A DNA stretch of 64,000 nt, taken from NCBI RefSeq assembly GCF_004364125.1, contig NZ_SNZV01000003.1:310001-374000 (forward strand). Direction: 5' to 3'. A program made the position numbers and the translations under genes. Below the pieces are notes generated by a model. The model was given only the letters and a program-made list of their open reading frames with translations. It ran no database searches and had not been told where the DNA came from. Origin of the DNA: Sphingobacterium paludis. Lineage in GTDB: Bacteria; Bacteroidota; Bacteroidia; Sphingobacteriales; Sphingobacteriaceae. Shown piece by piece: positions 1 to 64,000 of the stretch (position 1 is the stretch's first letter; each line of letters starts with the position of its first letter).

Positions 1-556
1 CTTGATATAAGATAAAGCTTTTTAATTTGAGTATATCGATATGCGGGTCATCCTCACTGTAGCCTGCAGGCGGCCGCTTCAGTTTATCTTCTGTAGAGAG
101 GTCGGCAGTTGTCCAGCCCCCCTGTTCTAAGGCTTGTTGAAGCGCTGGAAAATTATAGTCGATCTCTTGTCTTATTTGATCCAAATGCAGTTTCCCTGGG
201 CGCCAATACCCCGCTGCTAAGAAGTTTTTTCCGGGTTCGAGGTGTATGTAATATTCGGGGCCTTCTAATTTCCGTCCGTCCAGCGATATTCCTGCTGCAA
301 ACCAAGTTTTATAGGGCGTTTTGTCTTTAGAAAAACGTGTATCCCGATATATCCTGAACAGGCATTTAGCCGCCTGGATATCCGTCGAGATATGCGGATC
401 AAACCGGGCGAGCTCCTGAATCAATGAAGTAATGAAATCCTTCACATTCGAGAGCGCATCTTCATAACTTGCCCTATTAGCCTGAAACCATTCCCTATCA
501 TTATTGGCCTTTAATTGTCTTAGGAAATCGAAGGTTGCTTTATCTATCTTCATCAT
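1..556 (-). CDS. DUF2461 family protein (3' end cut by window)
   Basis: Translating leftwards from the ATG at 556 (a second ATG follows at once at 553) gives an uninterrupted frame to the window edge, about 185 residues with no stop. The order of motifs is that of the DUF2461/TIGR02453 family: NNDREWFQANR near the start, then CLFRIYRDTRFSKDKTPYKT, then YYIHLEPG and a GYWRP segment. The biochemical role of this family is not established. The gene begins 40 bp after the stop of cdsA on the same strand, so it may be the last gene of that operon. Only the C-terminal end is missing; nothing looks broken inside the visible part. Family call is firm, function unknown. Confidence 0.88.
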   Translation of the reverse strand, partial: MMKIDKATFDFLRQLKANNDREWFQANRASYEDALSNVKDFITSLIQELARFDPHISTDIQAAKCLFRIYRDTRFSKDKTPYKTWFAAGISLDGRKLEGPEYYIHLEPGKNFLAAGYWRPGKLHLDQIRQEIDYNFPALQQALEQGGWTTADLSTEDKLKRPPAGYSEDDPHIDILKLKSFILYQ

Positions 557-596
557 TCTACAGCGTTTATGGAGCGCTCCACGCTCGTTTTTATCG

Positions 597-1406
597 TTAA
601 ATCGGGTAAACAAAAAACTTCAAAAACAAATAGACCAACGGGGCAGCCATGAGCAATCCATCAAATCGGTCGAGCAGGCCGCCATGTCCGGGCAATATCC
701 GGCCAGAATCCTTTACCCCACAGTTTCTTTTCAGCATTGACTCTACAAGATCGCCCAATGTTCCAAATATACTGATCAATAGCCCAACAACAATCCATTG
801 GCCCAGCGTTAGTGTGGTGAAATAACGAGCTAAGCAAGCGGATGCGACCGATGCAAGAAGTAAACCTCCCCAGAAGCCTTCCCATGTCTTATTGGGCGAG
901 ATGCGTTCAAACAGTTTCCGCTTACCAAAGCTACGTCCAGCAAGATAGGCACCGGTGTCATTGGTCCATAAGATGATCAGAAAACCGAGCGGGACATACG
1001 CATTGTAAGCACTTTCTAAGAAGCCCAGATTCATAAAAATTCCGAAAGGTACCGCGGCGTAAATCATCCCGAAAAGGGTATAGGCAATGCTGGATATGGG
1101 ATGGCCTTCCTTTCGAAACAACCCATTGATATAGACAACGAAAATTGCGGCAAATACGAGCAGCAAATATTGTTCTGGCAAATGGCCAGTCAGCACCATA
1201 CTCAACAGCCCTAGGCTCACAAACGTGGTTACGCAACCGATAACAACCATAGGTTTGTTGTCATCTGTTTGAACCATGCTATAAAACTCGTATACAGCGC
1301 AGGCTGCCACAACAGCGAAAAATGACACGAATGCTACAGCTCCCCACAATACGGCAGCAATCAAAACGGCGATAAAGAAGAAACCGGTTATAGCCCTAGT
1401 CTTCAT
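597..1406 (-). CDS. cdsA: Phosphatidate cytidylyltransferase CdsA
   Basis: A 269-residue polytopic inner-membrane protein. It should make CDP-diacylglycerol from phosphatidate and CTP, the branch point of phospholipid synthesis. The C-terminal half carries the full CdsA signature: SMLKRNCGVKDSG followed by ILPGHGGLLDRFD, including the metal/substrate-binding KD and the final DRxD. The N-terminus is a run of hydrophobic segments, and the length is usual for bacterial CdsA. The start codon overlaps the end of the upstream DUF2007 gene by 11 bp, which implies translational coupling in a CPBP-DUF2007-cdsA operon. Confidence 0.96.
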   Translation of the reverse strand: MKTRAITGFFFIAVLIAAVLWGAVAFVSFFAVVAACAVYEFYSMVQTDDNKPMVVIGCVTTFVSLGLLSMVLTGHLPEQYLLLVFAAIFVVYINGLFRKEGHPISSIAYTLFGMIYAAVPFGIFMNLGFLESAYNAYVPLGFLIILWTNDTGAYLAGRSFGKRKLFERISPNKTWEGFWGGLLLASVASACLARYFTTLTLGQWIVVGLLISIFGTLGDLVESMLKRNCGVKDSGRILPGHGGLLDRFDGLLMAAPLVYLFLKFFVYPI

Positions 1407-1617
1407 CTACTTCCTCTGAATTTTCTGCATGAATATAGGTGCCGGCTTCAACCACATCTTCTTCCCGAACGAAGAGCTCAATGCGACCAAATTTAAGCGA
1501 TGAATCTTGCTTATTTAATAAGACAGCGGGAATACCTTGCTCTTCGAGCAATAGTTTCATCATCTCACTTGTCAATTCGTTTGTATAGGTAGCTACCTTA
1601 ACCCAACCTTTTTCCAT
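1396..1617 (-). CDS. DUF2007 family small protein
   Basis: A 73-residue soluble protein starting MEKGWVKVATY. The frame is open further upstream, but that extension lies inside the CPBP protease gene and has no family match, so the ATG at 1617 is preferred. Text such as YTNELTSEMMKLLLEEQGIPAVLLN and a C-terminal VREEDVVEAGTYI resembles the DUF2007 (putative signal-transducing) family, which has a small ferredoxin-like fold. It overlaps the protease gene by 20 bp and cdsA by 11 bp, so the three genes are almost certainly one transcript. Molecular role unknown. Confidence 0.8.
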   Translation of the reverse strand: MEKGWVKVATYTNELTSEMMKLLLEEQGIPAVLLNKQDSSLKFGRIELFVREEDVVEAGTYIHAENSEEVDED

Positions 1618-2524
1618 ATAGCTTCTTTTTTTTCGCATATTGGTAAAACACCAGAGCGATAATAATACTGAAAACAAAGCTGCCAAGATACATAATTATT
1701 GCGTAAGAATCGGTCTTCGTCAAATCGCTGTACGCTTTCCCCTGCCGGGCATAATGGAATGCCAAGAGCACAACCGATGCATTGTTCACGAAATGTGCAA
1801 GAACTGCCGACCAGATATTGCCCGTCCACCACACGGTATAACCAAAAACAACACCCAGAAACAAGCGGGGGAAAAAACCATAAAATTGGAAATGTATCGC
1901 ACTGAAAATTGTCCCAACGATCCATATCGTTGCATGATGATTCTTTAAAACACGCTGAAATATATGTTGCAACGAACCTCGGAAAAAGAATTCTTCTCCG
2001 ATAGCCGGTAAGACAGCGATAACTATGATATTCAATACAAGCTTATCCCATGTGGTCACCATCACCGTATGCGCTGTCAGTTCGCCCATAGCATCTTCCT
2101 GGGTGCGCATCCATCCTTCTACACTGTCAAATGCTTCCGGAAGCTTCATCTGCATGTTCCACTCGGCAAGCAACGACATGAGCGGGGTCGAAACGGATAA
2201 GAACACGAGCGGAAACAGGTAGAGTAAAACATTTCGCACATTATTGGATGGAAAAAATGTATACTGAGGTCGCCTGAGTTGGAGGAAGTATGCCGGGAGC
2301 AAAAATGAGCCTACCGAGCCAGAGGCCAAGGTCATATAATGCAGGAAGCTGGTTTCACCATCTGGCCTGTTAGCTCCCGACAGCAATGCGGTAACATCTT
2401 GGCCAAGAGCGAACGATATAATCAGTATGAACAGTTGAAGCAGTACCGTAAATAGTATCGCCATCCCAAATAGCAGCAACAGATCGGACCATGGGCTCTT
2501 CTCGCCTGTATGGATTACATTCAT
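1598..2524 (-). CDS. CPBP family intramembrane metalloprotease
   Basis: A 308-residue membrane protein with about eight hydrophobic segments. The CPBP (Abi/CAAX-protease-like) motifs are clear: GEEFFFRG (EExxxR), then FSAIHFQFYG (FxxxH), then a later HFVNN motif. These supply the glutamates and histidines of the active site. Family members cleave or process membrane-associated peptides or prenylated substrates; the substrate here cannot be told. It is the first gene of the leftward operon with DUF2007 and cdsA. A perfect hairpin lies between it and the tricorn-like gene beyond, so the two units probably end and start separately. Confidence 0.9.
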   Translation of the reverse strand: MNVIHTGEKSPWSDLLLLFGMAILFTVLLQLFILIISFALGQDVTALLSGANRPDGETSFLHYMTLASGSVGSFLLPAYFLQLRRPQYTFFPSNNVRNVLLYLFPLVFLSVSTPLMSLLAEWNMQMKLPEAFDSVEGWMRTQEDAMGELTAHTVMVTTWDKLVLNIIVIAVLPAIGEEFFFRGSLQHIFQRVLKNHHATIWIVGTIFSAIHFQFYGFFPRLFLGVVFGYTVWWTGNIWSAVLAHFVNNASVVLLAFHYARQGKAYSDLTKTDSYAIIMYLGSFVFSIIIALVFYQYAKKKKLYGKRLG

Positions 2525-2555
2525 ACGTTAAAAATAAACATTCCTACAAGCTAAT

Positions 2556-2592
2556 AAGCAAAAAGGAGCGAAAATTTCGCTCCTTTTTGCTT
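2556..2592 (-). terminator. Hairpin terminator at the end of the tricorn-like gene
   Basis: A perfect inverted repeat with 18-bp arms around a single central base (AAGCAAAAAGGAGCGAAA and its complement). The outer part is A/T-rich, so each strand ends in a T-run. It overlaps the TAA stop of the tricorn-like gene by two bases and sits 32 bp upstream of the CPBP gene. Confidence 0.8.
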
Positions 2593-5500
2593 ATCTAACT
2601 CGAATCGGATCTTTCGGATCTTTAAGCTCTTTATATGGATAGGTTTTCATTTCCTCCATAAGCAAATTAACCGTTTTTTCCAATTGGGGATCTCGGCCCT
2701 CCAACAAGTCTTTTGGCATTTGTTCTACAAATATATCGGGTGCCACGCCTTCATTTTCGATGATGTAGTTGCCCTGCAGATCGAATATACCAAAATTAGG
2801 CGAAGTGATACTACCACCATCCAACAGCGGCGGATAGCCGGAAATTCCAACTAAGATGCCCATTGTTGTACGTCCTACCAGCTTTCCTAGATCTTTAAAA
2901 CGAAACATATAAGGCATCATATCACCACCAGAACCTGCATTTTCATTGATGATCATGGCTTTCGGCCCGAAAATTCCGTTTCCAGGTGTCGTGAAGCTCT
3001 TTCCATCGCGAATCTTCCAACCGGTCATGAGGTCTCTGGATAGCAAATCGATAACGTAATCGGCCACTGAACCACCTCCGTTGTTACGTTCGTCGAGTAA
3101 AAGTGCTTTTTTATCCATTTGGGAAAAGTAATACCGATTAAAATAGGTATAGCCGTCGGATCCCGTATTTGGCATATAGACGTAGGCTATTTTTCCTTGG
3201 CTAAGGGCATCCACTTTCTTGCGGTTTCCTTCTACCCAATCCATGCGACGCAAAGCAATCTCGTCTGTAAAAGCGATGGGTTTAACAACGACTTCCCGAG
3301 CACCTTGCAACGATGCCGTGCTATTAATTTTTAAGGTTACCTGCTTATCGACCGTGTTTTCCAACAACTGGTATATATTGATACCACGCTGTAATACTAT
3401 TCCGTTTACAGCGAGGATATATTCGCCCTCTTTAATGTTCAATCCCGGCTCGGCCAGCGGTGCTTTAAAGGACGGATTCCAATCCAGGCGCGTATAGATT
3501 TTCGAAATCTTGTATCCATTTTTAACGGCTTCTAGGTCAGCACCTAGCGTGCCTGTATTGACAGACGGGCTCGACGGCTGGTCTCCTGGGTAAATATAGT
3601 TATGTCCCACGACCATTTCGCCCATCATCTCGTTCAATAAATAGCCCAAATCTGATCGGTGCCCTACATATGGCAGGAACTTAGCATATTTTGTTTTTAC
3701 GCTATTCCAATCAACACCATGCATATTTTCAACGTAGAAAAACTCTTTTTGCATCGCCCACACTTCATGGAACACCTGCTTCCATTCCGCCTCGGGATCG
3801 ACCAGTTGCTTGATGTCTTTAAACTCCAGCTTGCCGCTCTCCGCAGCGGGCTTTTGACCGGCTGCCACGATGAAATAATTTTTGTTGCTGCTGTAGATCA
3901 TTTTCTTCCCGTCTGCACTGATCTCAAACCCGTTCGCATTGTCAACGATTGTTTTATCTTCCAGCTTGACAAGGTCATACACACCAATGGATCTTCCGCG
4001 CATGTAGGTCAGCATATTTTCGGTTGCGCCATCGAGACGATAGTAACCCGGTTGGAGGGGTAGGGCAACAATTCGATTGTTTATCCCATCCAGGTCAACC
4101 TTTGTTTTAACAACTTTGCTGTCTTTTGCTTCACCTTCTTCTTTATCCTTATTTTTACGCTCTTCTTTTTCTTTGCTCTCCTCCTTTTTCTTGTCGTCCT
4201 TTTTTTCGTCGCCTACTTTTTCTTCATCACTCTCGTTCTTAAAAATAGATGGCGTGTCTTTGGAAAGAATAAAGGCATATACGTTGAAGCTCACATTTTT
4301 TTCATAGGCAGACATGTGTAAGCCGGAGTTTGTCAACCCAACATTCGTACTGGCGGTGAAGAATAAGTACTTCCCATCGCGACTAAACGTTGGTTGGTTA
4401 ACGGTACTCATACCATCTGTGATCTGCGTTTGCTGCTTGGTTTGCAGGTTATACATAAACATGGTACGGACACCGTTTCCAAGGCTTTTGATGTAGGCTA
4501 TCCAATTGGAATCATAAGACCATGCGGGCTGAAAATGATTGGAGGTACGCCCTGTTGTGGAACTCAATTTGTCATTATCGACCAACGTCACCTTTTTCGT
4601 CTCTATATCCACATAATATAGGTTGAGGTGGGCGTCATTGTAAAAAAGCTTTTTAGAGTCTGGAGACCAAGTGGGCTCATAATAGAAAGACGTCTGGCCG
4701 AGCGGGATATAGATGGGCTCATCTTTGGCCATTTGATCCCGGAGCACCAACTCATATTTACCGTTTTTATCCGATAGGTACGATATCCATTTACCGTTTG
4801 GCGACCAGGCTGGAAAACGCTCATGAGAGCCCGGCGAATTGGATATGTTTCGTGCATCACCTTTTTCTTTGGGTACTGTAAAAATTTCGCCACGGTTTTC
4901 GAACAAAGCGCGCTGGCCGGTAGGGGAGATTCCATACGAACGTATGTCCTTACCCATATCGATGTAATGCGGTCTTCTGTATAATGCATCGGCGTTTACA
5001 CGAATTGCCAAACTTTGAACCTTGTTATTGCCTGTATTTAATATATGGATGCGACCATCATACTCAAACGTCAATTCGTTTCCTTTACCATTCAAGGTCC
5101 GTACATCATAATCTTTGTAATTGGTGATCTTCGTAACTTGTTTTGTTTTCGTGTCGTAACTGTAGATGTTGACTATCTTGTCGCGGTCTGATAAGAAAAA
5201 AACTTTATCGCCGAGCCATACGGGCTTCACATCATTACAGCGTTCGCCAGGGATAGCTTCCACATCTTTGGTTTGTGTATCGAAAATCCATATCGAAGGC
5301 ATGCCGCCACCGCGATAGCGCTTGAAGGCGACGCGATCACGTTCCGTTGGGTCCGTATTCTTTATATATGCCCAATAACGACCATCTGCCGAAGGGCTAC
5401 CTTGATAGGCTTCTGGCATCAGTAAAGGTGTAGACATTTCGCCATCTACTGTCGATTTATACAACCTGGATCCTAGGGAATAAGTAAACTCGCGTGTGGT

Positions 5501-5884
5501 GGTAAAATAAACTTCGTTGTTGTTCAGCCAACCACGTAGCACATCTGCTGCAGGGTGATGCGTAACACGCTTTGGCGCACCGCCATTGATGGATATAACA
5601 TATACATCCGTATTGCCGTCGTAATTACCGGTAAATGCAACCTGTTGCCCGTCGGGAGAGAAAATGGGGTTTTGCTCCACAGCAGGATTTACAGTAAGCT
5701 GGCGCGGATTGGAACCGTCTTTGTCGGCGATCCAGATGTCGCCCGCATAGACAAACGATACGTGTTTATCACTGATACTGGGACTACGCAGCAGCCATGT
5801 TTCCTTCGGTTGTGCCTGTGTAGAGCCCAATAAGATGTTCGTACAAAGCAATCCAAACCAAACGATAGAATTTTTGTATTTCAT
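2591..5884 (-). CDS. Tricorn-like S41 family protease
   Basis: A 1097-residue protein with a Sec signal peptide (hydrophobic segment, then STQA-QP), so probably periplasmic. The N-terminal half is made of PD40/WD40-like propeller repeats (recurring SPDGQQVAF, SPNGKWISYL, SPDSKKLFY and SYDSNWIAYI). A PDZ-like segment follows around 800-870 and a C-terminal S41 peptidase core around 890-1070. NAGSGGDMMP places the probable nucleophile at Ser985; VGHNYIYPGD around 760 resembles the tricorn histidine. A very charged Lys/Glu stretch (about residues 535-590) links the two halves. By family it trims peptides coming from other proteases. It is flanked by hairpins, so probably monocistronic. Confidence 0.9.
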   Translation of the reverse strand: MKYKNSIVWFGLLCTNILLGSTQAQPKETWLLRSPSISDKHVSFVYAGDIWIADKDGSNPRQLTVNPAVEQNPIFSPDGQQVAFTGNYDGNTDVYVISINGGAPKRVTHHPAADVLRGWLNNNEVYFTTTREFTYSLGSRLYKSTVDGEMSTPLLMPEAYQGSPSADGRYWAYIKNTDPTERDRVAFKRYRGGGMPSIWIFDTQTKDVEAIPGERCNDVKPVWLGDKVFFLSDRDKIVNIYSYDTKTKQVTKITNYKDYDVRTLNGKGNELTFEYDGRIHILNTGNNKVQSLAIRVNADALYRRPHYIDMGKDIRSYGISPTGQRALFENRGEIFTVPKEKGDARNISNSPGSHERFPAWSPNGKWISYLSDKNGKYELVLRDQMAKDEPIYIPLGQTSFYYEPTWSPDSKKLFYNDAHLNLYYVDIETKKVTLVDNDKLSSTTGRTSNHFQPAWSYDSNWIAYIKSLGNGVRTMFMYNLQTKQQTQITDGMSTVNQPTFSRDGKYLFFTASTNVGLTNSGLHMSAYEKNVSFNVYAFILSKDTPSIFKNESDEEKVGDEKKDDKKKEESKEKEERKNKDKEEGEAKDSKVVKTKVDLDGINNRIVALPLQPGYYRLDGATENMLTYMRGRSIGVYDLVKLEDKTIVDNANGFEISADGKKMIYSSNKNYFIVAAGQKPAAESGKLEFKDIKQLVDPEAEWKQVFHEVWAMQKEFFYVENMHGVDWNSVKTKYAKFLPYVGHRSDLGYLLNEMMGEMVVGHNYIYPGDQPSSPSVNTGTLGADLEAVKNGYKISKIYTRLDWNPSFKAPLAEPGLNIKEGEYILAVNGIVLQRGINIYQLLENTVDKQVTLKINSTASLQGAREVVVKPIAFTDEIALRRMDWVEGNRKKVDALSQGKIAYVYMPNTGSDGYTYFNRYYFSQMDKKALLLDERNNGGGSVADYVIDLLSRDLMTGWKIRDGKSFTTPGNGIFGPKAMIINENAGSGGDMMPYMFRFKDLGKLVGRTTMGILVGISGYPPLLDGGSITSPNFGIFDLQGNYIIENEGVAPDIFVEQMPKDLLEGRDPQLEKTVNLLMEEMKTYPYKELKDPKDPIRVR

Positions 5885-5965
5885 GAAGATAGTAACTAAT
5901 GAATTCCGTCAAAAATAATGGAATTTACGATATTTTCGTATATGTATCATAGATTTTGTACAAAA

Positions 5966-5994
5966 AAAGGGCTGGTTTATAAAACCAGCCCTTT
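5966..5994 (-). terminator. Intrinsic terminator of the zinc-ribbon gene
   Basis: AAAGGGCTGGTTT pairs with AAACCAGCCCTTT around a 3-nt loop. On the minus strand the stem is followed by a run of T, which fits termination of the gene ending at 6016. It could also act for rightward transcription, but no gene needs that here. Confidence 0.8.
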
Positions 5995-6015
5995 GTAAAT
6001 ACTTTTTTTCTTCAA

Positions 6016-6759
6016 TTATCCGTTCTCTTCTTCGAAAACGATACCCTCATCAACTATAATACGTCCGCAATGCTCGCAAATAATGATTTTTTTGCGTTGA
6101 CGAATTTCAGATTGCAACTGAGGGGGTATTTTGTTGTAACAACCCGAGCAGCTATCGCGTTCGATAGAAACTACGGCTAACCCATTTCGGAAAGAACTGC
6201 GCAATTTGCTGTATACTTTAAGCAAGCGATCTTCAATGTGGGTTGTAGCAGCTTCGGCCTTATCGCTTAGCGCATCTTCCTCTTTTTGTGTTTCAGAGGT
6301 GATTGTCTCCAACTCTTGTTTCTTCACATCAAGCTCGCCTTTGCTATAATCCACGTTTTTCAACGTGCTCTCGTAGCCTTCTGTTTTGTTCTTGATTTCA
6401 AACTCAGCCTCACGTATACGTTTTTCGCATACTTGGATCTCTAACCCTTGAATCTCGATTTCTTTCGAAATAGCATCATATTCACGGTTGTTTTTCACCT
6501 CGTTTAGCTGTCCTTCGTATTTCTTGATGGCTGCTTGCGCATCTTTGATCATGTTTTTACGCTTCACGATAGAATCTTCCAGATCGTCAAGATCTGTTCT
6601 AATTTTTTCGATACGCGTATCAAGACCAGCAATCTCGTCTTCAAGATCGGCTACCTCAATAGGCAACTCGCCACGTACCTGACGAATCTTGTCTATTTTT
6701 GTGTGAATGGACTGCAACGCCCATAATGCTTTTAACTTCTGTTCTACGGTTTGTTCCAT
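6016..6759 (-). CDS. C4 zinc-ribbon, coiled-coil protein
   Basis: A 247-residue protein. Residues about 10-185 are a long heptad-rich coiled coil. The C-terminus has a zinc ribbon, SCSGC then CEHCGR, of the zf-RING_7 (C4-type) kind. This family is often found next to the Nif3-like gene in Bacteroidota and in many other bacteria; its role is not settled. In this window the Nif3 gene reads in the same direction but lies about 5.4 kb upstream, with an integrative element between. The ATG at 6759 begins MEQTVEQKLKALWAL, typical of the family. After the insertion it probably needs its own promoter in the 6760-6830 stretch. Confidence 0.85.
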   Translation of the reverse strand: MEQTVEQKLKALWALQSIHTKIDKIRQVRGELPIEVADLEDEIAGLDTRIEKIRTDLDDLEDSIVKRKNMIKDAQAAIKKYEGQLNEVKNNREYDAISKEIEIQGLEIQVCEKRIREAEFEIKNKTEGYESTLKNVDYSKGELDVKKQELETITSETQKEEDALSDKAEAATTHIEDRLLKVYSKLRSSFRNGLAVVSIERDSCSGCYNKIPPQLQSEIRQRKKIIICEHCGRIIVDEGIVFEEENG

Positions 6760-6830
6760 TAACTGTAGTATTTTATATGATATTTTTTAACTTACTTATT
6801 TCCAGTCAATTTAATTTGACTCATGAATGC

Positions 6831-6848
6831 ATTGGTATCAATTTTGGT
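6831..6848. repeat. Left direct repeat (candidate att site)
   Basis: The 18-mer attggtatcaattttggt is identical to bases 12048-12065. Four more bases (tcaa) match after one mismatch. It lies 72 bp upstream of the zinc-ribbon start codon. Confidence 0.7.
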
Positions 6849-6914
6849 TTCAATAATACCCATTTTGAGATTATAACCTGCGATTGATTAAAAACAATAC
6901 AACGGGCAAAGATA

Positions 6915-7454
6915 CTATTTTTTTCTGATTATTTTTTTCAAGTTTTTAAGCTCCATTTTATTGACTATATTACTCTCTTCATCATTGACTTTAGTTGAAG
7001 GCGTAAAAGCTTCTTTAACACCCTCAAGCACCTTACTTCGTATTCCAACTAGTATATGTTCAGGCACTTGTATGTTGTTACGCTCTAATTCTTTGTTAAC
7101 TATTGACAGGATTGTTTCGACGTCGGAATCATCTTTATGGTAAAGCAAATCTCGGATATTCGCATAATTTTCGCGTAATTCAGAAATAAATAATCTTATA
7201 TGCAGTTGCACAGTTATCGACTCTAAATCTAGAATATTATCTTTTGCGACTATACCTTTACGGCTCTCTATATCTTCGCTTATGTTTTCAATTAATCCAT
7301 TAAGAAAAGTAAGCAATTCTTCTGGTTTTTCCGTAGCCAAGTAGTGCAGAATAGTTTGCTTATCCTCTTCTTTATAATAATTTAGAATCTGGTACAAATG
7401 AATCGAAGGCTGTAATAGCATTCTTAATGCTCTGAAATCGTAACTATCTTGCAT
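6915..7454 (-). CDS. Hypothetical protein in the integrative element
   Basis: A 179-residue, mostly helical, hydrophilic protein starting MQDSYDFRALRM. No family is recognised. It has no signal peptide and no membrane segment; the C-terminus is Lys-rich (ELKNLKKIIRKK). It is the leftmost gene of the element and reads in the same direction as the XRE regulator 117 bp upstream, so the two may form a unit. Confidence 0.6.
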   Translation of the reverse strand: MQDSYDFRALRMLLQPSIHLYQILNYYKEEDKQTILHYLATEKPEELLTFLNGLIENISEDIESRKGIVAKDNILDLESITVQLHIRLFISELRENYANIRDLLYHKDDSDVETILSIVNKELERNNIQVPEHILVGIRSKVLEGVKEAFTPSTKVNDEESNIVNKMELKNLKKIIRKK

Positions 7455-7571
7455 CTACAAATGTAAAAATAATGTACGGTAGAAATTAGATATAGAAAAC
7501 TATAGCATGAAATCTAGCCAGAATTTCAATACCAAAGTTGCAATCGAAAATATTTGATAAACTTAGTGTAG

Positions 7572-7811
7572 TTAATCCTCTTCCAACAATTGAGAAGGTT
7601 TAATGCCGAGAAAAGCAGCGATATCAAATACAATTGAAATATTTGTATTGACTAGCGCTCGCTCAATACGACTAATTTGCGAATAGTCTACATCGATTTC
7701 GTTTGCAAGCTGTTCAATCGTTATTCCCTTACTCTCTCTATATCTTCGTATATTCTTCGCTAAGATAAGAATCCCTCTTTCATTACGCTTATGTTTCTTA
7801 CCCTTCGGCAT
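7572..7811 (-). CDS. XRE-family helix-turn-helix regulator
   Basis: A 79-residue DNA-binding protein. The HTH_3 fold spans about residues 17-72: LAKNIRRYRESKGITIEQLA, then IDVDYSQISRIERA, then FDIAAFLGIKPSQLL. The basic N-terminus (MPKGKKHKRNERG) precedes the domain. The gene is divergent from the Big_2 lipoprotein, with 96 bp between start codons, so it could regulate that gene, itself, or element functions. Single-domain XRE proteins of this size are common on mobile elements. Confidence 0.85.
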   Translation of the reverse strand: MPKGKKHKRNERGILILAKNIRRYRESKGITIEQLANEIDVDYSQISRIERALVNTNISIVFDIAAFLGIKPSQLLEED

Positions 7812-7907
7812 TTTACCAAGAAAAGAAATAATAGGATTTTGATATAGGGCTTAAAAGCCTTATTTTTACAGCTCGATAAACCATATTATTCAACTAATTT
7901 TTATAAA

Positions 7908-8843
7908 ATGTCGAAATATTTTATTTTAAGTTGCCTCGCGAATTTAATGCTCTTTTCGTTTGTAGGCTGTTCGAAAGATGAACCTATCAATGAAAAAGAG
8001 GTCATCGGAAGTGAGATTGCTGTGGCTGAAGTTAAATTTGAAGTTAGTTCTGGCAAAGCCATTATTGGTTCAGCGGTACAACTACAGGTGACAATCTATC
8101 CAAGTAATGCTAGCAATAAGAATGTAAAATGGGAGTCAAACAATCATAATGTAGCTACCGTTGACCACAACGGACTCGTAAAGACTTATAGAAACGGAGA
8201 GGTAGAAATTTCCGCTACTAGCGAAAATGGCAATAAAAAGGCTGTCTACAAAATGGATGTTAGTTTACTCGGTGTAACAGACATCGCGCCTCTTAAAAAT
8301 ACTTACTTGATTCTTTTGGGTGAAAAAGAACGTATTACTGTGACAGTTGTTCCCGAAAATGCTGAAAATAGAAAATTGGTTTGGAAAAGTTCCAATGAAA
8401 GTATCGCCACAGTTAGTACTGAAGGGGTTGTTACATCCTTACAGAAAGGCGATGTAATAATCACTGCTAACTCAGAAAGTAATCCAGACATAAAAAGAGA
8501 ATTTGCTGTAACTGTGTTTGATAACGTTGAGGAATACGTTACAACCACTATTACAAATAAAGAGTTTACAGATAGTAACGGATATATAATAGGCTCATTC
8601 CGCTTTTACATATCGTCTCCAGCTGATTTAGACATCAATGAAATTGATTTGTTACTTAAAGATGGTAATTCCGCGACGACAATCCGAGAAACTCATATAG
8701 GAAAGGAATACTTTCATACCGATGCAGGAAATAACATATTCGGTGCCACTATCAGACTGACTAATCCAGCATATAAGCCTAGTCTTGATATAAAATATAC
8801 CTACAAAGGAAAAGTCTATATCCGTAACCTTTCAATCTACTAA
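7908..8843 (+). CDS. Lipoprotein with two Big_2 Ig-like domains
   Basis: A 311-residue protein with a lipoprotein signal (FSFVGC-SKDEP), so anchored in a membrane, perhaps surface-exposed. Two bacterial Ig-like (Big_2) repeats follow: about residues 42-118 (VQLQVTIYPSNASNKNVKWESNNHNVATVD) and 122-205 (ITVTVVPENAENRKLVWKSSNESIATVS). The last 100 residues form a different beta-rich domain with no recognised family. It lies in the integrative element, 16 bp before a second lipoprotein gene, so the pair is probably cotranscribed. Likely an adhesion or surface protein; no partner is evident. Confidence 0.8.
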   Translation: MSKYFILSCLANLMLFSFVGCSKDEPINEKEVIGSEIAVAEVKFEVSSGKAIIGSAVQLQVTIYPSNASNKNVKWESNNHNVATVDHNGLVKTYRNGEVEISATSENGNKKAVYKMDVSLLGVTDIAPLKNTYLILLGEKERITVTVVPENAENRKLVWKSSNESIATVSTEGVVTSLQKGDVIITANSESNPDIKREFAVTVFDNVEEYVTTTITNKEFTDSNGYIIGSFRFYISSPADLDINEIDLLLKDGNSATTIRETHIGKEYFHTDAGNNIFGATIRLTNPAYKPSLDIKYTYKGKVYIRNLSIY

Positions 8844-8859
8844 CAGTAGTACAAAATTT

Positions 8860-9303
8860 ATGAAATATAAAACCATGAATATGAAGGCCAAAAATCTAAA
8901 AATTCAGCTCATTTTGTTTCCAATTCTTTTATTAGTAGGAACTATTTTATCTTGTTCAAAAGAAAAAGTAGATGAAACTTTAGTTGGTGTATATATACTC
9001 CAAAAAACTGGCATTGTTAAGGAGGGCATATTCATCGAAAGTGATAAAAACGATGAAAACTACGAAGAGATTCAATCTGAATTAACATTACTTGCTGATA
9101 AATCCTTTAGAATCGTATCTACTGTAGACGGTAGAAGCAGTGTATCAATTGGAACATACAACGAACAAACGATGCAATTCTCTATGCAAGATGAAAATGG
9201 TATTCACTCCTCGTTTGATTTCTATTTCGATGGACAATTTTTGGTTATTGTCACCGAAGAAAATGATTTTGATAGTAACGTAGCATACTATCTAAAAAAA
9301 TGA
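8860..9303 (+). CDS. Small lipoprotein, possibly lipocalin-like
   Basis: A 147-residue protein with a lipobox (LVGTILSC-SKEK) at about residue 32. The long N-terminal region offers other in-frame starts (residues 6 and 8), and a later start would give a more usual signal length. The mature part is beta-rich, with LVGVYILQK, LTLLADKSFRI, IGTYNEQTMQF and FYFDGQFLVIV, a pattern like short lipocalin-like secreted proteins of Bacteroidota. It follows the Big_2 lipoprotein by 16 bp and ends at a hairpin. Function unknown. Confidence 0.7.
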   Translation: MKYKTMNMKAKNLKIQLILFPILLLVGTILSCSKEKVDETLVGVYILQKTGIVKEGIFIESDKNDENYEEIQSELTLLADKSFRIVSTVDGRSSVSIGTYNEQTMQFSMQDENGIHSSFDFYFDGQFLVIVTEENDFDSNVAYYLKK

Positions 9304-9336
9304 TTGATATAGCCCCTTAAGCAGGGGCTATCAATC
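9302..9336. terminator. Hairpin between convergent element genes
   Basis: An imperfect inverted repeat (gattgatatagcccct against aggggctatcaatc, one bulge) just after the lipoprotein stop and before the end of the convergent nuclease-like gene. The minus-strand side has TTTTTGATTG. Probably a shared terminator. Confidence 0.55.
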
Positions 9337-9370
9337 AAAAACATATAATGAAAATAGGGTTTTAACCCCT

Positions 9371-10276
9371 TTAGTTGTGCAGTCCAATTATACCGTATCT
9401 TTTAAGCTTATTTTGCGTTTGGGGATGAGTATAGGTTTTTAGTGAGTAATTAATATCATCCACCAAATCCGATTGAGTGACGAGCCTATTACTGCATTTG
9501 TTTATATTACATTCTGCATAAACTTCTTCAGCATTCAGCCTCTTTTTCTCCTCGTTCATGTAACCTATACATTCTTTAATGTCATACACCTTTTTTACCA
9601 TCTGCTTTTTTCGAGTGGAATAGTGCCACCTATTTTGCAAATATGTATGTACATTCGCAATTGTGGTATCTATTATATTTATTGCAATATGCGCGTGGTA
9701 ACTGTTGTCATAGTGGCTCTTATGCACTACGTAGTAATAATTGTCGTAGATAGGTTTGCCGTTCTTGACAAGGGATTGAATGTATTTTTCCGTGCGTTGA
9801 ATGCAAGACTGTAGGCTAATTGCTCGTGCAATCTGATATTTGTCTTGATTGCGCAATTGGTGATAACCATCACTTGTCTTGGCTATATTTCTATCCCTTT
9901 TGTCTATTGTTAATCCGTCCTGCAAGGACAGAAAATAATTGAATTGATAATGCTCTGAATAGAATTTCTTTGTAGCTTCTACAAGCTTGTTTTTGCTTTT
10001 GATAGACAAAGACTTATCTATATCTTTTTTGTATTGGCTCACCTGTTGCTTGTATTTGTCTCTCCTACGTTGTTTAATTCTCTCTTGTGATTCTTCAGGT
10101 GTAAATATTGCTTGCTTACCTGCACTTGTATTTACCCTTGTAACCTTGACTATTCCACTGTTCAAATGCTTGGTCAATCTAAGCTTATAGTCATCTAATA
10201 CAACCGTACTTACATACCTTGTGTTATGGATGATATTTTTAATATTTTCTTTGTTTTTGATTGTTTTATACAACAT
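9371..10276 (-). CDS. Putative HUH-type replication/mobilisation nuclease
   Basis: A 301-residue basic protein. Residues about 180-200 read YYYVVHKSHYDNSYHAHIAINI, in which HAH flanked by hydrophobic residues resembles the metal-binding HUH motif of rolling-circle Rep and relaxase proteins. Tyrosines that could be catalytic occur after it, for example in IGYMNEEKK. The N-terminal half is Lys/Arg/Gln-rich. It lies beside a tyrosine recombinase and an odd G-rich intergenic stretch, where a nick site might be. The family is not certain: this is a motif reading, and the protein could be a different DNA-binding element protein. Confidence 0.5.
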   Translation of the reverse strand: MLYKTIKNKENIKNIIHNTRYVSTVVLDDYKLRLTKHLNSGIVKVTRVNTSAGKQAIFTPEESQERIKQRRRDKYKQQVSQYKKDIDKSLSIKSKNKLVEATKKFYSEHYQFNYFLSLQDGLTIDKRDRNIAKTSDGYHQLRNQDKYQIARAISLQSCIQRTEKYIQSLVKNGKPIYDNYYYVVHKSHYDNSYHAHIAINIIDTTIANVHTYLQNRWHYSTRKKQMVKKVYDIKECIGYMNEEKKRLNAEEVYAECNINKCSNRLVTQSDLVDDINYSLKTYTHPQTQNKLKRYGIIGLHN

Positions 10277-10778
10277 TATATATTCAATTTTCAGTAATTA
10301 ATGTGACAATATTTTTCTACAATAAGACCTTATAAGTAAAGCGCTTACAAGGGGATTTTAAATTAATTAAAGGATTAATGCAATTAACATTAACCGATAT
10401 CAACTAACATAGGTCAACAATGAAGCAAACCCAAATTTTTCGACTAGGATTAATGTAATATAAGGATGACTTATTGTGTAGTTTGCTTGTTGGAGCGAAT
10501 GCAAAGCCTTTATTTTCAGACTCAAAAAATTACCAAAAAATTTTTAAGGCGTGATTCATTAACGAACCCACCCAGCAAATGCCGATATATCCCGTTTTTT
10601 AGCGGCATAGGGGGATACCTACAATTCAATGACTTTTGTTGTTGTTGCTTTGCTGCGGTAATGGGGGGGGAGTAGGGGGTAATAGTGGGGTTATTACAAG
10701 GTTTAGGAGGGGTTTTAAGTGGGGGCGGTATCATGGCTACGCCATCGATACAAGCCCCTTTCGTTGTTATAGCTGTTG
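10277..10778. other. Intergenic stretch with G-quadruplex-like tract
   Basis: A 502-bp gap between the nuclease-like gene and the recombinase. No convincing gene is seen. Five runs of four to eight G on the plus strand lie at 10663-10670, 10675-10679, 10687-10690, 10709-10712 and 10721-10725, a strong G-quadruplex pattern. A near-palindrome, gtaaagcgcttac, occurs near 10337. In a small mobile element such a gap is a candidate for an origin of transfer or replication, but no nick motif is recognised. Confidence 0.5.
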
Positions 10779-12044
10779 TTATAGCTTGGGAAATTCAGGT
10801 AGTTTCGGCTTATGTTGCCTTGCATAAATCTGTGCTATTTCCGTTTTTTTGTGTCCGCTAATCTGTATTATTTGTTCCAATGTCCAATTATTCTCTCTTA
10901 AAAATACAATGCTAGTATGTTTGTAACCGTAAAGTGTATGGTTAGGGGTGAATATGCGTGATAATGATGGATTAGATTTGTACGCCTTGATAATTTGTTT
11001 ATCTCTGAAATGGCTGAATTTTAGAGTGTAGTCTTGCCTGTGAGATTGGTTTGAAGCAAACAATTGATATTGTTTTTTCTGTCCTCTAACGCTTGGAACG
11101 TACTCATAACCGAATAGATAACTGTCTTCATTTACTTCATTATCTGCAATGTATTGTTCAATGATTTCCTTAAGTGATGGGTGCAATTGTATTGTAACCG
11201 CCTTACCTGTTTTAATTTTATCCGCTGGAATATGCAGGATATTATTACTTAAATTGAAATCCGATAATTGTAAACGAACAAGTGTGTCAGGTCGGTGCAG
11301 TGTGTAGAATAAGAACTTACAAATTAACATTAACTCCATACTCGCGTAATTTTGTAATTGCATAAAACTGTCATTCACAAACTCCGATTCAATAATTTGA
11401 TGTTTTTCAGACTCATTTAGGGTAATTGATTTAATTACCTTCAAAGGATTTTTTATTGTTTGCTCTTTAATGTCAATTATGTAGTTGTACACCATCCGAT
11501 GATAGTTCAGTATGTCATTATAATAGGCATCTGATACATTATTAGCCTTTACGTACTGAAAATAGGATATGAATAAATGCTTATCTGCATTACTTAAGCT
11601 AATGTTTCCCTGCTTGATAGAAGTCAAATATTCTGTGAAGGTATTCAACTTTGATTTGTATTGAATAAGACTGCTAGCCTTTATTTTTTCCCTTGTTTTA
11701 TATTCAATAAAGTCATTGTAATAGCTAAGCAATGATAGTTCATTGCTTGGTAGCTTGAATAACTTGTTAGTTGGGTCAAATTCTCTAGTATCAATCCATT
11801 CCCTTAGTTTTTGTTCTATGCTATTAATTAGTTGCAAACGTTCCGCTACTCTTTTTTTAATTTCACGATTAGTTATGTCTTTTTTAATGGTGAAGTACTT
11901 AGTGTTTAACCCCTCTGCAAACTTATAAACACAACGTTTACCTTCGTAATAGTAATTTACATATACTTTTACCAAGTTGCCTTTTGCCTCAAATGTGTGT
12001 TTAGGCTCCGAAAACCTATATTTTTCATTATTATTTACAATCAT
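10779..12044 (-). CDS. Tyrosine recombinase (site-specific integrase)
   Basis: A 421-residue integrase of the phage_int_SAM_5-like group common in Bacteroidota. There is an N-terminal arm/SAM-like core-binding region to about residue 220. The catalytic domain shows an arginine in TLHRPDTLVRLQ, a lysine in DKIKTGKAVTI, the HTLYGYKHTS box (the usual box Arg is Lys, as in some Bacteroidota integrases), a histidine in SGHKKTEIAQ and the tyrosine nucleophile in IYARQ. Its start codon is 3 bp from the right direct repeat, the usual place for an element's own att site. It should catalyse integration and excision of the 6.8-12.1 kb element. Confidence 0.92.
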   Translation of the reverse strand: MIVNNNEKYRFSEPKHTFEAKGNLVKVYVNYYYEGKRCVYKFAEGLNTKYFTIKKDITNREIKKRVAERLQLINSIEQKLREWIDTREFDPTNKLFKLPSNELSLLSYYNDFIEYKTREKIKASSLIQYKSKLNTFTEYLTSIKQGNISLSNADKHLFISYFQYVKANNVSDAYYNDILNYHRMVYNYIIDIKEQTIKNPLKVIKSITLNESEKHQIIESEFVNDSFMQLQNYASMELMLICKFLFYTLHRPDTLVRLQLSDFNLSNNILHIPADKIKTGKAVTIQLHPSLKEIIEQYIADNEVNEDSYLFGYEYVPSVRGQKKQYQLFASNQSHRQDYTLKFSHFRDKQIIKAYKSNPSLSRIFTPNHTLYGYKHTSIVFLRENNWTLEQIIQISGHKKTEIAQIYARQHKPKLPEFPKL

Positions 12045-12047
12045 TTT

Positions 12048-12065
12048 ATTGGTATCAATTTTGGT
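12048..12065. repeat. Right direct repeat (candidate att site)
   Basis: Identical 18-mer to 6831-6848. Here it is part of a tandem ggtatcaa-tttt-ggtatcaa arrangement, which may be a recombinase binding pair. Confidence 0.7.
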
Positions 12066-12154
12066 ATCAACTGCACTTTAAGCAGGATTAAATCCATAAA
12101 AAAAGCCCCTTAATGCTTAATTAGGAGGCTCAAATATATGATTTTTTAGGATTA

Positions 12155-13252
12155 TTAACTGTAGTATTTTATAGGATTTGTCTCTATTTCTGTCAATAGG
12201 ACAGCAAAGTTAGCAAATTTTTTCTGAATAATTTCTAATAATAATTCTTGAGTAAATTGTTCACTTTCAAAATGTCCGATATCTGCGATAACGATTTCAT
12301 CTTCCGCATCAAAGAACTCATGATATTTGTAATCTGCGGAGATGAACACATCAGCTCCAGAGCGCTTAGCTTCGCTCAAGAGAAAGCCGCCAGACCCGCC
12401 GCAAAGAGCAACCCGTTCTATGGGTTTATCGGGCAGGCGTGTGTGCCGAATAACGTGTAGATTAAGCTTGCGCTTCAGGTAGGCAAGGAAATCGCCAGCA
12501 CTCATCGGCTGTTCCAGGTTACCTATAGCGCCCGAACCGACCGTGAAATGCGGGTTTTCCAGTGCAATGATGTCGTGGGCAACTTCTTCATACGGGTGAG
12601 ATTGATACATCGCCATTAAAATGGACCGCTCTTTTAAGGCGGGATACACGACTTCAATCTTCGTCTCTTCGACACGTTCCTGCACGCCTACTATACCGAT
12701 TGCCGGGTCGGCGCCTTCCAAGGCTCGGAACGTTCCATAGCCCACGGTATTGTAGCTGCATTGATCATAATTACCTATTCCGCCGGCGCCTGCGGCAAAC
12801 AGACTTTCGCGAACCAGTTCGATATGTGTCCGCGGAACGTATACAGCCAGTTTTTTCAGCAATCCTTGTTTAGGTTGCAATACCGCATGCGATACCAAAC
12901 CAAGTTTTTCCGCCAGTTTACTGCTTACACCTCCCGAGATATTATCGAGGTTGGTATGTATGGCATAAAGCGCTATATTATGTTGAATAGCCTTGATAAT
13001 CACCCGCTCTACATAGTTTTTTCCATTAAGCTTTTTTAAGCCTTTGAACACAATAGGATGGTGGGAAATGATGATATCGCAACCCTTCTCGATGGCTTCA
13101 TCGACGATATCTTCTGTGCAGTCCAATGCGATGAGCGCCCGTTGTATCTCCTCATCGGGGTTTCCAACAATTAGCCCTGCATTGTCATAACTTTCCTGAA
13201 GGGAGAGCGGGGCAATCTCCTCCAGATATTGCGTGAGTTCTTTAATTTTCAT
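12155..13252 (-). CDS. Nif3-like dinuclear metal-centre protein
   Basis: A 365-residue protein of the NIF3/DUF34 family (YbgI-like), which forms hexamers with a two-metal site; true substrate unclear (GTP cyclohydrolase I type 2 has been used as a name). Motifs: SLQESYDNAGLIVG at the start, IISHHPIVFKGLK with metal-binding His, IHTNLDN, then a C-terminal GHFESEQ. The insert domain of longer members (about 135-230) is present. The ATG giving MKIKELTQYL is chosen; a longer frame exists but starts inside the previous gene. It overlaps the membrane-protein gene upstream by 11 bp. Its usual partner, the zinc-ribbon gene, has been displaced by the integrative element. Confidence 0.93.
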   Translation of the reverse strand: MKIKELTQYLEEIAPLSLQESYDNAGLIVGNPDEEIQRALIALDCTEDIVDEAIEKGCDIIISHHPIVFKGLKKLNGKNYVERVIIKAIQHNIALYAIHTNLDNISGGVSSKLAEKLGLVSHAVLQPKQGLLKKLAVYVPRTHIELVRESLFAAGAGGIGNYDQCSYNTVGYGTFRALEGADPAIGIVGVQERVEETKIEVVYPALKERSILMAMYQSHPYEEVAHDIIALENPHFTVGSGAIGNLEQPMSAGDFLAYLKRKLNLHVIRHTRLPDKPIERVALCGGSGGFLLSEAKRSGADVFISADYKYHEFFDAEDEIVIADIGHFESEQFTQELLLEIIQKKFANFAVLLTEIETNPIKYYS

Positions 13253-13730
13253 CTTCCTTATTTTGCACCGTATAATCCTCGCCAAATTGTTGAATGTGCA
13301 TTTTAAGCAATACCTTGTGTTCGTGAATTTTTACCCAGTAGGTGATAAAATATACCAGATGTAAAACAAAAACCACCGTTAGTATGAAAAGCGGGAGTGG
13401 GATATTGCTTATTAAAAATGTCCATGCAAACAGCATACCCCACTTTTGGGTGGGCCGTTCTTCAACCTCGACCTGTCGATCGAAAAACTCATTATTGAGG
13501 GAATCCGTCAATCGACGGACAACTTCAAAATTCCAGTAAATATTGAATAAAGGCAGGGCAACATACCACACCTGGCCCGGCAATATATTTCTGTTTTCTT
13601 TCTTCACCAATTTCAGCGTACTGTATATGGTGTAGGCGAAAATAATCCAAATCACAATACGCATTGCGCCAGCGGCTAGCGCGACATACAACATCTCGGT
13701 TGTGATATTTTCAGGCAGCATCTCCAACAT
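13242..13730 (-). CDS. Membrane protein of unknown function
   Basis: A 162-residue protein with about four hydrophobic segments (residues 12-40, 55-70, 95-118 and 118-138) and a charged tail. The arrangement (IWIIFAYTIYSTLKLV, then LPLFNIYWNFEVVRRLTDSLN) recalls small DUF4328-like membrane proteins of Bacteroidota, but the match is weak. It starts 12 bp upstream of the methyltransferase gene end and overlaps the Nif3 gene, so it belongs to a leftward operon of three. Confidence 0.7.
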   Translation of the reverse strand: MLEMLPENITTEMLYVALAAGAMRIVIWIIFAYTIYSTLKLVKKENRNILPGQVWYVALPLFNIYWNFEVVRRLTDSLNNEFFDRQVEVEERPTQKWGMLFAWTFLISNIPLPLFILTVVFVLHLVYFITYWVKIHEHKVLLKMHIQQFGEDYTVQNKEDEN

Positions 13731-13741
13731 AATTCTTTATA

Positions 13742-14458
13742 CTAGTGTGGCACATACAATAGGAAGATTGTCGGCTTTTTGTGAAGATCGACGTCATTAC
13801 CCTTCCAATCGTATATGCTATGTGTAACAACCATCTCGTCTTTCGCCGTGAGATTACTGGCCACGCAAAGCTTCGTCTGCTCCTTGCATTGTTTTAACAA
13901 TTCGCCCAATAGCGTGTTATTGCGATAGGGCGTTTCTATAAAAATTTGTGTCTGTTTTTCTTTTGCCGATTGCGCTTCAAGCTCTTTAATTTTTCTGGAT
14001 CGTTCGGCTTTATCAATAGGTAAATAGCCGTGAAAGGCGAATTTTTGCCCACTAAATCCAGAAGCCATCAAGGCCAGTAAAATGGAACTAGGACCGACAA
14101 GCGGAACGACCTTTATCCCTCGTTTATGCGCTTCTGCGACAACTTCTGCACCGGGATCTGCCACCCCTGGGCAGCCGGCCTCGGACATCAAGCCGATATC
14201 ATTCCCCAACATCACCGAACTAAAAATGGTATCATAATTCACCGATTCACGCGCGTGTTTCCCATAGTCATGCATCGTCAATTCACCCTGCGGGCGTTTC
14301 AGACCTGCTTGCTTTAAAAACCGACGAGCCGTCTTTTCGTTTTCCACGACATATTCCTTGAGCTGTTCGATAACTTCATGGTGCAGCGCTGTATACGATG
14401 CAAATGCAGCTTCCTCGGCCAAAGGCACCGGAACAAGATACAAAATCCCTTTTGACAT
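13742..14458 (-). CDS. RsmI-like SAM-dependent methyltransferase
   Basis: A 238-residue tetrapyrrole-methylase-fold protein. Motifs: LYLVPVPLAE at the start, GNDIGLMSEAGCPGVADPGAEVV, PLVGPSSILLALMASGFSGQKFAFHGYLP and IFIETPYRNN. These match the group related to RsmI (16S rRNA C1402 2'-O-methyltransferase). Its N-terminus differs from true RsmI, which begins with a GTLYVVATPIGN-like motif, so it may be the paralogue common in Bacteroidota with unproven substrate. The ATG at 14458 (MSKGILYL) is preferred over a TTG two codons earlier. It is the first gene of the leftward operon with the membrane protein and Nif3. Confidence 0.85.
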   Translation of the reverse strand: MSKGILYLVPVPLAEEAAFASYTALHHEVIEQLKEYVVENEKTARRFLKQAGLKRPQGELTMHDYGKHARESVNYDTIFSSVMLGNDIGLMSEAGCPGVADPGAEVVAEAHKRGIKVVPLVGPSSILLALMASGFSGQKFAFHGYLPIDKAERSRKIKELEAQSAKEKQTQIFIETPYRNNTLLGELLKQCKEQTKLCVASNLTAKDEMVVTHSIYDWKGNDVDLHKKPTIFLLYVPH

Positions 14459-14577
14459 ATTCAAAACTACTAAATATTAAACGACTGCCGTATGCCATTG
14501 ATTGAAGTAAATAAAAGAAAATTTGAGTTTTCAATATATTTTAATAATTTGGCAATGACTAATAAGTTTGTTTTCAA

Positions 14578-14964
14578 ATGACTACACAGATCACAGCAGG
14601 TGTAAAAGTATCCGTAGACGTTGTTTATCAGCCCGAATACTCTAATCCAGAAAAGCTGCATTTTATGTTCTCTTATCAAATTACGATTGAGAACTTAAGT
14701 GATTCAACCATACAACTTGTGAGTAGACATTGGGATATCTTCGATTCAAACGGCGACTATAAAAGCGTAGACGGCGAAGGCGTTGTTGGCGAACAACCTA
14801 TTCTCGCTCCAGGAAGTATACATCAATATACTTCGGGATGCAACTTAAAAAGCGATATAGGTTTTATGGAAGGTTATTACGCAATGAACAAGGAACTGGA
14901 TGGAAGCCACTTTCTGGTGGATATACCGAGATTTAATTTGATCGCTTCCTACAAGCTCAATTAA
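14578..14964 (+). CDS. apaG: ApaG domain protein
   Basis: A 128-residue protein that is all ApaG domain: ITAGVKVSVDVVYQPEYS, then YQITIENLSDSTIQLVSRHWDIFDSNG, then VVGEQPILAPGSIHQYTSG and GFMEGYYAMN. The fold is an Ig-like beta sandwich. ApaG has been linked to Co2+/Mg2+ efflux, but its molecular action is unclear. It stands alone and is divergent from the leftward methyltransferase operon, 119 bp away. Confidence 0.95.
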   Translation: MTTQITAGVKVSVDVVYQPEYSNPEKLHFMFSYQITIENLSDSTIQLVSRHWDIFDSNGDYKSVDGEGVVGEQPILAPGSIHQYTSGCNLKSDIGFMEGYYAMNKELDGSHFLVDIPRFNLIASYKLN

Positions 14965-15196
14965 ATTTTTAATGCTTATGTAAATTAATGCCGCGATAGC
15001 GTATACCTTTCGCGAATACCACATTTATTTGCTTACTTTTGTAATTGGAAAATAGCGTGTTGTAAGAATAGATCAAAACCAATTTTTCAAAAACTGAATG
15101 ATGATCGACAAGAAATGTATCTATTATTCAATAAAAGTTGAATAATATACTATCGATCACCTATAAGACACTTGTATACAAGAAATTACACGAATA

Positions 15197-17059
15197 GTGA
15201 GCATTATATCCACAGAACAATTAGGCCATTCCTATCATGATAAATGGCTTTTCAAAAATCTTCACTTCGGACTTCAAAAAGGAGACCGCGTAGCGTTGGT
15301 TGGCATAAATGGTACCGGTAAATCTACCTTATTAAAAATCCTGGCTGAGATTGAATCGCCTACAGTTGGAAAAGTGGTCAAAGAGAAAGGACTTCGCGTC
15401 GGCTTCCTCAATCAGGAACCAAATTTTGATGGACTGAATACGGTCAATGATTTTATCTATAGTTCAGATAATGAGCAACAGCAATTGATCAAGGAGTATG
15501 AAGAGCTACTCGCATCAGATGATATCGACCAGGACAGGCTGGCAGATCTTACGGATAAACTTTCTGCATTAGAAGCATGGGAGTACGAATATAACATCAA
15601 GACTATCTTAAATCGTTTACAGATCTCCAATTTTGAGCAAAATATTAACGAGTTATCTGGAGGTCAGAAGAAGCGTCTTTCTTTGGCTAAGCTTTTGATA
15701 GACGAGCCTGATGTCTACATTCTGGATGAGCCAACTAACCATTTAGATATAGAAACGATTGAGTGGCTGGAAAAATTACTGACCACTGGTAATAAAACCG
15801 TGCTGTTGGTTACCCACGATAGGTATTTCCTAGACAATGTATGCAATGAAATTCGCGAGTTGGATCGGGGCGAGGTATATCTTTATAAAGGGAAATATAC
15901 GTATTTTCTAGAGAAGAAAGCAGAACGCGAGACAATCGATGTGGTGATGGCCGACAAAGCTCGAAACTTGTTGAAAAAAGAGTTGGAGTGGATGCGTAGA
16001 CAACCTCAGGCACGAGGCACAAAGTCAAAATCGCGCATTGAAGCGTATTACGATTTGGAAGAAAAGTCGAAAGGTCCTCGTAAAAATGATAGCGTTCAAT
16101 TATCAGTCAAGGTATCTAGACAGGGTTCCAAAATTATAGAAATTGACCACCTTCACAAATCTTTCAACGGAAACAAGATTATCAACGACTTTAGTTATAC
16201 CTTCAAAAAAGGAGATCGTATCGGACTAGCTGGAAAAAATGGAACAGGTAAATCAACCTTTCTTAATTTGATTACAGCAGAGCTTCCTCCAGACAGTGGG
16301 ACAGTCGACATTGGCGAGACCACGGTTTTCGGCTATTATAGACAGGGCGGATTGGAATTTAAGGACAGTGATAAAGTCTTGGATGTTGTCAAGAATGTGG
16401 CGGAGTATATCAAGATGGCGAATGGAGACACGATAACGGCATCTCAGCTTTTGACACTATTTTTATTCCCGCCTGAAAAGCAATTTAATTTAATTAGCAA
16501 GCTGAGTGGGGGAGAGAAGAAGCGTTTGCAGTTGATGCGCGTTTTAATGAAAAGTCCGAATTTCTTAATATTAGATGAGCCTTCTAATGACTTGGATATT
16601 TACACCTTAAATATTCTTGAAGAGTTTTTAGATAACTACCCAGGCATATTAATCTTAGTTAGCCACGATCGTTATCTCATCGATCGGTTAAGTGAACAAC
16701 TTTTCATTTTTGAAGGCGAGGGTCACATCCGGATTTACAATGGAAACTATGCCGATCATAAAGCAGAAGAAGAGGCGAAACTAAAGTCGGCTAAGGAGAA
16801 AGTGGATATCCCTACACCAGTAGCTGCTGTAGCTAAAGAAACCTCAAAAATTAAGTTATCCTATAAAGAGACCCTAGAATACGAATCGTTGGAAAAGGAA
16901 ATACAGGATCTGGAGGATCTCATCGCTACGAGGGAAAGCGATATGGCTGGTCTAACGGATTATCAAGATTTGAATAAAGCGGCCGCTGAGATCGGAAATT
17001 TAAAGAAATCTTTAGATGAGAAAACAGAACGGTGGATAGAGCTGGCAGAATATATTTAA
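15197..17059 (+). CDS. ABC-F ATPase, Uup-like
   Basis: A 620-residue soluble protein with two ABC ATPase domains and no membrane segments. First domain: Walker A GINGTGKST, signature LSGGQKKR, Walker B VYILDEPTNHLD. Second: GKNGTGKST, LSGGEKKR, FLILDEPSNDLD. The last 70 residues form the antiparallel coiled coil of the Uup type. ABC-F proteins act on ribosomes or, for Uup, on branched DNA. The start is GTG (SIISTEQLGHSY); no ATG alternative exists upstream in frame. Two parS-like sites separate it from mnmG, which follows on the same strand. Confidence 0.93.
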   Translation: MSIISTEQLGHSYHDKWLFKNLHFGLQKGDRVALVGINGTGKSTLLKILAEIESPTVGKVVKEKGLRVGFLNQEPNFDGLNTVNDFIYSSDNEQQQLIKEYEELLASDDIDQDRLADLTDKLSALEAWEYEYNIKTILNRLQISNFEQNINELSGGQKKRLSLAKLLIDEPDVYILDEPTNHLDIETIEWLEKLLTTGNKTVLLVTHDRYFLDNVCNEIRELDRGEVYLYKGKYTYFLEKKAERETIDVVMADKARNLLKKELEWMRRQPQARGTKSKSRIEAYYDLEEKSKGPRKNDSVQLSVKVSRQGSKIIEIDHLHKSFNGNKIINDFSYTFKKGDRIGLAGKNGTGKSTFLNLITAELPPDSGTVDIGETTVFGYYRQGGLEFKDSDKVLDVVKNVAEYIKMANGDTITASQLLTLFLFPPEKQFNLISKLSGGEKKRLQLMRVLMKSPNFLILDEPSNDLDIYTLNILEEFLDNYPGILILVSHDRYLIDRLSEQLFIFEGEGHIRIYNGNYADHKAEEEAKLKSAKEKVDIPTPVAAVAKETSKIKLSYKETLEYESLEKEIQDLEDLIATRESDMAGLTDYQDLNKAAAEIGNLKKSLDEKTERWIELAEYI

Positions 17060-17070
17060 GAAAATAATAG

Positions 17071-17086
17071 AGTTTCACGTGAAACA
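17071..17086. promoter_or_regulatory. parS-like ParB-binding site 1
   Basis: The bases agtttcacgtgaaaca match the widely conserved parS palindrome TGTTNCACGTGAAACA at 15 of 16 positions, with a perfect 14-bp palindromic core. It is intergenic, 12 bp after the ABC-F stop codon. Confidence 0.8.
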
Positions 17087-17122
17087 TACATCTGGGAAAG
17101 GTTTAATATTTAAAACACCCGA

Positions 17123-17138
17123 TGTTCCACGTGAAATA
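17123..17138. promoter_or_regulatory. parS-like ParB-binding site 2
   Basis: The bases tgttccacgtgaaata match the parS consensus at 15 of 16 positions. It lies 52 bp from site 1 and 14 bp before the mnmG start codon. Confidence 0.75.
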
Positions 17139-17151
17139 TAGGAAGAGAATC

Positions 17152-19011
17152 ATGTTTAAGAAATATAATGTTATTGTAGTGGGTGCGGGTCATGCCGGTT
17201 GCGAAGCGGCAGCGGCGGCAGCGAATTTGGGTTCATCTGTTTTATTGATTACAATGAATATGGGTGTCATTGCGCAGATGAGCTGTAACCCGGCAATTGG
17301 TGGCGTAGCGAAAGGTCAAATTGTACGAGAGATTGATGCGATGGGTGGCTATACTGGAATCATCGCCGACAAATCTACTATACAGTTTCGTATGCTCAAT
17401 CGTTCGAAAGGTCCGGCGATGTGGAGTCCGAGAGCGCAAAACGATCGAATGCGATTTGCAGAGGAGTGGCGCTTAACATTGGAATCGCTTGCCAATGTCG
17501 ATATGTGGCAAGACACTGTCAAAGAAGTCATCGTAGAAAATGGGAAAGCGCAAGGGGTGATCACGTCGCTGGGTCTGCGTATCGAGGCTGATGCCGTTGT
17601 GCTCACAAACGGAACATTTTTAAATGGCGTCATTCATATCGGAGAAAAGAAAATAGGAGGGGGCCGAACCGGCGAGAAAGCAGCAACAGGTTTAACCGAA
17701 CAATTGGTAAGCTTAGGTTTTGAGTCAGGCAGAATGAAAACGGGAACCCCCCCGCGTGTAGATGGTCGTTCACTAAACTACAGTTTGATGGAGGAGCAAT
17801 GGGGTGACGAGAATCCTGGACGTTTCTCCTATACCGATGTGGAAATTCCTAGTGAAAAACGTTGCTGCTGGATAACCTATACAAATGACAAAGTTCATGA
17901 AGTATTGAAGACGGGGTTCGACCGTTCACCGATGTTCACTGGACGAATCAAAGGATTAGGTCCTCGTTACTGCCCATCTATAGAAGATAAGATTAACCGT
18001 TTTGCCGAACGCGATCGCCATCAAATTTTTGTCGAACCTGAAGGCTTCAAAACGGTAGAAATCTATGTGAACGGTTTCTCGACGTCTTTACCTGAAGATG
18101 TACAGCTTAAGGCTCTTCAATACATACCTGGGTTTGAAAATGCGAAAATGTATAGACCGGGGTATGCAATCGAATACGATTTTTTTCCGCCCATGCAGCT
18201 TGATTTAACGTTAGAGACGCAACGCGTAAAGCATCTATTCTTCGCTGGTCAAATCAATGGAACAACCGGATACGAAGAGGCGGCGGCGCAAGGATTCATA
18301 GCTGGGGTTAATGCGCATCAGCGAATACGTGATGAACACGAACTTATTTTAAAAAGATCGGAATCCTATATAGGGGTTTTGATCGACGATTTAGTCACTA
18401 AAGGTACGGAAGAGCCGTACCGTATGTTTACCTCTCGCGCGGAACATCGCCTGTTACTAAGACAAGACAATGCTGATATCCGCTTAACACCCATTGCGCA
18501 TAAGCTTGGATTGGTTGACGATGCACGTCTCGAAAAAGTAAACAGGAAAATAAAAGAGTCGGATGATATCGTTACCTATATGCGTCAGCATAGCGCCGAG
18601 GTAGACAAGGTCAATCCTATTTTAACGGCATTAGGATCGAGTGAACTCCTGCAAAAGTCTCGACTGTTTAATATCCTCACGAGACCACAGGTGCGTATAG
18701 CCGATTTGATAGAAGCTGACGGAGGATTTGCTAATCTATTAAGCTCTTTTGATCAGGATACAATTGAACAGGCTGAAATCAAAGTTAAGTACGAGAGCTA
18801 TTTCGAGAAAGAAATGGAGATCGTAAACAAGATGAAAAAAATGGAAGACAAGGAGATCAATCCGGAGTTTGATTACAAGTCGCTATCATCTCTCTCCATT
18901 GAAGCTCGGGAAAAATTATTGAAAGTGAAGCCCCGTACATTGGGACAAGCTTCACGGATATCAGGGGTATCACCATCCGATATCAGCGTATTGATGGTTC
19001 ATATGAGCTAA
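17152..19011 (+). CDS. mnmG: tRNA uridine-5-carboxymethylaminomethyl enzyme MnmG (GidA)
   Basis: A 619-residue FAD enzyme that, with MnmE, modifies the wobble uridine of several tRNAs. The N-terminal dinucleotide motif is [12 protein letters not shown]. Family signatures include [50 protein letters not shown] and [20 protein letters not shown]. The C-terminal helical tRNA-binding part ends [21 protein letters not shown]. The ATG at 17152 ([13 protein letters not shown]) is chosen: the frame opens earlier, but that extension would place coding sequence over parS site 2. Neighbouring parS sites recall the gid/par region near many chromosome origins. Confidence 0.97.
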
Positions 19012-19088
19012 TATATTGTAAATCAACATGTTAATTATATAATTAATAAACTTTAAATTAGCGGGTTCAAGCGAGTATTTTTAAATTT

Positions 19089-20768
19089 ATGACTCAACTA
19101 TCGGAAAATAATAAAAGCGTCTCAAAAGGGCTTAAAATCGTAAATTTTCAATATCTGTCTTTAGTAGGCTTTATTATCCTACTACTATTGACATTCAATC
19201 GCTGCGCAAATGTGCAGCGACCGACAGGTGGTCCGAAAGATTCTTTACCACCAAAAATACTCAATGAGTCCCCTGCTAATTTTTCGCGAAATTTCCAAGA
19301 CAAGGAAATTGTGTTAACTTTTGATGAGTATATTAAATTGAATAATCAATTTAAGGAATTCAGTATCAGTCCCGATCTTGACCAGCAGCCATTATTCAAG
19401 GTTAGAAAAAAGAACCTCGTTATCCAGCTGCCCGATTCCATGGAGGCAAACACTACCTATACCATTAATTTTGGTAAGGGCTTAGTCGATTATAATGAAA
19501 GCAATCCCATCGTAAATTATAATTATGTATTTTCAACGGGTCCAGAATTGGATTCCTTATCCATCAGTGGTTCTGTTAAAAATGGATTTACGAAATCCTT
19601 TGACATCAAGAAAGATGAGAATATCAAAGTCCTCCTTATTCCAACGCGACAAGATTCTATTTTTGGAAAGCGAAAAGCGAATATTTTCACCGGACTAGAT
19701 TCGTCTGGAAATTTTAAATTTAGCAATTTACGGGAAGACACCTATCGAATATATGCACTGAAAGAGCAAAACAACGACCGGATATTCAATGGAAACGATG
19801 AATGGATCGGTTTTCTTATGGACAGTATTGTACTGAAGAAAGATACCAGTAATATACAACTTGAAATTACAAAAGCCTATCCGAAAGATTTCAGAACGTT
19901 GGAAAAAAAGATAGAGCCTACCGGGAACATCTTGCTTACGTTCAACAAACCGATCAATAATGCTCAGGTGCAAATTACGCATCCTGCCGACATCAACGAA
20001 AGCAAAATAACGCGCTATAGCTTGAACAATGATTCGGTAAGAATTTTCATTCCAAACAAAGAATTGGACTCCGTTAAGATCCTACTCAGCGCTGATCAAA
20101 ATATCCGTGATACCATATTGATACGAACTAATAAAAATGCTAAGTACGACCGGGAAATAAAGCCTATTTTTAATATTACCAACAAGGTGGATAGGACGAG
20201 CCATATCAAATTAACAAGTGTCACACCGCTATCGAATGTGGACAAAGGGAAAATAGTACTCTATGAGGACTCTGTTTCCAGAAGAAATTTTCAGTTGCAA
20301 CAAGACAGTGCTAACCAGAATCTATACCATATCCGCTACAATTGGAGAGCGAAGCGAAATTATGAGTTGGTTATTGAAGAGAACGCGCTACGAAGCCCTT
20401 TTGACGATGTAAACAAAGAATCCAAGAAGCAATTTACTATGGATGAATCTGATAATTATGGGAATATAACGTTTACCGTCAATGGGCTAGATAGTACCAT
20501 GCAGTATATCGTGGAACTCACCAATGAGGAAAAAGAAAAGGTATTTGATAGCCGGCTCATTGATCAACGTAGCGGAAAGATAAACTACACGAAATTTCCT
20601 GGAGGAAAATATATGCTACGGGTTATTTACGATGCTAATAAGAACAATAAATGGGATCCAGCTGACGTCTACGCCCGCAAACAGGCAGAGTATATTTGGT
20701 ATTTGGATAAAACATTTACCATACGCGCCAATTGGGATCAAAACGAAACGATCACCTTACCCAAATAG
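19089..20768 (+). CDS. Lipoprotein with Big_5 Ig-like N-terminal domain
   Basis: A 559-residue protein with a hydrophobic segment ending LTFNRCANVQ, which reads as a lipobox after a long N-terminal tail. Next comes the typical RPTGGPKDSLPPKI linker and a Big_5-type Ig-like domain (ESPANFSRNFQDKEIVLTFDEYI). The rest is beta-rich with repeats of unknown type, ending in a DANKNNKWDPADV segment that looks like a calcium-binding loop. It is a common Bacteroidota envelope protein of unknown function. It is convergent with the carbonic anhydrase gene. Confidence 0.85.
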   Translation: MTQLSENNKSVSKGLKIVNFQYLSLVGFIILLLLTFNRCANVQRPTGGPKDSLPPKILNESPANFSRNFQDKEIVLTFDEYIKLNNQFKEFSISPDLDQQPLFKVRKKNLVIQLPDSMEANTTYTINFGKGLVDYNESNPIVNYNYVFSTGPELDSLSISGSVKNGFTKSFDIKKDENIKVLLIPTRQDSIFGKRKANIFTGLDSSGNFKFSNLREDTYRIYALKEQNNDRIFNGNDEWIGFLMDSIVLKKDTSNIQLEITKAYPKDFRTLEKKIEPTGNILLTFNKPINNAQVQITHPADINESKITRYSLNNDSVRIFIPNKELDSVKILLSADQNIRDTILIRTNKNAKYDREIKPIFNITNKVDRTSHIKLTSVTPLSNVDKGKIVLYEDSVSRRNFQLQQDSANQNLYHIRYNWRAKRNYELVIEENALRSPFDDVNKESKKQFTMDESDNYGNITFTVNGLDSTMQYIVELTNEEKEKVFDSRLIDQRSGKINYTKFPGGKYMLRVIYDANKNNKWDPADVYARKQAEYIWYLDKTFTIRANWDQNETITLPK

Positions 20769-20780
20769 CGTGTATTTGGG

Positions 20781-21296
20781 TCAAGTTGTTTTAAACCAAG
20801 AACTGTAGCGCACATAGTTATGCGGCAATTGCTTCAGCATAGCCATTTGCTCGGCCGTTAAGGGCTTTATCTTCTTTGCGGGAACCCCCGCATACAAATA
20901 GCCGCTTTCCAGCACGGTATCTTCTAATACCACGGCACCTGCGGCGATAATGACATTAGACTCCACTAAAGCACGATCCATAACAATAGCCCCCATTCCG
21001 ATGAGTACATAATCATGTACTTTACAACCGTGCACAATAGCTTGGTGGCCCACGTTCACATAGTTGCCAATGTCCGTGCCATTTCGCTCGTAAGTACAGT
21101 GGATAACGACGCCGTCTTGGATGTTCGAATAATTTCCTATGCGTATATAATTCACATCTCCGCGAACTACAGCATTAAACCAAATAGAGCAATTGTTGCC
21201 GATAACAACATCACCAACTATCGTGGCATTTTCCGCAATATAAACGTCAGCACCAATGACAGGCGCTACGCCTTTTACAGGTAAGATAACAGGCAT
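20781..21296 (-). CDS. Gamma-class carbonic anhydrase family protein
   Basis: A 171-residue left-handed beta-helix protein made of hexapeptide repeats (about residues 12-145). Metal-ligand histidines are visible in VVIHCTYER, NVGHQAIVHGCKV. GDVNYIRIGNYSNIQDG matches the gamma carbonic anhydrase/YrdA group. It would hydrate CO2 if active; many members of this family are untested. It begins 1 bp after the nadB stop on the same strand, so the two are likely cotranscribed. Confidence 0.92.
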   Translation of the reverse strand: MPVILPVKGVAPVIGADVYIAENATIVGDVVIGNNCSIWFNAVVRGDVNYIRIGNYSNIQDGVVIHCTYERNGTDIGNYVNVGHQAIVHGCKVHDYVLIGMGAIVMDRALVESNVIIAAGAVVLEDTVLESGYLYAGVPAKKIKPLTAEQMAMLKQLPHNYVRYSSWFKTT

Positions 21297-21297
21297 A

Positions 21298-22890
21298 TTA
21301 TAAGATTGTATCGGTTAAAGATGTTGATTTTTGAGGATAGTCCGTGGTGTAGTGAAGACCACGGCTTTCCTTGCGAAGCATGGCTGATTTCACGATCAAA
21401 TAGGCGACCTGAATAACATTGCGAAGCTCACATAATTTAACAGAGAGCTTTGTATTTTTGTAAAAATCTTCCGTTTCCTCATGTAGAAAACCGAGTCGAC
21501 GCATCGCGCGATCTAGCCGGAAGTCGGATCTGACTATCCCTACGTAATCACTCATCAGTTTCTGGGTTTCGCGTAAGTTATGCGTAACGAGTATTTCCTC
21601 ATTTAGCGAAGCCACTTTTGACTCGTCCCAATCCGGAATTGCCGTATCAAAGAAAAGTTCTGGTAAACGTGCAGCAGCATCTTCAAAAATACGATGGGCA
21701 TAGACAACAGCCTCCAACAAGGAATTTGAGGCTAACCTATTCGCGCCATGTAGACCCGTTGATGAGCACTCGCCGCAAGCGTAGAGGTGCTGTATGGACG
21801 TCTTTCCCACTTCATCAACCAAGATCCCACCGCAAGCATAATGTGCGGCCGGGGTAACCGGAATAAGATCTTTGGTCATATCTAAGCCGATAGACAAACA
21901 TTTTTCATAGATGTTAGGGAAGTGGGCTAAAATATCTGCTTTTTTACGATGGGTAATGTCCAAGTAGACAAAGTCGACACCCGACTTCTTCATTTCGTTG
22001 TCTATTGCGCGGGCTACAATATCCCGTGAGGCTAACGAGCCACGTGGATCATATTCCTCCATAAAGGATACACCATCCATTCTTCGCAAAATACCACCAA
22101 AGCCGCGGACAGCCTCTGAAATTAAAAATGCTGGCGAATCTTTTGGATTATATAGGGATGTCGGGTGGAATTGTATAAACTCCATATTTCGCACTTTACC
22201 TTTCGCACGATACACCATAGCTATACCATCACCTGTAGCTATGGTAGGATTGGTTGTACTACTATACACATGACCTGCACCACCAGAAGCCATCAGCGTA
22301 ATCTTACTGAGGAATGTCTCGATCGTGTTCGTTTTTGTATTTAACGCATATATCCCAAAGCAACAAATGTCTTTCGTCGCCTTATCCACATGCACACCTT
22401 TATGGTGCTGCGTAATTAAATCCACCGCGAAGTAATGGGTTAACATTTCAATATTAGGATGGGCGTGCACCTGCTCGAGCAGGGCGCGTTCGATTTCGTA
22501 ACCGGTGATATCCTTATAATGTAAGATACGATGTTTCGAGTGACCGCCTTCACGAGCCAGGTCATAGTGTTCCTCATCGACCTTATCGAAGTTTGTACCG
22601 TAGTCGATAAGCTCTTTGATACGGGCCGGAGCTTCTTTCACCACGTTTTCCACAACTTTTGGATTGCACAAACCATCCCCAGCGACCTCAGTATCAGCAA
22701 TATGCTTCGCGAAGCTATCAGACTTATCCACAACTGCAGCGACACCGCCCTGTGCATACTTAGTGTTAGACTCATCTTCGTTAGACTTCGTCAAAATCAA
22801 CACTTTACCCAATTGTGCTGCCTTCAACGCAAAGCTTAAACCAGCTATCCCGGAGCCAATAATTAAAAAATCCACCTTTCTATGTGCCAT
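21298..22890 (-). CDS. nadB: L-aspartate oxidase NadB
   Basis: A 530-residue flavoenzyme that oxidises L-aspartate to iminoaspartate, the first step of de novo NAD synthesis. The FAD-binding motif is LIIGSGIAGLSFALKAA. Active-site text of the succinate dehydrogenase/NadB family is present: KYAQGGVAAV, REGGHSKHRILHYKDITG, EFIQFHPTSLY, PAAHYACGGI and GECSSTGLHGANRLASNSLLEA. The C-terminal helical domain is complete. It is divergent from nadA, which encodes the next enzyme, across a 495-bp gap with DnaA boxes. Confidence 0.97.
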   Translation of the reverse strand: MAHRKVDFLIIGSGIAGLSFALKAAQLGKVLILTKSNEDESNTKYAQGGVAAVVDKSDSFAKHIADTEVAGDGLCNPKVVENVVKEAPARIKELIDYGTNFDKVDEEHYDLAREGGHSKHRILHYKDITGYEIERALLEQVHAHPNIEMLTHYFAVDLITQHHKGVHVDKATKDICCFGIYALNTKTNTIETFLSKITLMASGGAGHVYSSTTNPTIATGDGIAMVYRAKGKVRNMEFIQFHPTSLYNPKDSPAFLISEAVRGFGGILRRMDGVSFMEEYDPRGSLASRDIVARAIDNEMKKSGVDFVYLDITHRKKADILAHFPNIYEKCLSIGLDMTKDLIPVTPAAHYACGGILVDEVGKTSIQHLYACGECSSTGLHGANRLASNSLLEAVVYAHRIFEDAAARLPELFFDTAIPDWDESKVASLNEEILVTHNLRETQKLMSDYVGIVRSDFRLDRAMRRLGFLHEETEDFYKNTKLSVKLCELRNVIQVAYLIVKSAMLRKESRGLHYTTDYPQKSTSLTDTIL

Positions 22891-23385
22891 AACCTGTTAT
22901 TAACTGTGGGCTGTATCTGAATTAGAAGAAACAAATTAACAAAATATGTGGAAAACCTGTATAAAAACGGTGCAGTAAAATTGAAAACTTTAAAACTTTC
23001 CACAGCGAGCCCCATATTCCCACAAATCTAATCGGAGAATTAAGGAAAAGTGAAGCAGATATTAACAAATTGTGAACACGAAAGAATCAACACAAAAATA
23101 TGGAAAGTAAAAAACGGAAAAGATCAGTGATTTGAAAATCAGGGTTTAAGCCATCTCCTCATGTTGATAAATTGTGGATAACTGCCGAAAACTCACATTT
23201 CAAAAATAAAAATAGCGCACTTATCCCCATTTTCCACAGACTAATAAACAACAAGATTCTTTCTTTAAAAAAAGATTATAAATTATTGGAAAAAGGGAAT
23301 GTGGATTTCGTTTCATTTTCTTTGTTTACTTTTGTCAAGTCGCTTAGTCAAACCAAGTGAACAACACTGAAGAGAAGAAAAGATA
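22891..23385. other. AT-rich nadB-nadA intergenic region with DnaA boxes (candidate oriC)
   Basis: Three exact matches to TTWTNCACA occur: TGTGGAAAA at 22947-22955 (minus orientation), TGTGGATAA at 23173-23181 (minus) and TTTTCCACA at 23230-23238 (plus). One-mismatch copies lie at 22996-23004 (ctttccaca) and 23221-23229 (ttatcccca). An A/T-rich stretch at about 23260-23295 could be an unwinding element. A short open frame at 23172 inside it has no family features and is ignored. The region must also hold the nadB and nadA promoters. Confidence 0.6.
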
Positions 23386-24384
23386 ATGAATACAACCTTT
23401 GAAAAAGATTTAGAGGCAAAGGGTTATATTGATGAGCCTGTAGACCCTACACTTGATATTGTCGCTGAAATCCAGCGACTTAAGAAAGAAAAGAATGCGG
23501 TCATCTTGGCTCATTACTATCAAGATGCTGAAATTCAGGATCTTGCAGATTACATCGGAGACAGTCTAGGGTTATCGCAGCAAGCGGCTAAAACCGATGC
23601 TGATATGATCGTATTTGCAGGTGTCCATTTTATGGCCGAGACAGCAAAAATTCTGTCGCCATCCAAAAAAGTGTTACTCCCTGACCTTAAGGCGGGTTGC
23701 TCCCTTTCTGACAGCTGTCCGCCCCATTTATTCGCTAAGTTCAAAGAGCAGTACCCTGATCATTTGGTTATCACCTACGTGAATTGTACAGCAGAGTTGA
23801 AAGCGCTTTCCGATATCGTTTGTACATCAAGTAATGCGGTAGAGATTGTACAAAGTTTGCCGGCCGATCAAAAAATTATTTTTGGTCCAGACAAGAACTT
23901 AGGCGATTATGTTAAAAAGAAAACCGGTCGAGATCTTGTTCTTTGGAATGGTGCGTGTATGGTGCATGAGATTTTTTCGCAGGACAAGATAAACGATTTG
24001 CGGAATCAATTTCCTGATGCAAAGTTTATCGCTCATCCGGAATGTGAAGATCATATCCTCGCGCAGGCTGATTATGTGGGCTCCACCTCTGGCATGTTGA
24101 AGTATACCATTGAAAATAGTGCGCAACAGTTCATTGTGGCTACTGAATCTGGTATCTTGCATCAAATGCAGAAAGCTAGTCCGATGAAAACGTTCATTCC
24201 TGCACCTCCAAATAACGTTTGTGCATGTAACGATTGCCCGCACATGAAGTTAAATACCTTAGAAAAATTATACAATTGTCTACATTACGAACTTCCGGAA
24301 GTAGATTTACCGGCACAGGTTATCGAGCGTGCGAGAAAACCTATCGAACGTATGCTGGAAATTTCTGAACGATTTGGCTTGTAA
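23386..24384 (+). CDS. nadA: Quinolinate synthase NadA
   Basis: A 332-residue [4Fe-4S] enzyme that condenses iminoaspartate with dihydroxyacetone phosphate to quinolinate. Typical motifs: [64 protein letters not shown]-like [34 protein letters not shown] and the C-terminal [18 protein letters not shown]. The cluster cysteines are present (AGC, ACM and CNDC regions). The length is close to that of other bacterial NadA. Divergent from nadB, as fits one pathway. Confidence 0.97.
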
Positions 24385-24476
24385 AATGAGTTAGAATGAG
24401 CAGTTGTATTTTTCAATTTTAACTTCATAGTTTTTACTTTTAACTTTTCAATTTTGACTTTTTAATTTACAACCCC
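24385..24476 (+). repeat. Degenerate TTTTAACTT-type tandem repeat
   Basis: The gap between nadA and thiL contains several imperfect copies of a T-rich unit (tttcaattttaactt, tttttacttttaactt, ttcaattttgac, tttttaattta). Such strings are frequent between genes in this group. No clear terminator is visible. Confidence 0.45.
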
Positions 24477-25541
24477 ATGTTTGATAACCAGCAAAGAACA
24501 GATATTAATGAGTTGGGTGAGTTTGGGCTTATTGACTACCTTACGAAAGCCGTCGAGATAAAAGAAGCCTCTACCACAAAAGGTATTGGCGATGATGCGG
24601 CCGTGTTGGATTTCCGTGATAAGAAAACCCTTATTTCCACAGACTTATTACTGGAAGGAATACACTTTGACTTACGCTATGTGCCTTTGAAACACCTTGG
24701 ATACAAGGCTGTTCAGGTTAATTTGAGTGATATTTATGCCATGAATGGCGTAGCCTCTCAAATTACGTTTTCCATAGGTTTATCTTCCAAATTTCCACTC
24801 GAAGCTGTGGAAGAAATCTATCAAGGTGTACTCATAGCTTGTGAAAAATTTAATGTCGATTTGGTGGGTGGCGACACTTCCGCATCAGCGCAAGGCTTGG
24901 TGATTTCGGTTACCAGTATTGGTTATGCCGATGCCGAAAAAGTGGTATATCGTTCGGGTGCAAAAGAGGGAGACCTGCTTTGCGTGAGCGGCGACCTTGG
25001 TGGTGCTTACGTGGGCTTGCAACTGCTCGAACGGGAGAAGAATATATTCATGGAAAACCCGAATATTCAACCTGATTTGGAAGGCAAGGATTATATTGTT
25101 GAGCGGCAGCTAAAACCCGAATCCCGTAAAGATATTGTGGAATTATTTGAGACCTACGGCATACAGCCACATGCGATGATCGATGTATCCGACGGTTTAG
25201 CGTCTGAAATTCTCCATATATGTAAAGCTTCCCAGGTGGGATGCAGACTGTATGAAGATAAGATTCCGATTGATCCGATGACTTATGACACCGCTCGGGA
25301 ATTTGGTTTGGATCCGACGGTTTGCGCATTAAGCGGTGGGGAAGATTATGAGCTTTTGTTTACTGTTCCCCAAGATCAATACGATAAAGTAAAAAATCAA
25401 CTGGATATTTCTATTATCGGATATATAACAGAAGAGGCAGCAGGTTGTGCTATGATCTCCAAGTCTGGTCATCTTCATCCAATACAGGCTCAGGGCTGGA
25501 ATGCGTTTCAGCGAACCTCCAGCGACGAAAATACAGACTAG
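24477..25541 (+). CDS. thiL: Thiamine-monophosphate kinase ThiL
   Basis: A 354-residue enzyme that phosphorylates thiamine monophosphate to thiamine diphosphate. It has the AIRS/PurM-like fold. Motifs: ELGEFGLIDYL, KGIGDDAAVLDF, STDLLLEGIHFDL, GYKAVQVNLSDIYAMNG, LVGGDTSASAQGLVISVTSIG, CVSGDLGGAYVGLQLLERE, AMIDVSDGLASEILHIC and the final ALSGGEDYELLFTV. All expected Asp residues for Mg-ATP are visible. A strong hairpin terminator follows 20 bp after the stop. Confidence 0.96.
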   Translation: MFDNQQRTDINELGEFGLIDYLTKAVEIKEASTTKGIGDDAAVLDFRDKKTLISTDLLLEGIHFDLRYVPLKHLGYKAVQVNLSDIYAMNGVASQITFSIGLSSKFPLEAVEEIYQGVLIACEKFNVDLVGGDTSASAQGLVISVTSIGYADAEKVVYRSGAKEGDLLCVSGDLGGAYVGLQLLEREKNIFMENPNIQPDLEGKDYIVERQLKPESRKDIVELFETYGIQPHAMIDVSDGLASEILHICKASQVGCRLYEDKIPIDPMTYDTAREFGLDPTVCALSGGEDYELLFTVPQDQYDKVKNQLDISIIGYITEEAAGCAMISKSGHLHPIQAQGWNAFQRTSSDENTD

Positions 25542-25560
25542 TTTTATAGCATTATAAAAT

Positions 25561-25614
25561 GTACCATAAAAAAGCGAGCTACATGTATATAGGTAGCTCG
25601 CTTTTTTATGGTAC
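25561..25614 (+). terminator. Terminator after thiL
   Basis: Perfect 22-bp arms around a 10-nt loop; the arm includes AAAAAAGCGAGCTAC and the matching GTAGCTCGCTTTTTT. It is an intrinsic terminator and may work in both directions. Confidence 0.9.
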
Positions 25615-25688
25615 AAACCCTTGCGGATAGCACCAACTGCTTTTCTATATTTTTTTGTAATTTGCTGCATTAAACCATAGTAAACGAT

Positions 25689-27614
25689 ATGAGAAATCCG
25701 CTCTGGCTACCCGATGAATCTTATACAAAGAAATCCTTATTGTTTGATTACCAACAGTATCTAGAAAATAGGCTAGACTATAGCTTCGAAACATATGAAG
25801 CGTTGTATACCTGGTCTGTGGAAAACCTAGAAGCCTTTTGGGAAAGTATACTGCATTACTTTTCGATTCAATACAGCGGAGCATATAGCAGCATTCTTTC
25901 ATGGGATCCATCGGCCGATGATTTTATAGCGGCACGGTGGTTTGATGGTATTCGTTTAAGTTACGCCGAGCATATTTTTGCTGGTAGAAAAGCGGGAGAC
26001 ATTGCTATTTATTACAAGGATGAAAGAAATAAGTACAGTGCAGTAAGTTGGCTAAACTTGGAAAGACAAGTCTCCGCTATCCAACAATTTCTGCGCAGCA
26101 GGGGTGTGCAAGCTGGTGACCGCGTTGTTGGTGTTTTAAATAATACAGCAGAAACTATCGCTATATTTTTAGCGGTTAATTCGCTTGGTGCAATATGGTC
26201 CTGTTGTTCGCCAGATTTCGGTGATAAGAGCATTGTCGAACGATTCTCCCTTATTGAACCCAAGCTCCTTTTTATGGAGGTGACTTACCAATATAATGGA
26301 AGAGTGTTTGAAAAACAGGGTACGTTAGATACCATTCGTGAGCATGTTTCGAGTCTGACGGATTGTATTAGTCTACATAGCGAGGAATGGAAACATATTT
26401 TTGAAAATTTTTCAGCGTTGTCTTTAGTGTTCGAGCGTGTTCCCTTCGATCATCCAATTTGGATTTTGTACTCATCGGGTACCACGGGCAAACCTAAAGC
26501 TATTGTGCACAGCACGGGTGGAAATCTGCTGGAGCATCTGAAGGCGTTGGCACTTCATCAAAATGTTCAGGCTGGCGAGAACTTTTTATGGTATACGACG
26601 ACCGGTTGGATGATGTGGAACTATGCTTTGTCCAGCTTGCTCTGTGGAGCAAGGCTATGTCTATATAATGGTGCGCTGCACTATAATCATCACCAAGACT
26701 TCTGGCAATACCTTCGCGAGGTAGGTGTAGACCACCTTGGCGCTGGTGCAGCTTATTATGCCGCTATCCATCCGTTAGCAGTAGAAAATTATCAGCCCAA
26801 GGTTATCGGATCCACAGGATCACCACTTCCTGTTGCAACTTTTGAAAACTTGCAGCAGAAATTTCCGGAAGCGCATATTGTATCGTTGAGTGGTGGAACG
26901 GATGTATGTAGCGCCTTTTTATCAGGTTGCTCGCTGTTGCCCGTATATGCCGGTACGATACAATGCCGTACCCTGGGATCTGCTATTGTGGCTGTCAATG
27001 AGGCTGGACAAGAGGTGTATAATGAGGTGGGCGAGCTGATTATATATAAGCCCATGCCCTCTATGCCAGTTTACTTTTGGAATGATCCGCAGCACAGCAA
27101 ATATAGGGAGAGCTATTTCTGTCAGCGCCCGGGCAAATGGAGCCATGGCGACTGGATAACAATAGCCGATAATGGCACAGTCACCATGCACGGTAGATCG
27201 GATGCAACGCTTAATAGGGGCGGGGTACGGATAGGAACTGCGGAGATTTATAATGCTGTACAGACTATTGAAGGCGTAATAGATAGCTTGGTGATATCCA
27301 TTGAGGACGAGCGTCAGCCGGCACAAATGATCTTGTTTTTGCAATTGCCTGACGACCAACATCTGGACCATGTTGTTCCGCTGTTGAAGGAAGCACTGCG
27401 CGAGCAATACTCCGCGCGGCATGTTCCCGATCTTTTCTTTACGGTTCCCGAAATCCCGTATACGTTAAGTGGTAAAAAGCTCGAAATTCCGGTAAAGAAG
27501 ATCATTTCAGGCAAGCCTGCAGCGAAGGCAGTCTCTAAGGATATTATGCGAAATCCGGATAGCTTGGCATCGTTTGAACATATTTATCGTGAATGGATTA
27601 ATGGCTTTCAATAA
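25689..27614 (+). CDS. Acetoacetate-CoA ligase
   Basis: A 641-residue adenylate-forming enzyme that activates acetoacetate to acetoacetyl-CoA. AMP-binding motif ILYSSGTTGKPKAIVHSTGG, then YTTTGWMMWNYALSSLL, SLSGGTDVCSAF, GDWITIADNGTVTMHGRSDATLNRGGVRIGTAEIY and the C-terminal PYTLSGKKLEIPVKKI carrying the catalytic lysine. The N-terminal ACAS_N-like region is present. It precedes the leucine degradation genes, whose HMG-CoA lyase step yields acetoacetate, so it would use that product. A repeat and the convergent carboxylase gene follow it. Confidence 0.94.
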   Translation: MRNPLWLPDESYTKKSLLFDYQQYLENRLDYSFETYEALYTWSVENLEAFWESILHYFSIQYSGAYSSILSWDPSADDFIAARWFDGIRLSYAEHIFAGRKAGDIAIYYKDERNKYSAVSWLNLERQVSAIQQFLRSRGVQAGDRVVGVLNNTAETIAIFLAVNSLGAIWSCCSPDFGDKSIVERFSLIEPKLLFMEVTYQYNGRVFEKQGTLDTIREHVSSLTDCISLHSEEWKHIFENFSALSLVFERVPFDHPIWILYSSGTTGKPKAIVHSTGGNLLEHLKALALHQNVQAGENFLWYTTTGWMMWNYALSSLLCGARLCLYNGALHYNHHQDFWQYLREVGVDHLGAGAAYYAAIHPLAVENYQPKVIGSTGSPLPVATFENLQQKFPEAHIVSLSGGTDVCSAFLSGCSLLPVYAGTIQCRTLGSAIVAVNEAGQEVYNEVGELIIYKPMPSMPVYFWNDPQHSKYRESYFCQRPGKWSHGDWITIADNGTVTMHGRSDATLNRGGVRIGTAEIYNAVQTIEGVIDSLVISIEDERQPAQMILFLQLPDDQHLDHVVPLLKEALREQYSARHVPDLFFTVPEIPYTLSGKKLEIPVKKIISGKPAAKAVSKDIMRNPDSLASFEHIYREWINGFQ

Positions 27615-27727
27615 ATATCCTTCCCTATGTTGTCGGCGTTCGACTCCATTGTAGTCGGCGATCTTCAGCATTACTTATTTTTGTTTGTGCTTTATAAAGC
27701 AATACACAAACACTTCTTCACATTATG

Positions 27728-27853
27728 CAACACGCAAGATTCCCGCGCCCTCGTACCTCCATCTCGCAATGGCGAAAACGATTAACCAACCAGCTTATCT
27801 CCATACTAAGTACTAAGATCTACATACTAAATAACATATCTCACTACGCATTA
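27728..27853 (-). repeat. 126-bp dispersed repeat, left copy
   Basis: This is the reverse complement of 32389-32514, with about eight differences over 126 bp. It includes the bases cattgcgag and gcgtagtgag. A short frame overlapping it is not a credible gene. Confidence 0.85.
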
Positions 27854-27874
27854 CGCACCACACACTACCTTCTA

Positions 27875-29482
27875 CTAGGTCTGAATCACCCCCACATTGT
27901 AGCGGTCTACTGTTGCATTATGGTTAGCTGCTTCAATACCTAAACTGATAATGTTTCTCGTTTCACGTGGATCGATTACCCCATCCACCCATAGCCGAGC
28001 AGCCGCATAGTAAGGGCTAAGCTGTTCATTATATTGCTCCTGTATATCCGAAAGTATTTTGTTTTTCTCGTTCTCATCAAGGGTTACGCCCTGACCCTTC
28101 CATGTCGCTTCCTGAATCTGCAATAATGTTTTACCGGCAGATGCTCCACTCATGACCGCCATTTGTGCTGTTGGCCAAGCATAAATTAACCGCGGATCGT
28201 AGGCCTTTCCGCACATAGCATAATTACCAGCTCCATAGCTATTGCCGACAATAAATGTAAATTTGGGAACGACAGAATTTGCCATGGCATTAACCATCTT
28301 CGCACCATCTTTGATAATTCCACCCTGTTCCGATCGCGAACCGACCATAAATCCAGTAACGTCTTGTAGGAAAACCAACGGGATACGTTGTTGATTGCAA
28401 TTCATAATAAAGCGTGCGGCCTTGTCTGCAGAGTCGGAGTATATCACACCCCCCATTTGCATTTCATTCGTATTGCCCGGCTTTTTTGCTTTGACAATTT
28501 CGCGCTGATTGGCCACGATGCCAACCGCCCATCCATCAACACGGGCTAGTGTACAAATGATGGTTTTGCCGTAGTCAGTTTTGTATTCTTCCAACGAGCC
28601 AGCATCAACAATAGCTTTTATAATCTCCCGCATATCATAGGATTTTAAACGGTCTTGCGGTAGGTAGGAGCAGATAAAATCTGGCTCGTAAGCTGGCGCT
28701 CCGGCAGCTATACGCGAGAAATTTGCTTTTGGCTGCTCGCCAAACTTATCAACAATGTTTCGGATAGCAGCGAGACAATGCTCGTCGTCCGGAAATTTGT
28801 TATCCGTCACACCGGAAATTTCACAATGCGTTGTTGCACCACCCAAGGTTTCATTATCGATCACCTCACCTATGGATGATTTGACCAAGTAGGAACCTGC
28901 CAGGAATACCGATCCGGTACCTTCCACGATAAGTGCATAGTCCGACATAATAGGCAAATAAGCTCCACCCGCTACACAAGACCCCATGATAGCGGAGATC
29001 TGTGGAATCCCCATAGAAGACAGTTTTGCATTATTTCGAAAAACCCTACCAAAATGTTCTTTGTCAGGAAATATCTCATCTTGCATAGGTAGATACACAC
29101 CGGCGGAATCAACGAGATAGATAATCGGTAGTCTATTTTCCATGGCTATCTCCTGCGCTCGCAAGTTCTTCTTCGCTGTAGTCGGAAACCAGGCACCGGC
29201 TTTGACGGTAGCGTCATTGGATACAATAACGCAGAGACGTCCGGAGACATAACCCATCACAGCCGCCACACCCGCATTGGGGCAGCCACCATGATCTGTA
29301 TATAAATCGTCGCCAGCAAATTTCCCGATTTCGACATATGCTTTATCCGGATCAAGCAAGGTAAAAATCCGTTCCCAAGCCGTTAGCTTTCCTTTTTCTT
29401 TATGCTTCGTTATTTTATCGGCACCGCCGCCTAAATGAAGTTTTTCACTCTTACGCTTTAAAAGTTGCAATAATTCTAGCAT
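27875..29482 (-). CDS. Acyl-CoA carboxylase beta subunit (methylcrotonyl-CoA type)
   Basis: A 535-residue carboxyltransferase with both crotonase-like halves. Text such as GGGADKITKHKEKGKLTAWERI, FAGDDLYTDHGGCPNAGVAAVMGYVSGR, DSAGVYLPMQDEIFPDKEHFGRVFRNNA, SCVAGGAYLPIMSDYALIVEGTGSVFLAGSYLVKSSIGE and FLQDVTGFMVGSRSEQGGIIKDGAKMVNAMANS is characteristic of the 3-methylcrotonyl-CoA carboxylase beta group. It would carboxylate 3-methylcrotonyl-CoA in leucine breakdown, together with a biotin-bearing alpha subunit. No alpha subunit is in this window. It reads away from the neighbouring acyl-CoA dehydrogenase, so the two probably share a divergent promoter region. Confidence 0.92.
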   Translation of the reverse strand: MLELLQLLKRKSEKLHLGGGADKITKHKEKGKLTAWERIFTLLDPDKAYVEIGKFAGDDLYTDHGGCPNAGVAAVMGYVSGRLCVIVSNDATVKAGAWFPTTAKKNLRAQEIAMENRLPIIYLVDSAGVYLPMQDEIFPDKEHFGRVFRNNAKLSSMGIPQISAIMGSCVAGGAYLPIMSDYALIVEGTGSVFLAGSYLVKSSIGEVIDNETLGGATTHCEISGVTDNKFPDDEHCLAAIRNIVDKFGEQPKANFSRIAAGAPAYEPDFICSYLPQDRLKSYDMREIIKAIVDAGSLEEYKTDYGKTIICTLARVDGWAVGIVANQREIVKAKKPGNTNEMQMGGVIYSDSADKAARFIMNCNQQRIPLVFLQDVTGFMVGSRSEQGGIIKDGAKMVNAMANSVVPKFTFIVGNSYGAGNYAMCGKAYDPRLIYAWPTAQMAVMSGASAGKTLLQIQEATWKGQGVTLDENEKNKILSDIQEQYNEQLSPYYAAARLWVDGVIDPRETRNIISLGIEAANHNATVDRYNVGVIQT

Positions 29483-29606
29483 ACTCCGATTTATTTTAAA
29501 AACTTATCAATTTATAAAGGGTTAATCGTAATTAAATTACTGGAATTTTAAAATATGAAAATAATTTTATAAATTTCGTAAATCCAATATAAACATACAA
29601 AATATT

Positions 29607-30755
29607 ATGTTACGTATCTACGAAAATGAACAATTAACGATGGTGCGGGAAAGTGCCAGACAATTTGCACGCGAATTTATCAAGCCGTATGTAATGGATT
29701 GGGATGAGCGTCAATTCTTTCCTGTAGATCTTTTCAAGAAACTGGGTGAATATGGCTTTATGGGGGTACTGGTACCCGAGCATTATCACGGCGCCGGTCT
29801 AGGCTATCAAGAATACATCACCATTTTAGACGAGATATCGCAAGTATGTGGCTCCATTGGGCTCTCGGTAGCTGCGCATAATTCATTATGTACAAACCAT
29901 ATTCTTTCGTTCGCCAATGAAGAGCAAAAGCAAAAGTATTTGCCCAAACTGGCCACAGCAGAATGGATTGGAGCGTGGGGGCTCACCGAAACCGGCTCTG
30001 GATCGGATGCCGGAGGACTGTCTACCACTGGAGTGAAGGATGGTGATTACTATGTTATTAACGGTTCAAAGACATTTATCACGCATGCTATCAGTGGTGA
30101 CGTGGCGGTGGTTATGGTTCGCACCGGCGCTAAAGGTGATAAAAAAGGAGTGACGGCATTTATTATTGAAAAAGGTACGCCCGGTTTTTCTGCTGGCAAG
30201 AAGCTCGATAAACTCGGTATGCGGGCCTCAGAGACCGCGAGCCTTTTTTTCGACAATTGCCGCGTACACAAAGATCAAGTTATTGGTGAAGAGGGGGAAG
30301 GTTTTGTGCAGGCGCTAAAATTGTTGGATGGCGGTCGCATTTCCATTGCGGGCCTTTCACTGGGCATAGCGCGTGGTGCATATCTATCGGCATTGCGTTA
30401 TGCGAATGAACGCGAGCAGTTTAATCAAAAGATATATGATTTTCAGGCGGTCGGCTTTAGCATAGCCGATCTGGCTACCAAGATAGAAGCATCGGAACTG
30501 TTGATTAGGCAGGCAGGCCAATTAAAGGACGAGGGAAAGAAAGTAACGAAAGAAAGTGCCATGGCGAAACTCTATGCTTCGGAAGTGGCTGTAGAAGTGT
30601 CGAATGAGAGCGTGCAGATTCACGGTGGTTACGGATTTACAAAAGACTATCCCGCAGAGAAGTACTTTAGGGATGCGAAGCTGTGTACTATTGGCGAAGG
30701 TACCAGCGCTATACAAAAGATGGTTATATCCAGGGAGATTAAACGCGATGTCTAA
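29607..30755 (+). CDS. Acyl-CoA dehydrogenase
   Basis: A 382-residue FAD enzyme of the acyl-CoA dehydrogenase family with N-terminal, middle (WGLTETGSGSDAGGLSTTG) and C-terminal domains, ending IHGGYGFTKDYPAEKYFRDAKLCTIGEGTSAIQKMVISR. Position in a leucine block suggests isovaleryl-CoA dehydrogenase. However, the glutamate of the EGT motif is present, as in short-chain/butyryl-type enzymes, whereas isovaleryl-CoA dehydrogenases carry their catalytic glutamate elsewhere. The exact substrate is open. It overlaps the HMG-CoA lyase gene by 8 bp. Confidence 0.92.
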   Translation: MLRIYENEQLTMVRESARQFAREFIKPYVMDWDERQFFPVDLFKKLGEYGFMGVLVPEHYHGAGLGYQEYITILDEISQVCGSIGLSVAAHNSLCTNHILSFANEEQKQKYLPKLATAEWIGAWGLTETGSGSDAGGLSTTGVKDGDYYVINGSKTFITHAISGDVAVVMVRTGAKGDKKGVTAFIIEKGTPGFSAGKKLDKLGMRASETASLFFDNCRVHKDQVIGEEGEGFVQALKLLDGGRISIAGLSLGIARGAYLSALRYANEREQFNQKIYDFQAVGFSIADLATKIEASELLIRQAGQLKDEGKKVTKESAMAKLYASEVAVEVSNESVQIHGGYGFTKDYPAEKYFRDAKLCTIGEGTSAIQKMVISREIKRDV

Positions 30756-31608
30756 GCAAACCAATGCCATAGCGATAGTCGATTGTCCGCGCGATGCTAT
30801 TCAAGGCATACCTTCGTTTATACCGACGGATAAAAAAATAAGCTATCTTAACGGTTTGCTGCAAAGCGGCTGGTTTGATTTCCTTGATTTCGGAAGCTTC
30901 GTATCGCCAACGGCGGTACCGCAATTAGCGGATACCCTAGCGGTATGGGACGGGCTTGACAAAACGACGAAGACCAAATTTATCGCCATTATCGCCAATG
31001 AAAAAGGCGCGGAAATAGGCAGTAGTCTTGAGGGCCTAGATTATCTAGGGTATCCGTTTTCGGTATCCGATACGTTTCAACAGCGCAATACAAATCGCTC
31101 TACCGCCGCTGCTTTTGAATCCGTCTTATCCAGTAAGGATATTTTGATGCAAAAGAATGGTCCGGAATTGATGATCTATATATCGATGGCTTTTGGCAAT
31201 CCTTACGGGGATCTTTGGCATCCGGAAATCGTGCTCGATTGGATGGAGAAGCTTATAGGAATAGGCATTCGTAAATTTTCCATTGCCGATACAACATCGC
31301 AGGCTTCAGCAGGCGATGTGAAGCGCTTGTTACTACAGATTGGCGAGTCGTTTCCGGATATAGCGCTCAGTATACATTTGCACAGCCGCTCGGAAACTGC
31401 GCTCGCTAAGGTAAATGCTGCTTTTGATGCCGGATGTCGTACCTTTGAAGGCGCCATAATGGGCTACGGAGGATGTCCCTTTGCACAGGATGATTTGGTA
31501 GGCAATATTCCCTCGGAATTGTTATTGAAGCGCTTTTCAGCTATACATGATACTCAAGTAATCAGGATGATGGAGAATTTTCAACGATTAATCGCACGTG
31601 ATGTATAA
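30748..31608 (+). CDS. Hydroxymethylglutaryl-CoA lyase
   Basis: A 286-residue enzyme of the HMGL-like (TIM barrel) family that cleaves HMG-CoA to acetyl-CoA and acetoacetate. Key text: FLDFGSFVSPTAVPQLADT, then FSIADTTSQASAGDV, IHLHSRSETALAKVNAAFDAGC and the catalytic-loop motif GYGGCPFAQDDLVGN. The ATG at 30748 (MSKQTNAIAIVD) is preferred; the frame is open upstream but overlaps the dehydrogenase heavily. It overlaps the enoyl-CoA hydratase gene by 8 bp, so translational coupling is likely. Confidence 0.92.
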   Translation: MSKQTNAIAIVDCPRDAIQGIPSFIPTDKKISYLNGLLQSGWFDFLDFGSFVSPTAVPQLADTLAVWDGLDKTTKTKFIAIIANEKGAEIGSSLEGLDYLGYPFSVSDTFQQRNTNRSTAAAFESVLSSKDILMQKNGPELMIYISMAFGNPYGDLWHPEIVLDWMEKLIGIGIRKFSIADTTSQASAGDVKRLLLQIGESFPDIALSIHLHSRSETALAKVNAAFDAGCRTFEGAIMGYGGCPFAQDDLVGNIPSELLLKRFSAIHDTQVIRMMENFQRLIARDV

Positions 31609-32308
31609 TTTTATAAAGGCGGAGAAAAAAGATCATATCGGTGTGCTAACCTTAGCGCGTTCCGCCAAGCGAAATGCATTCACGCCGGGTATGATTAATG
31701 AAATTGCGCATGCGCTAAACCAATTCAATGCGGATAAGGACATTCGGGTATTACTGTTACAAGCGGAAGGGCCTGTATTTTCTGCCGGCATGGATTTGAA
31801 AACGTTTAGGGATCCTTCATTAGACACGCCTAATCCAAGCATAATACATACAGATGTATCGCTGGGTGAGGTCATGGATAGCTTTAAGAAGCCTATCGTT
31901 GCTAAGGTGGAAGGCGATGTGATAGCCGGCGCGTTCCTTTTTGTATTGGGATGTACGTATGTGTATGCTTCGCCGCAGGTTCGGTTTCGCTTGCCCGAAC
32001 TTGAATTAGGCATATTTCCATTTCAGGTGATGGCCGGTCTATTGCGCGTGATGCCCGAAAAAAAAGTGTTGCAATTATGCCTGAATACGGAATATTTCAA
32101 TGTGGAAGAAGCTATACGCTATGGTATCGTCGATGGGATTTTAGAAACAGACCAGTTGAGCGATTTACTAAACTCCTTTAGCGATAAACAAGAGGCGGCA
32201 CTCAAAGCGGGTATTGATGCGTTGAAGCAGCTTTCTACGGTCAAACGGGAAGAGCAATTTGCGTTTTTGAAAGATCAATTGGAGCGCCTGCGGGATGGAA
32301 AAGCTTAG
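31601..32308 (+). CDS. Enoyl-CoA hydratase/isomerase family protein
   Basis: A 235-residue crotonase-fold protein. Oxyanion-hole segments PVFSAGMDLKTF and KVEGDVIAGAFLFVLGC are present, followed by VRFRLPELELGIFPFQVMAGLLRV. By position, a methylglutaconyl-CoA hydratase role is possible, completing 3-methylglutaconyl-CoA to HMG-CoA. The protein is shorter than many crotonases (about 255-265 residues), mainly at the C-terminus. The ATG at 31601 is taken; a GTG one codon earlier is also in frame. Coupled with the lyase gene by overlap. Confidence 0.88.
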   Translation: MYNFIKAEKKDHIGVLTLARSAKRNAFTPGMINEIAHALNQFNADKDIRVLLLQAEGPVFSAGMDLKTFRDPSLDTPNPSIIHTDVSLGEVMDSFKKPIVAKVEGDVIAGAFLFVLGCTYVYASPQVRFRLPELELGIFPFQVMAGLLRVMPEKKVLQLCLNTEYFNVEEAIRYGIVDGILETDQLSDLLNSFSDKQEAALKAGIDALKQLSTVKREEQFAFLKDQLERLRDGKA

Positions 32309-32388
32309 GGAGTAGTGGGTAACAAGTATTGCGTAGTGAGATATGTTACTGAGTACTTAGATTTTAGTATGTAGATAAGGGTAGTGGG

Positions 32389-32514
32389 TAATGCGTAGTG
32401 AGGTATGTTATTTAGTATGTAGACCTTAGTACTTAGTATGGAGATAAGCTGGTTGATTAATCGTTTTCGCCATTGCGAGCCGGAGGTACGACGGCGCGGC
32501 AATCTTGCGTGATG
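32389..32514 (+). repeat. 126-bp dispersed repeat, right copy
   Basis: Inverted copy of 27728-27853, about 94% identical by eye. Flanking bases contain further partial copies of its subunits (gcgtagtgag near 32331 and 32575; ttagtatgtaga near 32365 and 32542), so it seems to be part of a modular intergenic repeat family. Confidence 0.85.
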
Positions 32515-32752
32515 GGTAGTGAGATTATAGATGTTAGTACTTAGTATGTAGATGAGCGTAGTGCGTAATTAGTATTGCGTAGTGAGATAAAGTTTGATAA
32601 GAGTTGTCCTAAAAATTTGATGACTTTTTAATTCATACTTTTAATTGCACTTACCATTATTAAACGAAATGTCGCATCGAAAGCTTTGCAATATGTAGAA
32701 CATTGCCCATGTACTATCCCTTCCTGCAAAGGTTTCAAGCGACGGAGTTTTG

Positions 32753-32777
32753 AGTACTTTTGCTCTCCAAAAGTACT
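32753..32777. terminator. Hairpin between the repeat and scpA
   Basis: agtacttttg and caaaagtact pair perfectly around ctctc. It lies 28 bp beyond the scpA stop, so it may end the leftward transcript, although no clear T-run follows. Confidence 0.45.
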
Positions 32778-32804
32778 GCCTTGCCGCGGCGAGCGGCGCA
32801 TAAT

Positions 32805-33557
32805 TTAATTCAGATCAACTCTCTTCTCTATCCAAAAATTGTTATAGCCCATACCTATTTGAATTTCCAAAAGACGTTGTTGTAGCATTTCCAATACGGC
32901 TAAAAAATTGTACACGAATTGCACCTTGTTTTCGGAATGACTACGCATTTGCTGGAAGTCGAGTTTATTGTTTATTTCTATAAGTTCGGCGATAGCTTTC
33001 TTTTGTTGTTCGATGGTGTAGGGATATTTTACAACGGTATGTGTTACCTCTTGGATACGGTGCTTATAGGTAAACATCAATTTCTCATAGACCATCATTA
33101 ACTTATACAGATCGAAAGAGTCCAGTTGCTCGTCGGTATTGTCTTTTTTACGTGCTAGTTTATTGTCTGATAAGATGTTGCCTCGGCTATGCACCTTGCT
33201 TCGCTGTTCTTCCAATACCCGTAAATCAACACAAATTTCTTTAAACTGCTTATAGAGGATAAGTTTTTGGGTAAGTTCCTTTTTCAGGTCAATTTCGTTT
33301 TCAGCCTCATCAAGGTCAGGACGGGGTAAGAGCATTTTGGCTTTGATGCGCATCAACGTCGATGCCACGAAGATAAACTCACTAGCCAACTCGATATTAA
33401 GTGATTGCATTTTCTGTATGAAGTCCAAAAAATCATCTGTGATCTTCGATATTGGAATATCATGGATATTCAATTCATCTCGTTCTATAAAAAATAGAAG
33501 AAGATCAAATGGACCTTCAAACTGCTCTAGCTTTATTTCGTAACCCTCTGTTTGCAT
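32805..33557 (-). CDS. scpA: Segregation and condensation protein A (ScpA)
   Basis: A 250-residue kleisin that bridges SMC heads with ScpB in chromosome condensation. The N-terminal motif YEIKLEQFEGPFDLLLFFIERDELNIHDIPIS is typical, followed by FIFVASTLMRIKAKMLLP and a charged middle, then a winged-helix C-terminus (NKVQFVYNFLAVLEMLQQRLLEIQI). The ATG at 33557 is used; the frame extends seven codons upstream to a TTG. scpB is not in the window. It is divergent from dxs across about 150 bp. Confidence 0.94.
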   Translation of the reverse strand: MQTEGYEIKLEQFEGPFDLLLFFIERDELNIHDIPISKITDDFLDFIQKMQSLNIELASEFIFVASTLMRIKAKMLLPRPDLDEAENEIDLKKELTQKLILYKQFKEICVDLRVLEEQRSKVHSRGNILSDNKLARKKDNTDEQLDSFDLYKLMMVYEKLMFTYKHRIQEVTHTVVKYPYTIEQQKKAIAELIEINNKLDFQQMRSHSENKVQFVYNFLAVLEMLQQRLLEIQIGMGYNNFWIEKRVDLN

Positions 33558-33706
33558 AGTTGGTTCAAAAATAAGCAATTGATAGGGAATTTTGAACGAT
33601 ATTTTCCCAAAACCGCCAGGGCTAATAAACTTTTATTTGGATTTATTGTTCTGTAGTTTAGCTAATAAGTCGTTAATTTGTAACTTATTTATAGACAAGA
33701 GAAGAT

Positions 33707-35635
33707 ATGCAAGTAGAGGCCGGTCCACTATTACAACAAATAAACTATCCATCCGACCTACGGAAATTGAAATCCACGGAACTGGAGAAAGTTTGCGATG
33801 AACTGCGACAGTTTATCATCGATATCGTGTCGGTAAATGGAGGGCATTTTGCGGCTAGCTTAGGTGTGGTGGAATTGACCGTTGCGCTTCACTACGTCCT
33901 CAATACCCCTTATGATCAGATTATATTCGACGTAGGCCATCAAGCCTATGGGCATAAAATCCTCACCGGAAGGCGGGAGGAGTTTCATACGAACCGCGTA
34001 TTTGGCGGACTTTCGGGTTTTCCAAAACGTGGAGAAAGTGAATACGATACCTTTGGCGTTGGGCATTCATCAACCTCAATTTCCGCGGCCTTAGGGATGG
34101 CCGTAGCGTCGGAATACAAAGGAGAAACAGATAGGCAGCATGTGGCTATCATCGGTGATGGTGCCTTGACAGGAGGGATGGCCTTTGAAGCGCTGAACCA
34201 CGCCGGAATAGAGAAGTCTAATCTTTTGGTTATCCTAAACGATAACTGCATGTCTATCGACCCCAATGTCGGCGCGATGAAAGAATACCTCACCAGCATT
34301 ACAACGTCTAAAAGCTACAACAGGTTTCGCGATGATCTTATAGCCGTATTGGCTAAGATATCCAAGAATGGCCCCGATGCGTATGGTTGGGCGAAAAAAT
34401 TGGAACAAAGTATAAAAGGCACGCTGCTTAAAAGTGCTAACCTTTTTGAGTCGTTGAATTTCCGATATTTTGGTCCGGTTGATGGGCACGATGTAGCAAA
34501 GCTGGCCAAAACAATCGAAGATTTAAAGCATATTCCAGGACCCAAACTGCTGCATGCTGTTACCGTAAAAGGTAAAGGCTATGCCCTGGCAGAAAAAGAC
34601 CAGACCAAATGGCATGCGCCCGGCTTGTTTGACAAGATCACTGGAGAAATAAAAAAGAGCATCGCTGAAAAGCCGCAGCCACCAAAATACCAAGATGTAT
34701 TTGGACATACCTTGGTGGAGTTGGCGGAAGCGAACGATAAGATTATGGGGATTACCCCGGCTATGCCCTCTGGCTCGTCTATGAACATTATGATGAAGGC
34801 GATGCCGAATAGGGCGTTTGATGTTGGTATAGCAGAGCAGCACGCCGTGACTTTCAGTGCGGGTCTAGCTACGCAGGGCATGGTACCTTTTTGTAATATC
34901 TACTCTTCGTTTATGCAACGCGCCTACGACCAGGTGATTCACGATGTCGCCTTGCAAAAGCTGAATGTAGTATTTTGTCTGGATAGGGCAGGCCTTGTCG
35001 GTGCAGACGGACCGACACACCACGGCGCCTATGATATCGCCTTTATGCGGTGTATTCCGAATCTGGTGGTGTCCGCACCGATGAATGAAGAAGAACTTCG
35101 TAATTTGATGTATACCGCACAACTGCCGGATAAGGGACCGGTCGTTATCCGTTACCCTCGTGGAAATGGGGTGATGTCCGATTGGAAACGTCCATTTACA
35201 GAAATTGAAATCGGGAAGGGTAGAAAAATTCAAGATGGCGAAGAGCTCGCTATCTTAAGCTTTGGCGCTATCGGAAACGAAGCCTCCAAAGCGATACAGC
35301 TATTAAACCAAGATGGTATTTACCCAGCTCATTACGATCTTCGGTTTGCAAAACCGTTGGATGAGGCACTCTTGCATGAGGTTTTCTCTACCTTCACCAA
35401 GGTAATTACCGTAGAAGATGGTAGCCTAATGGGTGGTGTAGGATCTGCCGTGTTAGAGTTTATGGCAGATCATGGCTACAATGTAGAAGTAATACGCTTG
35501 GGAATTGCGGACGAAGTTGTAGAGCATGGCGAGCAGGTAGAATTATGGAAGTTATGTGGTTACGATGCTGTATCCATTGTTTCTGCGGCCAAAAGATTAG
35601 CTACATCGATAAAAACGAGCTCCATGGTTTCTTAA
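33707..35635 (+). CDS. dxs: 1-deoxy-D-xylulose-5-phosphate synthase Dxs
   Basis: A 642-residue thiamine diphosphate enzyme that condenses pyruvate with glyceraldehyde 3-phosphate, the first step of the MEP isoprenoid pathway. N-terminal [21 protein letters not shown], then [17 protein letters not shown], the ThDP-binding motif [18 protein letters not shown]...NDNCMSI, and later [20 protein letters not shown] and [18 protein letters not shown]. The C-terminal transketolase domain is complete. It is the last housekeeping gene before the RiPP locus. Confidence 0.97.
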
Positions 35636-35870
35636 GCGTCTAAGGCTTTCTTCGTTTCAATTTAAACCGAAAATACCAAAATACGATCATACACAATGTT
35701 CAGTTTGCCAGCAGTTTTGTTGACGAACTGAACTCGTTTTGTGTAATAAACACGCATCCCATCAAAACGGAGAGGATACCGAGCTCTGCGCAGCATGGTA
35801 TATAAAATCGCTGTGTGGTGGGATAATTAGTTGTAGTCAATGGTTTCAACAACATCATGAAATATTCAGC

Positions 35871-35901
35871 CCGCGGCGACTCCAAGCCCGCGGTTTTTTT
35901 T
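35871..35901 (+). terminator. Probable terminator upstream of the RiPP locus
   Basis: Two ccgcgg copies pair around an 11-nt loop and are followed by eight T. It lies between dxs and the first operator, and would isolate the RiPP locus from read-through. Confidence 0.7.
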
Positions 35902-35980
35902 CTGTTTTTCTATGACAGAGCAGCATCCTGCAATGCATTCTAGTACAGCATGTAGAGCAATAGCGTACCGTGCGACTCTA

Positions 35981-36046
35981 TTCGTCTAAAAAAAGACCTG
36001 TTTCATCGAAAAAAAAAGCGATAAAGCCATGTGCAACCTACTTTTA
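35981..36046 (+). promoter_or_regulatory. Candidate LytTR operator and promoter, site A
   Basis: Half-sites ttcgtctaaaaa (35981) and ttcatcgaaaaa (36002) start 21 bp apart. A -7-like box, tactttta (36039-36046), starts 37 bp after the second half-site and matches TAnnTTTG with one change. The first RiPP gene starts 46 bp further on. The same layout occurs at sites B and C. Confidence 0.72.
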
Positions 36047-36091
36047 TGCATGGACTAATTAACACAATTAATAAACTAACCTGGAACGATC

Positions 36092-36298
36092 ATGAGGAAA
36101 TTTCTCAATTTATTTTGGAAAGGGGAACAGAATAAAACACTAAACAATTGTGACGAATTTAAAATGAATGATCAGCATGCGAGCAATCTTTTTGGTGGGT
36201 ATCGAGAAGCAAAACCCCCGATACATGAGCTAAAGGACACGACACTGGATCTCATGCGTGTCAATGACCTCTTAAGCGACATTGGTATTAAAAAATAA
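36092..36298 (+). CDS. Small protein, first gene of RiPP operon
   Basis: A 68-residue protein starting MRKFLNLFWKGEQ, with one Cys and a GG at about residues 35-36 (NLFGGYREAKPP). The part after GG is charged and poor in Ser, Thr and Cys, unlike a lanthipeptide core. It lies directly behind operator A and ends 5 bp before the next small gene, itself 35 bp before the exporter. It could be a precursor with a GG leader, or an accessory/immunity peptide. No family recognised. Confidence 0.62.
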   Translation: MRKFLNLFWKGEQNKTLNNCDEFKMNDQHASNLFGGYREAKPPIHELKDTTLDLMRVNDLLSDIGIKK

Positions 36299-36303
36299 CA
36301 GCT

Positions 36304-36516
36304 ATGGCAAAAAATGATAAAAAAAATAATCGAAAACAGGCTTTAAAAACAATTCGTTTAGATGAATTAAAAGCATTCGGCATTACCCAAGACCCACAAG
36401 TGGGTAATGGGATTGAAGAAATCGATGGAGAAAAATTAGCTGGGGGGAGAAACGATAATTCAGGAACTAGTCTCTGCCAAAACTGGCCTACCGTTGGTTC
36501 TCTTGGCGGAGACTAA
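36304..36516 (+). CDS. Candidate double-glycine RiPP precursor
   Basis: A 70-residue peptide. A Lys/Asn-rich start and an amphipathic helix (TIRLDELKAFGI) lead to a GG motif at residues 47-48 (EKLAGG). Cutting after GG would release a 22-residue core, residues 49-70, with a single Cys58 and Ser/Thr at 53, 55, 56, 63 and 66, so at most one thioether ring could form. The following gene is an exporter with a C39 peptidase, which cuts at such GG sites. Good candidate substrate for it; whether LanB modifies it is unknown. Confidence 0.72.
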   Translation: MAKNDKKNNRKQALKTIRLDELKAFGITQDPQVGNGIEEIDGEKLAGGRNDNSGTSLCQNWPTVGSLGGD

Positions 36517-36551
36517 CTGATTGTCACACACCTTCAGTAACCAGACTTTTT

Positions 36552-38846
36552 ATGAGCATCTTTAGAAGCAAATTTAAGTTTTACAAGCAATTGGACTATA
36601 TGGATTGTGGTCCAACTTGCTTGCGCATGGTATCCGCTTACCACGGAAAGGAGTATGATTTAGATTACCTGCGAGCCAATTCCTATATTACGAAGAACGG
36701 CGTAAGCATGCTTGGACTGAGTGAGGCTGCCGAAAAAATAGGATTTAAAACAATCATTGCAAAATTAAGCTTTGAACAACTATCGGAGCAAGTACCTTTA
36801 CCCTGTGTGCTCCATTGGAACCAAGAGCATTTTGTTGTTCTTTACGACGTTGAAAAAAAGAATCTATTCCGAAAAACCGAAAAGTTAGTGCTGGGCGACC
36901 CGGGGCATAATCTTATTCGGCTAGAGCGAAAAGTTTTTGAGAGTTGCTGGCTAAGCGCCGACAACAAAGGGGTAGCATTATTGTTAGAGCCTACACCATC
37001 TTTTTATGAGGACCAAGAGGAACATGCGAAAAAGAACAAGGGATTTCGCTTTTTGATCTCTTACCTGAAACCGTATAAGCAATACTTTACGCAATTGATT
37101 CTGGGCATGTTGCTCGCCAGCCTGATTAGTATGTGCTTTCCATTTTTAACGCAAAGTTTGGTTGACTTCGGGGTGATGAGAAAGAAAATAGACTTTATAC
37201 ATCTCATCTTACTATCACAGCTTTTGTTGTTCATGGGCGGGATAGCGGTCGATTTGATCAGAAATTGGGTGCTGCTCCATGTTAGCACACGCATAAGCAT
37301 CACGATTATTTCCAATTTTTTGATCAAGCTGATGAAGTTGCCCATTAATTTCTTCGAATCAAAAAATGTGGGTGACATCACCCAACGAATCAATGACCAT
37401 CATCGTATAGAGACCTTTCTTACGGGTTCAACGCTTAGCACATTGTTTTCCGTTATCAATTTAATTGTGTTTTCGGTTATTCTAGCGATGTATAACCCGC
37501 AGTTGCTGTTTATTTTCGCGATTGGTAGTGCCCTCTCTATACTGTGGATATCCATCTTTTTACGCAGACGCCGCGATATAGATTACAGTAGATTTCAGCG
37601 CTCTCGAGAGAATCAAAACAGCCTGTTCGAGATTATAACAGGCATGCAAGAAATAAAACTTTATAACAGTCAAAAGACAAGACGATGGGAATGGGAGCGT
37701 GTTCAGGCTAAGCTTTTTAAAGTAAATATACAAAGTCTTGCACTAGAGCAATATCAAGAGATAGGCGCCACCTTCTTTACCCAGCTAAAGAATATCATCA
37801 TCAGTTACGCTGCTGCAATGCTTGTTATCAATCAGGAAATTTCTCTCGGCGTGATGCTGAGTATATCCTACATTATTGGCCAGATGAACAGCCCGTTAAA
37901 CCAGATTATCCAATTTATCAAAGGCATTCAAGATGCGAAAATAAGCTTAGATCGTTTGGGAGAGATACATGAAAGGCCAGAGGAAGATTCGGAAGACGAC
38001 CTGATAGGATATAATGAGAATAATTTTCCACGCATGCCGCAAGAGAAATCCGAAGCGCTTTTCTTGAACCATTCCCGTTTCTTAAAAAATATTAGAGATG
38101 AAAAGGGAGGGATTACGATTTCGAATCTTTCCTTTCAATATGGATCGCCGAAAAGTCCGATGATTCTAAAAAACCTCTCTATGCATATTCCGAAAGGTAA
38201 AATAACAGCGGTCGTTGGAGCGAGTGGAAGCGGAAAGACGACATTGATGAAACTTCTTCTGAAGTTCTACCCAATCACGATGGGAAATATCTACGTCGAT
38301 GGGGTGAACTTACAAGATATATCGGCACAGCTCTGGCGAAACAATTGCGGAACCGTTATGCAAGAAGGTTTTGTTTTTTCGGACTCTATCACGCGAAATA
38401 TTGCTGTCGATGGCGACCGGATTAAGGAAGAGCAGTTTTACGATGCCGTCCGGCTAGCCAATTTAGAGGAGGATATCGCGCGTTTGCCGTTAGGTTTTTC
38501 TACCCGCATAGGAAATTCGGGTTCGGGGTTAAGCGGCGGACAAAAGCAACGATTGTTTATCGCGCGTGCAGTCTATAAGGACCCCAAGTTTTTATTTTTT
38601 GATGAAGCCACAAGTGCGCTTGATGCAAACAATGAAAAGATCATTATGGAAAACCTGGATGAGTTTTACAAGGGAAAAACCGTTTTTGTAATTGCACATC
38701 GTTTAAGCACGGTGAAAAACGCCGATCAAATCATTGTGATGCATAAGGGTGAAATCGTGGAACAAGGAACCCACGAGGAATTAGTGAAAAATAGGGCGTA
38801 TTATTTTGAATTAGTGAAAAATCAATTGGAATTGGGCGCCGCTTAA
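36552..38846 (+). CDS. Peptidase-containing ABC exporter (C39, LanT-like)
   Basis: A 764-residue bacteriocin-type exporter. Residues 1-130 are a C39 peptidase: Q13, catalytic Cys19 (MDCGPTC), His93 (HWNQEHFVVLYD) and Asp116 (LGDPG). Six transmembrane segments follow at about 180-460. The ATPase domain has Walker A GASGSGKTT near 556-564, signature LSGGQKQR, Walker B FLFFDEATSALD and a switch His in VIAHRLSTV. It removes GG leaders and exports the core across the inner membrane. Located behind the precursor-like genes and 11 bp ahead of an HlyD-like adaptor, it forms the export unit of the RiPP locus. Confidence 0.95.
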   Translation: MSIFRSKFKFYKQLDYMDCGPTCLRMVSAYHGKEYDLDYLRANSYITKNGVSMLGLSEAAEKIGFKTIIAKLSFEQLSEQVPLPCVLHWNQEHFVVLYDVEKKNLFRKTEKLVLGDPGHNLIRLERKVFESCWLSADNKGVALLLEPTPSFYEDQEEHAKKNKGFRFLISYLKPYKQYFTQLILGMLLASLISMCFPFLTQSLVDFGVMRKKIDFIHLILLSQLLLFMGGIAVDLIRNWVLLHVSTRISITIISNFLIKLMKLPINFFESKNVGDITQRINDHHRIETFLTGSTLSTLFSVINLIVFSVILAMYNPQLLFIFAIGSALSILWISIFLRRRRDIDYSRFQRSRENQNSLFEIITGMQEIKLYNSQKTRRWEWERVQAKLFKVNIQSLALEQYQEIGATFFTQLKNIIISYAAAMLVINQEISLGVMLSISYIIGQMNSPLNQIIQFIKGIQDAKISLDRLGEIHERPEEDSEDDLIGYNENNFPRMPQEKSEALFLNHSRFLKNIRDEKGGITISNLSFQYGSPKSPMILKNLSMHIPKGKITAVVGASGSGKTTLMKLLLKFYPITMGNIYVDGVNLQDISAQLWRNNCGTVMQEGFVFSDSITRNIAVDGDRIKEEQFYDAVRLANLEEDIARLPLGFSTRIGNSGSGLSGGQKQRLFIARAVYKDPKFLFFDEATSALDANNEKIIMENLDEFYKGKTVFVIAHRLSTVKNADQIIVMHKGEIVEQGTHEELVKNRAYYFELVKNQLELGAA

Positions 38847-38857
38847 AAAAACAGAGT

Positions 38858-39586
38858 ATGCCAAGATTAACGCAAGCATTAGAAAGCGTCAGCAACGAGA
38901 TGGACGAAATCGTTGGTCGCATTCCGCCATGGATCGTACGTTGGGGTATAACCGTATTGTTCGGGGTCGCTACCATTAGCTTATTTATATCCGGCTTCGT
39001 GCGCTTTCCGGATTCTATTGTCGGCACAGTAGTCATCCAAGCGAAGGAACAACCCGGGAAAGTCACTGTACGCAGAGAAAGCGCGAATGAAGAATACAAA
39101 TTTCTGGTCAAGGAAGGAGATCGGGTAAAACCTGGCGACACATTGCTGTTAAGAATAGAAAAATCCGAGAATAAAATATCTCCCGTAACCACGCCGATGA
39201 CGGGTTCGATTTATAGGGTAAGCAGTCGAAATACAGACGGTCTTTTAGAAGAAACAATCTGGGTGGTTCCCATAGCCACAGGGTTTCATATGAAAATCAA
39301 TTATCCAAACAAAGGAGCAGGGAATGTGCAACCTGGGCAGCAGGTACGTATCGCCCTGCATGATTACCCAGATGCCGAGTATGGCTTTCTGGACGGCATC
39401 ATCGAGTCCATCCTGCCTATACAGACTGATGATAAACATCAAGCGACTATTTCTTTAATCCACAATAAACTATTAACTTCACGGGGAAGAGAAATACCCA
39501 TACTCCCCTTAATGGAGGGCAGTGGCGAGATACTACTCAACGAAAAAAGTATTTTCTACCGCATTTTTGGTAGCATCCTGCAGTAG
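38858..39586 (+). CDS. Short HlyD-like membrane-fusion adaptor
   Basis: A 242-residue protein with one transmembrane segment at about residues 32-53, then a periplasmic part with a lipoyl/barrel-sandwich pattern (GTVVIQAKEQPGKVTVRRES, FLVKEGDRVKPGDTLLLRIE, TTPMTGSIYRVSS) and a beta-barrel-like segment (GFHMKINYPNKGAGNVQPGQQVRIAL). The long helical hairpin of ordinary HlyD/LanT partners is missing, which is why it is shorter than usual (about 400 residues). It likely pairs with the C39 exporter. Confidence 0.82.
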   Translation: MPRLTQALESVSNEMDEIVGRIPPWIVRWGITVLFGVATISLFISGFVRFPDSIVGTVVIQAKEQPGKVTVRRESANEEYKFLVKEGDRVKPGDTLLLRIEKSENKISPVTTPMTGSIYRVSSRNTDGLLEETIWVVPIATGFHMKINYPNKGAGNVQPGQQVRIALHDYPDAEYGFLDGIIESILPIQTDDKHQATISLIHNKLLTSRGREIPILPLMEGSGEILLNEKSIFYRIFGSILQ

Positions 39587-39611
39587 TTAATGTTCAAGAA
39601 AACAATGGTTT

Positions 39612-42600
39612 GTGTTTAAAGATTTCGGAAGGTTATTACTTAGGCGTCCTATTTTTACATATGATACCTTATTTGAACCGCAAGGAACCACGCGTTCCCT
39701 GCAGGAGCTCGTTGTCGAAAAGTTAAGCGATGATGTCTTTATGGAGAGCCTGCATTGGGCTTCGCCAGATCTCTTCGATCAGGCCATTCGTTTGCGACAA
39801 AATAAGATCCCACCAAACAAACAAGCAAGAATCCTTCATAGTTTAAAAAAGTATGTCGTGCGTGCTTGTTCGCGATCTACTCCTTATGGAACCTATGCTG
39901 GCTGCAATGTGGTACACTTAGGGGATGGAAATCAAGCGGTTACTTCACATAAAAATCGACATGTACGCCTGGATATGCAGGTGCTGTTTCAACTGCTTCG
40001 ATCGATAGCGAACAACGAAAGCTTACGGCCAATCTTGCGTTATCAAGTTAACAACTCTGTTTATTTGGTTGGAGATGCTTATCGTTATTTGGAGACACAA
40101 GTGACAAATGGACAATTGAACTACCAAATAGCCTCCTTTCAGCGAGATGATCTGCTTGATAAGCTATTAGCCAGCGTTAAAAAACAGCCATGCACACAAA
40201 CTGATCTTATTCATTTCCTTGATGATCGCTATTCGTTAGCTGAGCGTAAAGCCTACACAGACGAACTTATTCGTGCGGATTTTTTCGTTGCTGATGTTAT
40301 GTCGATTTTAACGAGTAAAGATCCAATCTCAAAACTACAAGCGTTCCTCCTCGCCGTGGATAAAGTATCTTCCGGTGCCGCGCATCCATACCTATTGTTC
40401 CTGCAGCTATGTCAAGAGACCATGGAAAAACTGGCCGATTATCCACTTGGAAAAATTCCGTCCCACGACATCGACGCATGCTTACAGTCCCTGCAAGAAT
40501 TAGCTATCACGACAGAAACGAAAAACCTATTCCAAGTTGACTTGTCTCATCCAGCCGCAACAACAGACATTTCCCCAACGATCGTTAAAAATATCCAACA
40601 GGCCATGGCTGTTTTGGCGAAATTAACACCTTCAGAATCGAGCCACGAACGCAGAATAGCAAGGTTTAAACAACTTTTTGTCGAAAAGTATGGTGATCAA
40701 TCTGTTCCTTTGATGGAAGCTATAGACGTGGAACTTGGTATTGGCTTTCCTGCGCAAGCAGCGTTGGGCACGGCAGCGTTTAATGAGATGGCAGACAGTT
40801 TGTCCAAATCTGGGGGGAAGGAACGGCCACTTCCAGAAAAATCGCTCGGCGCGATCGAAATTTGGCTACAGGAGCAGCTTAGAAACGCCTTGGAAAATGG
40901 CGAAACGGAAATTAGACTTTCGCCCGCGGCGTTGGAACAATTTGAAAGCCAACTTCCGAAATTACCACAACAGATCGCTGTTATGGGGCTATTTTTGGCA
41001 AACAATCAGCTGCTGCTTCAGAGTGTTGGCGGGGCGAATGGACTCTCGCTTTTGGGACGTTTCGGCTATATGAACGATGAAATTACTGCCCTGTGTAGCG
41101 ATATTTCCGCGGCCGGGACGGACACCGCCCAGATACATGCCGAAATCCTGTTCTCACCGGAGGGGCGGACGGCGAATATTGCAAGAAACAACGATATTTT
41201 GGCATATAAAATACCTTACCTTACTTACCTTTCCGGTCAAGAAGGGAAAAATATCGCCGTTGACGATCTTTATATTTCTGTAAAGAGGGATCGATTATGC
41301 CTATTTTCCAAAAGCTTAAACAAGGAAGTAAAGCCCTACCTTACACATGCCCATAACTATATGTTGAGTGAGGTTCCTCTCTACCGTTTTTTAGCATCGA
41401 TCCAGCATCAACAAAAAATCGGTCTGCACCTTCATTGGGGAAATTGGTCTAATTGGTTGCGGTTTATCCCGCGCATGACGGTTGGAAATGTTGTGCTGCA
41501 AAAAGCTACCTGGCAAATCAAGGCCGATGAAATAAAAAACATCAAGCGTGCCGATAATCCATTTGCACGGCTAAAGGAAGCGCTGACGCTGTGGAAACTT
41601 CCACGATTTATTTGCTTGGTGGAAGGCGACAACGAACTTTTTATCGATACGGACAATGAGGAGTATCTCGCGCTATTACTACATGAGCTTAAGCCACAGT
41701 CCGCGGCCAAACTTGCTGAATGGCTCTTGGACGAACCCAATACAGCGTCATCAAACAACTATGTGCAACAGTTCATTTTGCCGTTAAGCCGGCCAGAAAA
41801 GAGCCCGGTTAACAGCTATCATGCAGATAGCGAAGACGAAAGCATACAACGCGTTTTTTTTCCAGGTAGCGAATGGATGTATGTCAAGATTTATTGCGGC
41901 GCTTATGTTTCGGATCAGCTGCTGGTTAAGGTCATTCAAACACTTACCGACTCGCTATTGGTCAGTCGAAAGGTAGATCAATTCTTTTTTATCCGCTATA
42001 ATGATCCACATTACCATATCCGTCTGCGTTTGCATCTTCCTGCCGGGGTAGCGGCTGTATCATCCGGGCAAATATTGCAAGAGCTTGACAGCCTGTTGGC
42101 ACCCTATCTGTCGACAAGAATGGTGTGGAAAGTGCAGTTAGATACCTACCAGCGCGAAATTGATCGGTATAGCAGCAGCGCCATGTTGGCTAGTGAGCAG
42201 GCCTTCTTTCATGATTCTGTAGCTTTTTTAGCCATTTTGCAAGAAGAAGATATCTTCGAAGATGATCGGGCACGGTTTTATGGCTGTTTGCAAAATATAG
42301 ACAATTGGTTACTTTTGTTTGGTCTCGCTATGGAAGATCGTCGAAACTTCTGTGCTAAGATGGCAAAAGCTTTTTCTTACGAATTTGACAAAGAAACAAA
42401 TCGACAGATTGATGATCGATTTCGGGCAGAGGAGCAGGATTGGAAAGACATCTTGGGCGGCACGGAGCAAACCTCCGCTATCTTGACCAAACGGAACACG
42501 GCATTAGCACCCTTGGACTTACCGCTAGAAAATCTTTCCAGTTATATCCATATGAGTATCAATCGCTGGTTTAGCAGTAACCAACGATTACTCGAGTTTA

Positions 42601-42662
42601 CGCTTTACAAATACGGTGAAAAAATATACAATCAGCTGATGTATCGCCATGATCACAAATAA
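39612..42662 (+). CDS. Class I lanthipeptide dehydratase (LanB)
   Basis: A 1016-residue, full-length LanB. The N-terminal glutamylation domain has RSTPYGTYAGC at about 88-98, the family's RSTPFGLFAG-like signature. The C-terminal elimination (SpaB_C, thiopeptide-type) domain begins near 750, with EWMYVKIYCGAYVSDQLL, DQFFFIRYNDPHYHIRLRLHL. It should use glutamyl-tRNA(Glu) to turn Ser/Thr of the precursor into dehydroamino acids. The start is GTG at 39612; the frame is closed by TAA at 39588, so no ATG is available in frame. It overlaps the kinase gene by 14 bp. No LanC is seen beside it. Confidence 0.93.
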   Translation: MFKDFGRLLLRRPIFTYDTLFEPQGTTRSLQELVVEKLSDDVFMESLHWASPDLFDQAIRLRQNKIPPNKQARILHSLKKYVVRACSRSTPYGTYAGCNVVHLGDGNQAVTSHKNRHVRLDMQVLFQLLRSIANNESLRPILRYQVNNSVYLVGDAYRYLETQVTNGQLNYQIASFQRDDLLDKLLASVKKQPCTQTDLIHFLDDRYSLAERKAYTDELIRADFFVADVMSILTSKDPISKLQAFLLAVDKVSSGAAHPYLLFLQLCQETMEKLADYPLGKIPSHDIDACLQSLQELAITTETKNLFQVDLSHPAATTDISPTIVKNIQQAMAVLAKLTPSESSHERRIARFKQLFVEKYGDQSVPLMEAIDVELGIGFPAQAALGTAAFNEMADSLSKSGGKERPLPEKSLGAIEIWLQEQLRNALENGETEIRLSPAALEQFESQLPKLPQQIAVMGLFLANNQLLLQSVGGANGLSLLGRFGYMNDEITALCSDISAAGTDTAQIHAEILFSPEGRTANIARNNDILAYKIPYLTYLSGQEGKNIAVDDLYISVKRDRLCLFSKSLNKEVKPYLTHAHNYMLSEVPLYRFLASIQHQQKIGLHLHWGNWSNWLRFIPRMTVGNVVLQKATWQIKADEIKNIKRADNPFARLKEALTLWKLPRFICLVEGDNELFIDTDNEEYLALLLHELKPQSAAKLAEWLLDEPNTASSNNYVQQFILPLSRPEKSPVNSYHADSEDESIQRVFFPGSEWMYVKIYCGAYVSDQLLVKVIQTLTDSLLVSRKVDQFFFIRYNDPHYHIRLRLHLPAGVAAVSSGQILQELDSLLAPYLSTRMVWKVQLDTYQREIDRYSSSAMLASEQAFFHDSVAFLAILQEEDIFEDDRARFYGCLQNIDNWLLLFGLAMEDRRNFCAKMAKAFSYEFDKETNRQIDDRFRAEEQDWKDILGGTEQTSAILTKRNTALAPLDLPLENLSSYIHMSINRWFSSNQRLLEFTLYKYGEKIYNQLMYRHDHK

Positions 42663-43785
42663 CGAACTGTCATTACTATATACCAAACCCCAAATTCGGA
42701 TAAGCATTCACCTGCTTTTTTGGGGATGTGTATTTATTTTTCTTTGTTTTTTTAACCACCTCCCTTTATTCAATACCACGTCATTCAGCCGAATCAGCCT
42801 GCTCTCTAATGCGACATTTCTGGTCGCGATCATCCTGAACCATTACTTCTTTTTTATCATAATCCTCCCATTAATCCGGCGGAAAAAATGGCTGTTGCTA
42901 TTTTTGGCAGTTGTTTCTGGCTACATAAGCAGCATCTATTTGGCTACCGTCCCGCTATGGATTTCCCAGATGGCCTACCCGGACAACAAAGCCTACCTCG
43001 CTAAACTCAACTTTTATGGCGTCCGCTCGTGGAGCGACCTGTTCTCGTACGGCCCCATGATCTGGGCCTTCACCACGATATTCTTTTACAATTTTGCCAC
43101 CATTTTATTAAAAACAGCATTAGACTTTTATAAGAGCCAGCGTGAAAAGTTATCCGCACAGAAAGAACGCAATCTTATGGAACTTCACTTCCTAAAAATG
43201 CAGATCCAACCCCATTTTCTGTTCAATACGCTAAATAATATCTACGGCATGGTTATCGACAACGAGTTGGCGGCCAACTCCATAACTAGGCTTTCCGATT
43301 TACTGCGTTTTTCTATTACAGGATCAAAAAAAGACTGGATTTTGTTGAAAGAAGAAGTGGGTTTTCTGACAGACTACATCAATCTGGAGAAAATTAGGCA
43401 TAAACCCGAAAAGCTTAACCTAGAAGTCGACTTTCATCATGTATCGGAATCGGAGCTGAAAATTCGGCCGCTACTGCTCATTAATTTTATAGAAAATGCT
43501 TTTAAACACGGCGTGAATGCCAGTGCATCAACATCATGGGTTACAGCTTCTCTTGTCGAAAAGGATGGTTTGCTCAAGTTTATCGTTCGAAATAGTAAGC
43601 CGGTAATCGTTCCGAAAGATAAAAAAGAGGACGAACGGAGGGTGCTTCGCCATACGCACGAGGGCGGCATTGGCTTGATCAATGTGCGGCGCCGCTTAGA
43701 ATTGGAGTACCCCGAAAAGCATACACTATCAAGCCGGGAAACAGATACGGAATATTCCGTAGAACTTGTTTTGGATCTTAGGTAG
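42649..43785 (+). CDS. LytS-type sensor histidine kinase
   Basis: A 378-residue membrane kinase. Four hydrophobic segments fill the first 160 residues; a coiled coil follows, then the His_kinase domain with His189 in MQIQPHFLFNTLNNIYG and a GHKL ATPase (LINFIENAFKHGVN, GGIGLINVRRRLEL). It should phosphorylate the LytTR regulator encoded 36 bp downstream. No periplasmic sensor domain is evident, so the signal may be a membrane component or the peptide itself. It overlaps the lanB gene by 14 bp, tying regulation to the biosynthesis operon. Confidence 0.93.
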   Translation: MITNNELSLLYTKPQIRISIHLLFWGCVFIFLCFFNHLPLFNTTSFSRISLLSNATFLVAIILNHYFFFIIILPLIRRKKWLLLFLAVVSGYISSIYLATVPLWISQMAYPDNKAYLAKLNFYGVRSWSDLFSYGPMIWAFTTIFFYNFATILLKTALDFYKSQREKLSAQKERNLMELHFLKMQIQPHFLFNTLNNIYGMVIDNELAANSITRLSDLLRFSITGSKKDWILLKEEVGFLTDYINLEKIRHKPEKLNLEVDFHHVSESELKIRPLLLINFIENAFKHGVNASASTSWVTASLVEKDGLLKFIVRNSKPVIVPKDKKEDERRVLRHTHEGGIGLINVRRRLELEYPEKHTLSSRETDTEYSVELVLDLR

Positions 43786-43821
43786 TCAGAAAGAAAGTGA
43801 TTAACATCTAAAAGAGCTTAT

Positions 43822-44544
43822 ATGAACGTATTGATTGTTGACGACGAACCTATTGCACAAGAAATTCTAAAGAAGCTGGCAGCACGCGTTTCATTTATCG
43901 AAGTGATCGGCTGTTGCGATAATGCTATTTCTGCGCTGGAATTTATCAATACTGCCAACCCAGATTTGATATTCTTGGATATCCAGATGCCCGAAATGAC
44001 CGGCGTAGAGATGCTTTCTATGATGGAACGACGAGGTGCTCAGGTGATCTTTACCACAGCCTATCCGGAGTATGCGATAGATGGGTATGCGCTAGACGCT
44101 ACCGACTACTTATTGAAACCCATTCCGTTTGACCGTTTCCTAAAAGCAGTGAACAAGGCGCATATACGCTTCAAAAACAGCCAGCAATTCAACACAAAGC
44201 CCGACCAAGCACATGTCGATATGGACAGCATTTGGGTTAAAGAAGGAAAACGATTGGTACAAATTTACCTGAAAGATATTGTCATGGTGAAAGCGATGGC
44301 AGACTACATGGAGTTTGTTATGCTCGACTCCCGTGTCATTGTACATGTCACCATGTCAAAACTGGAGGAGCTTTTGCCAACGCCAACATTCCTGCGGGTT
44401 AACCGCTCATGCATTGTCAAGTTATCGGCAATCCGTTCTATTCAAGATTTACAGATCGAAACAATTTTACCAAAAGAACCTAGAATCTCTATCGGTGCCA
44501 CTTATTGGGATTCTGTTAAATCTCATTTCAAAGAATTGTTTTAG
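43822..44544 (+). CDS. LytTR-family response regulator
   Basis: A 240-residue regulator. Receiver domain residues 1-120: acidic VDDEP at 6-10, phospho-acceptor Asp53 (IFLDIQMPEMTG), TTAYPEYAIDGY and KPIPFDRF with the conserved Lys. LytTR DNA-binding domain at about 138-240 (IWVKEGKRLVQIYLKDIVMVKAMADYMEF, FLRVNRSCIVKLSAI). LytTR domains bind direct repeats about two turns apart, which fits the three 21-bp-spaced operator pairs found in this locus. Expected target of the LytS-type kinase. Confidence 0.95.
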   Translation: MNVLIVDDEPIAQEILKKLAARVSFIEVIGCCDNAISALEFINTANPDLIFLDIQMPEMTGVEMLSMMERRGAQVIFTTAYPEYAIDGYALDATDYLLKPIPFDRFLKAVNKAHIRFKNSQQFNTKPDQAHVDMDSIWVKEGKRLVQIYLKDIVMVKAMADYMEFVMLDSRVIVHVTMSKLEELLPTPTFLRVNRSCIVKLSAIRSIQDLQIETILPKEPRISIGATYWDSVKSHFKELF

Positions 44545-44548
44545 CCAT

Positions 44549-44614
44549 TTCATCGAAAAAAAAGGGCCTTTAGTCGAAAAAAAGCCTCCCGGGTCTTTAC
44601 GTCTGGTAGTTTAG
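44549..44614 (+). promoter_or_regulatory. Candidate LytTR operator and promoter, site B
   Basis: Half-sites ttcatcgaaaaa (44549) and ttagtcgaaaaa (44570) are 21 bp apart. A -7-like box, tagtttag (44607-44614), starts 37 bp after the second half-site (one mismatch to TAnnTTTG). It controls the Cys-less precursor gene starting 29 bp after the box. Confidence 0.75.
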
Positions 44615-44642
44615 GGGTAGTACTTATCTAACCCCTTTTATT

Positions 44643-44780
44643 ATGAACACCAAACTAAACTTGAAAAAGAAGATCGTCGTAAAATTGACTAAAGAAACAG
44701 GTAGCAAAAATGCTTTCGGGCGAACAACGACGGGCACTGTGAGCGAAACCGTTTCGGGAACCATAGTATTCAATCAGTAA
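44643..44780 (+). CDS. Cys-less class I lanthipeptide-like precursor
   Basis: A 45-residue peptide behind its own operator B and ended by a hairpin. The first part, TKLNLKKKIVVKLTKE, looks like the leader of Bacteroidota class I lanthipeptides (KLxLKKxTIAKL). The C-terminal half is packed with hydroxy residues: Thr28, 29, 30, 32, Ser34, Thr36, Ser38 and Thr40, eight in thirteen positions. There is no cysteine, and no GG site. LanB could dehydrate these residues, but no thioether ring can form within the peptide. It may therefore become a linear, dehydrated peptide, or serve another job. Confidence 0.78.
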   Translation: MNTKLNLKKKIVVKLTKETGSKNAFGRTTTGTVSETVSGTIVFNQ

Positions 44781-44795
44781 ATGGAAAAGCAAATG

Positions 44796-44832
44796 AAAAA
44801 GGTTGTATCGGTTTTTGCCGGTCAGCCTTTTT
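44796..44832 (+). terminator. Terminator after the Cys-less precursor
   Basis: AAAAAGGTTG pairs with CAGCCTTTTT, and CGG with CCG, around a T-rich loop; a T-run closes it. It lies 16 bp after the stop codon and makes the precursor a one-gene transcript. A 34-codon frame running through it is not counted as a gene. Confidence 0.75.
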
Positions 44833-44871
44833 CGCTTTTAGAGGCTGTACATAACCCCCATCGTTTTGTAT

Positions 44872-44937
44872 TTCATCGAAAATAAAAGTCCGTTCGTCTA
44901 AAAATATACCCTCAAATTGCTTTTACCTATTTCTTTG
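44872..44937 (+). promoter_or_regulatory. Candidate LytTR operator and promoter, site C
   Basis: Half-sites ttcatcgaaaat (44872) and ttcgtctaaaaa (44893) are 21 bp apart. A -7-like box, tttctttg (44930-44937), starts 37 bp after the second half-site (one mismatch to TAnnTTTG). The receptor gene starts 35 bp after the box. Confidence 0.72.
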
Positions 44938-44971
44938 AAATACGTTACCGAGATACTTAAATCTGATATTG

Positions 44972-47359
44972 ATGAAGCGTTTACTAGCACTCTTTTTTAT
45001 TTTCCTTGTCACTGAGAAGTGTAGTCTAGCGCAAGAGAGCCGAGTGCGGGGGAAAGTGCTTAGTTTACATGCACAAGACATCGCTTTTGCGTCTGTGCGC
45101 TTATCAGCAGAGGCGCCAACGGCGGGACGTCAGGACCTAGGGATGGTAAGCAATGAGAGCGGTGAATTTACCTTTGACAAAGTACCTAACGGTGCCTACG
45201 TCCTCCAGATCAGTATGGTCGGTTATAAACCTTTGGAAAGAAGCCTTCAGATCCTAAAGGACACCATTCTGCAAGATCTGTATTTGGAGCTAGAGGGCAC
45301 CTTACTCGAAGAAATCACGGTAACCCATAAGAAACCATTGGTAAGCCGTTTAGTAGACCGTTATGTCTTGAACGTTGGTGAAAGTATTCTTTCGTCAGGA
45401 CGTTCGACTTTCGAGCTATTAAAATATGCTCCCGGCGTAATGGTCAAGGGTAGCCAGATCAGCATCAACGGAAACACATCAACCAAGGTGATGGTGAACG
45501 GCCGACTATTGAGGCTTAGCGGAGATCAGCTCCAAAATTACCTCGCTACGCTCCGCTCGGAAGACATTGCCTCCATTGAAGTTGTTCCAAATCCAGGGGC
45601 AGAATATGAAGCGGAAGGCAGTGGTGGCCTTCTGGACATAAAGTTAAAAAAGGGTACAAAATCAGGGTGGAACGGCACCATCGGTCTCGGCGCAACAACA
45701 CCGATTTGGCCAAGCTACAACGGAAATACACAGTTGAACTACGGCGGCGAGAAATTGCAAGCCTATGGCAGCTATAACTATACGCAGCGAGAAGCCGATG
45801 CCACTTTCGGAGACCGGCGTTTTGCTGACCAAAGCACCTACCAAACGGATAGTGAGACCGCATATAAAAACAGAGCGCATAATGTGCGCTTGGGCACCAA
45901 CTATGCCATCAATGATGCGCATACCGTGGGGCTGGAATACAACGGCAGTTTTAATGACGCGAAAAGCCAAACACAGTCCAGCGCAGTATTAAACGATTTG
46001 CGCAACAACCGGTTCAATACTATCTCGGGTGATTTCAATACCGACAATAGGAATCGCTTTAATAATGTTTCTTTCAATTACGATTGGAAGATGGATACGC
46101 TAGGCACTACGCTTATTTTCATCGGCGACTATACCAGTCTGTCGAGAACGTCGGGCGCTAATTTTCTATCCCGATATACCGATCAGGGGAACAATTTTCT
46201 ATTTGACTCCCTTTACCGAAATGCTATACCAACTGATATCGAGAACTATAATGTATCCGCCGACTTTGCCAAGAAAATAGGGGGCCGCGGACAGTTGAAA
46301 GCCGGGCTAAAATATACCAAGACGAATACTGTAAATGATGTCCTTTATGAATATTGGGACAATGATGGGTATGTGAAAGACGAGGAAAGAAGCAATACGT
46401 TTGATTACCAGGAAGAGATATTTGCGGCGTATGGGCAATACGGGTTTTCGTTGGATAAATTTGCTTTCCAAGCGGGTCTTCGTGTAGAAAAGACGCGTTC
46501 TGAAGGAAACTCTGTAGGCCTGTCTACATTCAACCGAGATTATTTGGGTCTATTTCCTTCTATGTATGTTAAATACGATCTCCATCAAAATCACTCCTTG
46601 GCGCTGCGCTATAATAGACGTTTGGAACGACCCACGTTTAACATCCTTAACCCTTTTGAATGGCGAACGGATGATTACACCTATGTTTTAGGAAATCCGG
46701 GTCTTAAACCGCAATACACCAATGCCATCAACCTGTCGTATCAGCTTTACAAGCAATATGATCTTACGTTCTTTACATCACTCCTGGATGGGACGTTCGG
46801 GTCGCTACTGAGTGACGAGCCGTCAAATGGCCTCATTAGCCGATACCGTTGGCAAAACTTAGATCGCGGATATATGTATGGAGTCAATATTTTCGCTCCA
46901 ATAACCGTAACAAAATGGTGGAGCATGACTAACAATGCTCTTGTTTACCGTCATCAATTGGAGTACGCGGGGCTACGTAATAACCGCACAATCTTCGAAG
47001 GAAAGAGCACGCAGCTTTTTAACTTCAAAAACGACCTCACGATTGAGCTTAGTGGGTATTATCAATCGCGGTATATCATCGCAAACCTCGTTTATGTGCC
47101 AAACTATTCCGTTGATTTTGCCATCAGCAAAGCCTTTTTCAACAAAAAATTACAAGTGCGCGGCCTTATTACAGACATCTTCAATAACGACCGCATGGAC
47201 TATAACAGTGTTACCGAAAATTTGCAGCTACAGGCTTATCAGAAATACCTGACGAGGCGCTTTTCGGTCAACTTGATCTACAATTTCAGTTTGGGCAAAA
47301 AGGTGAATGTCAAAAAAGTACAATCCGGCAATACGACGGAACGAAATAGGATGAATTAA
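44972..47359 (+). CDS. TonB-dependent-receptor-like outer-membrane protein (OMP_b-brl_3 type)
   Basis: A 795-residue outer-membrane protein with a signal peptide (LLALFFIFLVTEKCSLAQ-ES). An N-terminal CarboxypepD_reg-like domain (about 23-105) is followed by a plug-like domain around 110-225 (FELLKYAPGVMVKGSQISING, VVPNPGAEYEAEGSGGLLDI) and a 22-strand-like barrel ending in ...RFSVNLIYNFSLG. This fits the OMP_b-brl_3 outer-membrane receptor group. It sits under operator C, so it is coregulated with the peptide genes: it may export the peptide, import it for sensing, or give immunity. The ATG at 44972 follows an alternative TTG. Confidence 0.92.
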   Translation: MKRLLALFFIFLVTEKCSLAQESRVRGKVLSLHAQDIAFASVRLSAEAPTAGRQDLGMVSNESGEFTFDKVPNGAYVLQISMVGYKPLERSLQILKDTILQDLYLELEGTLLEEITVTHKKPLVSRLVDRYVLNVGESILSSGRSTFELLKYAPGVMVKGSQISINGNTSTKVMVNGRLLRLSGDQLQNYLATLRSEDIASIEVVPNPGAEYEAEGSGGLLDIKLKKGTKSGWNGTIGLGATTPIWPSYNGNTQLNYGGEKLQAYGSYNYTQREADATFGDRRFADQSTYQTDSETAYKNRAHNVRLGTNYAINDAHTVGLEYNGSFNDAKSQTQSSAVLNDLRNNRFNTISGDFNTDNRNRFNNVSFNYDWKMDTLGTTLIFIGDYTSLSRTSGANFLSRYTDQGNNFLFDSLYRNAIPTDIENYNVSADFAKKIGGRGQLKAGLKYTKTNTVNDVLYEYWDNDGYVKDEERSNTFDYQEEIFAAYGQYGFSLDKFAFQAGLRVEKTRSEGNSVGLSTFNRDYLGLFPSMYVKYDLHQNHSLALRYNRRLERPTFNILNPFEWRTDDYTYVLGNPGLKPQYTNAINLSYQLYKQYDLTFFTSLLDGTFGSLLSDEPSNGLISRYRWQNLDRGYMYGVNIFAPITVTKWWSMTNNALVYRHQLEYAGLRNNRTIFEGKSTQLFNFKNDLTIELSGYYQSRYIIANLVYVPNYSVDFAISKAFFNKKLQVRGLITDIFNNDRMDYNSVTENLQLQAYQKYLTRRFSVNLIYNFSLGKKVNVKKVQSGNTTERNRMN

Positions 47360-47405
47360 CTATAGTTATGGGGGATCTCGAAAACCCTAAATAGAGTAGA
47401 GAATA

Positions 47406-47654
47406 ATGAATAACTTAAAACTTAAAAAAATGGGTAATCAAAAAGAAATCAAAAAGAAAGTATTAGATGTGCTTAAAGAGGAATTACAACCAATCTCCGA
47501 GCAAGATGGTGCGGCATTAACAGGTGGTTTCACCGGGGCAGCAGGCAATGCCGATAGCCTTCTGCCTATCGACGACATCAATGTGCCTTGCAATGTTAAA
47601 AACAGCGGCTGCCCGACAAACACCGTAGCGAACTGCGGCGGTAGTACAACCTAA
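47406..47654 (+). CDS. Double-glycine RiPP precursor with three Cys
   Basis: An 82-residue peptide; an internal ATG at codon 9 (MGNQKEIKKK) is an alternative start. Leader: NNLKLKKM and a charged helix to ALTGG at residues 37-41. The core, residues 42-82, has three cysteines (62, 69 and 77; C-x6-C-x7-C) and many Ser/Thr/Asn/Gly. The leader recalls GG-type precursors of Bacteroidota that pair with radical SAM/SPASM maturases, and such a maturase is next. Either LanB, the SAM enzyme, or both could modify it. Confidence 0.8.
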   Translation: MNNLKLKKMGNQKEIKKKVLDVLKEELQPISEQDGAALTGGFTGAAGNADSLLPIDDINVPCNVKNSGCPTNTVANCGGSTT

Positions 47655-47675
47655 TTTCCCTACAGCTTTCTTTCC

Positions 47676-47711
47676 ATCATCGGGAGAACGTATCTTCTCC
47701 CGATGATTTTT
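47676..47711 (+). terminator. Terminator/attenuator between precursor and maturase
   Basis: ATCATCGGGAGAA pairs perfectly with TTCTCCCGATGAT around a 6-nt loop, followed by TTTTT. Partial read-through would give much precursor mRNA and less maturase mRNA, as is usual in peptide operons. Confidence 0.85.
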
Positions 47712-47728
47712 ACAACCAAATCACGACC

Positions 47729-49039
47729 ATGAAAAACAGTCAATTTAACTACTTCCTGAAGTATGATAGTAACACCGTCCTTTTTAATACCTTGACGAGC
47801 AGACTTGTGCTGATGGACCCCTTGCTGGAAAATTTATACCAGGCTGCGGTAGAAAATGAAGAGGTAGCTGCGCTAAAAGCGTATCACGAGACGTTTTACG
47901 ATCATCTTGAAAAAAATCGCTTTATCGTTGACAGTGGGTTCGACGAGGTCGAGCAAGTCAGGAAGATCATGAACACCATCGACAACGATGATAGCCGCTA
48001 TTACCTGATCATCAACCCCACGATGAACTGTAATTTTAAATGCTGGTATTGCTACGAATCGCATATCAAAGCATCGAAAATGGATGAAAACACCGTAGAG
48101 AATATCTACAATCACGTCATCAATATCTTTAATGAAAATGATCGTATACGGCAATTGACAATCGGTTGGTTCGGTGGCGAACCGCTGCTCTACTTCGACA
48201 AATTGATGATCCCTATGATGGAAAAGCTCGGTGAGTTTTGTGCCGAGAGGGATATATTTTTCGATCAGAATATCACCACAAATGGATTCCTACTCCGAGA
48301 GGATATGATCCATTACTTCAAAAAATACAATCTCGGGCATTTTCAGATTACCTTGGACGGCAACCGTTTTGTACATGATACGGTACGTTTTGTTTCCAAA
48401 GCACGGGGGTCGTATGACGATATTCTGAACAATATGAAATTGCTCGTTCGTCATGCGCTTCCGGTCACTGCACGGATAAATTTTACCAAATCAAATCTGG
48501 ACGGTATTGAAGAGATTTACGATGATCTTCACGATATGAGCAGCGAAGAGCGGAAGTATTTTGATATCTCTTTCCATCAGGTGTGGCAAGAAACGGCTAC
48601 GGACCTGACCGATAGGCTGGACTATCTGATCAACTACTTCCGCGAACGAGGGATCACAACACGAGACGGAAATATTCCCAACAACCTTGTTGGTTCCTGC
48701 TATGCGGATAAGAAAAACCACGCGACAATAAACTATGATGGGAATGTGTTCAAGTGCACAGCGCGCGACTTTAACGAGACGAGCAGAGAAGGCATTTTGA
48801 ATGATGAAGGAAATATTATCTGGAATGAGAAATTTCACAGCAGAATGGATATCAAACTTCGGAATAAACCCTGCCATAGCTGTGGTATCCTTCCTTTGTG
48901 TAACGGGGGCTGTTCCCAGGTGGCCATAGAGGCTAACGGGGAAGATTTCTGTGTGTATAATTTTGACGAGGACAAAAAGCGAGAAATTGTATATAGAAAA
49001 GTGAAAGATATATTGCATAAACAAGCCGTTCCTGCCTAA
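47729..49039 (+). CDS. Radical SAM/SPASM peptide maturase
   Basis: A 436-residue enzyme. Residues 1-90 resemble the leader-binding (PqqD-like) region of peptide maturases (NYFLKYDSNTVLFNTLTSRLVLMDP). The radical SAM cluster motif is CNFKCWYC (Cys101, 105 and 108). The C-terminal SPASM domain has cysteines at about 324, 343, 382, 385, 391, 395 and 408 (CHSCGILPLCNGGC), enough for two more [4Fe-4S] clusters. It likely installs a thioether or C-C crosslink in the three-Cys precursor just upstream; the product cannot be told from the sequence. Confidence 0.92.
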   Translation: MKNSQFNYFLKYDSNTVLFNTLTSRLVLMDPLLENLYQAAVENEEVAALKAYHETFYDHLEKNRFIVDSGFDEVEQVRKIMNTIDNDDSRYYLIINPTMNCNFKCWYCYESHIKASKMDENTVENIYNHVINIFNENDRIRQLTIGWFGGEPLLYFDKLMIPMMEKLGEFCAERDIFFDQNITTNGFLLREDMIHYFKKYNLGHFQITLDGNRFVHDTVRFVSKARGSYDDILNNMKLLVRHALPVTARINFTKSNLDGIEEIYDDLHDMSSEERKYFDISFHQVWQETATDLTDRLDYLINYFRERGITTRDGNIPNNLVGSCYADKKNHATINYDGNVFKCTARDFNETSREGILNDEGNIIWNEKFHSRMDIKLRNKPCHSCGILPLCNGGCSQVAIEANGEDFCVYNFDEDKKREIVYRKVKDILHKQAVPA

Positions 49040-49064
49040 CCGCGTAAAACACATTGATAAAAGC

Positions 49065-49925
49065 ATGATGGAAAAAACACATGATACCTCAACTCCTATC
49101 CGCAGCAATCACTCTTTTGGCGAATATATAGACTCTATTATCCATGATAAATTGGAAAGCGACGGCCAGATCATTCGATTACTAGACCTATACAACGTTG
49201 GTTTTGCAGCAAGTAAAAAGGGCGATCTGGTAGAAGCGGGCATTCAATTCGAATTGGCCCATTCGTTGGTTGAAAATACGACTGTGGAATCGCTGCGTTG
49301 GGTTACAGCGCTAAGTGGCGGAAACCTTTCTTATTATTTCTATAAAGCGGGTGATTATGATGCGGCGAATACGCAAACCCTCAAGAATATAGAGGCGTCG
49401 CAATACATCATGCAAAAATATGCCTGTTGGGGTCTTTTTTGGGGTGAAATACAGCAGTTGCATAATTTGGGGAGGATGCAGCTCAAACAAAATAACGTGG
49501 ATGCTTTTCTTGAAAAATGTGGTGCAACCTTCCCAAAGATGTATCTCGCCTTTGCGGAATGGAAAGGCACAAGGATCAAGGACGATTGGGAATGGCAATC
49601 GTTTACGGCTATCGGTTATGACATGCTTATACAAGTTTTTTCTGAAACGATGCACAGCATCTTATTTGCAAAAAAAGGTAATGAAAAGGAAATAAAAAAA
49701 GATCTTTCCGGGTTTTTGCAGGTGCTCTTACCTGCGAAGTATGCCGACATCACCGGCCTACCCGAAAAGTTCAAATTGCTTGATGATTTTATTCTCTTGG
49801 TTTACAAAATACTGGAGCACGGCACAGACGCCCTAAATGAAGAGGATTTAAAATTTGTAACGGATACCAAAGAAAACAAAGAGCTCAGCAAGGTTTTGTA
49901 CAATTTGGTGGTTAGCATCCCTTAG
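49065..49925 (+). CDS. Unknown helical protein downstream of the maturase
   Basis: A 286-residue soluble protein, probably all-helical and TPR-like (GFAASKKGDLVEAGIQFELAHSLVE, LSYYFYKAGDYDAANTQTLKNIEAS). No signal peptide, no metal motif, no family recognised. It begins 26 bp after the radical SAM gene with no terminator between, so it is part of the same transcript and probably helps with the peptide: a scaffold or chaperone for the maturase, or an immunity factor. The region after it is broken sequence, so it marks the end of the RiPP locus. Confidence 0.7.
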   Translation: MMEKTHDTSTPIRSNHSFGEYIDSIIHDKLESDGQIIRLLDLYNVGFAASKKGDLVEAGIQFELAHSLVENTTVESLRWVTALSGGNLSYYFYKAGDYDAANTQTLKNIEASQYIMQKYACWGLFWGEIQQLHNLGRMQLKQNNVDAFLEKCGATFPKMYLAFAEWKGTRIKDDWEWQSFTAIGYDMLIQVFSETMHSILFAKKGNEKEIKKDLSGFLQVLLPAKYADITGLPEKFKLLDDFILLVYKILEHGTDALNEEDLKFVTDTKENKELSKVLYNLVVSIP

Positions 49926-50061
49926 CGGTATTTTAAACAGGGGTTTTGGTATAGCCTTCGTCCCGCAAACTTTTTGCTATCGACGTATTATCGATTTTAG
50001 CCCTACCATTCTGTTTACAACGGGCAAGAATAAAAAATAGGGAGTAGATTTCTTTTAGGAT

Positions 50062-50517
50062 TTGTCAAACAGGTCATCATCTGCAAGCGCTTTGTTTGTG
50101 GCGTGCCATACTATCGTTAAAAAATTCTGTAGTTTTAGTTCGAAGTGCAGCATGTTGGCGGTCGATGATAACGGATCGTGTTTGGGTGCTGATTGGTATT
50201 GTAGGATAACGACAGATAGTTTATTCAAAATCGCTAAGCCACCCACTCAGACTGGACTGAGTATGGGCATTGATGCTTTACCCGAAGAAATTAAAAATTC
50301 CCCAATGCTAACAGGAAATAATCTAGGCTTACTAGCACTTGTAAAAACGCTGCCATCTCATGAGGAGGTGGAGGCGTTTAGCAAAACAGATGAAATGAAA
50401 GAAATACTTGATGCGAACATGGATACGTATATCCGCACCACACGAATTCATTTAAAAGCCAAGCAGTTATTGGAAAACGGCCGTGTAATGGATGCTTGGA
50501 AGGTATTGTTGATGTAA
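50062..50517 (+). CDS. Uncertain small gene or gene remnant
   Basis: An open frame of 151 codons; its only early start is TTG, and the first ATG lies about 30 codons in. The first half (Cys/Ser-rich) is not convincing protein. The second half, from MGIDALPEEIKNSPMLTGNNLG to the end, reads like a real helical C-terminal domain (EEVEAFSKTDEMKEILD, HLKAKQLLENGRVMDAWKVLL). I suspect a decayed gene whose 5' part is lost. Family not recognised. A hairpin follows at 50672. Confidence 0.4.
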   Translation: MSNRSSSASALFVACHTIVKKFCSFSSKCSMLAVDDNGSCLGADWYCRITTDSLFKIAKPPTQTGLSMGIDALPEEIKNSPMLTGNNLGLLALVKTLPSHEEVEAFSKTDEMKEILDANMDTYIRTTRIHLKAKQLLENGRVMDAWKVLLM

Positions 50518-50671
50518 TTTGTTCGTACGACCATTTTATCGGCGACGCCAATTTAAAATAGCTTATAAACGTATTCAAAACCGTTTTACGGGAAAACCGA
50601 TAGAGAAATGATAAGGCTCGGCTCTTTTGGATGTTAAGATCGTTGAAGATTTCAAGCGGCCCTAAGAGCGT

Positions 50672-50706
50672 AAAAAGCCGTTTCTGCTTTAGAAAAACGG
50701 CTTTTT
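50672..50706. terminator. Hairpin next to the tRNA-Lys fragment
   Basis: AAAAAGCCGTTT pairs with AAACGGCTTTTT. On the minus strand it comes 5 bp after the duplicated tRNA 3' end and is followed by T, so it may be the original terminator of the tRNA gene, left behind after the insertion. Confidence 0.65.
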
Positions 50707-50711
50707 ATAAA

Positions 50712-50735
50712 GTGACCCCGCTGAGGCTCGAACTC
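50712..50735 (-). repeat. 24-bp duplication of the tRNA-Lys 3' end
   Basis: Identical to 52296-52319, the 3' acceptor and T-arm part of the tRNA-Lys gene. It is a typical attachment-site duplication made by an element inserting into a tRNA gene, or a relic of a second tRNA gene. Confidence 0.8.
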
Positions 50736-50801
50736 TTTTTTGGGAAGATTTGAGGCGGTTGAACAACAGTAACAGCTACCTGATAGGGCTACATTTAAGT
50801 C

Positions 50802-51809
50802 TTACAGATTTTTTAGCAATATCTCCTTTACCTTATTCTGTAATTCTTTTTTATCCGGCAGATAAAGTTGGTACTGGGAAACAAATATCTTATTGGAAAT
50901 GCCTCCAGTTGCATATTCCACCAACACTTCGTCCTTTTCAGCGGAGAGAATAATGCCAATAGGTTCATTGTCATCTTCGACATTCTCTTCCGTGCGAAAA
51001 TAGTTTAGATAAAGGTTCATCTGCCCTATGTCATTGTGTTCAACCTGTCTTATTTTCAAATCAATGAGAACGAAACATTTCAGAATACGGTGGTAAAAAA
51101 CAAGGTCAATGTAAAAATGACGGTTGCGGATAGATATTTTGTATTGCCTGCCAATAAAAGCAAAGCCCTTTCCTAATTCGAGCAGGAACAACTGTAGATT
51201 ATCGATAATCTTTTGTTCGAGTGCCTTTTCCGTCATACGGTGGCTTTGTGGTATTTTGAGAAAGTCCAGAACATACGGGTCTTTTATCGCTTCAGTGGGG
51301 TCGGTAACGATATGCCCTTTTTCTGCAAGTTGCAATATGCCCTTTTTGTCTTTGCTCAAAGCTAAGCGTTCAAACAGGGACGAATTTATTTGTCTTTCAA
51401 GTTCCCTATATCCCCAATTTTCCAGTACAGACTGTTTTTCATAAAATTTCCTTGCTGTGTCGTCCGATACCCCCAATAAGGTAACAAAATGTGTCCAGTT
51501 CAATTTGGCAGGCACTGCCTGCCATTTTTGGTACATCAGGTAAAAACGTCGCATATCTAAAATGTTCCGCCTGCCATATCCTTTGCCATATCGTTGTTTA
51601 AGGTCTTTGGAAAGATTTGACAATAAGTCGCTTCCGTACTCTGCCCGTCCCTTTCCGTGCTGTTCATATTCTACAATGTGCCTGCCAATTTCCCAATTAG
51701 CTTTCACCAATTCAGTATTTACAAACTTAATGGCATTCTGTCTCGCCTGCTCAATGGTAACACCAATATTGTCGAGCAGTTGTTCGTATTTCGAGTTTGA
51801 AAGTTCCAT
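50802..51809 (-). CDS. PDDEXK nuclease of the DUF1016/YhcG family
   Basis: A 335-residue protein. The N-terminal DUF1016_N part spans about 1-150 (NWEIGRHIVEYEQHGKGRAEYGSDLLSNLSKDL, RRNILDMRRFYLMYQKW). The C-terminal PD-(D/E)xK domain spans about 180-320 (GFAFIGRQYKISIRNRHFYIDLVFYH, then FVLIDLKIRQVEHNDIGQMNLYLNYF). The catalytic lysine is in a DLK, not the more usual ELK. YhcG-like proteins occur in defence islands and near restriction-modification genes, but their role is unproven. Complete and intact; it lies in the tRNA-Lys island. Confidence 0.92.
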   Translation of the reverse strand: MELSNSKYEQLLDNIGVTIEQARQNAIKFVNTELVKANWEIGRHIVEYEQHGKGRAEYGSDLLSNLSKDLKQRYGKGYGRRNILDMRRFYLMYQKWQAVPAKLNWTHFVTLLGVSDDTARKFYEKQSVLENWGYRELERQINSSLFERLALSKDKKGILQLAEKGHIVTDPTEAIKDPYVLDFLKIPQSHRMTEKALEQKIIDNLQLFLLELGKGFAFIGRQYKISIRNRHFYIDLVFYHRILKCFVLIDLKIRQVEHNDIGQMNLYLNYFRTEENVEDDNEPIGIILSAEKDEVLVEYATGGISNKIFVSQYQLYLPDKKELQNKVKEILLKNL

Positions 51810-51925
51810 AGACGTATTTTAAACAAACAAATTTAAACATTCTGCCACGAAATTCACCTTTCAAGCCAATTACAGACAGGCCAAGGCAGACGTAGTGCAT
51901 ATTGTGGAAAGCGATATGGAGTATC

Positions 51926-52145
51926 ATACTGTACGGCCTTCTTTATCATCTTCAAAGAATGGAAGATAGAGATTTAGCCATTTGCGAAGCTAAACGTATT
52001 TTGAGAAATAATGAGATCATTCTGGGATTTGCCATTAATTATACAGCATCGACAAAGGTTGGTCTTTTAAATGGCTTAATTCACAAAAAACCATTTTTTG
52101 AAATGTACAAAGAAGAATTAACTAGGCCAATTTCTACAAGCCCTA
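51926..52145 (+). pseudogene. Fragment of a SAM-dependent methyltransferase
   Basis: This part of a longer frame reads ILYGLLYHLQRMEDRDLAICEAKRILRNNEIILGF (cited in part only) and on to EMYKEELTRPIST. It matches the middle of class I Methyltransf_11 proteins (LYHL...EAKRILK...G), where a GxGxG SAM-binding part should come before. That N-terminal part and the C-terminus are absent; the reading frame continues into sequence antisense to the tRNA. I take it as a decayed gene inside the island. Confidence 0.7.
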
Positions 52146-52249
52146 TTTGGAAATTAGAAACCGGAGGTGATGTTACGATACACCACATCGAACCCCAAAA
52201 ACAAATTCAGCATCAACGTATATATGTCAGAATATCAGTAAAATATAAG

Positions 52250-52290
52250 AAAATAAAAAGGGACAAATCTGCTATTTTCAGACTTGTCCC
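52250..52290 (-). terminator. Terminator of tRNA-Lys
   Basis: On the minus strand GGGACAAGTCTGA pairs with TCAGATTTGTCCC-like sequence (with a small mismatch) around a short loop, followed by TTTTTATTTTC. It lies directly after the tRNA gene. Confidence 0.75.
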
Positions 52291-52296
52291 AAGAGG

Positions 52297-52369
52297 TGAC
52301 CCCGCTGAGGCTCGAACTCAGGACCCACAGATTAAGAGTCTGTTGCTCTACCAACTGAGCTACGAAGTC
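52297..52369 (-). tRNA. tRNA-Lys (anticodon CTT)
   Basis: Read leftward it folds as a full cloverleaf. The acceptor GACTTCG pairs with CGGGGTC (with G-U pairs). The D-arm is GCTCAGTTGGTAGAGC. The anticodon stem ACAGA/TCTGT encloses loop CTCTTAA, anticodon CTT. The T-arm has TTCGAGC between CTGAG and CTCAG. The discriminator is A; CCA is not encoded. Its 3' 22 bases plus 2 flanking bases are duplicated at 50712. Confidence 0.95.
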
Positions 52370-52643
52370 GATGTTTCACAAATGTACTAGCTAGCGCTAA
52401 AAATCGCAACGGTTTTGCGTTAATTTTTACCATGTGATATAGCACTGACAAAAAACGAACCTTTGGATGCGGCACAGCTGCCAAACATAGTTCGTGGCTA
52501 TATTCCGTTATGCACCCGCTCAAGCAAGGCTCAAGCCAATATCCCATGATAAAACAGGAGCAATTTGTTCTTACCAAAATGTGTTCGTTTTGTTATGTCG
52601 TAAGCATTACCTAATTTAGAGCGGCTCTACAATTCTTTAAATC

Positions 52644-53309
52644 ATGAAAAAATTTCTGTTCACCATCGCCCTTTTTACCGCTTTCGTTTCTTTTAGTTGT
52701 AAAACAGCCAAGCCTGTGCAGGAACAGGAGCGCGAGCGGATGAAAGATGAACTGCGCGAAATGGTCGCCATCGATCAAGTAGCAGCGAAGGTGAGGACAG
52801 GGAAATATAAAGATTATACAGAAGAACAGTGGCAAGCCTTTAAGGACAGCGTTTTTCAGACCAATCACAAAGTCCTTGAGGGTTATTTTTCCCGATATGG
52901 TTATTTGGGTTACCAGCAAGTGGGTAAAGAAAGCTCCAATCATTTTTGGCTATTGGTGCAGCACTGCGACCATGACCCCGCATTTCAACGGAAGGTGTTA
53001 AAGGCGATGCAGAAAGAAGTAAAAAGGGAGAATGCAAACCCGGAGAACTATGCTTATCTTTTTGATCGGGTGCAAGTGAACGCTGGTGAAAAACAGCGCT
53101 TTGGAACTCAGGTAGATTATCTGGTGAGGACAACAGGAAGGGCAATTCCGAAATTTGGTTTGTTAGATTCCGCTCGCGTCGATCAACTGAGAAAGGAACA
53201 CAATCTTGGATCGCTTAAAGACTATTTAAACCTAATGACCCAAATGCATTTTCAAATGAATAAGGCTTCGTATCATGCGAAAGGCATTACCGAGCCAGAT
53301 CTATACTAG
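52644..53309 (+). CDS. DUF6624-type lipoprotein
   Basis: A 221-residue protein with a lipoprotein signal peptide (FTIALFTAFVSFSC-KTAK) and a central region with FWLLVQHCDHDPAFQRKVLKAMQ, YAYLFDRVQVNAGEKQRFGTQ, which resembles the DUF6624 family. The conserved HCDxD and Gln/Gly residues of the family are visible. Function unknown. It stands alone, in the same direction as the metallopeptidase 585 bp downstream. Confidence 0.8.
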   Translation: MKKFLFTIALFTAFVSFSCKTAKPVQEQERERMKDELREMVAIDQVAAKVRTGKYKDYTEEQWQAFKDSVFQTNHKVLEGYFSRYGYLGYQQVGKESSNHFWLLVQHCDHDPAFQRKVLKAMQKEVKRENANPENYAYLFDRVQVNAGEKQRFGTQVDYLVRTTGRAIPKFGLLDSARVDQLRKEHNLGSLKDYLNLMTQMHFQMNKASYHAKGITEPDLY

Positions 53310-53893
53310 AGGTAACCGGGTAGTCTGTTGTGCGGCATGACGTTCTAGCGCTGACCGCATTATTTTCTTGATGCCTAGCTTTACGCCCCATGGCAGAATG
53401 GCCTTGTCAACGGTAATCGTATTGCTGCTATGGCCGAGATGGAGTGCTCGCTTAAACGCCTTGGGATAACTGTTAAAGCAGATGGTAAAGATCATATTTT
53501 AAAAACGGACTGATTTAAGATGGTATTAAAAAATTATTCTTTTCTCCATAAATAAAACAACAGACCCATTTCCGTTAGCAACGGCTTGAAGTTTTTGATA
53601 AGCGATTTTTGTTTGCCCTGGTACATCCACCGGATTTTGGTTTGGTGCGCTCTCCCGCATCACGATAGGGCGCGCTCTCCTAGTTTTAACGTCAGAAAAA
53701 TAAAGGTTTCTCTTTGTGATAATTATCTCGTTTAGTGTTTCAAATAAGTGGTGATACACCCTGTGCTGTTATTTATATTTCTTTTATATTTGATTAGGTT
53801 CCATTGTGTTTTTGTTTTTTTTCGATTTCTTTTCTTTTTTTAGAATAAATATTTATTTTCGCGACGTTTATTAATCAAAAAAACACATATATA
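53310..53893. other. Gene-poor region with a possible 3' gene remnant
   Basis: 584 bp without a credible complete gene. A plus-strand frame at 53412-53513 reads GNRIAAMAEMECSLKRLGITV and ends in TGA; it looks like the end of a helical protein but has no start or recognised family. The last 120 bp before the metallopeptidase are very A/T-rich, presumably its promoter. Confidence 0.4.
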
Positions 53894-54847
53894 ATGCTTA
53901 ATCAAAACAAATCATTTACATCGGTATTGTTTTTTGTCGGAATAGTCGCGACTTTATCGCTAATTTCGTCCTGTAAGAAAAGTGATGTTCATCATGAAGA
54001 AAAAATTTTGTTTCCCGACGATGGGGATGATCGAGAATTTGATAATCTTATTGTAACATACAATGTAAATGGTAATACGATTGTCTTGGATAAGGTTTTT
54101 CCAATACCGAGTGACGGGTCTATAGATAAGGAGATCTGGGAAAAACAACAGAAGGCGATAGACGAACATAAAAAGAGATTTAAATTTTTTGCAGACATTA
54201 TTCCGGCAGCCTATCGAAAGGAAATAACGCGGTTCACGGTATCTTATCCGGAAGAGGGTTCCAATGTATACGCCACTATTGGGCGCCGTAAAAACAGCTC
54301 GATAAGTCAATTTTCGCTCAACATATCCTATGATTTTGAAAAGGGTAGAACGCAAATACCGAACTTTTCAGCACCCGATTACAAACACAACACGTTGGGG
54401 TATGACATCGCTACATATGCTATGATTCACGAATTTGGACATTACATCACATTGAATAAATCACAAGCTTATTTACAGTATTATCCGGAAAGCGATAACT
54501 ATGGCGTCAACTATAAAGAGGGCTCCTTTATAACCCAAATGATTGGCATTTCTTGGAACAGGGTGTTTGAATTACCAGAAGAAATATTGATCGCTATGAA
54601 TAAGAGTGACATTTTCAATGCTTTACCGGGGGAATTTGTCAGTGCTTATGCCTGTAGTTCTTTCGATGAGGATGGGGCCGAGACCTTCACGCATTTCGTG
54701 TTGTTAAATGATAAGCCGCAAGATGTCGATGGAAAGAGTAAAAAAATACTTCTTTTTTACCAAGATCCAGAAATGGTAAAAATCAGAACCGAGATTAGAC
54801 AAAATTTGCAACGGATGGGCATCGCGCCAGGTAAACCCAATATGTAA
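53894..54847 (+). CDS. Lipoprotein zinc metallopeptidase (HExxH)
   Basis: A 317-residue protein with a lipobox (LSLISSC-KKSD). A zinc-protease motif, MIHEFGHYITL (HExxH), lies at about residues 177-187. A charged acidic linker (DDGDDREFDN) precedes the catalytic region. Later text includes FVSAYACSSFDEDGAETFTHFVL, where the E in AETFTHF could be a third zinc ligand. Outer-envelope protease of unknown substrate; family like other putative zinc-binding metallopeptidases of Bacteroidota. Confidence 0.85.
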   Translation: MLNQNKSFTSVLFFVGIVATLSLISSCKKSDVHHEEKILFPDDGDDREFDNLIVTYNVNGNTIVLDKVFPIPSDGSIDKEIWEKQQKAIDEHKKRFKFFADIIPAAYRKEITRFTVSYPEEGSNVYATIGRRKNSSISQFSLNISYDFEKGRTQIPNFSAPDYKHNTLGYDIATYAMIHEFGHYITLNKSQAYLQYYPESDNYGVNYKEGSFITQMIGISWNRVFELPEEILIAMNKSDIFNALPGEFVSAYACSSFDEDGAETFTHFVLLNDKPQDVDGKSKKILLFYQDPEMVKIRTEIRQNLQRMGIAPGKPNM

Positions 54848-54861
54848 GTTAATGATTGGCG

Positions 54862-54903
54862 GTTTAAAAACGAGGTCAAAAATAGATCTCGTTTTTTTTA
54901 AAC
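54862..54903 (+). terminator. Terminator after the metallopeptidase gene
   Basis: GTTTAAAAACGAG pairs with CTCGTTTTT...AAAC with a run of eight T in the second arm, 14 bp after the stop. Confidence 0.8.
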
Positions 54904-55069
54904 GTACCCCAGGTAGTCGTCAGCACGAGAAAGACATAGAGGAATGTAAAGATTGGCTCCCAAAATCAAATTAAAAACGCGTTGTGAAAAATAGGGCCGC
55001 CCCTGAATATGATTTGACTGTAGATTTATAGGAAATTAGCTGTAGTTTTGCAATCAAATTACCCGCAGC

Positions 55070-56263
55070 ATGGATTCACCTTCAAGCACCCCACCCTTAC
55101 CACATTTCAAAGCAAGCAAACAGCGCATACGCCTTGCCGTTTCTCTTTTCTATTTCGGACAAGGAATAGCGTTCGCGAGCTGGGCGAGCCGCATTCCGAT
55201 TATCAAGGAACATCTTCATCTGACGGAGGCCCAACTGGGCACGATACTGCTGATGCTTCCCGTAGGGCAGCTGATGACGATGCCCCTCTCGGGTAAGTTG
55301 GTCGGCAAATACGGGAGCCACCGTCTCCTGCCGATCGGGGCGCTATGTTACTTGCTGGTGCTTTGTAGCATCTCTTTTGCAGGGAATGCCTGGCAGTTAG
55401 GTGGGGCACTGCTCTTATTTGGTGTTTTCGGAAACATCTGCAATATCGCCGTGAATACACAAGGCGTTCTTGCTGAGCGGATGTATGCAAAATCCATTAT
55501 GTCATCCTTTCATGGTGCTTGGAGCATCGCAGGGTTTACGGGTGCGCTGATTGGCCTGGCTACGCTTAATTTAAGGATTGATACGTCCACCCATTTCTAT
55601 ATTGTTATAGGCCTAATGCTAATCAATATTTTGGTAAACCGTGCTTTTCTAATACAAGATCTTTCGGGGAGCACGGAGAAAAAATCGTTTTCTTTCAAAC
55701 CGGATAAGCTGCTTATCTCGCTAGGTGTGATTGGTTTTTGTAGCATGGCTACAGAAGGGGCGATGTTTGACTGGAGCGGGGTTTATTTTCACGATATCGT
55801 GAAGGCGCCAGACAGTTTGACGACCTTAGGTTATGCTGCATTTATGGTGATGATGGCCGTTGGCCGATTTATCGGTGATGCGGTAATTAGCAGGATCGGC
55901 CGTCAGCGTACACTACAAATTAGTGGTGTGCTGATGTTTGTCGGCATGATGAGTGCCGTTGTCTTTCCGGAACTGCTATTCTGCACGCTGGCCTTTATGC
56001 TGGTGGGGCTAGGCGTTGCATGTAACGTTCCCTCTGTATACTCCGTCGCAGGGACACACAAAACGATTTCTTCCGGCGTGGCCCTCGCCATGGTATCCAG
56101 CGTAAGCTATCTCGGCTTTCTCATGGGGCCGCCACTCATCGGGTATATCGCTGAAATCCTGAACCTACGTTACTCATTTGGCGTCTTCGCCTGTTTCGGT
56201 TTGCTCCTGTTTGTGCTAACAAGCCGACTCGCGGTGTTTAAGCCAACGAAAGGAAGTGAATAA
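55070..56263 (+). CDS. MFS transporter
   Basis: A 397-residue protein with 12 predicted membrane segments and a central cytoplasmic loop (SGSTEKKSFSFKPDKLL). Pattern of the MFS (YbjJ/fucose-permease-like) group: FGQGIAFASWASRIPIIKEHLHLTEAQLGTILL, GKLVGKYGSHRLLPIG, then second-half VGRFIGDAVISRIGRQRTLQ. Substrate unknown. It stands alone, with a gap of 110 bp to the convergent acetyltransferase. Confidence 0.9.
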   Translation: MDSPSSTPPLPHFKASKQRIRLAVSLFYFGQGIAFASWASRIPIIKEHLHLTEAQLGTILLMLPVGQLMTMPLSGKLVGKYGSHRLLPIGALCYLLVLCSISFAGNAWQLGGALLLFGVFGNICNIAVNTQGVLAERMYAKSIMSSFHGAWSIAGFTGALIGLATLNLRIDTSTHFYIVIGLMLINILVNRAFLIQDLSGSTEKKSFSFKPDKLLISLGVIGFCSMATEGAMFDWSGVYFHDIVKAPDSLTTLGYAAFMVMMAVGRFIGDAVISRIGRQRTLQISGVLMFVGMMSAVVFPELLFCTLAFMLVGLGVACNVPSVYSVAGTHKTISSGVALAMVSSVSYLGFLMGPPLIGYIAEILNLRYSFGVFACFGLLLFVLTSRLAVFKPTKGSE

Positions 56264-56373
56264 TAATAAATGGTAGGGCTAGCGCATAAAAACGCGAAGC
56301 CTTTCGAAGGCTGCGAAGACATTCGGTGCGTTTTTCACAAGTAGCACCATCTGCATTGGGGCGTGGAAAAAAT

Positions 56374-56904
56374 CTACCTTAGCTTTTTATAAAAATAAGT
56401 GGTGCTGCAAAAAGCGCCATCCGGAAATAGCGCATACTCCGGGATGTCGCCTACTTTTATCCACCCCAGTTTTTGATATAAGTAGGACGCCGGGCTTCCT
56501 GTTACGGTGTCTAAGACAAGGATATGTTTGCCTATTTTCTTCGCCTCTTCTTCAATCGCGCGCAATAGCTGCTCGCCAATTCCCAAACGCCGTGCTTCGC
56601 TATGTACCTGCATTTTTGCTACATCAGCCCGATGGGGCTGATTAGCCGGCTGGTCAATAAGCAATTGTACCGTTCCGATCAATTGTTTGGTATCGGCGTC
56701 CTCGGCCGCAAGTAAAATCACTTTTCCAACGATTACCCGATCTAAGACCTGTTGCCAAAAGACCAACGCCTCTTCAAAGCTTAAGGATGCCATAAATCCT
56801 ATAGAAGCATTGTTTTTAACAACATCGATGGTAAGATTGGCTAACGAGGAGAGGGTAACTTCGTCCCTTACCGCAACCTGTCTTATGGTATAAGTTTTTC
56901 CCAT
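56374..56904 (-). CDS. GNAT family N-acetyltransferase
   Basis: A 176-residue protein with the GNAT fold. The acetyl-CoA site is visible as VAKMQVHSEARRLGIGEQLLRAIEEEAKKIG (R-x-x-G-x-G/A) and the following VLDTVTGSPASYLYQKLGWIKVG. It would transfer an acetyl group from acetyl-CoA to an amine; the substrate is unknown. Length normal for the family. Convergent with the MFS gene. Confidence 0.93.
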   Translation of the reverse strand: MGKTYTIRQVAVRDEVTLSSLANLTIDVVKNNASIGFMASLSFEEALVFWQQVLDRVIVGKVILLAAEDADTKQLIGTVQLLIDQPANQPHRADVAKMQVHSEARRLGIGEQLLRAIEEEAKKIGKHILVLDTVTGSPASYLYQKLGWIKVGDIPEYALFPDGAFCSTTYFYKKLR

Positions 56905-57563
56905 ATATTTTTTTCTCTGCGTTAGTCGTGGGAGGAAATCCGCTGTGATTCGCCCCTAAGACGATGAATATACAAATTTTGTCGTTTGGGTGATAGAAGT
57001 GTATGGTTTTAGCGACGTTATCAATTGGAGGCCAGGCCAACTCCATGTGGGAAAAATAATAGCGATAAAATAATAGTCTATAATGTTGATAGATTAAATA
57101 TTAATTCGTTTATTTGCACCCATACTACACAATCTATCGAAAAACTATGTTATTATCGAATTTACCACGCTCTTTAGCTTACGCGAATGAATTATTAAAA
57201 TTTATACCTAATCCCCTCCGTTTATACGACCGAATGCACCAGCGATCAAATTCGTCGGGCTATGGGTTCACGTATTTGGTCGCTGCTATACGCTAGATCT
57301 TTAAAAGCAAACCCAAACTTCATGATAGGCATGTCTGTCATTGGCCATTCATGTGTCGAACGAAAGACTTTTAAGGGCATTGTTAAGCACAGCGTCTCCT
57401 AAAATTACCGGGATAGATACATCTGTCTGTTCATCTTGAAGTACGCATTTAATATGCCTACACGGTAAGTGTAGGCGTTGACACAGCTATGCCAGGGCAA
57501 GCTCATAGCATGAATGTATACCCAGGTCTGCACTAATTTCACGAACAATCAATTTTTAATTTA
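56905..57563. other. 659-bp region upstream of susC without a clear gene
   Basis: A 60-codon frame at 57114-57299 has no family features and is not called. The region must hold the promoter of the acetyltransferase and of the susC/susD pair. A palindrome-like pair, tacacggtaagtgta near 57457, was noted. No anti-sigma/sigma pair, which often sits next to susC, is present. Confidence 0.4.
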
Positions 57564-60500
57564 ATGACAAAGAAACTCAAATACTATTTATTTGCCTTCG
57601 CCTATATTTCATCTTTCACGCTGCTGGTTGCGCAGACCAGCCGCCAAGGCACCATTGTAGAGGCCGCAACCGGTAAGCCTATCGCCGGAGCCACGATTAA
57701 AGTAAAGGGCACGACAACACAGATTAACAGCAATACCAATGGTCGCTTTACACTGCAAAATGTTGCCAGTGGTAGCACATTGATCGTTAGTTCTGTTGGC
57801 TACAGCAGCCTTGAAGTTCCAGCCGCAAGCGATTTGTCTTCCATAAAATTAACCCAATCTACAGAGGATCTGGATGAGGTCGTCGTGATTGCTTACGGGA
57901 CAACAAAAAAATCAGATTTTACAGGATCCGTATCGACCATTAGTGGCGAACAGCTGCAGCGAGCACAAGTGAGTAGTATCTCGAAAGCATTACAGGGCTT
58001 GGCACCAGGATTACAATCGGTTTCCAGCAGCGGACAGCCGGGCACAGACGCCACCATCAGAATTCGGGGTATTGGATCTATCAATGCATCCAGTGACCCG
58101 CTCTATGTGGTTGATGGCGTGCCCTATGGCGGAAGTTTGAGCGCCATCAATCCGGCTGATGTGGAGTCTATCAGTGTGCTGAAGGATGCTACGGCTAGCG
58201 CATTATATGGATCAAGGGCTGCAAATGGCGTGATATTGGTTACGACGAAGCAAGGCCGATCTGGCGTCAAACCAGCCATAGACGCTCGCTTTACACAGGG
58301 ATACTCATCTAGAGCGGTGAGGGACTATGAGCACGTAACCACCGACCAATATTTCGAACTTTATTGGGAGGGTTTATACAACCAGTTGGTCACCACCAAT
58401 ACGCCAGCAACGGCAGCGCAGTTGGCAAGTGGTCGGGTGGTGCAGGAGCTCGGCATTAATCCGTATGGTACAAATTTTCCACAGCCTGTGGGAGCGGATG
58501 GAAAAATAGTGCCTGGTGCCACCCCCTTATGGAATGACAACTGGCAACGCGAACTCGAACAGTTAGCCCCGCGAACGGAAGCAACGCTGAATATTAGTGG
58601 CGGAGGAGAGCACAATCAATATTACATATCCGGCAACTACCTAAATGATCAAGGAATCGGTGTAGGTTCAGGCAACCGCCGGTACAATATTCGGAGCAAC
58701 AGTACGGTAAATGTTACTCCATGGCTCGATGTGGGTGTGAATATCTCCGCAACGGCCACCAAGCAAGATTACCCACAATCCGAAGACAGCCAGGTTTCCA
58801 ACGTGATAAATTTTGGACGCCGCTTGCCTTCATTCTACCCGGTGTATACCAGAAATCCGGACGGTTCTTATGCCACCGATAGCAATGGCGAACACCTGAT
58901 TGATTTCGGCTCTTACAGACCGAGTGCGGCCAACCCAAATTGGAATTTGCTCGGGACGTATGATCTGGATCTGCGTGAAACACTAAAAGATGAGGTTTCT
59001 ACACGAGCATTTGTGCAAGTTAAGTTCTCGGATAACCTTTCCTTAAGAAGTTCTTACAATATTGACTATAGGAACCAAACAGGGCACAATTATACCAACC
59101 CACTATTGGGCGGATCCGCTAACATTAATGGATCGGTTTCCAAAAGCAACGCACGAAATGTTTCGTGGACCCAAAACAATATTCTAACCTATGATAAAAG
59201 CTTCGACACGGGCCATGCTTTAAAAGTGTTGGTGGGGCAAGAGCTTTTTAATTATAATTCGAGAAGTTTTAACGGTAGCAGACAAAACTTTGTATTGCCG
59301 TATCTCTATGAACCGGTTGCGGCCTCGCAGCTTAATAGCTTTACCGGATCATCCCAGGATCATCGGATATTGAGTTTTCTGGGGCGTGTAGAGTACGATT
59401 ACAATAAGCGGTATCTATTTACAGGTTCCTTACGTACTGATGGCACTTCCCGTTTCTCTCCGGAACAGCGCTGGGGCACGTTTTGGTCTTTAGGTGGTGC
59501 ATGGAAACTTGCTGAGGAAGATTTTTTACGCGAGTCCAGTTGGATCAATCTGCTTAACCTAAAAGGTAGCTACGGCGGTCAAGGCAATGATAATATAGGT
59601 ACTTATTACGCCTATGAAGCGCTCTATGCCATTGCCAATAATTTAGGGGAAGGTGGCGTCAGGCCATCACGCTTGCCCACACCCGGCTTGAAATGGGAAA
59701 CAAACTTAAACCTCAATATCGGTGTTGATTTCGGGTTATTTAACAACCGCCTTAGCGGAACGCTAGAGTTTTTCGAAAGAAGATCGAAAGATTTGCTCTT
59801 CTCCAGGCCATTACCACCATCTAGCGGATTTTCAGCTATTGATGAGAATGTCGGCAGTTTGAAAAATACCGGGTTAGAACTGGATTTGCGAGCCACAGCC
59901 GTCCGTTCGGCGGATTTCCGTTGGGATATAGCATTTAACATCGCACATTTCCGAAATAAAATCACCTCATTGCCTCAAAAGCAGATTATAAGCGGAACAA
60001 AAAGGATGGAAGTCGGGAGATCGGTATACGACTTTTGGCTGCGTGACTGGGCTGGGGTAGATCCCGCAAACGGGAATCCGCTTTGGTACCAAGATATTAC
60101 CGAGGTTGACGCGAATGGCGTTGCTCAGGTCGTTGGTAAAACCACAACAAGTAACTATTCTGCGGCCACATTCTACTATACGGGCAGCTCCCTTCCCGAT
60201 GTGTATGGTGGGCTTACCAATACATTTGGATACAAAGGCTTCGAACTATCTTTTCTGTTTAGCTACAGCTTAGGTGGAAAGATTTTGGATGGCGACATAC
60301 CCGCTTTATACCACAATGGTACGGCAGGCGTGGCTTGGCATAAAGACATGGTGAATCGATGGACAGCGGAGAACACGGAAACCGATGTGCCTCGTTTGGG
60401 CGGCGCAAGCGCGCAAGCGGCCAGTCAATCGACACGGTTTTTGTACGACGCGTCCTACGTACGCCTGCGAAACCTGAGCTTAAGCTATACGTTTCCCACG

Positions 60501-60674
60501 CGCATCGCGAACAAACTTGGACTGGGAAGACTCAGCGCCAACCTGCTCGGGGAAAATCTATTGACATTCTTTGGCCACGATGGGATGGATCCCGAACAAT
60601 CCGTGGGTGGAACCACCTATTTCCGGTATCCGGCTATGCGTGTCGTATCTGGAGGAATAAATTTTGGGTTTTAA
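57564..60674 (+). CDS. SusC/RagA-type TonB-linked outer-membrane protein
   Basis: A 1036-residue outer-membrane transporter. Signal peptide (FAFAYISSFTLLVAQ-TS), CarboxypepD_reg-like domain (about 27-105), TonB-box-like EDLDEVVVIAYGTTKKSDFTG, plug (about 115-230) with the family signature VESISVLKDATASALYGSRAANGVILVTTKQG, then a large barrel. With SusD it forms the TonB-driven gate for large nutrients (glycans or peptides). It is 24 bp before susD. No sugar-degrading enzyme is next to it in the window. Confidence 0.95.
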   Translation: MTKKLKYYLFAFAYISSFTLLVAQTSRQGTIVEAATGKPIAGATIKVKGTTTQINSNTNGRFTLQNVASGSTLIVSSVGYSSLEVPAASDLSSIKLTQSTEDLDEVVVIAYGTTKKSDFTGSVSTISGEQLQRAQVSSISKALQGLAPGLQSVSSSGQPGTDATIRIRGIGSINASSDPLYVVDGVPYGGSLSAINPADVESISVLKDATASALYGSRAANGVILVTTKQGRSGVKPAIDARFTQGYSSRAVRDYEHVTTDQYFELYWEGLYNQLVTTNTPATAAQLASGRVVQELGINPYGTNFPQPVGADGKIVPGATPLWNDNWQRELEQLAPRTEATLNISGGGEHNQYYISGNYLNDQGIGVGSGNRRYNIRSNSTVNVTPWLDVGVNISATATKQDYPQSEDSQVSNVINFGRRLPSFYPVYTRNPDGSYATDSNGEHLIDFGSYRPSAANPNWNLLGTYDLDLRETLKDEVSTRAFVQVKFSDNLSLRSSYNIDYRNQTGHNYTNPLLGGSANINGSVSKSNARNVSWTQNNILTYDKSFDTGHALKVLVGQELFNYNSRSFNGSRQNFVLPYLYEPVAASQLNSFTGSSQDHRILSFLGRVEYDYNKRYLFTGSLRTDGTSRFSPEQRWGTFWSLGGAWKLAEEDFLRESSWINLLNLKGSYGGQGNDNIGTYYAYEALYAIANNLGEGGVRPSRLPTPGLKWETNLNLNIGVDFGLFNNRLSGTLEFFERRSKDLLFSRPLPPSSGFSAIDENVGSLKNTGLELDLRATAVRSADFRWDIAFNIAHFRNKITSLPQKQIISGTKRMEVGRSVYDFWLRDWAGVDPANGNPLWYQDITEVDANGVAQVVGKTTTSNYSAATFYYTGSSLPDVYGGLTNTFGYKGFELSFLFSYSLGGKILDGDIPALYHNGTAGVAWHKDMVNRWTAENTETDVPRLGGASAQAASQSTRFLYDASYVRLRNLSLSYTFPTRIANKLGLGRLSANLLGENLLTFFGHDGMDPEQSVGGTTYFRYPAMRVVSGGINFGF

Positions 60675-60698
60675 ATACGATCACACCTTATCAATACA

Positions 60699-62243
60699 AT
60701 GAAAAAGAACATGTTTAACACGATATACCGCCTTTTCACGACCCTGCTAATCGTAGCGGGACTGAGCTCATGCGATGATTATTTGGATACCATACCGACG
60801 ACATCCGTACCGGAATCTGTTGTCATCGACAACGTTGAAAATTTGCAGACGCTACTAAACGGCACCTGGAGTACGTACATGGATACGTATTTTACATTCG
60901 CCAATCCAGGATATGCATCGATCCTGCGCGCTAGTGATGCAATGGGTAGCGACGTCGCAGTAGTTCGCGGGCGTTATGGGTACCTGAGCCCTTACGATTA
61001 TTTAGAGATGCATACACGTGTTGGAACGCGGGTAAACGCCTTCTGGAGCATCTTGTATACGGCCATCAATTCGAACAACATTATATTGGCTAACGTCGAT
61101 AATATCCCCGGTGATGATGCATTGCGGCAACAGCTCAAAGGACAATCTTTGGCTTTTCGGGCACATAGCTATTTGACGCTGGCCTCATTTTATCAATTGA
61201 GCTATCTAAAAGATCCGGATGTAAAAACAGCGCCTATCTATACCGAGCCGACCGGACCACAAACCGTAGGAAATCCGAAAGCCACATTGAAGGAGATTTT
61301 CGATTTGGTCATCCGCGACTTAACAGCAGCGGAAGCCTTATTGGACGGATACCAAAGGCCAGCTAGCCAGAAGTACAAAATAAATAAGCAGGTCGTACAA
61401 GCGCTACTGGCTCGTGCATACTTGCAAACAGGAAACTGGGAAGCCGCGGCACAGAAAGCCGCAGCGGCACGTACAGGTTATGCACTGATGTCCGGAGAAG
61501 AGTATGGAGCAGGTTTTAACGACTTGGCCAATGCCGAGTGGATATGGGGCCATGGTCAGCGGCCGGATCAAAGCGTGGCTAGCTATCATTTCCATTTCTT
61601 GGACGTCACGACACCGGCATCGTATTATTACAGCTTTATGGCGGATCCTCATTTTAAAGAATATTTTGAAGAGCAGGATGTTCGGTCCAGACTTTTTTCC
61701 TGGGACAATGCTGCGCCGGCGCGATATGGATTGTTGCGCTATGCAAAATTTAAATTTCGTGAAGACATGACCGGTGATATCGTCCTTATACGTGCCGCCG
61801 AAACATACTTGATTCAGGCGGAAGCGTATGCTAGACTCAACAGGCTGGAAGAATCAGCGAGCGCGCTCAACCAATTGCGGACGGCAAGGAACGCGACGCC
61901 ATTATCGTTAGCGGGCAGAACACAAAATGATGTGATTGCTGAAGTGTTGCTAGAACGCCGGAAGGAGCTTTGGGGAGAGGGCTTTGCCCTGGCTGACATC
62001 ATCAGAACGCAAGGTAAAGTCGAACGACGCGCCTATACCACGGTCAATCCGCAAGGCGAAACCGTGCCCGTACGGGTTACCATAACCTTGCCGGACGGAA
62101 GGACGCAGACCGTAAACGCCATAGGCCATACGACAACGCGAACAGAAAATAATGCCGGTGCAGAATTTACGGTTAACAGCCCGTATTATATTTTCGGGAT
62201 TCCGGAAAATGAATCGAATAACAATCCGAACCTAAATAACTAG
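60699..62243 (+). CDS. SusD/RagB-type nutrient-binding lipoprotein
   Basis: A 514-residue surface lipoprotein. Signal and lipobox LIVAGLSSC-DDYLDT; SusD-like helical repeats (ALLARAYLQTGNWEAAAQKA, RAAETYLIQAEAYARLNRLEESASALNQLRTARNATPL) and the C-terminal VLLERRKELWGEGFALADIIRTQG typical of the family. It covers the SusC pore and binds ligand. Likely cotranscribed with the SusC-type gene. Ends in a terminator shared with the convergent LacI-type gene. Confidence 0.94.
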   Translation: MKKNMFNTIYRLFTTLLIVAGLSSCDDYLDTIPTTSVPESVVIDNVENLQTLLNGTWSTYMDTYFTFANPGYASILRASDAMGSDVAVVRGRYGYLSPYDYLEMHTRVGTRVNAFWSILYTAINSNNIILANVDNIPGDDALRQQLKGQSLAFRAHSYLTLASFYQLSYLKDPDVKTAPIYTEPTGPQTVGNPKATLKEIFDLVIRDLTAAEALLDGYQRPASQKYKINKQVVQALLARAYLQTGNWEAAAQKAAAARTGYALMSGEEYGAGFNDLANAEWIWGHGQRPDQSVASYHFHFLDVTTPASYYYSFMADPHFKEYFEEQDVRSRLFSWDNAAPARYGLLRYAKFKFREDMTGDIVLIRAAETYLIQAEAYARLNRLEESASALNQLRTARNATPLSLAGRTQNDVIAEVLLERRKELWGEGFALADIIRTQGKVERRAYTTVNPQGETVPVRVTITLPDGRTQTVNAIGHTTTRTENNAGAEFTVNSPYYIFGIPENESNNNPNLNN

Positions 62244-62276
62244 GAGGGCGGATAAATCGCGCCTGTACGTATATTC

Positions 62277-62308
62277 ATTCCCCTGCCCTATGGTGGGGGA
62301 ATTTTATT
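62277..62308. terminator. Terminator after susD
   Basis: ATTCCCC and GGGGAAT pair around TGCCCTATGGTG, followed by TTTTATTTT, in the gap between the convergent susD-like and LacI-type genes. Confidence 0.65.
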
Positions 62309-63314
62309 TTCTTTCGATGAGTGTGGTCGGTAGTATCACCGTTTGAAAATCGGTAACTGTTTGCTTGGATTCAATTTGTTGGATAAGAAGTTCCGCTGCC
62401 CGCTGTCCCATATCGAAAGCAGGCTGCCTTATGGCCGTAATCGTGGGCGAAAAGATATTCACCACTTTAGAATTGGTAAATCCAGCAATAATGATGCTGT
62501 CAAGTTTCTGGCTATCCTGTTCGTTCATGGCTTGCAGATAGCCTGTTGTTAACTTGTCCCCCGATATGAAAATGCCGTCATAATCTTGATCGCGCAGTTC
62601 TGTTACCACCTTTTCCAGTTCACCTTGGTGCAGGCCGCCATACTCGCAATATTTAACCAGTTCCGGATCAAAATCAAGGTTGTGGGCGAGCAAGCCCATT
62701 TTATACCCTTCCAGACGTTCTTTGGTAATGGAGAGCTTTTTTGCGCCCGTTACATGCGCTATTCTTTTACATCCTTTTTTAGACAGATAGCGGACCGCTT
62801 CATACCCACCTTGCTTATTGTCTGCAATCACTTTATGCGAACGAATCTGTGCAGGTACGCGGTCGAAAAACACAATGGGGAAACCCTTCGCCATGAGGTT
62901 TTCAAGATAGGAGCAGTCGCTTGTTTCAGCCGATAGGGCCATCAGTAGCCCGTCGGTAGATCGCGAGTAAAGGTGTTCCACATTCAGGCGCTCCCGCTCC
63001 GCAGACTCATGCGTCTGCGAGATCACCACCTGATAGTTTTTGCTGTAAGCCACCGATTCGATGCCGTCAATTACTTGTGAAAAGAAATTATTAGCAATTT
63101 CACTGACAATGATACCGATACTGTAGCTTTTGCGCTCTTTCAAGCTGCGGGCGATGGGGTTTGCTCGGTAATTGATCTTTTCTGCATAGGCCAATACGAT
63201 TTGCTTTGTTTCCGTGCTTATCTCGTAACTATCCCGCAATGCCCGAGAGACCGTTGAAGGAGAGAGGTTTAAAGCCCTGGCAATATCTTTTATCGTGTAG
63301 TTTTCGAACGCCAT
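62304..63314 (-). CDS. LacI-family transcriptional regulator
   Basis: A 336-residue regulator. N-terminal HTH at about residues 5-60: TIKDIARALNLSPSTVSRALRDS, then the hinge NPIARSLKERKSYSIGIIV. The C-terminal periplasmic-binding-protein-like domain follows (YSRSTDGLLMALS, FFDRVPAQI, DNKQGGYEAVRYLSKKGCKRIAHV, FTNSKVVNIFSPTITAIRQPAFDMGQRAAELL). Such regulators respond to a sugar. Its location next to the Sus pair and before the GapN-like gene suggests it controls one or both. Confidence 0.94.
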   Translation of the reverse strand: MAFENYTIKDIARALNLSPSTVSRALRDSYEISTETKQIVLAYAEKINYRANPIARSLKERKSYSIGIIVSEIANNFFSQVIDGIESVAYSKNYQVVISQTHESAERERLNVEHLYSRSTDGLLMALSAETSDCSYLENLMAKGFPIVFFDRVPAQIRSHKVIADNKQGGYEAVRYLSKKGCKRIAHVTGAKKLSITKERLEGYKMGLLAHNLDFDPELVKYCEYGGLHQGELEKVVTELRDQDYDGIFISGDKLTTGYLQAMNEQDSQKLDSIIIAGFTNSKVVNIFSPTITAIRQPAFDMGQRAAELLIQQIESKQTVTDFQTVILPTTLIERK

Positions 63315-63383
63315 GTGAGTAAAATTACGTAATGATACCCAAAATAGACGAGAAAGCCAAGCTTGCTGGAGCTTACTCGAATA

Positions 63384-63413
63384 CGTGCGGGCAACATTGC
63401 TGTTACCCGCACG
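63384..63413. terminator. Hairpin after the GapN-like gene
   Basis: CGTGCGGGCAACA pairs with TGTTACCCGCACG (one G-U) around a 4-nt loop. It lies 12 bp beyond the dehydrogenase stop on the minus strand. No T-run follows, so it may act as an mRNA-stabilising hairpin. Confidence 0.5.
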
Positions 63414-63424
63414 AAAAGAGAAAA

Positions 63425-64000
63425 TTAAAAAATATACTTTGTGCTCAGGAAATTTGAACTGTCGTCGCGAACAATTTCGTTCAATAATTTCTTGTTCTTG
63501 TCCGTATTTTTGGTGGCTACCAACGACCGTATCGAGAACGAGCGCAAGGCGTCGACAACAGACAAGGTACCCTCGGCGCTATCTTTGCGGCCGGTAAACG
63601 GAAAAGTGTCTGGCCCGCGCTGGCATTGGGCGTTGATATTTACTCGGCTCACTTGGTTTACCAATGGATCAATCAAAGAGGATATAACCGCTGCATTATT
63701 ACTGAAAATACTAACCTGCTGCCCGTGCGAAGATTCGATAAGGTATTCGATTGGCTCTTCTAAGTCGTCAAATGGAACGACAGGAATAACCGGCCCAAAT
63801 TGCTCTTCGCGGTACAGCTTCATCTGCGCATTGACCGGGTAGACGATAGCCGGATAGAAGAAAGATTCTACGGTTTCGCCGCCATGCTCATTAACAACCT
63901 TCGCGCCGTGGCTTCTCGCATCTTCCAGGCATTCGGTCAAATAAGCGGGCTTATTGACTTCCGGTAGCGGTGTTAACGCAACGCCCTTTTCCCAAGGCAT
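63425..64000 (-). CDS. GapN-like aldehyde dehydrogenase (5' part outside window)
   Basis: The last 191 residues of an aldehyde dehydrogenase. The text EEQFGPVIPVVPFDDLEEPIEYL, HGQQVSIFSNNAA, VNQVSRVNINAQCQRGPDTFPFTGRKDSAEGTLSVVDAL is close to non-phosphorylating NADP-dependent glyceraldehyde-3-phosphate dehydrogenase (GapN). The catalytic Cys and Glu motifs and the cofactor site would lie upstream, outside the window. It is unclear whether it works in glycolysis bypass or on another aldehyde. Confidence 0.82.
   Translation of the reverse strand: MPWEKGVALTPLPEVNKPAYLTECLEDARSHGAKVVNEHGGETVESFFYPAIVYPVNAQMKLYREEQFGPVIPVVPFDDLEEPIEYLIESSHGQQVSIFSNNAAVISSLIDPLVNQVSRVNINAQCQRGPDTFPFTGRKDSAEGTLSVVDALRSFSIRSLVATKNTDKNKKLLNEIVRDDSSNFLSTKYIF

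Follow-up and report, generated by a model that had tools for sequence, protein, structure and literature searches.

A cysteine-free, Ser/Thr-rich peptide encoded beside LanB and a LytS/LytTR pair in Sphingobacterium paludis: a putative dehydrated product without lanthionine rings

We analyzed a stretch of 64,000 nucleotides of the Sphingobacterium paludis genome (contig NZ_SNZV01000003.1, positions 310,001 to 374,000), referred to here as the window; coordinates are positions within the window, and all features described lie on the plus strand. The locus starts with two precursor-like peptide genes with a GG motif, P1 (36092–36298) and P2 (36304–36516, encoding one Cys), followed by a C39-peptidase ABC exporter (36552–38846), an HlyD-like adaptor (38858–39586) and a full-length LanB dehydratase (39612–42662; PF04738 and PF14028). 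Downstream are a LytS-type histidine kinase (HK, 42649–43785; PF06580) and a LytTR response regulator (RR, 43822–44544; PF00072 and PF04397). A short gene (44643–44780) encodes a precursor-like peptide of 45 amino acids without Cys, and is followed by an outer-membrane beta-barrel protein (OMP, 44969–47359; PF14905), a GG-leader precursor-like peptide with three Cys (P3, 47406–47654) and the adjoining radical SAM/SPASM peptide maturase (rSAM, 47729–49039). The locus therefore holds four precursor-like peptides. LytTR-box-like repeats are located upstream of the genes from P1 to RR (35981–36011), the 45-aa peptide gene (44549–44579, a direct repeat with a 21-bp period) and the OMP-P3-rSAM genes (44872–44902), so that P1 and P2 beside the C39 exporter and P3 beside the radical SAM/SPASM maturase all stand behind the same kind of repeat. 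An earlier reading of this DNA, made from the letters alone (the sequence-only reading), omitted the kinase/LytTR pair, the repeats and the three further precursor-like peptides.

The expected activity of a LanB protein is the Glu-tRNA-dependent dehydration of Ser and Thr. The LanB of the window aligns with NisB (4wd9, E 8e-38) and with 9g04 (E 1.1e-54), and has kept the motifs RSTP, QVD, GRF, HIRLR, EIDRY and HMSINR, which have roles in NisB. Together with the matches to PF04738 and PF14028 this bears out the earlier statement that a full LanB with both domains is present. None of the ten locus proteins scanned against family models matched an azole-forming family, and general family-model scans of the locus proteins, which included no linaridin model by name, returned no linaridin maturation enzyme.

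The 45-aa peptide consists of a leader of approximately residues 1–20 (KLNLKKKIVVKL) and a Ser/Thr-rich core (residues 28–40). When recounted from the ORF, 8 of the 13 residues in this core are Ser or Thr and the entire ORF is free of Cys, both exactly as originally described. Taken alone, the Ser/Thr clustering is modest evidence against chance, as 642 of 20000 shuffled versions of the ORF reached it too. The leader fits exactly (L5, L7, K9, L15) the LxLxKx5L motif that the accessible part of a survey gives for Bacteroidetes class I precursors (PMC7268733). In its strict form this motif is found within the first 30 residues of 53 of 86 Cys-bearing precursor-cluster ORFs versus 9 of 3411 other small ORFs, the 45-aa ORF being one of the nine. 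When these 3411 ORFs were scored with a leader profile constructed from 41 segments taken from precursors with Cys, the 45-aa ORF came first (E 0.003), and the claim of a class I-like leader is upheld. Family-model scans of the ORF matched no model, including the NCBIfam leader model NF038153 at E values up to 1. The core does not contain a GG site for the C39 exporter.

A protein search with the 45-aa ORF in 301 genomes of the family, at E values up to 0.01, returned only the ORF itself and nothing in the other 300, and relatives therefore had to be identified by synteny next to LanB. Scanning named genomes with a single LanB query found no loci; with an alignment of four LanB sequences the scan gave 80 loci, the best 80 of 250 relatives. 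Twenty of these, with a LanB identity of at least 32%, form a clade of 22 with the window and a plasmid of Chryseobacterium sp. G0186 (LanB identity 33.7%); L150, L151, L152, L157 and L169 were treated as duplicates of L037, L036, L038, L048 and L039 and counted once. In a tree of 46 LanB sequences the 22 clade loci make up one side of a branch with a support of 100. They derive from Sphingobacterium, Pedobacter, Chitinophaga, Filimonas, Chryseobacterium and Pontibacter, and from one MAG.

All 22 clade loci encode a short peptide close to LanB, HK and the LytTR regulator, with a basic leader of the KLx[IL/V] type, and the search for the same peptide beside LanB in relatives thus found it in 21 other loci. 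In the nearest LanB relatives (L036–L039 and L048), the same kind of peptide directly follows the LytTR gene. An alignment of 19 clade peptides shows M1, K4, L5 and K9 of the window peptide to be invariant; the other three (L156, L167 and L194) were taken from a plain ORF list, that of L156 starting with GTG. Twenty of the 22 peptides lack Cys in the last 20 residues, the exceptions being two Pontibacter peptides with one core Cys each, and 15 of 22 lack Cys altogether. The leader in the clade appears to be a diverged form, since only 5 of the 19 peptides exceed the 95% level of decoys with the leader profile; a strong match to the classic profile is limited to the window ORF and the two Pontibacter peptides, and NF038153 matched one of the 19 (E 0.4). 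The reading frame is conserved: six nucleotide differences separate the peptide genes of L037 and L038, and five of them are synonymous changes at third positions. The peptide of the G0186 plasmid is annotated as a hypothetical protein (WP_262696649.1). A separate observation concerns the short peptide of L036 (1701–1811, identical to L151:13820–13930), which has the leader of its close relatives and an unrelated core, possibly reflecting a core swap; a frameshift was considered as its origin and rejected, since at the DNA level too the shared leader leads into a core unrelated to theirs.

A search of the whole genome for LANC_like proteins gave no match in the window (contig C3) and two matches elsewhere, on C11 and C6. 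The absence of LanC from the window and the locus, as asserted before, therefore stands, and does not extend to the genome. The C11 match (174.8 bits) lies in a separate locus, which also contains parts of LanB and a precursor-like ORF with two Cys. Whether this LanC is active is uncertain, because the three zinc columns of the alignment read A-C-S. The C6 match (L002) is weak (28.2 bits) and adjoins what appears to be a glycosyltransferase-like gene. The stretches examined around 21 of the 22 clade loci yielded no LanC gene; the 22nd, on the Chryseobacterium plasmid, has two LanC-like genes without zinc ligands in a neighbouring cluster.

We then considered LanB loci in general. The family sample comprises 89 LanB loci, namely the window, 87 loci of relatives and the C11 locus; the 88 fetched loci were hand-picked from the LanB matches listed and are not a random sample. 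LanB frames shorter than 880 aa were left out (L055 and L088 consequently have no row), which yields 95 LanB rows. A row was called TCS-linked when a kinase/regulator pair was present within 3.5 kb, and LanC was counted as nearby within 6.5 kb. LanC-like genes were found in 41 of the 89 loci. Among the 95 rows, 51 have a TCS without LanC, 30 LanC only, 9 both and 5 neither (Fisher p 7e-12, with rows that are not independent). The regulators beside the TCS-linked rows all have a LytTR-like C-terminus (60/60), and a zinc-intact LanC is near none of these 60 rows versus 24 of the 35 others; in all nine rows with both, the LanC-like protein is zinc-degenerate. These LanC-likes, each with an incomplete set of zinc ligands and close to LanB and kinase/LytTR genes, are at L041, L058, L070, L071, L076, L081, L087, L090 and L092. 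Independent pairs on the tree are 5 to 0 in favor of TCS without zinc-intact LanC (median p 0.0625), the small number of pairs putting strong significance out of reach. In the wider named set, where 7 of the 80 loci have no LanB frame of at least 880 aa and hence no row, a zinc-intact LanC is near 8 of 40 TCS-linked rows versus 28 of 36 others, and L134 is one more TCS-linked LanB with a zinc-intact LanC; four further stretches, fetched besides L128 and L132–L149, are in no tally. Because of these exceptions, the lack of a zinc-intact LanC at TCS-linked LanB genes is a strong tendency, absolute in the family sample only. The sequence-only reading had called a ring-less product unusual for a class I locus; for loci of the present kind it is not, as LanB with kinase/LytTR genes and no LanC accounts for 51 of the 95 rows in the family sample.

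Candidate peptides, partly picked by eye, were identified in 41 of 47 LanC-less TCS loci, and none in the remaining six. The last 22 residues are free of Cys in 35 of the 41 peptides and contain it in six; 21 lack Cys entirely (the L099 peptide has one, outside the last 22). A blind rule requiring at least eight Ser/Thr in the last 22 residues selected 23 of 384 small ORFs near these genes versus 12 of 661 farther off.

The direct repeat of the window consists of TTCRTCGAAA twice with a period of 21, and occurs exactly three times in the 64 kb. Nineteen sites were found in 1.79 Mb versus none in 40 shuffled 20-kb stretches, a figure that is after the fact because the consensus was derived from those same sites; the L039 repeat alone, compared with shuffles, gives p of about 0.14. 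The repeat precedes the peptide in 7 of the 22 clade loci, i.e., all six sampled from the family of the window and Chitinophaga sp. CF418 (L194). Two loci of another clade, L068 and L069, have it in the same position. At the set threshold none was seen upstream of the peptide in the other 15 clade loci or upstream of most peptides in other clades. LytTR sites are known to have a characteristic spacing, and as the repeats share this spacing, we infer that the LytTR regulator binds them. Kinase and LanB distances are correlated (r 0.86, and r 0.53 among pairs with less than 40% LanB identity).

Our best-supported reading is that of a predicted dehydrated product without lanthionine rings, as had been suggested: the relatives keep the gene, its position and a mostly Cys-free core (20/22), and no LanC was found around 21 of 22 clade loci. 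LanB would bind the basic KLx[IL]xKK leader of the 45-aa peptide, glutamylate Ser and Thr of the core using Glu-tRNA, and subsequently eliminate glutamate to yield several Dhb/Dha residues. As the core has no Cys and the locus no cyclase, lanthionine would not be formed, leaving a product that is linear or crosslinked in another way and may be exported. The LytS/LytTR pair would control the 45-aa peptide gene, its own operon (with putative limits) and the OMP-P3-rSAM genes through predicted binding to the shared direct repeat. In its entirety, with the 45-aa peptide as the main LanB substrate, a Dhb/Dha-rich, ring-less product and this regulation, we regard the model as probable with a good measure of doubt.

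The comparison of loci shows the ORF at 44643–44780 to be a real gene. Since the gene, its position and the upstream repeat are conserved, we exclude that it is a chance reading frame, a view that would be very hard to maintain. The lack of any family model or of a protein match in the other 300 genomes would fit a chance frame, as would the weakness of the Ser/Thr clustering by itself, but relatives occupy the matching position in all 21 other clade loci, synonymous substitutions are seen, the gene has its own upstream repeat, and the relative on the Chryseobacterium plasmid is annotated as a protein. It is unlikely, on the present comparison, that LanB modifies P1 or P2 instead, with the 45-aa peptide as an unmodified regulator or by-product. 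P1 and P2 directly precede the exporter and LanB genes on the same strand and were found in 16 of 22 clade loci (P3 in 12), P2 of the window combines its Cys with several Ser/Thr, and their GG sites suit the C39 exporter. Against this, P1, P2 and P3 were not found in six of the seven Chryseobacterium loci (L128, L160, L162, L164, L166 and L167; some of these stretches end at contig ends), which retain LanB, HK, RR and a small peptide of the 45-aa type; this makes the 45-aa peptide the most likely substrate of LanB in the locus. Its leader, not that of P1 or P2, is also the top match to the class I leader profile, and in other clades (e.g., L042 and L049) peptides of a similar kind accompany LanB, HK and RR where no exporter was seen. 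At L166, no exporter of the C39 kind was found in the 17.8 kb examined.

A ring-less 45-aa product would also be altered if its dehydro-residues were later joined to Lys or His of the peptide, to Cys of P2 or P3, or to a thiol introduced by LanC-like proteins from other loci, which we consider rather unlikely. The LANC_like genes on C11 and C6, the Cys residues in P2 and P3, and, in other clades, the zinc-degenerate LanC-likes close to nine TCS-linked LanB rows would provide the means for such a step. The LanC of C11, on the other hand, sits in a locus with LanB parts and a precursor-like ORF of its own, and the stretches examined around 21 of the 22 clade loci gave no LanC-like gene.

Linaridins are linear, dehydrobutyrine-rich peptides, and the predicted 45-aa product would likewise be linear and rich in Dhb; to our knowledge they are made by other enzymes without LanB, unlike the present locus, which has one. 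In the thiopeptide and goadsporin pathways, LanB-type dehydration takes place without LanC, and azoles are formed as well. Nisin (NisRK) and agr are examples of peptide autoinduction via two-component systems, the agr regulator being of the LytTR type; the window similarly brings together the genes for a peptide, its putative modifying enzyme, a kinase and a regulator, and sensing of the peptide is a prediction. Dehydrazoles reportedly also combine LanB-type dehydration without LanC with azole formation (PMC10676384); dehydration without lanthionine rings would be common to the window and these three groups, whereas none of the ten scanned locus proteins matches an azole-forming family. Bacteroidota class I lanthipeptides, with examples from Chryseobacterium and Runella (PMC9993889), share with the window a full-length LanB, the leader type and often C39 exporters, and differ from it in core Cys, LanC and the lack of a dedicated LytS/LytTR pair, as far as the accessible text of both papers goes (PMC7268733; PMC9993889). 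For other Bacteroidota LanB enzymes, co-expression with the native tRNA-Glu and GluRS in E. coli reportedly increased dehydration (PMC9993889). The locus would correspond to the initial half of a class I lanthipeptide pathway, and it lacks two defining features of that family, LanC and core Cys.

A class I dehydratase is generally taken as one partner of a pair that forms rings, and genome mining that requires LanC or Cys would miss peptides such as those near the 51 LanC-less TCS rows and the nine more with zinc-degenerate LanC. The 2020 survey, in the parts accessible, linked precursors to LanC genes and omitted some Cys-less precursors, so that loci of the present kind were probably outside it (PMC7268733). 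Bacteroidetes genomes with several LanB genes, only some near a LanC, are mentioned in available passages of PMC3091789, and LanC-like genes without LanB in Bacteroidales in those of PMC10352776. As far as these passages tell, earlier surveys noted LanB without nearby LanC, apparently not the kinase, regulator and peptide (PMC3091789). Our search of titles and abstract openings, with most subscription papers outside reach, found no description of Bacteroidota loci that combine LanB, a LytTR pair and Cys-less peptides. The same gene beside the same LanB and sensor-regulator pair in relatives points to an overlooked kind of modified peptide, which, if dehydrated, would be a source of Dhb-rich peptides.

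As peptide, kinase and regulator form a loop, a signalling role is invited, and the 45-aa product under its dedicated two-component system is perhaps a signal; an antibiotic role is equally open. The linked kinase makes the signalling role directly testable. It is conceivable, if doubtful, that LanB, LytS kinase, LytTR regulator and a Ser/Thr-rich peptide without core Cys constitute a widespread four-gene module of Bacteroidota that makes lanthionine-free dehydrated pheromones, the modified peptide acting through the kinase that senses it to turn on the peptide's own gene and additional RiPP operons. If this is true, Bacteroidota would possess both a new class of RiPP and a route of quorum sensing by peptides.

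Several other arrangements were observed. L110, L118, L122 and L123 have two LanB genes, of which one adjoins a radical SAM gene and lacks a kinase pair in the surrounding 3.5 kb; a peptide was not identified at these loci. Two more peptide clusters (11 and 9 loci; examples are L061:11802–11945, L065:7625–7768, L060:7843–7992 and L108:12024–12200) are not of the KLxL leader type and have Ser/Thr-rich ends near a LanC-less LanB. At LanB loci without LanC, short peptides with Thr-rich ends (such as TTTETVTTNTVTG) are encoded divergently from the kinase gene at L084:12081–12233, L085:9004–9174, L114:8807–8980, L119:10994–11161 and L077:13545–13742; L084, L085, L114 and L119 contain two LanB genes each.
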